Notes under the pieces: generated by a model
Databases searched by the model: none
Seen by the model: only the letters and a program-made list of their open reading frames with translations
Told to the model about the DNA's origin: nothing
Shown: one piece after another, positions 1-30,165 of the stretch
Numbering within the stretch: position 1 is the stretch's first letter
Layout: every line of letters starts with the position of its first letter
IMG/VR virus record: IMGVR_UViG_3300043772_001125
Coordinates: 1 to 30,165 of that record
Origin: a virus
Strand: one strand, 5' to 3'
Length of the DNA: 30,165 nt
Position numbers and translations under genes: made by a program

Positions 1-2
1 TA

Positions 3-1190
3 CAACGATTGGGTGCTCAACAAGCTGACTTATTAAACCCATTAAGATTAATGGATTTAAGTCAAAACAATCCTGAAGAAATGTTAAAAGTTTTGGCGGA
101 CGACGTTCAACGATATGTTCAACAAGCTGAAGATGGTCAATTTAAGATTAGTGATTATGGTCGTCGTGTTATGCGTGAATATTCTAATGCTACTGGGGTT
201 AATTATGAACAATTAATAAAAATGGCTAAGTCTACCGCGGAAATTCAAGATAAGATGGGTAAAATTTCATTCCCTACTAAATTCAATTTATCGGAGGAAC
301 AACAGAAGATGATTGCTAGTATGGCTGAAATGAAGGGGGGTGAATATGTTATTTCAATGACTGATGAAAAAACCGGTGAAAAAGTTGAAAAAGCGGTAAC
401 TAGATTAAGTGAAACTGATATTGAACGTTTAGCGAATCCCCAAGCTCCAAAAACAATGGAAGAATTAGCTAAAGACCAATTAGATCTTTTAAAGAAAATT
501 GAAGTATCATCTAGAGCTCCTGCTAGTAGGACTGGTTATGCGGTTGCTGGCATGGGAGGTGTTGATAAGTTCATTGGTGAATTAAGGGGTGTTAGTACTA
601 GATTAACAAATGTATTTAATGTTAAAGAATTATCGGTTAAAGATGTTAGGAAGGAATTAACTACCGATTTTGGTTTAATAGGTGATGGTCTTAAAAAATT
701 ATATAAGGGTGACACAACTGGTTCATTAGAAAAATTTGGTCAAGGTATTGATGGGTTAACAAAATATATGAATAAAGCGATGTTAGCTGCTGAGGAGGAA
801 GGTAGAAAACAATTTAAGGGTACTCCAACTGGGAATATTATTGAAAAGGTTGGAGAATATAGTGATAAAAATCTAGGTACTGGAGGTATTAAAATTGAAA
901 ACAAAGGTGAAACACTAAAAGTACCAGTTAAAGATTTTATTCTTCAAACCCATCCACAAGATACAATTATCGCTGGTGGAACTAGTCTAACAGAAAATAG
1001 AAATACAACAATTAACGAAAATAAAAATACATCGGATATTAACTTAAATATAAAAATTGATGCGGATAGTAGGGTTGATAAAGACCAAATAATTGCTTCA
1101 GTAAAAGACGCTTTACGAAATACTGGTGTTATTCAAGAATTAAATAAGACGATGGGTCAGGTTGGTAACAATTATAATTTAACAACTTGA
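3..1190 (+). CDS. Tape-measure-like tail protein, C-terminal part (partial)
   Basis: The reading frame is open to the left edge of the window, so the N-terminus is missing; the TTG at 9 is probably an internal Leu codon, not a start. About 395 residues are visible. They are hydrophilic and mostly helix-forming in appearance, with long Glu/Lys-rich stretches and no recognisable enzyme motif. The last ~60 residues are Asn/Asp/Lys-rich and end in a short helix-like segment. The gene lies directly upstream of the baseplate genes, where contractile-tailed phages often carry the tape measure or a tail-completion protein. That position, together with the helical composition, is the only basis for the tape-measure suggestion. 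A different virion protein is quite possible. Nothing in the visible part shows a membrane segment or signal peptide. Confidence 0.45.
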   Translation, partial: QRLGAQQADLLNPLRLMDLSQNNPEEMLKVLADDVQRYVQQAEDGQFKISDYGRRVMREYSNATGVNYEQLIKMAKSTAEIQDKMGKISFPTKFNLSEEQQKMIASMAEMKGGEYVISMTDEKTGEKVEKAVTRLSETDIERLANPQAPKTMEELAKDQLDLLKKIEVSSRAPASRTGYAVAGMGGVDKFIGELRGVSTRLTNVFNVKELSVKDVRKELTTDFGLIGDGLKKLYKGDTTGSLEKFGQGIDGLTKYMNKAMLAAEEEGRKQFKGTPTGNIIEKVGEYSDKNLGTGGIKIENKGETLKVPVKDFILQTHPQDTIIAGGTSLTENRNTTINENKNTSDINLNIKIDADSRVDKDQIIASVKDALRNTGVIQELNKTMGQVGNNYNLTT

Positions 1191-1206
1191 AAATAATAAA
1201 TTAAGC

Positions 1207-1218
1207 TATTTATAAATA
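1207..1218 (+). promoter_or_regulatory. TATTTATAAATA palindrome, possible late-type promoter
   Basis: This 12-base perfect palindrome lies in the 38-base gap before the gene at 1229. Its right part, TATAAATA (1211-1218), equals the T4 late promoter core, and its left part TATTTAT recurs in other leaders of this window (12987, 14941, 16885, 17922, 20404, 28561). Whether this phage uses a T4-type late sigma factor cannot be seen here, and AT-rich DNA yields such strings by chance. Confidence 0.35.
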
Positions 1219-1228
1219 AACTAATAGA

Positions 1229-4200
1229 ATGCCAAACAGTACTTTATCTTTTACATCGTCAAGTGATTTTAGAAATAAGTTAATGGGTAAAAATTTACCT
1301 AAATATACTGTACCTGGTGGTTATACCCCACCCAATGGTCCGACAGTGTATGAAGTACCTATTAACGATTATAGTGTTAAAGACACTCCGGATAAGATAT
1401 CATTTATCCCATCACAAGAATATAGAGATAAGTTAACTGGAAAAAATTTATCACCATATACGGTATTGGGTGCGTTTTCACCTCCAGGTGGACCGACTAA
1501 TTATCCGACAATATTAAGCAATTATAGTGTTAAGGATTCAATATCATTTGATGATGTTGTATATCGTAAATACTTAAATTCGTTATATCCTTTAAATGGG
1601 TTTGGACCAAATGGTGGTTATACTTTTGGTATAACGTATAATGGTGTACCATATACTTTAACACCTAATCAAGGGGAGTATGACGCGAGTGATGCTAAAT
1701 TGCCAGAAAAAAGTAAAAAGATATTAGAAACTTTTTATGTTATCAATAGTTTTAACCCATATGGTGGTTATAACTACTTGTATAGTGTTGATGTTAAAAT
1801 AAAAGACCCATTATATCATGTACCATATCATGATAATTTTGTACCTGGTGTTTACACACCATACCAAATATTTTTTTCACCAACACCTACTGGTATTAGT
1901 ACGGATTCATATTTGGCTAAACTTGGTGCTCAAACATTACATCAAACGTTTAAAGATCGTATTGATTTTGAACAACAGAAAAATACTATCGGTAAATTAT
2001 CATTAGCGTCATTACAAGATCCTTTTGATATTAGTTTAATTTTATCGGGTAAACAACCTTTAATTGCTAGAAATTGGAAAATCACTGTTCCAGAGAATCC
2101 TATCTTAGCCGCTGGTGATTTTGCAACAAGAATTGCTGGAGCGTATTGGCCGGTATCATTTATTCCTGGTGATTATTTTGATGAAAATACAAATAATGGG
2201 GTACAAACATCCCAAACATCTAAAGCATTGGATGTTGCTAATAATTTAACTGGTGGGTTTTTAGGTCCAATATTGAATAAGACAAGAAACCCTTCTCAAT
2301 TATTTTTGGGGAATACTGGTAATGGTCAAAAATCTGCGTTATTTAACAATATTAATTATAATAGATATCAACCTGCGTATAACAAGGGTATTATTCAATC
2401 TGTTATTGAATCGGTATCTAATTTCATAAACCCTAACAATGGTGCACTTGAGGGAGGTTATTATGTTGGTACTCCGAATACTGAGCCTTCAACGATAACA
2501 TCACCAGCGAATGAAATACCAACAAACCCATATGGTCAACAAGTGCCGATGAATGTTTATGGTCCATCCGTTATGGGTAAATTGTTTGAGGGGAATGAAG
2601 AAAAGATTAAGTTTGGTTTTGGTGCTAACCCAATGGGGCAAGGTGGTGGAATTGATGGGGAGTTTAGTTGGACTTCAACGAAGGGTAAAGATGGTTCGGG
2701 GTATAAAGCTAAACCGGGGGGTGATAAAGGTAGTTTAGATGGTGATTTTAACCAGATACAGAGTGTTATCAACCAAAATCAATCAACAAATATTGAGTTC
2801 AAGAAGAATTCAATCTTGGATAATACACAACGAATTGTTGAGTCAGCGGATAATGTTGCTGGTGAAAAGAAATTAAGACACGTAGGTACGGCGATTAATC
2901 AAGTTAGTAAAGTTTTTAACGATGGTTATCGTGAATTAACAAAAGGTTCAAGGGTTATATCATATAAAGATGATACTAATGGTACTGAGGCTGGTATTGA
3001 ATATTGTCGTGTGTTTACAAAAGATACACCATATTATACATATAATGATTTACAGAAGGGTGATGGTATTACTACTGAAGGTAGAAGATTTACGAATTCA
3101 GTATTAGATAATACGTATAACTTAAATATTGCACCATTAAAAAACCCTGGGTCAACAAATATTGTTCAAAACACGAATGGTGATTTTTACGCTAAAAAGT
3201 ATATGTTTTCCATTGAGAATTTGGCATGGAGGACTTCATCAAGACCTGGTTATACATATGATGAACTACCTGTTTGTGAAAAAGGTCCAAATGGTGGTAG
3301 GGTAATGTGGTTCCCCCCATATAACCTTAAATTTTCTGATTCAAGTAACGCGGATTTTCCTGGGACAACATTTATTGGTCGTCCTGAACCGATATATACA
3401 TATAAAAACACGTCAAGGAGTGGTACATTAAGTTGGACTATTATTGTTGATTCACCTTCAGTTATGAACCGAATTGTGGATGAACAATTGAAGGGTATTG
3501 ATGATAAGAAGAAGGATTCAATTTTGAATTCATTTTTTGCGGGGTGTACTAAATTTGATATATATGAATTGGCGAAGAAATATACTAATTTTTCGGTTAA
3601 TGAATTATACGATATACAAGAAATATTAAACAATCCTAGGTTAACTAGTCAGGAACGAGTTGGTGTTATTCAGAATATATCTAAAGACAATACTGGTCAA
3701 TCATCATCGGATGATGGTACTAATAAACAGAGTGGTACACCGGTTGCTCCGGTTGATTTTAGTATGTTTAATAACAAATATTTTTATTTTGAGAATGATT
3801 ATCCGGATCCAAAAACTTTATCAACAACTTCATCAACATCATTTGAAAATTTGATAAATACTTATATATCTGACTCTAATCAAACAAAATATGTTGATAG
3901 AGCAAATAGTGTTAAGTTTGTTGATGAATCAAATAAAAATGTTAAATCATTTTTTGATAATTATATTATCCCATCATATGATTCATTAATTAAGGGTGAA
4001 GTTAATTTAATTTCACAATTATTTAAGGCGATGGAACAAAACAACACGGTTACGATAACATTAACCGGTTCGGCTTCGGCAGTTGCTAAAAATAACTATA
4101 ATATTAATTTATCAACTAGAAGGATTGATTCGGTTAAAAAATTCTTGAACAATTATCAAGTTGGGGGAAAAACATTAAAAGAATATATTGATAACAAAAA

Positions 4201-6388
4201 AATAACCATTGTTGAAAAAGCGGAGGGTGAAGATATTACAATTGCTAGTTCGGGTAATACCGGTGATAATAATGCGGTTAATTGTACTAAAGATATTGAG
4301 GTATATTACAATGGTAAAATATATAATAGAAAAAACATACCAAATAACGCGGTACGTTCGTTATTAAATATTGCGGATGTTTATTCCGTGGATGCGATGG
4401 CTTGTAGACGTGTTAGATTGGAAGTTACACCTTTTCCGCCTAAAGTTGAAAAAATAGTTGAAGATCCAATTGAACAATTAACAACGACAATACCACCAAA
4501 ACCTCAACCAACAGTTGATGTTAGTGAACAGATTAGAAAAGGTATAAGTAAAAAGATTATTCGCAAGATGTTATCGGAGTGTGATTATTTTGAAATGGTT
4601 AAAAAGACTGATCCGATGATATATAATTCATTATCACAAAAGATTAAGTATTTCAATCCGGCATTCCATTCAATGACACCTGAAGGATTAAACGCTAGGG
4701 TAACCTTTTTGAATCAATGTTTAAGACCTGGTGAAACAATTCCGACGGTGGATGACAAGGGTACAATAATTAAAAAAGATGCGATAAATACATCATTCGG
4801 AGCACCCCCAATTTTGGTGTTAAGAATTGGTGATTATTTCCATACTAAAATTGTTCCAGATACGGTATCATTTACTTATGAACCATTGAATTATGATTTA
4901 AATCCTGAAGGGATTGGGGTTCAACCAATGTTGGTTAATGTTACCATGAATTTTAAGATCATTGGTGGTATGGGTTTACAAGGCCCAATTGATGAACTAC
5001 AAAATGCGTTATCGTTTAATTATTATGCGAATACTGAAATATATGATGAACGTGCCACACCAACTGAAGATACTAGTAAATTAGATAAGATGTTGGTTGA
5101 TAATATTTTAGCACAATCGAACAATTCAACACCAAAAAATACATCGCAAGTAGTGAATAATGGTGGTAATACGATTGGTGAAATAAAAACAACTATTCCA
5201 GTTGATGGTGGTGAACAAGGTCAAATTAGTTATCAAACAATTATGGATAAACAATTGGATAATGTTAAATCATATATTACAACAATATCGGATCAATTGG
5301 AGAAGATGAATAAGATATATAATTATGGTATTTTACAATTGATATCATATAAACAACGTGATTATGTTGATGGTAATATTGGTGGGACAACAACAGTTAT
5401 TTATGGTAAACCAAATCAATTAACAAATGGGTTAATGGATAAATTGTTTGACAACACTAGTTCAGATTGTGTTATTAGTGGTGGTGATTCGCAGAATCCA
5501 ATATTGAAATATTTTATAAAAAAAGGATTCAAACCTAATATGGATAATGTTATTGAAATGATTAGTCAAAATCTAGTATCATATATTAAAAATATGAAAT
5601 CAAGTTTTTCTAATGAATATACGAATATTATTCAAACAATTGTTTTAGAGGAACAAAACTTGATACAAAATATTAATAAGTTAAATTTTATAAGTGGTGG
5701 TTATGATGGTAAAATTATTGATGGGTTAACACCTAAAGCGTATTTTACGTCTGGTACAACACAAGTTAGTCCATTAAGTAATACACCCCCAATTCCATTA
5801 AATACTAGTGAAGAATTATTAAATGACTTATCTAAAATGGCAACAACGTTAAAAGATTATGAAAAGTCATTAATGGAGAATGATTTAATTGCTAGTCCAT
5901 TAAATTTTGATGAAGCGAACGCTACATTTAAACCATTAACAAATAAAATCGGTAGTTTTGATGATAAAGAATTTGCCTCAATTCGTTTTTATATGTTATT
6001 TTCAACAATATTTTTAGATAAATCAAAACTTGAAGGTTTTAAGAATGAAATTATTGCGGGTCCTTTAAAAACAATTAATAACCATAAAAAAATTAAAAAG
6101 GTTATGGATGATATTTGTGAAGATTTGGCTAAAGATTATCAAAAAGAATACGACGCGGAACAAAAAGTATTTACAAAATATAAAGAATCTAAAACGTATA
6201 AAGATTATACAGATGGGATTGAATTGAAGTTATACCCTAAAGGTAAAACACGTATTTTTGATTTTACAACAGTATCAACAGACGCAGTTGTTAGGAGTTT
6301 AGTTGAAATAGGTTTACGTACCCTATATTCAACAACACCAATTAGTGAACCAAAAAGTACATTCAACGATAAAACAAAATTGAACTAA
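1229..6388 (+). CDS. Large baseplate protein with N-terminal repeats and OmpA-like domain
   Basis: A 1719-residue protein. Residues 6-52 and 57-103 are two copies of a Pro/Gly/Tyr-rich repeat ending in YSVKD, and a more diverged third copy follows from about 105. Residues ~590-760 form a conserved-looking block with the motif WFPPYNL and a segment rich in Thr/Ser/Gly (YTYKNTSRSGTLSW). Residues ~845-1070 look like an OmpA/MotB-type peptidoglycan-binding domain: an opening YFYFENDYP strand, the central motif INLSTRRIDSVKKFLNNY, and a closing ACRRVRLEV. Around 1190-1275 is a beta-rich block (PPILVLRIGDYF onward, ending FKIIGGMGLQGP) of the kind seen in proteins that join tail tube and baseplate. 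The rest is Asn/Thr-rich with helical stretches. The gene is followed after 6 bases by a gp53-like wedge gene. A baseplate location is inferred from neighbours and domains; the exact T4 counterpart (gp48/gp54-like or other) is not settled. Confidence 0.7.
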   Translation: MPNSTLSFTSSSDFRNKLMGKNLPKYTVPGGYTPPNGPTVYEVPINDYSVKDTPDKISFIPSQEYRDKLTGKNLSPYTVLGAFSPPGGPTNYPTILSNYSVKDSISFDDVVYRKYLNSLYPLNGFGPNGGYTFGITYNGVPYTLTPNQGEYDASDAKLPEKSKKILETFYVINSFNPYGGYNYLYSVDVKIKDPLYHVPYHDNFVPGVYTPYQIFFSPTPTGISTDSYLAKLGAQTLHQTFKDRIDFEQQKNTIGKLSLASLQDPFDISLILSGKQPLIARNWKITVPENPILAAGDFATRIAGAYWPVSFIPGDYFDENTNNGVQTSQTSKALDVANNLTGGFLGPILNKTRNPSQLFLGNTGNGQKSALFNNINYNRYQPAYNKGIIQSVIESVSNFINPNNGALEGGYYVGTPNTEPSTITSPANEIPTNPYGQQVPMNVYGPSVMGKLFEGNEEKIKFGFGANPMGQGGGIDGEFSWTSTKGKDGSGYKAKPGGDKGSLDGDFNQIQSVINQNQSTNIEFKKNSILDNTQRIVESADNVAGEKKLRHVGTAINQVSKVFNDGYRELTKGSRVISYKDDTNGTEAGIEYCRVFTKDTPYYTYNDLQKGDGITTEGRRFTNSVLDNTYNLNIAPLKNPGSTNIVQNTNGDFYAKKYMFSIENLAWRTSSRPGYTYDELPVCEKGPNGGRVMWFPPYNLKFSDSSNADFPGTTFIGRPEPIYTYKNTSRSGTLSWTIIVDSPSVMNRIVDEQLKGIDDKKKDSILNSFFAGCTKFDIYELAKKYTNFSVNELYDIQEILNNPRLTSQERVGVIQNISKDNTGQSSSDDGTNKQSGTPVAPVDFSMFNNKYFYFENDYPDPKTLSTTSSTSFENLINTYISDSNQTKYVDRANSVKFVDESNKNVKSFFDNYIIPSYDSLIKGEVNLISQLFKAMEQNNTVTITLTGSASAVAKNNYNINLSTRRIDSVKKFLNNYQVGGKTLKEYIDNKKITIVEKAEGEDITIASSGNTGDNNAVNCTKDIEVYYNGKIYNRKNIPNNAVRSLLNIADVYSVDAMACRRVRLEVTPFPPKVEKIVEDPIEQLTTTIPPKPQPTVDVSEQIRKGISKKIIRKMLSECDYFEMVKKTDPMIYNSLSQKIKYFNPAFHSMTPEGLNARVTFLNQCLRPGETIPTVDDKGTIIKKDAINTSFGAPPILVLRIGDYFHTKIVPDTVSFTYEPLNYDLNPEGIGVQPMLVNVTMNFKIIGGMGLQGPIDELQNALSFNYYANTEIYDERATPTEDTSKLDKMLVDNILAQSNNSTPKNTSQVVNNGGNTIGEIKTTIPVDGGEQGQISYQTIMDKQLDNVKSYITTISDQLEKMNKIYNYGILQLISYKQRDYVDGNIGGTTTVIYGKPNQLTNGLMDKLFDNTSSDCVISGGDSQNPILKYFIKKGFKPNMDNVIEMISQNLVSYIKNMKSSFSNEYTNIIQTIVLEEQNLIQNINKLNFISGGYDGKIIDGLTPKAYFTSGTTQVSPLSNTPPIPLNTSEELLNDLSKMATTLKDYEKSLMENDLIASPLNFDEANATFKPLTNKIGSFDDKEFASIRFYMLFSTIFLDKSKLEGFKNEIIAGPLKTINNHKKIKKVMDDICEDLAKDYQKEYDAEQKVFTKYKESKTYKDYTDGIELKLYPKGKTRIFDFTTVSTDAVVRSLVEIGLRTLYSTTPISEPKSTFNDKTKLN
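1244..1537 (+). repeat. In-gene tandem repeat, two ~47-residue units
   Basis: Unit 1 covers 1244-1384 and unit 2 covers 1397-1537 inside the large baseplate gene. Both share the order SF-x-(S)-(x)-(Y/F)R-(N/D)-KL-x-GKNL, then YTV, PP, GPT, and YSVKD. A weaker third unit starts near 1541. The DNA copies have diverged, so this is an old protein-level repeat, not a recent duplication. Confidence 0.75.
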
Positions 6389-6394
6389 ACCAAA

Positions 6395-6718
6395 ATGAGT
6401 AGACAATATTTTAATAGATATAGTGAATTTAATATTAATGGCAATCAAACCGTTGTACCTTATATTTCATTACCACAAAAGACAAGTGATAAGAATTATA
6501 TATACAAGGTTGGTCGTTCAAGATTAGATAAGGTATCACAACAATATTATGGTACACCTTATTTTGGTTGGTTAATATTATTGGCAAATCCAATAGCTGG
6601 AGGTCAAGAATGGAATATTTCTGATGGTACAGTATTGACAATTCCATTTCCTTTAGTAGCTTCTTTACAAGACTATAAAAATGCGTTAAACACCCACTTC
6701 TTCTATTATGGTAGATAA
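6395..6718 (+). CDS. 53: Baseplate wedge protein, gp53-like, LysM fold
   Basis: A 107-residue protein. Residues ~35-88 read as a LysM-like unit: YIYKVGRSRLDKVSQQYYGT, then the hallmark YFGWLILLANP, and a closing DGTVLTIPFP. T4 gp53 and its relatives are small baseplate wedge proteins with a LysM-like domain that help close the wedges around the hub. The N-terminus (SRQYFNRYSEF) is a short, aromatic strand-like extension. The gene starts 6 bases after the large baseplate gene and its last 11 bases overlap the start of the hub-like gene, so the three are probably translationally coupled. I am confident of the LysM/gp53 type, less so of strict orthology. Confidence 0.82.
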   Translation: MSRQYFNRYSEFNINGNQTVVPYISLPQKTSDKNYIYKVGRSRLDKVSQQYYGTPYFGWLILLANPIAGGQEWNISDGTVLTIPFPLVASLQDYKNALNTHFFYYGR

Positions 6719-9700
6719 TTCCGAAAATATTTACGTTGATTTTGATTGTGATAACATTACATTGATTGATCCGAATAAAGTGGTTGATAGTCAAGGTAAA
6801 GTAAAGGATAGGTACGTTAAACAAGAAAATCTTGTTATGTATGCCAACCTTGAATGTAAAGTTATTCCGAGGACAAAACTATTAATTGGTAGTACTGGTC
6901 AAAATCAGGGTGAAGTTATAACTGTTGCTAGTGTTAATTTTCTAAAACCTGGTGATAATGAAAAGATGAACAACGCTTATACCGATGAAATAACTGGTAA
7001 AGGTTCGGTTAAAGGTAGAGCTACTAATCAAGAAAAAGTTGATAAAGGTGGAAAATATGTTAGTTCAGAAGGGACAAAAGGTAAAATAGTTGATAATGGT
7101 TTATTAGGTATTACAAGTATTGAATTTTCTGAAGGATTGGACTTTATGCCCGTGATATCGGTTGAACTTGTTGATATTCAAGGTAGATCTATGTTTGAAT
7201 TAGGGAATTCATCACCTTATGCCGCGTTTTTCAATTTGCCGTATCCATTATTTTATTTAACAATTAAGGGGTATTATGGTAAAGCATTAAAACTACCATT
7301 GTTATTACAACATTTTTCATCAAGATATGATACTGGGGATGGAAATTTCAAAATATCATTGAAGTTTTTCACATACAAATATACAATGTTGAGTGAAGTG
7401 AATATTGGTCATATGATGGCTGTACCACATATGTATAAATCAAGACTTAAGATAACAACTAAAAAAGGTGGACCCAGTCAATTTTCTAATGTTGAAGAAG
7501 GTTATGTTGAGTTGGGGTATGAAAAAGTTAAAGAATTATATAATGAATATAAGTCTAAAGGTTTAATTGAGGATGATTTTCCTGAATTAACAATTATACA
7601 ATTAAAAGATAAGATAGATAATTTTGTTAAGGTGATTATGGATACATACACCAAACAAAATGCTGACCCATTAAATGATAAGGAATTATATAAAAATGAT
7701 TTAATAAATTATGGTAAATTAGTTTATACCGCATTTCCTTCTTGGTTTAATGATAATATAGATACATCATATTATTTAGTGTTGAAAAATTCTAAAACTA
7801 AAGTTTATATATATAAAAAAGAAATATTAGATTCTGAACAAAAAAAATCTAATGCAAAAAAAGAATTGGAGGGTATTATTAAAGAATATAATGAAAAGTT
7901 ATCTAAAAATAATACATTTGGTAAAGATGGGAAATATAGTATAAGTGGAAAATCTAAACCATCGTCAATACCTAATTCAATAACATCTGAAATTTTCAAT
8001 AAAAGAATTAATGAAAATGAAATTGATTATGTATTAACATATCAACAGATTAAAAAGACTGGAAAAATTCCTTCTGATGATGAATTAAAGTTATTTAAGG
8101 ATGAATTAAAAGATCGTAAATTATTAAACTTTACGGATATAACATTGGGTAATGGTCAAAAATTAAATAAGGTTGATTATTTTGTTTTTGAAGGTGAAAA
8201 ATCGTTCACATCGTATTTGGATGAAATGAAAAAGATTTTTAACGATTATTCAACAAAAATTGACAATGACTTAACAAACTCGTTAATGGATATTGTTCAA
8301 TCAAAAAATAATGGTTTTGGTTTTGTACCAACCATTCGTAATATTTTGGCGGTTATTTTCGCCAATGGTGAAGCGTTTTTACGATTAATGGATGATGTTC
8401 ATACAAAAGCGTGGGATGTTCGTGATGATGTTACTAGAAAAAACGCAATACTAACACCTCAATCCGCAACATCTGGACAAGATAATATTAATTCTGGAAA
8501 TGGTAGTACACCAGTATATCCTTGGCCTGAATATATTATTGAAACCGATGGTAAAGAAGGTCGTGAGAAATACCAAATAGAATATCCTGGTGATCCGAAA
8601 TATATATCATCAACTAAAGCATATGATTATGGTGCTTGGCCAGAGGTTGAATTTCTTGAAGAATTTCTAAAAGGGTTTACTCAGCGAACTGAACCACCGC
8701 AAAGTCCAACGGAAGGTCAAAATCAATTAACCGGAATAAATAGAATCTCGGTGGATGCGATTGAATTCCCAATAAGTAATAGTGTTTATTCAAATAAAGA
8801 AGAAGTTAAATTCTTTTATGAAATATATGAACGTTTGTTTTTACATGCGAACTATCCATTATTATCTAGAGTTGGTGAAATAATTAATCAAACAGATAAG
8901 ATTGTTGATTTATTGGCGGATATGGAAAGTAATAACCTACTTAATAGTTTATCTAACGAAAATCCATTCTTAATCAAGAAGTTAAAACAATATGGTATTA
9001 ACGCGACAAATTTCACCCCATTATTAAGACACATATCAAATGGTGGTGTTGGTGAAAGCTGGCAGAATTTCATTCGTGGGATATACAATACACCACATAT
9101 TAAAAATACAACAACAAATTCCGAATTTTCATTTGTTGACGAAGGTGTTATTAATTCACCTTCCGCAAAACCATTGATAACATTAAAAAACGAAGGGGAT
9201 TTAACAACTTATTTAACAACAATAAATAACAATTTTTCATTTGTTGATTTATATCCATTTACCAATTTAACATGGGTTAGTGGGAATACCGCCAATGGTA
9301 AAATAAACACCGTTGATACACAAGTATTTAACACCACAAAATCATTGGTGTTTAACACAACAAATAAGGTGATATCAAACTTTTTACCAACAGATGGTCA
9401 ATCAACAAAAAAATTATTTACCAATTTCTCAACATTAAATACACAACAACCAAATGTTGTTGATAGATTATCATTGAGAAATTATTATGGAAATGTTAAT
9501 AATAAAACACAATTAATAACGGAAGGGAATTTAAGATATATTAATTATTCTGGGAATGTATTGAACAATCAAACGGTATCCATGTTAAACACCCCATATT
9601 TTATCAACGCCATTCAAGATGGTGTTAAAAAGTTCAGGGAATATGATAATCATCCATTCACCTCCGCGGCATACCTATTCTTAAATTCATTACCTTTATC

Positions 9701-12700
9701 AACATTAAGGGAAAAATATTTAACCTATAACCTAACCGATAATCTTGAATTGGATTATATTTTTGCGTCATTCAAAAAATTCGGGGGACTACATAAAGTA
9801 CCATATGCTTGGATATTAAAATATGGATCAATATGGTATAGATATAAAAAATATATCAATGAAAATATTGATATCATGGATGGTATATGGGATGATTTTG
9901 ATTATGTTAAAAACTATGACCCAGTATCTTCCGCAAAAACAACAAACTATAACCTTAACATAAACGGGGGGAACGTTGATATTATACTTGAAAAAAATAC
10001 AACAATAGGTAGTGATACATCAACATTAATAAATGTTGGGTTTTATCCTAAACTAATAAATGATTTCAATGTATTCTATCAAGGGTATGAGCTATTCCAA
10101 AATTATACTTCAACGGAAATAAACAACTCCTTCAATTCGGGGTTAACAATGAATTATGTATCCGAAGCAATAATTAATAAAGGTAAAGGTGTTGACCCAA
10201 ATGATAAAAATAGGGATATTAGAATTATTCCATGGACAATATCTGTTAATTCACAAGATAACTTAAATACATTTATTTTTCCATCTGAAGGTTCATTGGT
10301 TAACCAAACGGAATATGAATGTTTTAACACAAATAATGTATTAACAACGGAAGTATTAAATAACGATTCAATTTATAATGGTTCGGTTCGTTTATTCTGG
10401 ACGGCACCAAATTATGGTTATTTTGATAATGGTAGAGTTAAAAAACCAACGCCATTACAATATATTAAAATAATCAACCCAACTTCATCCAATCAAGAAA
10501 ATTTTTCATTGAATGGTGATGATATATATTCGGATATATCCGAAATATTAACAGTGTTTGATAAAGAAATATTGGATTCTTTTGAACAAGAATTTTTAAC
10601 TTTTTCAAAATCAATATATGATTATGACACCGGAGTTGTTTTTACACCAAAAGAAAATGAAAAAAGTTTTGTTAACTTCCAAATGTTAATGTTGGATATA
10701 TTGAAAATCCAAAAGACAACCGGAACAACCGCAAATCAATTAATAACGACAATACAACAACGACAACTACAAGCGTTAAACAATACATTAAATGATTTTA
10801 TAAATAAAGATGTTTATTTCAAATATGGAAATCCTTCCAATTTTGATAAGAAGTTATTTTATACTTTTTCACAACATGAAATTATTGATGGGTATCAATG
10901 GAACCCTTATACCGCAACATCACCAAACGCACTACCATATAATGGGGGTCCAATAACGTTATCATCATCAAAGTTAAATTATCCACAAGAATGGAAAACC
11001 CTTCAAACATATGTTGGTTTTTCGGAAATTAATGGATTGAAATATGGTGATAATGGTTCATATATTACGGACTTCTTTATTGACAATAACGTTGAATTTA
11101 ATGTTAATAACATTAAAACATTCGCACCATTAATTAAAATATACGCAACACAAAAATTAAAAGACAATACGTTAAACAACCTTAAGTTTATCCAACTAAC
11201 GGAAGATTATTTAACAAAAAATGATTTATTCCAGGATAAAATCATCAATAGTTTAATGATAAAACTTCAAAAGGAACTACCAGACGTTAATGACACACCA
11301 ATAACAATATCAAGTGAACTAGCATCAGGTGGTTTTATAAAAAGGGATTTATGGGCATCCTTTAAGGCGGTGAATGATAAATGGATTGCGGGAGCCGATC
11401 TTAAAACAAGGACGTTATTTGAAGATTTAATGTTTATTGATAGAGCAAGCAGGGATATCGGAAATCAAGTGATAGTTGATATATACAAACTTAAGGAAGC
11501 GATGTTAATAACAAATGAAGTTAACACAAAACGATCAATGATTGACCTTGTTCATGGTATTATAACATCAAACCATTTTAAGGTGATGTATGTTCCAGCA
11601 TATGTTAATTTTTATAATGTTCAGAATGTTATGAAAAATCCAACACCAAAACCTGAGGCAAGTGCGGATTTCGCAAACAACATGTTCGGAACATTCTTAA
11701 ATGTTGATACACGAGAATCATCAACAAAAATGGTGTGTATGTACGCAGGAAAAGGGAGTGAACAACTTGCCATGGATACCGATTTAACACAACGAAATGA
11801 TGATTCGTTTGAACTTAAATGTGGGAATGTATTATCCGAAGACCAAACAAATAAGAAGGATCACGATAAGTCAAATAAAGTCGCGGGATTCAACATTGAA
11901 ATTGGTCCACAAAATCAATCAATGTTCACAAGTTTTATAGTTAGTCAAGATAATCATGCGTCAACGGCGGAATCATTACAATTATTAACCGATTTGGCAA
12001 ATAACTACCACAATGTAAAAGGGGTGACGCAAAGTGTTTCGTTATATAACTTATATAAAGTTAGAAGTTATACATGTACCGTATCCATGATGGGTAACGC
12101 AATGATTCAACCGGCGATGTACTTCAACGTAAAACACGTTCCAATGTTCAATGGTCCATATATGATAACAAAAGTATCACATTCAATTAAACCAGGATCG
12201 TTTGAAACAATATTTGAGGGGGTTAGACAACCAACAGCACAATTATCAAAACAAGATGATTTCCTTGCGGTAATAAGAACAAACCTATTACAACATATTA
12301 TTGATAAAAATAAACAAGATAAAATTGAAGACGAAAAACAAACAAAAGACGAAAAAGGAAATATTATTTCACAAAAGGATAAAACAACAGATAAAATAAA
12401 TGGTCAAAAAACATTATCAACAACATGTACACCAAATAAGTCATATGAAAAATATCCGATAAATACGGATCCTTCAGAATACTATTCAACTTATAAACAA
12501 GCGAAAACCACCATATTAGATAACCTACCAATTGATGATGGGAAATTGAAATACGTGATATTCGCCGCGATGTTCGTTGAATCAAACGATGGTACAAGAC
12601 TTAAAGCATATGAAAATAATTTCGCCGGAATTGACCTAAACGGATATTGGGGTGCGTCAATACAAACATTGATATTTGAACAATACTTCTGTTTATCTTC

Positions 12701-12950
12701 AAACAAATTAACACTACCATACGCCGAGTTTAAAGACCTGGATAGTCATGTTCGTTTTTTAATTAATAGATGGAAAAGTAGAATGGGGAATATAACAGTT
12801 GATGAAAAATCAATAACACAATTCATCATTCAAAATATTTCATCACAACAACAAAACCCAAATGTTTATTCTTCCCTAGACAAAATATCCCTGGAAAATA
12901 TGGAGAAAAAAGTTAAAGAATCAATAACAATATTCAATTCATCAAATTAA
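6708..12950 (+). CDS. Giant baseplate hub protein with C-terminal peptidoglycan hydrolase domain
   Basis: A 2080-residue protein starting at an ATG inside the end of the gp53-like gene. Residues ~140-245 form a well-ordered block (GLDFMPVISVELVDIQG, then FNLPYPLFYLTIKGYYGK). Residues ~1775-1842 resemble the gp27/late-control-D type hub: SLYNLYKVRSYTCTVSMMGN, then PMFNGPYMITKVSHSIKPG and FEGVRQP. After a Lys/Asp-rich linker (~1850-1910), residues ~1945-2060 resemble a glucosaminidase or lysozyme-like domain, with FAAMFVESNDG (Glu1958 as the likely catalytic acid), NNFAGIDLNGYWG and a FLINRWKSR helix. The middle third is Asn/Thr/Tyr-rich and of unknown role. The inferred job is the tail-tip hub that cuts peptidoglycan during injection; T4 divides these roles between gp27 and gp5. 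A terminator follows at once. The hydrolase family is not certain. Confidence 0.68.
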   Translation: MVDNSENIYVDFDCDNITLIDPNKVVDSQGKVKDRYVKQENLVMYANLECKVIPRTKLLIGSTGQNQGEVITVASVNFLKPGDNEKMNNAYTDEITGKGSVKGRATNQEKVDKGGKYVSSEGTKGKIVDNGLLGITSIEFSEGLDFMPVISVELVDIQGRSMFELGNSSPYAAFFNLPYPLFYLTIKGYYGKALKLPLLLQHFSSRYDTGDGNFKISLKFFTYKYTMLSEVNIGHMMAVPHMYKSRLKITTKKGGPSQFSNVEEGYVELGYEKVKELYNEYKSKGLIEDDFPELTIIQLKDKIDNFVKVIMDTYTKQNADPLNDKELYKNDLINYGKLVYTAFPSWFNDNIDTSYYLVLKNSKTKVYIYKKEILDSEQKKSNAKKELEGIIKEYNEKLSKNNTFGKDGKYSISGKSKPSSIPNSITSEIFNKRINENEIDYVLTYQQIKKTGKIPSDDELKLFKDELKDRKLLNFTDITLGNGQKLNKVDYFVFEGEKSFTSYLDEMKKIFNDYSTKIDNDLTNSLMDIVQSKNNGFGFVPTIRNILAVIFANGEAFLRLMDDVHTKAWDVRDDVTRKNAILTPQSATSGQDNINSGNGSTPVYPWPEYIIETDGKEGREKYQIEYPGDPKYISSTKAYDYGAWPEVEFLEEFLKGFTQRTEPPQSPTEGQNQLTGINRISVDAIEFPISNSVYSNKEEVKFFYEIYERLFLHANYPLLSRVGEIINQTDKIVDLLADMESNNLLNSLSNENPFLIKKLKQYGINATNFTPLLRHISNGGVGESWQNFIRGIYNTPHIKNTTTNSEFSFVDEGVINSPSAKPLITLKNEGDLTTYLTTINNNFSFVDLYPFTNLTWVSGNTANGKINTVDTQVFNTTKSLVFNTTNKVISNFLPTDGQSTKKLFTNFSTLNTQQPNVVDRLSLRNYYGNVNNKTQLITEGNLRYINYSGNVLNNQTVSMLNTPYFINAIQDGVKKFREYDNHPFTSAAYLFLNSLPLSTLREKYLTYNLTDNLELDYIFASFKKFGGLHKVPYAWILKYGSIWYRYKKYINENIDIMDGIWDDFDYVKNYDPVSSAKTTNYNLNINGGNVDIILEKNTTIGSDTSTLINVGFYPKLINDFNVFYQGYELFQNYTSTEINNSFNSGLTMNYVSEAIINKGKGVDPNDKNRDIRIIPWTISVNSQDNLNTFIFPSEGSLVNQTEYECFNTNNVLTTEVLNNDSIYNGSVRLFWTAPNYGYFDNGRVKKPTPLQYIKIINPTSSNQENFSLNGDDIYSDISEILTVFDKEILDSFEQEFLTFSKSIYDYDTGVVFTPKENEKSFVNFQMLMLDILKIQKTTGTTANQLITTIQQRQLQALNNTLNDFINKDVYFKYGNPSNFDKKLFYTFSQHEIIDGYQWNPYTATSPNALPYNGGPITLSSSKLNYPQEWKTLQTYVGFSEINGLKYGDNGSYITDFFIDNNVEFNVNNIKTFAPLIKIYATQKLKDNTLNNLKFIQLTEDYLTKNDLFQDKIINSLMIKLQKELPDVNDTPITISSELASGGFIKRDLWASFKAVNDKWIAGADLKTRTLFEDLMFIDRASRDIGNQVIVDIYKLKEAMLITNEVNTKRSMIDLVHGIITSNHFKVMYVPAYVNFYNVQNVMKNPTPKPEASADFANNMFGTFLNVDTRESSTKMVCMYAGKGSEQLAMDTDLTQRNDDSFELKCGNVLSEDQTNKKDHDKSNKVAGFNIEIGPQNQSMFTSFIVSQDNHASTAESLQLLTDLANNYHNVKGVTQSVSLYNLYKVRSYTCTVSMMGNAMIQPAMYFNVKHVPMFNGPYMITKVSHSIKPGSFETIFEGVRQPTAQLSKQDDFLAVIRTNLLQHIIDKNKQDKIEDEKQTKDEKGNIISQKDKTTDKINGQKTLSTTCTPNKSYEKYPINTDPSEYYSTYKQAKTTILDNLPIDDGKLKYVIFAAMFVESNDGTRLKAYENNFAGIDLNGYWGASIQTLIFEQYFCLSSNKLTLPYAEFKDLDSHVRFLINRWKSRMGNITVDEKSITQFIIQNISSQQQNPNVYSSLDKISLENMEKKVKESITIFNSSN

Positions 12951-12974
12951 ATCCACCCAAAAGGTGGATTTTTT
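12951..12974 (+). terminator. Rho-independent terminator after the hub gene
   Basis: Perfect 7-bp stem ATCCACC/GGTGGAT with loop CAAAA, followed by a run of T (12969-12974). It begins directly after the stop codon of the hub gene and ends the tail/baseplate transcription unit. Confidence 0.9.
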
Positions 12975-12986
12975 CTTTTATCAAGA

Positions 12987-13000
12987 TATTTATATATAAA
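12987..13000 (+). promoter_or_regulatory. TATTTATATATAAA leader motif
   Basis: This 14-base string lies 8 bases upstream of the ATG at 13009 and is repeated exactly at 14941-14954, 9 bases upstream of the ATG at 14964. Both copies sit just after a terminator, so each is placed where a new promoter is expected. The function is inferred. Confidence 0.45.
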
Positions 13001-13008
13001 ATTAACTT

Positions 13009-14607
13009 ATGACTTATTTTAATGAATTTGGTCAAGCAAGACTTGGCTGGAGAACCTCCGCTGGAGGTGGTGGGTCAACGATTGACGCGGATGCTCAAGC
13101 GTTTATTACCGCAGCTTCAATCACCGACACCACACAACAGTCCGCAATTAATACGTTAGTAACACAATTAAAAACGTATGGTATATGGACTAAAATGAAG
13201 GCATTGTATCCATTTGTTGGTGGAACAGCTAGTTCACACAAGTGGAACTTAAAGGACCCTAGAGACGTTGATGCAGCATTTAGATTGGTGTTTAATGGTG
13301 GATGGACACATAGCTCAACGGGAGCTTTACCGAATGGTACAAATGGTTATGCTGAAACTAAGCTAATACCATCATCAGTATTATCATTAAGTTCAGCTCA
13401 TTTTTCAAAATATAATAGAACAAATGATTTAACTGGTATAAAAATAGATGGTGTTTATGATGCAGATAATGGTGCGTTTTTCCATCAAAATTATACAAGT
13501 GCAAATAGTGCAATTGGAGGTGTACAGACAATCGCATCTTATACTCCATCTGATAGTAGAGGGTTGTTTACCATGTCAAGAACTTCTAATAACTTAATTA
13601 AAGTTTTTAGAAATAGTTCACAAATAGCAACAAATATAAACCCCGCAACTGTTTTACCTTTAATTAATGTATATATTGGTGCGAGAAATGAAAGAACAGT
13701 TTCACAACATTATAATGCTTATGAATCAGCATTCGCATCAATCGGAGATGGCTTAACAGACACTGAAGCGGCAAACTTCTACACAGCAGTTCAAACATTC
13801 CAAACAACACTTGGTAGACAAGTTGGTGTTCCAATTGTAGCAGATTCAGATGCTCAAGCATTCTTAAACGCAGCAGTAATCACTAACCAAACACAAGCAA
13901 ACGCAATTAATACATTGGTTACTGATTTGAAATCAGCTAACATTTGGACAAAAATGAAAGCTATTTATCCGTTTGTTGGTGGAACAGCTTCATCACACAA
14001 ATTTAACTTGAAAGACCCTCGTGATTTGGATGCAGCGTATAGATTGGTGTTTAGTGGGGGATGGACACATAGTGCAACTGGTGCATTACCAAATGGTACT
14101 AATGCATATGCAGATACTAAATTAGCACCACAATATGTTCTAGCAACTAATAATAGTCATTTAAGTTTTTATTCAAGAACTAACAGCTCGGCCGCAGATA
14201 GAGTTTCAATGGGTTCAGCCAACTCTCCAACATATACCACAGTACATCAAATGTTCATACGAGCATCAGATGGGAATTTTTATGGGGGTCTTGATAGAAA
14301 TAATGTACCAGCAACTTTCTCAAATCCTAATTCAATGGGGTATTATGTTGTAAGTAGAACAGCTAATAATTCTATTAAAGCATATAAAAATGCATCTGTA
14401 GTTGCAACTAATACAACTACAATCACCCCGATATTAAATTTATATCCAATATTAATAAGTGCAAGAAATAATGCCTTTACCCCCTTAAACTATGATAATA
14501 AAGAAGCAGCTTTCGCATCAATCGGAGATGGTTTAACAGACGTAGAAGCGACAGCATTCTACAACGCTGTACAAGCATACCAAACTACATTAGGTAGACA
14601 AATATAA
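13009..14607 (+). CDS. Tail-fibre-like protein made of two tandem ~253-residue modules
   Basis: A 532-residue protein. Residues 1-24 are a short anchor-like segment (FNEFGQARLGWR, then a Gly-rich linker). Module 1 (about 26-278) and module 2 (about 279-532) are homologous. Each opens with a helical part (DAQAF, then IWTKMKA(L/I)YPFVGGTASSH), goes on with NLKDPRD-DAA-RLVF-GGWTHS and TGALPNGTN-YA-TKL, has a variable centre, and closes with AFASIGDGLTD and QTTLGRQ. The variable centres are beta-strand-like and Ser/Asn/Thr-rich, as in lectin or carbohydrate-binding domains, which I infer but cannot prove. Its own terminator-bounded unit beside the baseplate genes suggests a receptor-binding or adhesion protein on the virion. 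It could instead be a head decoration. No enzyme motif is visible. Confidence 0.6.
   Translation: MTYFNEFGQARLGWRTSAGGGGSTIDADAQAFITAASITDTTQQSAINTLVTQLKTYGIWTKMKALYPFVGGTASSHKWNLKDPRDVDAAFRLVFNGGWTHSSTGALPNGTNGYAETKLIPSSVLSLSSAHFSKYNRTNDLTGIKIDGVYDADNGAFFHQNYTSANSAIGGVQTIASYTPSDSRGLFTMSRTSNNLIKVFRNSSQIATNINPATVLPLINVYIGARNERTVSQHYNAYESAFASIGDGLTDTEAANFYTAVQTFQTTLGRQVGVPIVADSDAQAFLNAAVITNQTQANAINTLVTDLKSANIWTKMKAIYPFVGGTASSHKFNLKDPRDLDAAYRLVFSGGWTHSATGALPNGTNAYADTKLAPQYVLATNNSHLSFYSRTNSSAADRVSMGSANSPTYTTVHQMFIRASDGNFYGGLDRNNVPATFSNPNSMGYYVVSRTANNSIKAYKNASVVATNTTTITPILNLYPILISARNNAFTPLNYDNKEAAFASIGDGLTDVEATAFYNAVQAYQTTLGRQI
13084..14604 (+). repeat. Intragenic tandem duplication, period ~759 bases
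   Basis: The two modules of the fibre-like gene align from 13084 and from about 13843. Their edges are much more alike than their centres: the string TTCGCATCAATCGGAGATGG occurs in both (from about 13734 and 14513), whereas the middle ~300 bases have diverged beyond easy alignment. Confidence 0.85.
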
Positions 14608-14638
14608 TAAAAATAACTAAAATTAAAAAAAATAAAAC

Positions 14639-14860
14639 ATGGAAAATGTATACAAATTAACAGAAGAACAAAAAGAACAACTAGTTGGTCAAACATGGGA
14701 TGGAGTTCAATATTTCAACCCAACACAAGATGCTGATGGAAATTGGTTTATTTCAATTGAAGAAGTGAATGGATGTACACACGAAAACGGAGCGTTTGAG
14801 TGGATTCATGAACTACCATTAATCGCTTATAATCCAGTTATAACTGAATTTCCAATTTAA
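14639..14860 (+). CDS. Small protein after the fibre gene, possible fibre accessory
   Basis: A 73-residue acidic protein with the segments LTEEQKEQLVGQ and NPTQDADGNWFISIEEVNG and no Cys pair, signal peptide or membrane helix. It follows the fibre-like gene by 31 bases and shares its terminator, so the two are probably cotranscribed. Small genes in this place often assist fibre assembly or attach to the fibre tip, but nothing in the sequence proves that here. The start has no Shine-Dalgarno sequence, only an A-rich leader. Function unknown. Confidence 0.65.
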   Translation: MENVYKLTEEQKEQLVGQTWDGVQYFNPTQDADGNWFISIEEVNGCTHENGAFEWIHELPLIAYNPVITEFPI

Positions 14861-14878
14861 TTAAAAAACAATTAACAA

Positions 14879-14910
14879 AACCCTCCATAATAAAAAATGG
14901 GGGGTTTTTT
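14879..14910 (+). terminator. Rho-independent terminator
   Basis: A 10-bp stem (AACCCTCCAT with ATGGGGGGTT, one T-G wobble) with an 8-base A-rich loop, followed by TTTTTT (14905-14910). It ends the fibre-like gene and its small companion. Confidence 0.85.
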
Positions 14911-14940
14911 ATTTATATTGATTTTTTTTATTATATCATA

Positions 14941-14954
14941 TATTTATATATAAA
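14941..14954 (+). promoter_or_regulatory. TATTTATATATAAA leader motif, second copy
   Basis: Identical to the 14 bases at 12987-13000 and at nearly the same distance from a start codon (9 versus 8 bases). It lies in the 103-base gap between a terminator and the gene at 14964. A promoter or leader role is inferred. Confidence 0.45.
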
Positions 14955-14963
14955 GTGATTATT

Positions 14964-15188
14964 ATGAATACAAAAACGATATTAGAGAATTATCTTGGAA
15001 AACCAACAAGATACTCAGAAAAAGACGCAGGAAATGGATTCAAGGAAGTTTGTGATCTTGATACAGGAAGTTGTTATACAATTAGAATGCGTGATGGGTT
15101 AATTGAACGAGTTGATAATACCATCAATACAAATAAACGAATTCAAGTAGAAACAAATACTGGAGTTAAACAATTATTAAACGGATAA
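14964..15188 (+). CDS. Small protein of unknown function
   Basis: A 74-residue protein. The ATG at 14964 is preferred to the GTG at 14955, because the GTG touches the end of the leader motif and the ATG leaves a normal gap. The sequence has a helical N-terminus (KTILENYLGKPTRYSEKDAG), a beta-like middle with two Cys (VCDLDTGSCYTIRM) and a Lys/Thr/Asn-rich end. No family was recognised. It ends one base before the ATG of the proline-rich/coiled-coil gene, so the two are almost certainly one operon. Confidence 0.62.
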   Translation: MNTKTILENYLGKPTRYSEKDAGNGFKEVCDLDTGSCYTIRMRDGLIERVDNTINTNKRIQVETNTGVKQLLNG

Positions 15189-15189
15189 T

Positions 15190-15852
15190 ATGGCGATTGA
15201 TAAAAAAATATTAGAAGAGGTAGCAAGATTCAATTCCATAAATAAGTATGTTATGGAACAAGAAGCTCAATTACCCCCACCACCAGCGGAAGACCCAATG
15301 GCTGACCCAATGGCGGAATTACCCCCATTAGATCCAGCGGCACAACCAGCACCAGAGGTAGCACCGGCAACACCACCAGCACCACAACCAGTGGATGTAG
15401 CACAAGACCCGGAAGTTGAAAAGGTTGGAGAAGAAGAATCAAAAAAAGAAGAATTGGAAATAACGGACTTAGTGAAATCACAAAAGAATGTTGAAGAAAA
15501 ACAAGAAGAATATTTCCAACAATTATTTAGTCATTTAACAGATCTTGAAAATAGATTAGGTGATATGGATAATATCGTTAATAAATTAAATGATTTAGAA
15601 GCAAAAATTGAAAGATATAGAGAAAAATCACCAGAAGAAAAACTTGAATTAAGATCTTTGGATTCAGGACCTTTTAACCAAAAATTATCGGATTTCTTCA
15701 ACGACAATCAAGATAAGTTTGAAAAACAAGGAAAAGAAGAATATATCTTAACAAAAGATGAAGTTGAAGATTTTTCACCACATGAAATAAAAAAATCATT
15801 CAGAAACTACGAAGAGGAAGATGATGATAATAAAGGTTTTATGAAAATATAA
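15190..15852 (+). CDS. Proline-rich and coiled-coil acidic protein, unknown function
   Basis: A 220-residue protein in three parts. Residues 1-25 are a helical start. Residues ~27-75 are dense in Pro, Ala, Asp and Glu and probably disordered. Residues ~85-150 look like a coiled coil (QLFSHLTDLENRLGDMDNIV, then NDLEAKIERYREK). The tail is acidic (EEEDDD) with a basic last residue pair. Such architecture fits an internal virion, scaffold or capsid-interior protein, but no homologue was recognised and no enzyme motif is seen. It is cotranscribed with the 74-residue gene and ends at a terminator, one gene upstream of the gp32-like gene. Confidence 0.65.
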   Translation: MAIDKKILEEVARFNSINKYVMEQEAQLPPPPAEDPMADPMAELPPLDPAAQPAPEVAPATPPAPQPVDVAQDPEVEKVGEEESKKEELEITDLVKSQKNVEEKQEEYFQQLFSHLTDLENRLGDMDNIVNKLNDLEAKIERYREKSPEEKLELRSLDSGPFNQKLSDFFNDNQDKFEKQGKEEYILTKDEVEDFSPHEIKKSFRNYEEEDDDNKGFMKI

Positions 15853-15857
15853 AAAAG

Positions 15858-15883
15858 AATGGGATAAAAAAGTCCCATTTTTT
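15858..15883 (+). terminator. Rho-independent terminator
   Basis: Perfect 7-bp stem AATGGGA/TCCCATT with an 8-base loop, followed by a T-run (15878-15883). It separates the coiled-coil gene from the gp32-like gene and its promoter. Confidence 0.87.
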
Positions 15884-15884
15884 A

Positions 15885-15914
15885 TTTGACAAAACAATAT
15901 TTAGACACTATACT
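15885..15914 (+). promoter_or_regulatory. Promoter of the gp32-like gene
   Basis: TTGACA (15886-15891), 17 bases, then TATACT (15909-15914) is an almost ideal housekeeping-sigma promoter of the E. coli type. Read the Bacteroidetes way it is TTTG (15885-15888), 20 bases, then TATACTTA, the same spacing as the promoter at 18866 but with an imperfect -7 element. It starts right after a terminator and 31 bases before the ATG at 15945. Confidence 0.72.
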
Positions 15915-15944
15915 TAACTTATAACAATTTAATTTATACACAAA

Positions 15945-16811
15945 ATGGCGACGAACAATGTATTAGATGCTGTATTAAACCAATACGAGCAAGCACAACA
16001 AAAAAATTCATCAACTCCTAAATTAAGTCAGGAGGATAGACTAAAGCGTTATTTCGCGGCAGTATTACCAAAAGGTGAAAAACAAGGACAACGAAGATTA
16101 AGAATCTTACCAACAGAAGATGGTTCATCACCATTCAAAGAAGCGTGGTTCCACGAAATCTATATTGATGGAAAAACAACAAAATTCTACGACCCAGACA
16201 AAAACGATGGAGAAAGATCACCATTAACAGAAGTATATGATGATTTAAGAGCAACTGGAAAAGAATCAGATAAGAAATTAGCGGATCAATATAGAACAAG
16301 AAAATTCTATGTAGTTAAAGTTATTGATAGAGATAACGAACAAGATGGTCCAAAATTCTGGAGATTCAAACACAACTACAAAAATGAAGGTGTGTTAGAT
16401 AAAATCATTCCTTTATTCAGATCAAAAGGTGATATCACAAACCCTGAAAATGGTAGAGATATTATCCTTGAACTAGCAATGGCGAAATCACCAAAAGGAA
16501 GTGAATATACTGTTATCCAAACAGTTATGTACGAAGACCCTGCTCCTTTACATGATGATAAAGAACAAGCAACAACTTGGGCATCTGATACAACAACATG
16601 GAGAGATGTATACTCAAAAAAACCAGTTGAATACCTTGAAGCGATTGCAAGAGGTGAAACTCCAAGATGGGATTCAGCTTTAGGTAAAATGGTATACGGT
16701 GATTCTACAGAAGGTGAAGTAGTAATGGGTGGAACAAAAACTCAAACAACAACTACATCATACGAAGATCCTCAAGCAAACGCTGACGTTGATGAAGATT
16801 TACCATTCTAA
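15945..16811 (+). CDS. 32: Single-stranded DNA-binding protein, gp32-like
   Basis: A 288-residue protein, close to T4 gp32 (301). It coats single-stranded DNA during replication and recombination and recruits other proteins through its tail. The N-terminal helix (VLDAVLNQYEQAQQ) is followed by a core with basic and aromatic residues typical of the gp32 OB fold (LPKGEKQGQRRLRILPTEDG, then EAWFHEIYIDGK and KFWRFKHNYKN). Residues ~255-288 form a Thr- and acid-rich tail ending DEDLPF, the standard SSB protein-interaction tip. The four-ligand zinc site of T4 gp32 is not evident. The gene is alone between its own promoter and terminator, as suits a protein needed in large amounts, and lies directly before uvsX, its partner in strand exchange. 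Confidence 0.88.
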   Translation: MATNNVLDAVLNQYEQAQQKNSSTPKLSQEDRLKRYFAAVLPKGEKQGQRRLRILPTEDGSSPFKEAWFHEIYIDGKTTKFYDPDKNDGERSPLTEVYDDLRATGKESDKKLADQYRTRKFYVVKVIDRDNEQDGPKFWRFKHNYKNEGVLDKIIPLFRSKGDITNPENGRDIILELAMAKSPKGSEYTVIQTVMYEDPAPLHDDKEQATTWASDTTTWRDVYSKKPVEYLEAIARGETPRWDSALGKMVYGDSTEGEVVMGGTKTQTTTTSYEDPQANADVDEDLPF

Positions 16812-16836
16812 TCATTAAAAAAAAGACCCTGACAAC

Positions 16837-16869
16837 GGGTAGTGGTTGACTTAATCACTACCCTTTTTT
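16837..16869 (+). terminator. Rho-independent terminator after the gp32-like gene
   Basis: GGGTAGTG pairs with CACTACCC; a G-T wobble and two A-T pairs extend the stem to 11 bp around loop GACTT. TTTTTT follows (16864-16869). Confidence 0.92.
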
Positions 16870-16892
16870 ATTATTATATAAAACTATTTATT

Positions 16893-17882
16893 ATGGCATT
16901 AAAGAAAAAAGAAATATCATTGGATGCGATAAAATCCAAATATTCTACAAAAACAAAATATAAAGCGGAAGACTATTATTACTGCGGTGAAGCATTCCAT
17001 GAAGCGTGTGGAATACCCGGTCCTGTAATGGGGGGGATCAATCTTAATTTAGGGTTCAGTAACGCAGGAAAATCGACCGCAATGATTTTGGCGGCAGCTG
17101 ACGCACAAAGAAAAGGGCATTTACCAGTGTTTATAATCAGTGAAAAGAAATGGTCGTGGAAGCATGCCGTTGAGTTGGGGTTACAAGCACACCAGAATGA
17201 AGATGGGGAATGGGATGGTCATTTTATCTTTAACGACTCGTTTGATTATATTGAGCAAGCAACAGATTTTATGAACGATATCCTTGATGCTCAAGAAAAG
17301 GGGGATATTCCTTATAACCTACTATTCCTATGGGACTCAATAGGGTCCATCCCCTGCCAGATGACTTTTGAAGGTAAAGGTGGAGGAATGCACAATGCTA
17401 AGGTTTTAGCGGATAAAATAGGGATGGGAATCCATTCACGTATTACAAGGTCTAAAAAAGAAGATTTCCCCTATTATAATACATTTGTTGTGATAGCTCA
17501 ACCGTGGGTCCAACTTCCCGATTCTCCTATGGGTCAACCAGAGATTAAAAGTAAGGGGGGTGAAGCGATATGGTTAGCATCGTCGTTAGTATTTTTATTC
17601 GGAAATCAAAAAAGGTCGGGGATTAATCATATTGATGCAACTAAAAATAAAAGAAAAATATCATTCGCTATTAGGACAAAAGTATCTATACTTAAAAATC
17701 ACGTAAATGGGCTTGGCTTCAAGGATTCTAAACTAATTGCGGTTCATAATGGTTTTATTCAAGATACAAAGGAAGCGTTGGATAAGTATAAAGAAGAATA
17801 TGCGGACTACTGGGTTGAGAAAATGGGTGGGATTGATTTTACATTAACTGAATCAATTTCAGTGGAATCTGACGAAGATTAA
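16893..17882 (+). CDS. uvsX: RecA-like recombinase UvsX
   Basis: A 329-residue strand-exchange ATPase. The ATG at 16893 is chosen: the alternative ATG at 16842 lies within the terminator hairpin and would add a 17-residue hydrophobic extension. Walker A is GFSNAGKST (residues 54-62) and Walker B is NLLFLWDSIGS. The segment PEIKSKGGEAIWLASSLVFLF corresponds to the RecA/UvsX core that contacts DNA and ATP across subunits. UvsX forms filaments on single-stranded DNA with gp32, drives recombination-dependent replication and is normally loaded by UvsY, which is not seen in this window. The gene is followed after 52 bases by a small regulator and an HNH endonuclease, probably in the same transcript. 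Confidence 0.9.
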   Translation: MALKKKEISLDAIKSKYSTKTKYKAEDYYYCGEAFHEACGIPGPVMGGINLNLGFSNAGKSTAMILAAADAQRKGHLPVFIISEKKWSWKHAVELGLQAHQNEDGEWDGHFIFNDSFDYIEQATDFMNDILDAQEKGDIPYNLLFLWDSIGSIPCQMTFEGKGGGMHNAKVLADKIGMGIHSRITRSKKEDFPYYNTFVVIAQPWVQLPDSPMGQPEIKSKGGEAIWLASSLVFLFGNQKRSGINHIDATKNKRKISFAIRTKVSILKNHVNGLGFKDSKLIAVHNGFIQDTKEALDKYKEEYADYWVEKMGGIDFTLTESISVESDED

Positions 17883-17934
17883 AAAAAATCATAATTTTTA
17901 TACTTTTACTAAACTTTAAACTATTTATTAATAT

Positions 17935-18087
17935 ATGGGAAGAAAAAAAATTGACGACGATAAAAAAAAGGTTAAAATTGGGATTTCAATTGACCCCGAA
18001 CTACCTGGTTATTTTAAGGACAGAGCAATCAACATTTCTTCCCTAATTAATAAACTGTTAAGGGAATATGTAAAAAATGAAAAGTAA
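17935..18087 (+). CDS. Small ribbon-helix-helix (CopG/Arc-like) DNA-binding protein
   Basis: A 50-residue basic protein. After a Lys/Asp-rich start (GRKKIDDDKKK) comes a strand KVKIGISIDPELPGYF, a turn, then helix ISSLINKLLREYVKN. This is the ribbon-helix-helix pattern: one beta-strand that enters the major groove as a dimer, then two helices. Such proteins are usually repressors or antitoxins. Its last 11 bases overlap the start of the HNH endonuclease gene in another reading frame, so the pair is probably translationally coupled and the protein may control the endonuclease; that is inference. It has a TATTTAT leader motif (17922-17928) and no Shine-Dalgarno sequence. It could be missed by gene finders because of its length. 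Confidence 0.72.
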   Translation: MGRKKIDDDKKKVKIGISIDPELPGYFKDRAINISSLINKLLREYVKNEK

Positions 18088-18838
18088 AGTTTGTGTTAAA
18101 TGTGAAATGGAAAAGTCTGTTTGTGATTTTGGTAAATTAAAAACAAAAAAAGATGGGTATAGAGATGTTTGTAAAACCTGTAGAAATTTAAGTGAAAAAA
18201 AATATATTGGTGATAATACTAGATTGGCTAAGAAAAAATGGAGGGATAATAATAAAGATAAGATTAGGGAAAATTATGAAAAAAATAGAGATGTTAGGTT
18301 AAATTATCAGAAGGAATATAGATTGAATAATCCTGAAATTATTAGACTTCGTAAACAAAAACATTATAACGATAACAAAGAGACTATTCTATTAAAAACT
18401 AAAGAATATAGGTCAAAAAATAAAGAAAAAAGAAATAAACACGAACAAAATAAACGTAAAAATGACCCAATTTATACGTTGAAATGTAATCTTAGGAGTC
18501 GCACAAGTAGTTATTTATCCAAACGATTAATAACTAAAAATAACAAAACTTTTGAAATTGTAGGTTGTACCCCCCAGGAATTAAAAGATTATTTAGAAAA
18601 ACAATTCAAGGAAGGGATGACCTGGGAGAATTATGGTTTTTATGGTTGGCATATTGATCATATAATCCCATTAGCTTCAGCTGAAACGGAGGAAGAATTA
18701 CTTAAGTTATTTCATTATACTAATCTTCAACCATTGTGGGCGGAAGAAAATTTACTTAAAAGTAATAAAATCACCCCCACCAACGACAACGCCCCCACCG
18801 ACAACACCGAACAAACCAATAACAATCCCACTGAATAA
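18077..18838 (+). CDS. Free-standing HNH homing-type endonuclease
   Basis: A 253-residue protein. A zinc ribbon is visible at the N-terminus (C6-x2-C9 and C32-x2-C35). Residues ~50-135 are extremely Lys/Arg/Asn-rich, helical and probably DNA-binding. The HNH nuclease lies at ~185-231: GWHIDHIIPLAS (Asp194-His195), TNLQPLWA (Asn216) and EENLLKSNK (Asn225), the HNN variant of the motif. Such genes spread by cutting alleles that lack them; here it sits between uvsX and the exonuclease gene, a usual neighbourhood for phage homing endonucleases. The last ~23 residues are a Thr/Asn/Pro-rich tail written in C- and A-rich codons, unlike the rest of the gene. It overlaps the ribbon-helix-helix gene by 11 bases. 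Confidence 0.88.
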   Translation: MKSKVCVKCEMEKSVCDFGKLKTKKDGYRDVCKTCRNLSEKKYIGDNTRLAKKKWRDNNKDKIRENYEKNRDVRLNYQKEYRLNNPEIIRLRKQKHYNDNKETILLKTKEYRSKNKEKRNKHEQNKRKNDPIYTLKCNLRSRTSSYLSKRLITKNNKTFEIVGCTPQELKDYLEKQFKEGMTWENYGFYGWHIDHIIPLASAETEEELLKLFHYTNLQPLWAEENLLKSNKITPTNDNAPTDNTEQTNNNPTE

Positions 18839-18847
18839 ATAATTAAT

Positions 18848-18887
18848 GTTATACCCTTAAAATTATTTGATTTTTTAAGGGTATAAC
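18848..18887 (+). promoter_or_regulatory. Perfect 15-bp inverted repeat overlapping a promoter
   Basis: GTTATACCCTTAAAA (18848-18862) is the exact reverse complement of TTTTAAGGGTATAAC (18873-18887), with a 10-base loop. There is no T-run after it, which weakens a terminator role. The -33 TTTG of the next promoter lies in the loop and the right arm fills its spacer, so an operator for a dimeric repressor is possible. It may also stop transcripts from the HNH gene. Confidence 0.8.
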
Positions 18888-18897
18888 CTTATATTTG
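18866..18897 (+). promoter_or_regulatory. Bacteroidetes-type promoter of the replication/RNR operon
   Basis: TTTG (18866-18869), 20 bases, then TATATTTG (18890-18897) matches the Bacteroidetes housekeeping consensus (-33 TTTG, -7 TAnnTTTG, spacing 19-21). The expected start of transcription near 18904 leaves a leader of about 25 bases before the ATG at 18929. No terminator is seen downstream until 26018, so it could drive five genes. Confidence 0.78.
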
Positions 18898-18928
18898 TAC
18901 TATTATTGAACCAAGTAATAAAAATTAA

Positions 18929-19945
18929 ATGGGTAGGAACTCAAAAGTAAAAACTTTATTAATTGATGGTGAAAATCTATTTAAGATCGGATTATTTGGT
19001 GTTAAGGATTATTATCACAATGAAAAACACGTTGGTGCCATATGGCATTTCTTAAATACAATACAAAAATTTATTGAAGACCATAATTTGGACAAGGTTA
19101 TGGTATTTTGGGATGGTGATGAAAATCGTTCATCCAGAAGGTTATTATACCCCCAATATAAGTTAAATCGTCGTGAACGTGTTCGTACATATGATCAGGA
19201 GTCGTATGATTATCAACGTCAACGTATTAAACAATATATGGAGGAGTTGTTTGTCCGTCAGGTGGAAATTGATGGTAATGAAGCGGATGATTTGATTGCT
19301 TATTATTGTCAAATTTCAACGAATGAAGAAAAGATTATATATTCTGGTGATGTTGATTTAACCCAACTTATTTCTGAAGATGTATCGGTGTATAGTCCAA
19401 TCTTAAAGACGATGTATAAGGTTGGTGATAAGGTAAAGATTGATAAGGTATATATTCCCCACTATAACATATTAACGTATAAGGTATTATCTGGTGATAA
19501 GTCGGATAACATTGATGGTATCTATTATTTGGGGGAGAAGAATATTATTAAGTTATTTCCTGAGATACTTGAAATAAAGATAACAATTAACGATATTTTA
19601 GATAAGGCTAATACGTTAATATTGGAAGATAAAAAAAATAATTCATTGAAGAATTTGTTGTCAGGTAAAACAAAAAGTGGTATATTTGGTGAAGAATTCT
19701 TTAAGATAAGTAATAAGATAATTGATTTGTTTAACCCTTTAATTAATGAAGATGGAAAAAATGTTGTAGAGTTGTATTATAAAGAAGTCTTGGATCCAGA
19801 AGGTAGGGGATACAAGAATGCCATGAAAATGATGATGGAAGATGGATTATTTAAGTACTTACCAAAGAGAGATAACGCGTGGGTTGATTTTCTAAAACCA
19901 TTCTTAAAGTTAACCCGCAAAGAAAAAAGAAAATATAATAATTAA
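18929..19945 (+). CDS. 5'-3' exonuclease / flap endonuclease (T4 RNase H type)
   Basis: A 338-residue nuclease of the FEN1/T4 RNase H family, which removes RNA primers and flaps on the lagging strand. The metal-binding acids are in place: Asp13 (LLIDGENL), Asp62 and Asp64 (VFWDGDENRSSRR), Glu118, Asp120 and Asp121 (DGNEADDLIAYY), Asp141 and Asp143 (YSGDVDLTQLI), and the helix-hairpin-helix entry with Asp190 and Asp193 (LSGDKSDNIDGIYYLGEK). The length is near that of T4 RNase H (305). It is the first gene after the promoter at 18866 and lies 5 bases from the next gene. The C-terminal 110 residues are Lys-rich and less typical. It might be named rnh by T4 analogy; no symbol is assigned because orthology was not tested. 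Confidence 0.88.
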   Translation: MGRNSKVKTLLIDGENLFKIGLFGVKDYYHNEKHVGAIWHFLNTIQKFIEDHNLDKVMVFWDGDENRSSRRLLYPQYKLNRRERVRTYDQESYDYQRQRIKQYMEELFVRQVEIDGNEADDLIAYYCQISTNEEKIIYSGDVDLTQLISEDVSVYSPILKTMYKVGDKVKIDKVYIPHYNILTYKVLSGDKSDNIDGIYYLGEKNIIKLFPEILEIKITINDILDKANTLILEDKKNNSLKNLLSGKTKSGIFGEEFFKISNKIIDLFNPLINEDGKNVVELYYKEVLDPEGRGYKNAMKMMMEDGLFKYLPKRDNAWVDFLKPFLKLTRKEKRKYNN

Positions 19946-19950
19946 TTTTT

Positions 19951-20403
19951 ATGAAAGAGCAAGAGATCACAAAATTGGAATTTTTGATGAATATTAACGA
20001 CAATATCATCGTTCAACGTTTTTTTAATGTTAGAGAATTTAACGCTAACGCAAAAAACTCAATTGAGTTATATGATTTAATTAATGACTTCAAAACGGAT
20101 TTGGAACGTCAATTAAGAATTAAGACAACATCGTATATGTTGGACAATCAATATGAAATAACGACAAATCCATCTGTTATGGATACATCAAAGACTTCCG
20201 GACCTGAGTATATCAACATTTCAATTAAGATGAATGATAATGTTGTATTTGTTAGAGGAATTGACGCTAAGGTATATCCACCAAAAGTTAGATATACAGT
20301 TGATGTTAGACCACACCTTAAAGATTTATTGTTAAATTTAACGGATGTTTTCTCTTCCGAAAATTTAACATTTGAATATGGTCAAAAAGCATTGGTTGCG
20401 TAA
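19951..20403 (+). CDS. Unknown 150-residue protein between exonuclease and helicase
   Basis: The protein is mixed alpha/beta in appearance: a helical start (EITKLEFLMNINDNIIVQRF), a helix around 35-55 (ELYDLINDFKTDLERQLRIK), a middle of strands (YINISIKMNDNVVFVRGIDA and RYTVDVRP) and a final helix (LKDLLLNLTDVF). No Cys cluster, membrane helix or catalytic motif is visible and no family was recognised. The start is 5 bases after the exonuclease gene and the stop is 27 bases before the helicase gene, so it is made together with replication proteins. A replisome accessory such as a loader or clamp helper is only a guess from position; the size and sequence do not obviously match T4 gp59. Confidence 0.72.
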   Translation: MKEQEITKLEFLMNINDNIIVQRFFNVREFNANAKNSIELYDLINDFKTDLERQLRIKTTSYMLDNQYEITTNPSVMDTSKTSGPEYINISIKMNDNVVFVRGIDAKVYPPKVRYTVDVRPHLKDLLLNLTDVFSSENLTFEYGQKALVA

Positions 20404-20415
20404 TATTTATTAAAA

Positions 20416-20422
20416 AAAGGAG
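20416..20422 (+). promoter_or_regulatory. Strong Shine-Dalgarno sequence AAAGGAG before the helicase gene
   Basis: AAAGGAG lies 8 bases before a GTG (20431) and 11 bases before the ATG (20434). The spacing favours GTG, the codon favours ATG; both give the same protein but for one residue. No other gene start in this window has a comparable site, so its presence here is notable. Confidence 0.7.
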
Positions 20423-20430
20423 TAGACTGA

Positions 20431-22596
20431 GTGATGAGTAAGAATAAGAATTTTGAATATTTGGGTAGTGGATTTCAACTACAATTATTAAACCAGTTGG
20501 TTGTTGATAAGGACTTTGCCAAAACGATAATTGATGTTATTGACGTGAATTATTTTGAAAACAAATACTTCAAGTTGATTCTTCAGATGATCAAGGAATA
20601 TTATTCAAGATATGAAAATGTTCCAAACTACGATACGTTAAAACAATTGACGTTATCCGAAATTGCTCAAGAAAATGCTGCCAAGTTGGTTATTGATACC
20701 ATCAAGAAGATTCAAGACGCACCAATGGATGGTCAAGAATTTGTTCAAGAAAAAGCCTTAAAATTCTGTAAACAACAAGAATTGCAAAAGGTTATGGTTA
20801 AAGCCCAAAAGATTATTGATGGGGGTGAATTTGAGAATTACGATAAGGTGGAACAACTTGTTCGTGATGCCCTACAGGTGGGACAACATGATAACGATAT
20901 GATGGATGTTTTTTCCGATCTTGATGAAGTATTGGAGGAAGATTATCGTCACCCAATTCCGATGGGAATTTCTGGTATTGACCGATTATTAAAGGGCGGT
21001 TTGGCCAAGGGTGAAATTGGGGTTGTCCTTGCTCCTACGGGTGTTGGAAAAGAACATGGGGTATCTGAACCCTTATTAACACCAACTGGGTGGACAACAA
21101 TGGGGGAAATCAATATAGGTGATAAAGTTATCGGTAGTGATGGTAAAGAACAATATGTATTGGGGAAATACCCCCAAGGAGTAAAACCAATTTATAAGGT
21201 TGAATTTACGGATGGTACTTTTGTTAATTGTGGTCTTGAACATTTATGGACGGTTAAGGAAAATGATTCAAAAGAATTTGTTGTATTAACAGCAAACAAT
21301 ATTATGGATGGGTTAAACCAGGGGAATGTTTATCAACTACCAATGGTTAAACCGGTTGAATTCCAAGGACAAGAAGTTGATGAAGATCCATATGAATTCG
21401 GTTTATCTTTATATGATGGGGATGTTATTACAGAAGAAATCACAATAACACAATGTTCAAAATATATCTATAACACTGTTAACGTTCGTTTGAACTTATT
21501 GAGGGGGTTATTTGATACCTTGGCAACAATGGATGAACAAGGATATATTATTTGTGAAATAAATGACGGAAATAAAGCGGTTATTAGAGAATTAGTGTTA
21601 TCTTTGGGGGGTATTAATGAAGATATGGGGGATAATTTTAGAATAACATTCACAACTGGTTTAATTCCTTTTGGGGTCTTAAATAAGATTGATGAATACC
21701 TTGAAGTTAATAAACCAATTCAACAAAAATACGTTAAAGGTATTACATACTCCCACGATGAAGAAGCGGTGTGTATTAAGGTGTCTAATCCGGATGAATT
21801 ATATGTATCTAGGGACTACGTTTTAACACACAACACAACAATGTTAACCAAAATCGCTAATAGTGCGTTTAATCATGGATATAATGTACTACAAATCTTT
21901 TTTGAAGATAATAAGAAAATTATTCAACGTAAACATTATACCTTATGGACAAAAATACATCCAGATGAATTGACGAACAGAAAAGATGAAGTCTTAAAAC
22001 GTGTTAGGGAAATTGAAACCACAATGGAAAATAAGTTGATCTTATGTAAAATGCCATCGGATAGTGTAACGATTTCGCAAATTAAGAATAAGATTCGTAA
22101 AATGATTGCGGACGGAATCAAGATTGATATGGTTGTTTTGGATTATATTGACTGTGTGATATCGGATCGTCAAATTGAAAACGAATGGAAAGCGGAAGGT
22201 GCAGTGATGCGTGGGTTTGAATCAATGTGTCATGAATTAAATCTAGTTGGGTGGCTAGGCACACAAGGTGGGAGGTCAAGTATTTCCGCCGAAGTGGTGA
22301 CCACCGACCAAATGGGGGGTTCAATTAAGAAGGCACAAGTTGGACACGTTATTTTAACAATCGCCCGAACATTACCCCAAAAGGAAATGAAGTTGGCAAC
22401 AATGGCGATAACAAAATCTAGGATTGGTGATGATGGTATTGTGTTTGAAAATTGTAAATTTGACAACGGAATGTTAGATATTGATACAGATACCTCAACG
22501 ACGTTTTTGGGTCATGAAGAAAAACAGGAACAACGAAATAAGGATCGCATTAGAGAATTAATGGATAAAAGAAAAGAAAAACAAAAAACCGAGTAA
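20431..22596 (+). CDS. 41: Replicative DNA helicase, gp41/DnaB-like, interrupted by an intein
   Basis: A 721-residue precursor; removing a 261-residue intein leaves 460 residues, close to T4 gp41 (475). The helicase unwinds the fork as a hexameric ring. Residues 1-~150 are the helical N-terminal domain. The RecA-like core starts with the linker PIPMGISGIDRLLKGGLAKG. Walker A is APTGVGK (201-207), cut by the intein, and continues after it as TTML (469-472). Walker B is VVLDYIDC, followed by the DNA-loop region WLGTQGGRSSISAE and DQMGGSIKKAQVGH. The C-terminus is Lys/Glu-rich. Because the P-loop is split, the enzyme should be inactive until splicing. It is in one operon with the exonuclease and with nrdB (3-base gap), linking fork progress and dNTP supply. 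Confidence 0.9.
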   Translation: MMSKNKNFEYLGSGFQLQLLNQLVVDKDFAKTIIDVIDVNYFENKYFKLILQMIKEYYSRYENVPNYDTLKQLTLSEIAQENAAKLVIDTIKKIQDAPMDGQEFVQEKALKFCKQQELQKVMVKAQKIIDGGEFENYDKVEQLVRDALQVGQHDNDMMDVFSDLDEVLEEDYRHPIPMGISGIDRLLKGGLAKGEIGVVLAPTGVGKEHGVSEPLLTPTGWTTMGEINIGDKVIGSDGKEQYVLGKYPQGVKPIYKVEFTDGTFVNCGLEHLWTVKENDSKEFVVLTANNIMDGLNQGNVYQLPMVKPVEFQGQEVDEDPYEFGLSLYDGDVITEEITITQCSKYIYNTVNVRLNLLRGLFDTLATMDEQGYIICEINDGNKAVIRELVLSLGGINEDMGDNFRITFTTGLIPFGVLNKIDEYLEVNKPIQQKYVKGITYSHDEEAVCIKVSNPDELYVSRDYVLTHNTTMLTKIANSAFNHGYNVLQIFFEDNKKIIQRKHYTLWTKIHPDELTNRKDEVLKRVREIETTMENKLILCKMPSDSVTISQIKNKIRKMIADGIKIDMVVLDYIDCVISDRQIENEWKAEGAVMRGFESMCHELNLVGWLGTQGGRSSISAEVVTTDQMGGSIKKAQVGHVILTIARTLPQKEMKLATMAITKSRIGDDGIVFENCKFDNGMLDIDTDTSTTFLGHEEKQEQRNKDRIRELMDKRKEKQKTE
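21052..21834 (+). mobile_element. Intein in the helicase P-loop, class 3 type, with decayed LAGLIDADG domain
   Basis: A 261-residue protein insert between Lys207 and Thr469 of the helicase precursor. The boundaries follow from restoring GVGK-TTML. Block A is TPTGWTTMGEINIGDKVIGS, preceded by EHGVSEP with no Cys or Ser at position 1. Block B ends in EHLW (Trp273). Block F has Cys448 (AVCIKVSNPDELYV). The end is VLTHN, followed by Thr. Absent Cys1 with Trp in block B, Cys in block F and Thr at +1 is the set known for class 3 inteins. Between blocks B and F there are two weak LAGLIDADG-like helices: EFGLSLYDGD, and LRGLFDTLAT (357-366) followed by VIRELVLSLGG, where a DADG-like end is expected. 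The homing nuclease therefore looks dead while the splicing part looks intact. Confidence 0.85.
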
Positions 22597-22599
22597 ATT

Positions 22600-23547
22600 A
22601 TGGAAAAAATTTTAACAACAAACCCAAATCGTTTTGTGATATTTCCCATCCAATACAATGATATTTGGGAATATTACCAACAACACCAAGCGGCATTCTG
22701 GACGGCAGAAGAAGTTGATTTAACGGATGATATTCGTGATTGGTCAAACTTATCGGAGAATGAACAATATTTCATTAAGAATGTATTATCATTTTTCGCG
22801 GCATCGGATGGTATTGTTAATGAAAACTTAGCGGAAAACTTCTTAAAGGAGGTACAGTACCCTGAAGCGAAGTTTTTCTACGGATTTCAGTTAGCAATGG
22901 AGAATATTCACTCGTTGATGTATTCTTTATTAATAGATACTTATATAAGTAATCCGAATGAAAAGGATGAATGTTTTAACGCCATTGAACGACTACCAGC
23001 GGTACAGAAGAAGGCTAACTGGGCCTTGAATTGGATTAATGATTCAACATTCCAGGAACGACTTGTTGCTTTTGCTGCCGTAGAAGGGATATTTTTCTCT
23101 GGTTCATTTTGTTCAATATTTTGGTTAAAATCAAGGGGTGTGATGCGTGGACTTTGTGATGCGAATGCCTTAATATTTAAGGACGAAAATCTACATTGTG
23201 ATTTTGCGATTCACTTGTTGAATAACCATATTGAGAATAAACCGAGTGAAAAACGAATTAAAGAAATATTGTTATCAGCATTGGAAATTGAAAAGGAGTT
23301 TATTACAGAATCATTACCAGTATCAATGATCGGAATGAACCAAAATTTAATGAAACAATATTTGGAGTTCGTTGTTGATGGTTTATTGGTTAAGTTGGGA
23401 TGTTCAAAAGAATTTAACGTGGAACAACCATTTAAGTTCATGGAACAAATTGCCGTTGAAACCAAGGGGAATTATTTTGAGTCAAGGACCATTGAATATC
23501 AAAAGGCAAAGATGAATGAATCAATAACATTCACGGACGATTTTTAG
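22600..23547 (+). CDS. nrdB: Class I ribonucleotide reductase, beta subunit
   Basis: A 315-residue protein that houses the di-iron site and tyrosyl radical used by the alpha subunit to reduce ribonucleotides. All ligands are visible: Asp70, Glu101 and His104, then Glu162, Glu196 and His199. The radical Tyr is Tyr108 in [10 protein letters not shown], the expected four residues after the His. The C-terminus ends SITFTDDF, the short acidic and aromatic tail that docks on the alpha subunit, closer to the eukaryotic-style tail than to that of E. coli NrdB. The length is slightly under the usual 340-390. The gene starts 3 bases after the helicase gene and precedes nrdA by 25 bases, giving the order nrdB-nrdA. 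Confidence 0.93.
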
Positions 23548-23572
23548 GATTTACATAAAAATTAAGAAAAAA

Positions 23573-25993
23573 ATGATGTCATTAAGAATTAAAAAAAGGG
23601 GAGGTGAAGAAGTATCATTCAACCCACAAAAAATTTATCAACGAGTTAAACGTTCAGCCAAGGGGTTGAACGTAAACTCCGATGAAATTTTTATTAAGGT
23701 AATCACTTCCGTACCAACCGAGGGGGTTATCACAACAAAAGAATTGGATAGGTTGGTGTATGAAATTGCCGCATCATATACGGGTAGTCATCACGATTAT
23801 TCCAAATTGGCGGCGAATGTGGCAATTTCATCATATCACAAGGAGACAAATCCGAGTTTTAGTCAAACAATGAAGGTATTATTTAAGGATGGTATCATCA
23901 ATGAACGTTTAATAACAATCATTGATAATTATGGTCCAGAAAAATTGGATAATGAAATCCTTCATGATAATGATTATAATTTTGACTATTTCGGGTGGAT
24001 TGCTCTACAAGGGATGTATTTGTTGAAAACTTCCAATGGTACACCAATTGAACGTCCTCAACATATGTATATGCGTATCGCTTTATGGGTGACAAATACA
24101 TACGAGGAAGCTATTGATTATTATCATTCATTGACAAAACAATTGGTATCAAAAGCAACACCAATTATGATCAACTCCGGAACATTAGTTCCACAACTTG
24201 CTTCTTGCGTATTACACTATAACGATGGTGATTCTAGAGAAGGTTTATTGGGTACGTTAAACGATATTTCAACATTTTCATCTGACGCGGCAGGAATCGG
24301 ATTGTGTATGTCAAACATTCGTTCAAAAGAAAGTAGAATCACAACATCTGGTGGTTATGCTGGGGGATTGTTAAAATATCTTAAGATTGTTAACGAATCA
24401 TTAAGATTCTTTAACCAACAAGGTAGACGACCAGGTAGTGCTGCGATTTATATTGAACCTTGGCATAAAGATATTTTTGATTTATTAGATATTAAGAAAA
24501 ATACTGGTAAAGATGAATTAAGGGCTAGGGATTTATTTACTGCGTTGTGGATTCCGGATAACTTTATGAATGCGGTTAAGGAGAACAGTGATTGGTATTT
24601 ATTCTGTCCAAATGATATTATTAAAGCGGGTATTAAACCATTACAAGAATGTTATGGTAACGAATACGAACAAAATTATGCTAAAGCGGTAAACCTAGGT
24701 CTTGGTAAAAAAGTAAAAGCGTTGGATGTATGGAATCGTATTGTTGAATCACAAATTGAAACTGGAGTACCTTATTTATGTGCTAAAGACAATGCTAATA
24801 GAAGAACAAATCACCAGAATATTGGGGTTGTTAAACAGTCCAACCTTTGTGCAGAAATTTTTCAATATTCTGATGAGGAATCCACAGCTATCTGTTCTCT
24901 ATCGTCAATTGTATTGAAGAATTTTATCATTGATGGTAAGTTTGATTTTACTTTATTATATAATGAAGTTCGTAAGGTTACTAGATCAATTAATAAGGTT
25001 ATTGATATTAATACGTATTCAACTAATCAAGGTAGAAAAGGTGGTCTTGAACAACGAGCAATTGCTATTGGTGTACAAGGTTTAGCTGATGTATTTTACA
25101 TTATGGACTACGTATTTACTTCAGAAGAGGCAAAAAAATTGAATAAACAAATTTTTGAAACAATCTACTTCGCAGCAATCACTGAAAGCAAGGATTTATG
25201 TAAATATGGTAAATACGCTCCTTATAAATTCTTCAATGGAAGTCCAATGAGTGAAGGTATTTTCCAATACGATATGTGGGGTTTAACTGAAGAAAATTTA
25301 AGTGGTATGTGGGACTGGAGTGAATTAAAAAATGAAGTTAAACAACATGGTCTTTGTAATTCATTGTTCACCGCTCAAATGCCCGTAGCTTCGTCGGCAA
25401 AGATAACCGGTTCATTTGAAATGACTGAACCAGCACATTCAGCGTTATTTAACAGACGTGTTGTTGGGGGTGAAATTTTAATTGTTAACAAGTATTTGAT
25501 TAATGATTTTGAAAAATTGGGTATTTGGTGTGAAGAATTGAAGAATGAAATTATCTTAAACGAGGGTTCAATTCAGAATGTTAACTTCAATAACTATTTG
25601 GATACTGAAGATAAAAATTATACTAAAAAGGTTAAACGTATTGAACATTTAATCCAGAAGTATAAAACCATATGGGAAATTTCTCAACGTGAATTAATCA
25701 ATATGGCGGCAGATCGTGCACCATTCATTGACCAATCACAATCAATGAATATCTATATGGGTAATCCAACTTTATCTAAAATAACATCTTCACATTTTCA
25801 TGCTTGGGAGAAGGGGTTAAAGACTTTATGTTATTATGTTAGGACTAAAGCAATTTCAACTGGGGCTAAACACTTGGCGATTGATATAACAAAAACCAAA
25901 CAACCGGTTAAAAAGACTGAAACTCCAACTGTTAACATAACACCTTCAAAACCATCGGATTCACCATTTGAATGTTTTGGTTGTTCATCTTAA
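23573..25993 (+). CDS. nrdA: Class I ribonucleotide reductase, alpha (catalytic) subunit
   Basis: An 806-residue enzyme (ATG at 23573; the next codon, also ATG, is an alternative). Residues 3-90 are an ATP-cone that senses ATP/dATP for overall activity control (RIKKRGGEEVSFNPQKIYQR). Catalytic residues are complete: Cys212 (QLASCVL) and Cys441 (TAICSLSS) as the redox pair, with Asn424, Cys426 and Glu428 in SNLCAEIF carrying the thiyl radical. The Tyr pair for radical transfer is in LCYYVRTKA. The C-terminus has the swinging CxxC pair (CFGC, 801-804) for thioredoxin- or glutaredoxin-type reduction. The presence of the cone suggests that it remains dATP-regulated, unless the cone is non-functional. 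The gene ends the operon at a terminator. Confidence 0.94.
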   Translation: MMSLRIKKRGGEEVSFNPQKIYQRVKRSAKGLNVNSDEIFIKVITSVPTEGVITTKELDRLVYEIAASYTGSHHDYSKLAANVAISSYHKETNPSFSQTMKVLFKDGIINERLITIIDNYGPEKLDNEILHDNDYNFDYFGWIALQGMYLLKTSNGTPIERPQHMYMRIALWVTNTYEEAIDYYHSLTKQLVSKATPIMINSGTLVPQLASCVLHYNDGDSREGLLGTLNDISTFSSDAAGIGLCMSNIRSKESRITTSGGYAGGLLKYLKIVNESLRFFNQQGRRPGSAAIYIEPWHKDIFDLLDIKKNTGKDELRARDLFTALWIPDNFMNAVKENSDWYLFCPNDIIKAGIKPLQECYGNEYEQNYAKAVNLGLGKKVKALDVWNRIVESQIETGVPYLCAKDNANRRTNHQNIGVVKQSNLCAEIFQYSDEESTAICSLSSIVLKNFIIDGKFDFTLLYNEVRKVTRSINKVIDINTYSTNQGRKGGLEQRAIAIGVQGLADVFYIMDYVFTSEEAKKLNKQIFETIYFAAITESKDLCKYGKYAPYKFFNGSPMSEGIFQYDMWGLTEENLSGMWDWSELKNEVKQHGLCNSLFTAQMPVASSAKITGSFEMTEPAHSALFNRRVVGGEILIVNKYLINDFEKLGIWCEELKNEIILNEGSIQNVNFNNYLDTEDKNYTKKVKRIEHLIQKYKTIWEISQRELINMAADRAPFIDQSQSMNIYMGNPTLSKITSSHFHAWEKGLKTLCYYVRTKAISTGAKHLAIDITKTKQPVKKTETPTVNITPSKPSDSPFECFGCSS

Positions 25994-26017
25994 GATGAAA
26001 TAAAAACAAAAATAGTT

Positions 26018-26049
26018 AACCCCATTCTAAAATAGTTTGGGGTTTTTTT
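26018..26049 (+). terminator. Rho-independent terminator after nrdA
   Basis: AACCCCA pairs with TGGGGTT, with a small inner CTA/TAG pairing, followed by seven T. Its core is identical to the terminator at 28501. Confidence 0.9.
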
Positions 26050-26051
26050 AT

Positions 26052-26059
26052 TATATTTG
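26052..26059 (+). promoter_or_regulatory. TATATTTG, possible -7 element for the methyltransferase gene
   Basis: This matches the Bacteroidetes -7 TAnnTTTG and is identical to the element at 18890, but no TTTG occurs at the proper -33 distance; the nearest (26036) is only 12 bases away. Transcription would start near 26066, giving a very short leader before the ATG at 26075. Confidence 0.5.
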
Positions 26060-26074
26060 TTAAAAATAAATGAT

Positions 26075-27550
26075 ATGGGAACTGAAATATTACATAAGTC
26101 AATTAACGAGAAGGATATTGAGGGTTTTTACAGACACAATTTAATGAAGAAGTTTAAGGATCTTGAAATCACTTCACCATTTGGTTGTGATGGTTTTGGG
26201 GTGTCTAAACAACATAAGATTAGGGTATTAATGGAGTTTAAGGATAAGTTAAACTTGAGGGATAAGATGGGCTTAAGTAAAGTTATTGCTCAATCCATAT
26301 TTTATGTAAAGAAGTTTTATGATAAGGGGGTGATACCACCATCAACGATATTCATTGGTGATCGTAATGAATGTGCGGTTATTCACGTTAATGATATTGT
26401 TAAGTATTTGGAGATGGGTTTTGATTGGAGTTTAGCACCATCCTCGGCGGGGAAGATTGGTGAATTGGTGGGGTTATTGATTGAGGATGTTAAGGTTAAT
26501 CCATTTATTTTTGATTCAAAAGATTTTGACCAGTGTTTTAATAAGATTTGTGATTTAACGGAGAATATTCAACGAACTGTATTGGTTACGAATAAGAATA
26601 TTACGGAGGTTTTCAATTATTTTGATAAGAATGTATTGGGTAATGTAAAGATGGGTGTTAATGACAAGGCGAATTTATTTGTTCAGTTATTGGTTAATCG
26701 CGAGGAGAATTATTTACATCCTATTAGTAAACGTGCTAAGATTGTTACTAAAGCGTTTGGTGAGGTGAATATTACGTCTAGGGATAAGTTTGAATCATTC
26801 TTCGCCCATTTTTCATCATCATATACACCATCACAAAAGGAGAAGTTGGCGGCGGTTGTTGACCGTATTGTTGAGGATACTACAAGAAGAAAACAGGGGG
26901 AATTCTTCACACCATCAATATGGGTGGACAAGGCACATGAATATATTGCTTCGGTGTATGGTGAAGATTGGAAGGAACGATATATTGTATGGGATCCTGC
27001 GTGGGGTACTGGAAATTTAACCAGGGATTATAGGTTTGGTGAATTATATTGTTCAACGTTGAATCAATCGGATATTGATACAGCTAACCAGATGGGTTTT
27101 AATCCGGAGGGTAATAAATTTCAGTTTGATTTTTTGAATGATGATTATGGTAAACTTCCTGAAGGGTTGAGGGTTGCCATTGAGGGTGGACGTGATATTA
27201 TTGTATTGATGAACCCCCCATATGCTACGGCGAATGATGGTGTATCAAAAGGTGCGACAAAAAAAGGGGTAACTAATACTATAATTGGGAATGAAATGAA
27301 CAATAATGAAATGGGTAAATCTAGTCAACAATTGTATAATCAATTTATATATAAGTTAATTAAAAAAATTGACACTAATATTTGTATGTTTACCCCACCA
27401 TTATATTTATCTGGTCCAACATCTAAAAAAATTAGGGAAATATTGTTTAATAAAATGAAGTTTGAAAAAGGTTTTATTATGGACTCAACTAATTTTGCTG
27501 ATGTTAAATCTTGGGGGTTAACATTTTCAATTTTGTCAATTAAAAAATAA
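26075..27550 (+). CDS. N6-adenine DNA methyltransferase with nuclease-like N-terminus
   Basis: A 491-residue protein. The ATG at 26075 is preferred to the TTG at 26057, which lies inside the probable -7 element. The SAM-binding motif I is DPAWGTG (307-313), with Trp where many relatives have Cys. The catalytic motif IV is NPPY (380-383). RRKQGEFFTP, just before the catalytic core, is typical of type I/IIG-like adenine methyltransferases. The N-terminus has a possible PD-(D/E)xK nuclease pattern: Asp39, then RVLMEFK with Glu54 and Lys56. Together this resembles a type IIG-like restriction-modification enzyme or a protective phage methylase. The frame stops after FSILSIKK, and the likely target-recognition part is in the next frame. 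Whether the nuclease part is active is unknown. Confidence 0.75.
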   Translation: MGTEILHKSINEKDIEGFYRHNLMKKFKDLEITSPFGCDGFGVSKQHKIRVLMEFKDKLNLRDKMGLSKVIAQSIFYVKKFYDKGVIPPSTIFIGDRNECAVIHVNDIVKYLEMGFDWSLAPSSAGKIGELVGLLIEDVKVNPFIFDSKDFDQCFNKICDLTENIQRTVLVTNKNITEVFNYFDKNVLGNVKMGVNDKANLFVQLLVNREENYLHPISKRAKIVTKAFGEVNITSRDKFESFFAHFSSSYTPSQKEKLAAVVDRIVEDTTRRKQGEFFTPSIWVDKAHEYIASVYGEDWKERYIVWDPAWGTGNLTRDYRFGELYCSTLNQSDIDTANQMGFNPEGNKFQFDFLNDDYGKLPEGLRVAIEGGRDIIVLMNPPYATANDGVSKGATKKGVTNTIIGNEMNNNEMGKSSQQLYNQFIYKLIKKIDTNICMFTPPLYLSGPTSKKIREILFNKMKFEKGFIMDSTNFADVKSWGLTFSILSIKK

Positions 27551-27576
27551 TTATTATCTTGGTTAAAAAAAAAGGT

Positions 27577-28494
27577 ATGTTTGAATTTGATATTTTAGAA
27601 TTAAATGATGAACTAGAGATAAAAAAAACTGGCGTTAAAACAATTTATAATACTGACAATAAGGTTAGTTTAAGTGATTGGATTAAAGAAATAAAGATTG
27701 GTAAAACAATGGATTTTCCACAAGTTAGTTCAGCTTTAGTTATTAAAGATATGGATGGATATGGGCGTATGACAAAAGATTCATTCGGTTATTTTCTAAA
27801 TAATGCGAATAATGTTAATGAAAATTCGGTTAACGTATCTTTATTTACAACTCCAGCGTATAAAGGTCACGGTGTTAGTGTTACTAAAGAAAATTTTTCA
27901 AGGGTTATTAATTCGTTTTCAGTTAGAAAAATGATAACATCAACTTGGATTAATTCAAAAGACGAATATTTAACCCCCAACGAACAACATCCGGAATATG
28001 AACAATTTGGTTATGATTCGATTGTATATTCATTATTCAACAATTCATCGGAACAATCATCATTAAGACAGGTTGAGTATAAGGGTAAGTTGTGGGATAT
28101 TAAGAATGAATTCTTTTGGTTATCTGTTGAACATATGAAGAAATTGGGGGATGACAATGGTTTTGACGAGTTATATAATGATTCAAGGACGGATGTTAAC
28201 CGATTTGTTTATAAGAAGTTATATGGTGAAGAAAAGGTGTATGACAAGTTATCTATTGATGCTAGATTGGTATTGGATAAGGCGAATGAACTTGTTAATA
28301 AGTCCATTAATATGCGAAGGTTGATGGCTAATGAACAGAATCATCTTCATTGTTGGGACGCTGGTTATTCCCAGTTGAAGTTGGTGTGGAAGGAATATTT
28401 TTCGGATGACTTCAAGGAGTTTAGGACGTTGTATAAGAATCTGGAGGATCGTATGCGACCATTGGTGTATGAATTAGGATTTTTGTTGAAATAA
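27577..28494 (+). CDS. C-terminal/target-recognition part of the methyltransferase, separate frame
   Basis: A 305-residue frame from the ATG at 27577 (TTG at 27559 is also possible). It begins FEFDILELND and has TIYNTDNKVSLSDWIKE, then FSVRKMITSTWINSKDEYLTP, a pattern I associate with the region after the catalytic domain in adenine methyltransferases, where target recognition lies. The rest is Tyr/Asn-rich with helical ends. It is offset by -1 from the preceding frame. One more A in the A6 run at 27542-27547 would fuse both into a single open frame. It may be a separate subunit, a frameshift product, or the second half of a broken gene. The start has only the A9GG run at 27565-27575, too near to be a normal ribosome site. 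Confidence 0.65.
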   Translation: MFEFDILELNDELEIKKTGVKTIYNTDNKVSLSDWIKEIKIGKTMDFPQVSSALVIKDMDGYGRMTKDSFGYFLNNANNVNENSVNVSLFTTPAYKGHGVSVTKENFSRVINSFSVRKMITSTWINSKDEYLTPNEQHPEYEQFGYDSIVYSLFNNSSEQSSLRQVEYKGKLWDIKNEFFWLSVEHMKKLGDDNGFDELYNDSRTDVNRFVYKKLYGEEKVYDKLSIDARLVLDKANELVNKSINMRRLMANEQNHLHCWDAGYSQLKLVWKEYFSDDFKEFRTLYKNLEDRMRPLVYELGFLLK

Positions 28495-28500
28495 ATTTTA

Positions 28501-28532
28501 ACCCCCATTCTAAAATAGTTTGGGGTTTTTTT
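28501..28532 (+). terminator. Rho-independent terminator after the methyltransferase frames
   Basis: ACCCCCA and TGGGGT arms with inner CTA/TAG pairing and seven T (28526-28532). It is a near-copy of the terminator at 26018, with one extra C. Confidence 0.9.
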
Positions 28533-28565
28533 ATTCTTTATAAAAAACGTTATGATTATATATTT

Positions 28566-29024
28566 ATGGTTATGGCGTATGGGTACACTATAGGTATAAA
28601 TTTTCCATTTAGGGATTCTATTGATGGGAAGTATTTGGATTTATCGTTGGATAACAACGAGGAGATTAGATCCAATTTAATTCATTTAATTTTAACCAGG
28701 AAGGGTAGTAGGTATTATTTACCTGATTTTGGTACTAGGTTATATGAATATTTATTTGAACCGATGGATGGTCCCACCTTTTCGGATATTGAGTCTGAGA
28801 TTCGTGATTCTGTTGGGGAGTATATTCCAGGTATTACTATCACTAATGTGTCTATTAAACCTGCGGCTGAGGATATGGATGGGAATTATGTTAATGGTGA
28901 ACAAGACCGTGAGGTTAATGTATCTGGTTTGGGACAATTGGAACATACTGCTAGGGTTAGGATTGACTATATTGTCAACGAGGGGGCGTTTAACGCGAGT
29001 GATTTTATCATATTAAATATTTAA
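28566..29024 (+). CDS. 25: Baseplate wedge protein, gp25-like
   Basis: A 152-residue protein of the GPW/gp25 family, an inner baseplate wedge part related to lysozyme-like TssE of type VI secretion; it links sheath and baseplate. Diagnostic segments are INFPFRDS, EEIRSNLIHLILTRKGSRYY and LPDFGTRLYEYLFEPMDG, then the helix DIESEIRDSVGEYIPG. The conserved Gly-Thr-Arg-Leu turn and the FEP motif are present. Starts at 28566 and 28572 (M-V-M) are both possible; the first overlaps a TATTTAT motif. The gp6-like gene begins 5 bases after its stop, the usual 25-6 neighbourhood in T4-like phages. Confidence 0.88.
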   Translation: MVMAYGYTIGINFPFRDSIDGKYLDLSLDNNEEIRSNLIHLILTRKGSRYYLPDFGTRLYEYLFEPMDGPTFSDIESEIRDSVGEYIPGITITNVSIKPAAEDMDGNYVNGEQDREVNVSGLGQLEHTARVRIDYIVNEGAFNASDFIILNI

Positions 29025-29029
29025 TTATA

Positions 29030-30165
29030 ATGGCAAACAAGAAGATATCATATACAACTAGGGATTTTCAATCTATAAGGGCTGAATTAATAAATTTCAC
29101 TAGGACTTATTATCCTGAGTTATTGGACAATTTCAATGATGCGTCCATATTTTCGGTAATGTTGGATTTGAATGCGGCGGTTGCTGATAATTTACAATTT
29201 AATATTGATCGTAGTATTCAGGAGACTGTATTACAATATGCTCAACAACCATCATCCATTTATAATATTGCTAGGACTTATGGTCTTAAGATTCCGGGAC
29301 AACGACCATCTGTTGCGTTGGTTGATTTTTCTATTACTGTTCCCGCGTTTGGTGATAAGGAGGATTTAAGATATTGTGGTATATTAAGACGTGGATCACA
29401 GGTATTGGGTGCTGGACAGGTATTTGAGAATGTTAATGATATTGATTTTTCATCCCCATTAAATGCTGAAGGGTTTCCCAATAGGTTAAAAGTTCCCAAT
29501 TTTGATGCGAATGGTACGTTGATTAATTATACCATTACAAAACGAGAAACGGTGGTTAATGGGTCAACGAAGGTGTTTAAACGAGTTATTAATACTTCAG
29601 ATGTTAGACCATTTTTTGAAATGTTTTTGCCCGAACAAAATGTTTTGGGTATTACCAGTGTATTATTAAAGGATGGTACACAATATAGTAATGTTCCTTC
29701 CGCTCAGGAGTTTTTGGGTGCTGACAATCGTTGGTATGAAGTGAAGGCATTGGCTGAAGATAGGGTGTTTATTGAAGATCCTACTAAGGTATCGGATAAA
29801 CCAGGTATTAAGGTTGGTAAATATATAACTACTAATAATAAATTCATTACTGAATATACACCTCAAGGATTTATGAAGATAACTTTTGGTGGTGGTAGTC
29901 AATCAGCGGATGAACAATTGAGGGAGTTTGCTCGTAATGGGTTTAAATTGGATTTGAATAAGTATTCTAATAATTTCGCATTGGGTAGTGTGTTAAAACC
30001 TAATTCAACGTTGTTTATACAATATAGAGTTGGTGGTGGTACTACTAGTAATGTTGGTGTTAATGTTATCACACAAGTTGGTACAGTGTCATTTTTTGTT
30101 AATGGACCGTCGGAGAATATAAATAATTCGGTTGTTAATTCATTAAGTTGTAATAACGTGACGGC
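29030..30165 (+). CDS. 6: Baseplate wedge protein, gp6-like (partial, N-terminal part)
   Basis: The frame opens with ATG at 29030 and stays open to the right edge; 378 residues are visible. The N-terminus has the gp6/J-type hallmark: YTTRDFQSIRAELINFTRTY, then a segment with FNDASIFSVMLDLNAAVADN and a helix with EtvLQYAQQPSSIYNIARTYGL. After it come beta-rich segments (RPSVALVDFSITV, then GILRRGSQVLGAGQVFENVN), as in the domain that dimerises to join wedges around the hub. T4 gp6 is 660 residues, so roughly half or more may be missing. It follows the gp25-like gene, as expected. The C-terminal part needs the adjoining sequence. Confidence 0.85.
   Translation, partial: MANKKISYTTRDFQSIRAELINFTRTYYPELLDNFNDASIFSVMLDLNAAVADNLQFNIDRSIQETVLQYAQQPSSIYNIARTYGLKIPGQRPSVALVDFSITVPAFGDKEDLRYCGILRRGSQVLGAGQVFENVNDIDFSSPLNAEGFPNRLKVPNFDANGTLINYTITKRETVVNGSTKVFKRVINTSDVRPFFEMFLPEQNVLGITSVLLKDGTQYSNVPSAQEFLGADNRWYEVKALAEDRVFIEDPTKVSDKPGIKVGKYITTNNKFITEYTPQGFMKITFGGGSQSADEQLREFARNGFKLDLNKYSNNFALGSVLKPNSTLFIQYRVGGGTTSNVGVNVITQVGTVSFFVNGPSENINNSVVNSLSCNNVT

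Follow-up and report, generated by a model that had tools for sequence, protein, structure and literature searches.

The window, i.e. the whole stretch of 30,165 nucleotides of viral DNA that was analysed, contains an ORF for a gp41/DnaB-like replicative helicase precursor (20434..22596, plus strand; 720 amino acids, 459 after predicted splicing). It matches phrog_19 (DnaB-like replicative helicase) with E-value 1.4e-52 and Pfam DnaB_C with 4.5e-6, just below the Pfam cut-off. The protein has a DnaB-like RecA-fold domain with Walker A, and the gene lies in a phage replication cluster in the order gp32-like SSB, UvsX-like recombinase, endonuclease VII-like protein, 5'-3' exonuclease, helicase, NrdB, NrdA. 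The first-pass annotation had called it a gp41-like helicase, and the phrog_19 match and the neighbourhood agree with this. No second helicase was seen within the window, and the Walker A of the sole one is broken unless spliced.

The order SSB, recombinase, exonuclease, helicase, NrdB, NrdA is the same in Flavobacterium phage immuto, where the helicase is uninterrupted. The nearest relatives of the window NrdA are from Cellulophaga and Tenacibaculum phages (39-41%). Given this NrdA similarity and the immuto-like gene order, a Bacteroidota host is plausible, and the earlier description of a Bacteroidetes phage should be read at that strength. Elsewhere in the window, a 1719-aa ORF (1229-6388) had no match in a PHROG search, and its residues 923-1003 gave a sub-threshold match to the OmpA family (PF00691, E 4.8e-5).

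The helicase gene with the same insert at the same site was found in four other viral contigs, L001-L004, where the intein is 90-98% identical. The ATG at 20434 is a likelier start than the GTG at 20431, because the ATG is kept in the sister contigs and the GTG codon is not (VMSKNK in L001, TMSKNK in L003). The NrdB gene beside the helicase in L002 (L002:1552-2506) is clearly unlike that of the window while the helicases are close, which suggests gene replacement next to the helicase in that contig.

The precursor consists of an N-extein (residues 1-206, 20434..21051) ending with ...LAPTGVGK in Walker A, a candidate class 3 intein of 261 aa (residues 207-467, 21052..21834; E1-HGVSEPLL...YVLTHN261), and a C-extein (residues 468-720, 21835..22596) beginning with T468-TMLTK, all on the plus strand. 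These boundaries follow from empty sites and alignment. When loci were fetched with the C-extein alone as the query, all 79 readable helicases among them had the empty site GK|[S/T]T (e.g. GK|STLL, GK|STFL, GK|TTLM). When the precursor is aligned with an uninterrupted relative and the immuto helicase, a gap of exactly 261 residues opens between Lys206 and Thr468. Thr468 (+1; codon 21835-21837) doubles as the Walker A Thr and the predicted second branch-point nucleophile. Since the empty sites fix K|S/T, no alternative boundary puts a Cys, Ser or Thr at position 1.

The site proposed earlier, within Walker A between Lys207 and Thr469, is thus correct, but each number is one too high because residues were counted from the GTG at 20431; from the ATG the Trp is residue 272, the Cys 447 and the +1 Thr 468 (W66 and C241 in intein numbering). 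The absence of Cys, Ser and Thr from position 1 also stands, with the boundary set by the 79 empty sites. Lack of the TTML junction in uninterrupted relatives had been named as evidence against an intein here; these relatives carry the [S/T]T junction.

The defining features of class 3 inteins are a non-nucleophilic residue 1, Trp at B:12, Cys at F:4, Thr at G:5 and, usually, Ser or Thr at +1 (PMC5222942, PMC7891396). The Cys of block F is absolutely required in them (PMC5222942). Block A of the window intein (EHGVSEPLLTPTG, 21052..21090, plus strand) begins, by the empty-site alignment, with the non-nucleophilic Glu1. Block B (TDGTFVNCGLEHLW, 21208..21249, plus strand) contains HLW at intein residues 64-66, that is, His B:10 (codon 21241-21243) and Trp B:12 (codon 21247-21249). 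Cys F:4, the predicted first nucleophile, is intein Cys241 (21772..21774, plus strand). Block G (21826..21834, plus strand) supplies Thr-His-Asn at the end of ...L-THN: Thr259 (G:5, codon 21826-21828), the penultimate His260 and the terminal Asn261. All residues of the Trp-Cys-Thr (WCT) set noticed in the first-pass annotation are therefore present; however, the Thr of the triplet is Thr259 rather than the Thr at +1.

His64, Trp66, Cys241, Thr259, His260 and Asn261 are invariant in alignment A1 of 22 inteins found by similarity, which was too diverse for a pattern scan. An unfiltered check of 17 more loci missed by the pattern gave the same residues wherever aligned, with two exceptions: position 64 is Gln in L171, and position 260 of L193 is unread (X). 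Alignment A1 and this check are fairer measures than alignment A3, where invariance is partly by construction, Trp and Cys having been conditions of the filter. In PDB the best sequence hits are MchDnaB1 of M. chimaera and MsmDnaBi1 of M. smegmatis, both of them class 3 DnaB inteins (E 4e-14 to 8.5e-13); the resemblance is well beyond what chance would give. The block F His common in class 3 is replaced by Glu249, likewise in the sister and some other relatives; the class 3 AceL NrdHF intein splices well without the block F and penultimate histidines (PMC7891396). Since PF14890 (Intein_splicing) had no match in the window and Pfam gave only a weak Hom_end_hint match on the intein, family libraries alone would miss it.

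The splicing-block tree, which took in six class 1 inteins and none of class 2, separates class 1 from class 3 (44 sequences) at 98.7/100, with the window intein on the class 3 side. The window intein and that of L192, a gp41-like phage helicase, group at 97/100, while many deeper class 3 branches are weak. The AlphaFold2 model, based on an alignment of 62 sequences, has pLDDT 87.6 and pTM 0.83 and predicts a HINT fold. In VIA the top match is 6bs8, the class 3 DnaB intein of M. smegmatis, with Z 20.5 and 1.6 A over 123 of 125 residues; it runs the full length of the intein, from residue 1 to 261 (19-279 in the model). Class 1 structures are close by VIA Z, some within 1 of class 3, and PI-SceI at Z 19.9 is within a tie. 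Ranked by Foldseek E-value, the larger class 1 PI-SceI structures lead, since their match extends over the endonuclease domain as well. Since the VIA margin over class 1 is within a tie, the predicted fold supports the identity as an intein and the correct ends rather than the class by itself. The tree, a check suggested earlier, agrees with the proposal for class 1 against class 3. Together, the residue signature, the clustering, the fold prediction and the selection pattern described below support the assignment of the insert to class 3.

Residues 71-223 of the intein (21262..21720, plus strand) correspond by alignment to a decayed, truncated LAGLIDADG homing endonuclease. Remnants of motif 1 (PYEFGLSLYDGDV, 21388-21426, plus strand) and motif 2 (LLRGLFDTLATM, around 21496-21531, plus strand) are retained. 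In motif 2 the second acidic residue, Asp in relatives, is replaced by Leu157, and about 90 residues of the intein are missing. A Pfam search of the window intein gave no match to LAGLIDADG families, whereas the L192 intein, the nearest relative at the same site, keeps a detectable endonuclease (PF14528, PF05204). The splicing blocks of these two inteins are 78.7% identical and the exteins 51.7%. As the inteins are more alike than the exteins, past lateral transfer is suggested, although stronger constraint on the splicing blocks could contribute to this difference. The window intein is now probably inherited vertically, because its endonuclease is truncated and the catalytic acid is lost.

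Comparisons of the window with the three more distant contigs, L002, L003 and L004, gave dN/dS of 0.041-0.048 in the splicing blocks and a higher value, 0.107-0.124, in the middle region with the endonuclease remnant; the window-L001 pair has too few changes to inform on the middle region. In the same three comparisons the extein dN/dS is about 0-0.1 wherever the alignment is sound, the stretch 626-720 of L004 being misaligned where that gene is fractured. The catalytic residues are all kept in the five contigs. Such values are in line with splicing that is active and a former endonuclease that is less constrained; the intein is real and probably active.

The most natural reading, which we consider very probable on the sequence and modelling evidence, is that a class 3 intein of the phage type, splicing in cis, interrupts the Walker A loop of a gp41/DnaB-like replicative helicase between the invariant Lys and the Ser/Thr. 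We infer its chemistry, the occurrence of splicing and the inactivity of the unspliced helicase from class 3 inteins that have been studied. By analogy with these, Cys241, activated by His64 and Thr259, would attack the Lys206-Glu1 bond to form a branched thioester, and Thr+1 would then accept the N-extein as an ester. Asn261 would cyclise with the help of His260, releasing the intein, and an O-N acyl shift would yield ...GVGK-TTML... with a whole Walker A loop in a 459-residue helicase. On this reading the ancestor was a homing intein with a LAGLIDADG endonuclease, since truncated and deprived of its catalytic acid. The dependence of helicase activity on splicing, proposed earlier, is a reasonable expectation: the ATPase should require splicing because Walker A is whole only after it. 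It is unlikely, though conceivable, that helicase maturation in this phage lineage is in addition a control point set by splicing, with the class 3 intein blocking Walker A and, in the sister phage L004, a split class 1 intein interrupting the gene further downstream. Splicing might then be conditional (e.g. redox-sensitive), which would delay replication until the cell state allows it. Redox-sensitive splicing has reportedly been seen in M. smegmatis DnaBi1; the aligned position of its Cys48, a residue involved in oxidation sensing, is Ile47 in the window intein, where redox control would call for a disulfide with Cys241.

An intein of class 3 by descent could also have lost splicing and persist as a dead or slow remnant, with the helicase precursor left unspliced or replaced by another copy. 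The decay of the endonuclease and Glu249 in place of the block F His would suit such a remnant, and inactive inteins exist, Arth_1007 of Arthrobacter having been described as a pseudogene (PMC3196547). However, purifying selection on the splicing blocks is strong (dN/dS 0.04-0.05), the retention of catalytic residues in five contigs is accompanied by conservation of the exteins, and the only helicase seen in the window would have a broken Walker A. We therefore regard loss of splicing as quite improbable.

The lack of a nucleophile at position 1 is shared with class 2, in which Thr+1 would itself attack the N-terminal junction and the block F Cys would play no part. This route is very improbable here, as class 2 inteins use neither a position-1 nor a block F Cys nucleophile, whereas Cys F:4, Trp B:12 and Thr G:5 form a complete WCT set that is invariant in the group, the window intein groups with inteins matching solved class 3 inteins, and the block F Cys is indispensable to class 3 (PMC5222942). 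The HINT fold is common to class 1 inteins, bacterial intein-like (BIL) domains and hedgehog domains, so that one could think of a class 1 intein with another boundary or of a non-intein insertion such as a BIL domain. But the K|S/T boundary from the empty sites leaves Glu at position 1, where class 1 has Cys, Ser or Thr, the six class 1 references carry Asp in place of the block F Cys, and the tree separates the two classes; such an origin is hardly credible. The cis-splicing class 3 intein thus remains the preferred reading.

Among the closest known systems are the class 3 inteins in insertion site b of mycobacterial DnaB, DnaBi1 of M. smegmatis (6bs8) and DnaB1 of M. chimaera (6rix/6riy). 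They share with the window intein the WCT set, a non-nucleophilic residue 1, the Walker A position and a host protein of the DnaB family. However, at about 140 aa they are mini-inteins, and they carry Ala1 and Ser+1, whereas the window intein has Glu1, Thr+1 and a 153-residue endonuclease remnant. A DnaB of Mycolicibacterium frederiksbergense (L273) contains a P-loop class 3 intein and a downstream class 1 intein in one ORF, as described for M. smegmatis. The gp41-like phage helicases L192, L200-L206 and L231 contain class 3-type inteins with the same site and residue set as in the window. These inteins are 353-369 aa long with endonuclease motifs, and the helicase exteins are 40-52% identical to the window.

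Among sequenced phages, class 3-type inteins were observed in Aeromonas AhC3_1, in Enterococcus kochikohdavirus helicases, in Vibrio YC, mycobacteriophage Cane17, Pseudomonas SL2, Acinetobacter TaPaz and Klebsiella Eowyn terminases, and in PhoH of Eggerthella LE2-3. They have the same invariant His/Trp/Cys/Thr-His-Asn, and nearly all are preceded by the GK of a Walker A-like loop and followed by Thr or Ser (+1). However, the host proteins are different or are distant helicases, and the inteins are about 29-37% identical to that of the window. A ClpA/ClpB-like ATPase in the phage contigs L005-L008 has class 3-type inteins in its first Walker A.

In a phage collection 529 records matched the window intein; those read are of class 3 type, mostly in Walker A loops, and the host proteins of such inteins include helicases, terminases, PhoH, and ClpA- and Snf2-type proteins. 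Scans with the family pattern gave at least about 500-600 candidates in each of the viral and genome collections. A survey of 2020 counted 1,701 class 3 inteins (PMC7891396), and mycobacteriophage class 3 inteins and those at the mycobacterial DnaB P-loop are already published (PMC5050341, PMC6195587). Hence the class cannot be called rare, as had been done. The expectation that this example would widen the known range fails as well, given the sequenced-phage Walker A loops, the other phage helicases and the equivalent position in bacterial DnaB. The window intein is correctly identified but ordinary, and the range of class 3, which already covers phage and bacterial ATPases, is unchanged. What is gained is one more class 3 intein of a gp41-like helicase, well supported and with a decayed endonuclease, together with endonuclease-bearing, decayed and empty relatives matched at one site. 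Such a set helps in dating the loss of homing and in the search for new class 3 inteins of use to protein engineering.

The gp41-1 intein (PDB 6qaz; engineered WCT form 6riz) comes from the same T4-like type of phage helicase, and it is similar to class 3 in block B and in its THN ending (PMC12245125). It is, however, a split class 1 intein with Cys1 and Asp at F:4, and a relative in sister contig L004 is at a different helicase site. In L004 (IMGVR_UViG_3300032223_001001, L004:2383-5221) the helicase gene is fractured, with the same class 3 intein present. Beyond this intein the helicase ORF runs into the N-half of a class 1 split intein like gp41-1 and stops there. An 86-aa ORF with matches to MTES_1575/DUF559 endonuclease folds (PF18741, E 1.1e-10) comes next, and the C-half of the split intein with the remaining helicase follows it. 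Thus the L004 helicase would need both class 3 splicing in cis and class 1 splicing in trans. The split-intein site, at a downstream motif, is empty in the window helicase (GGRSSISAEVV).

Synonymous divergence between the window C-extein (21835-22596) and those of L001-L004 is uneven, high at residues 468-625 and low at 626-720. For the window-L001 pair dS is 0.46 and 0.036, respectively, and the break falls at the split-intein site of L004. One possibility is recombination or co-conversion by homing.
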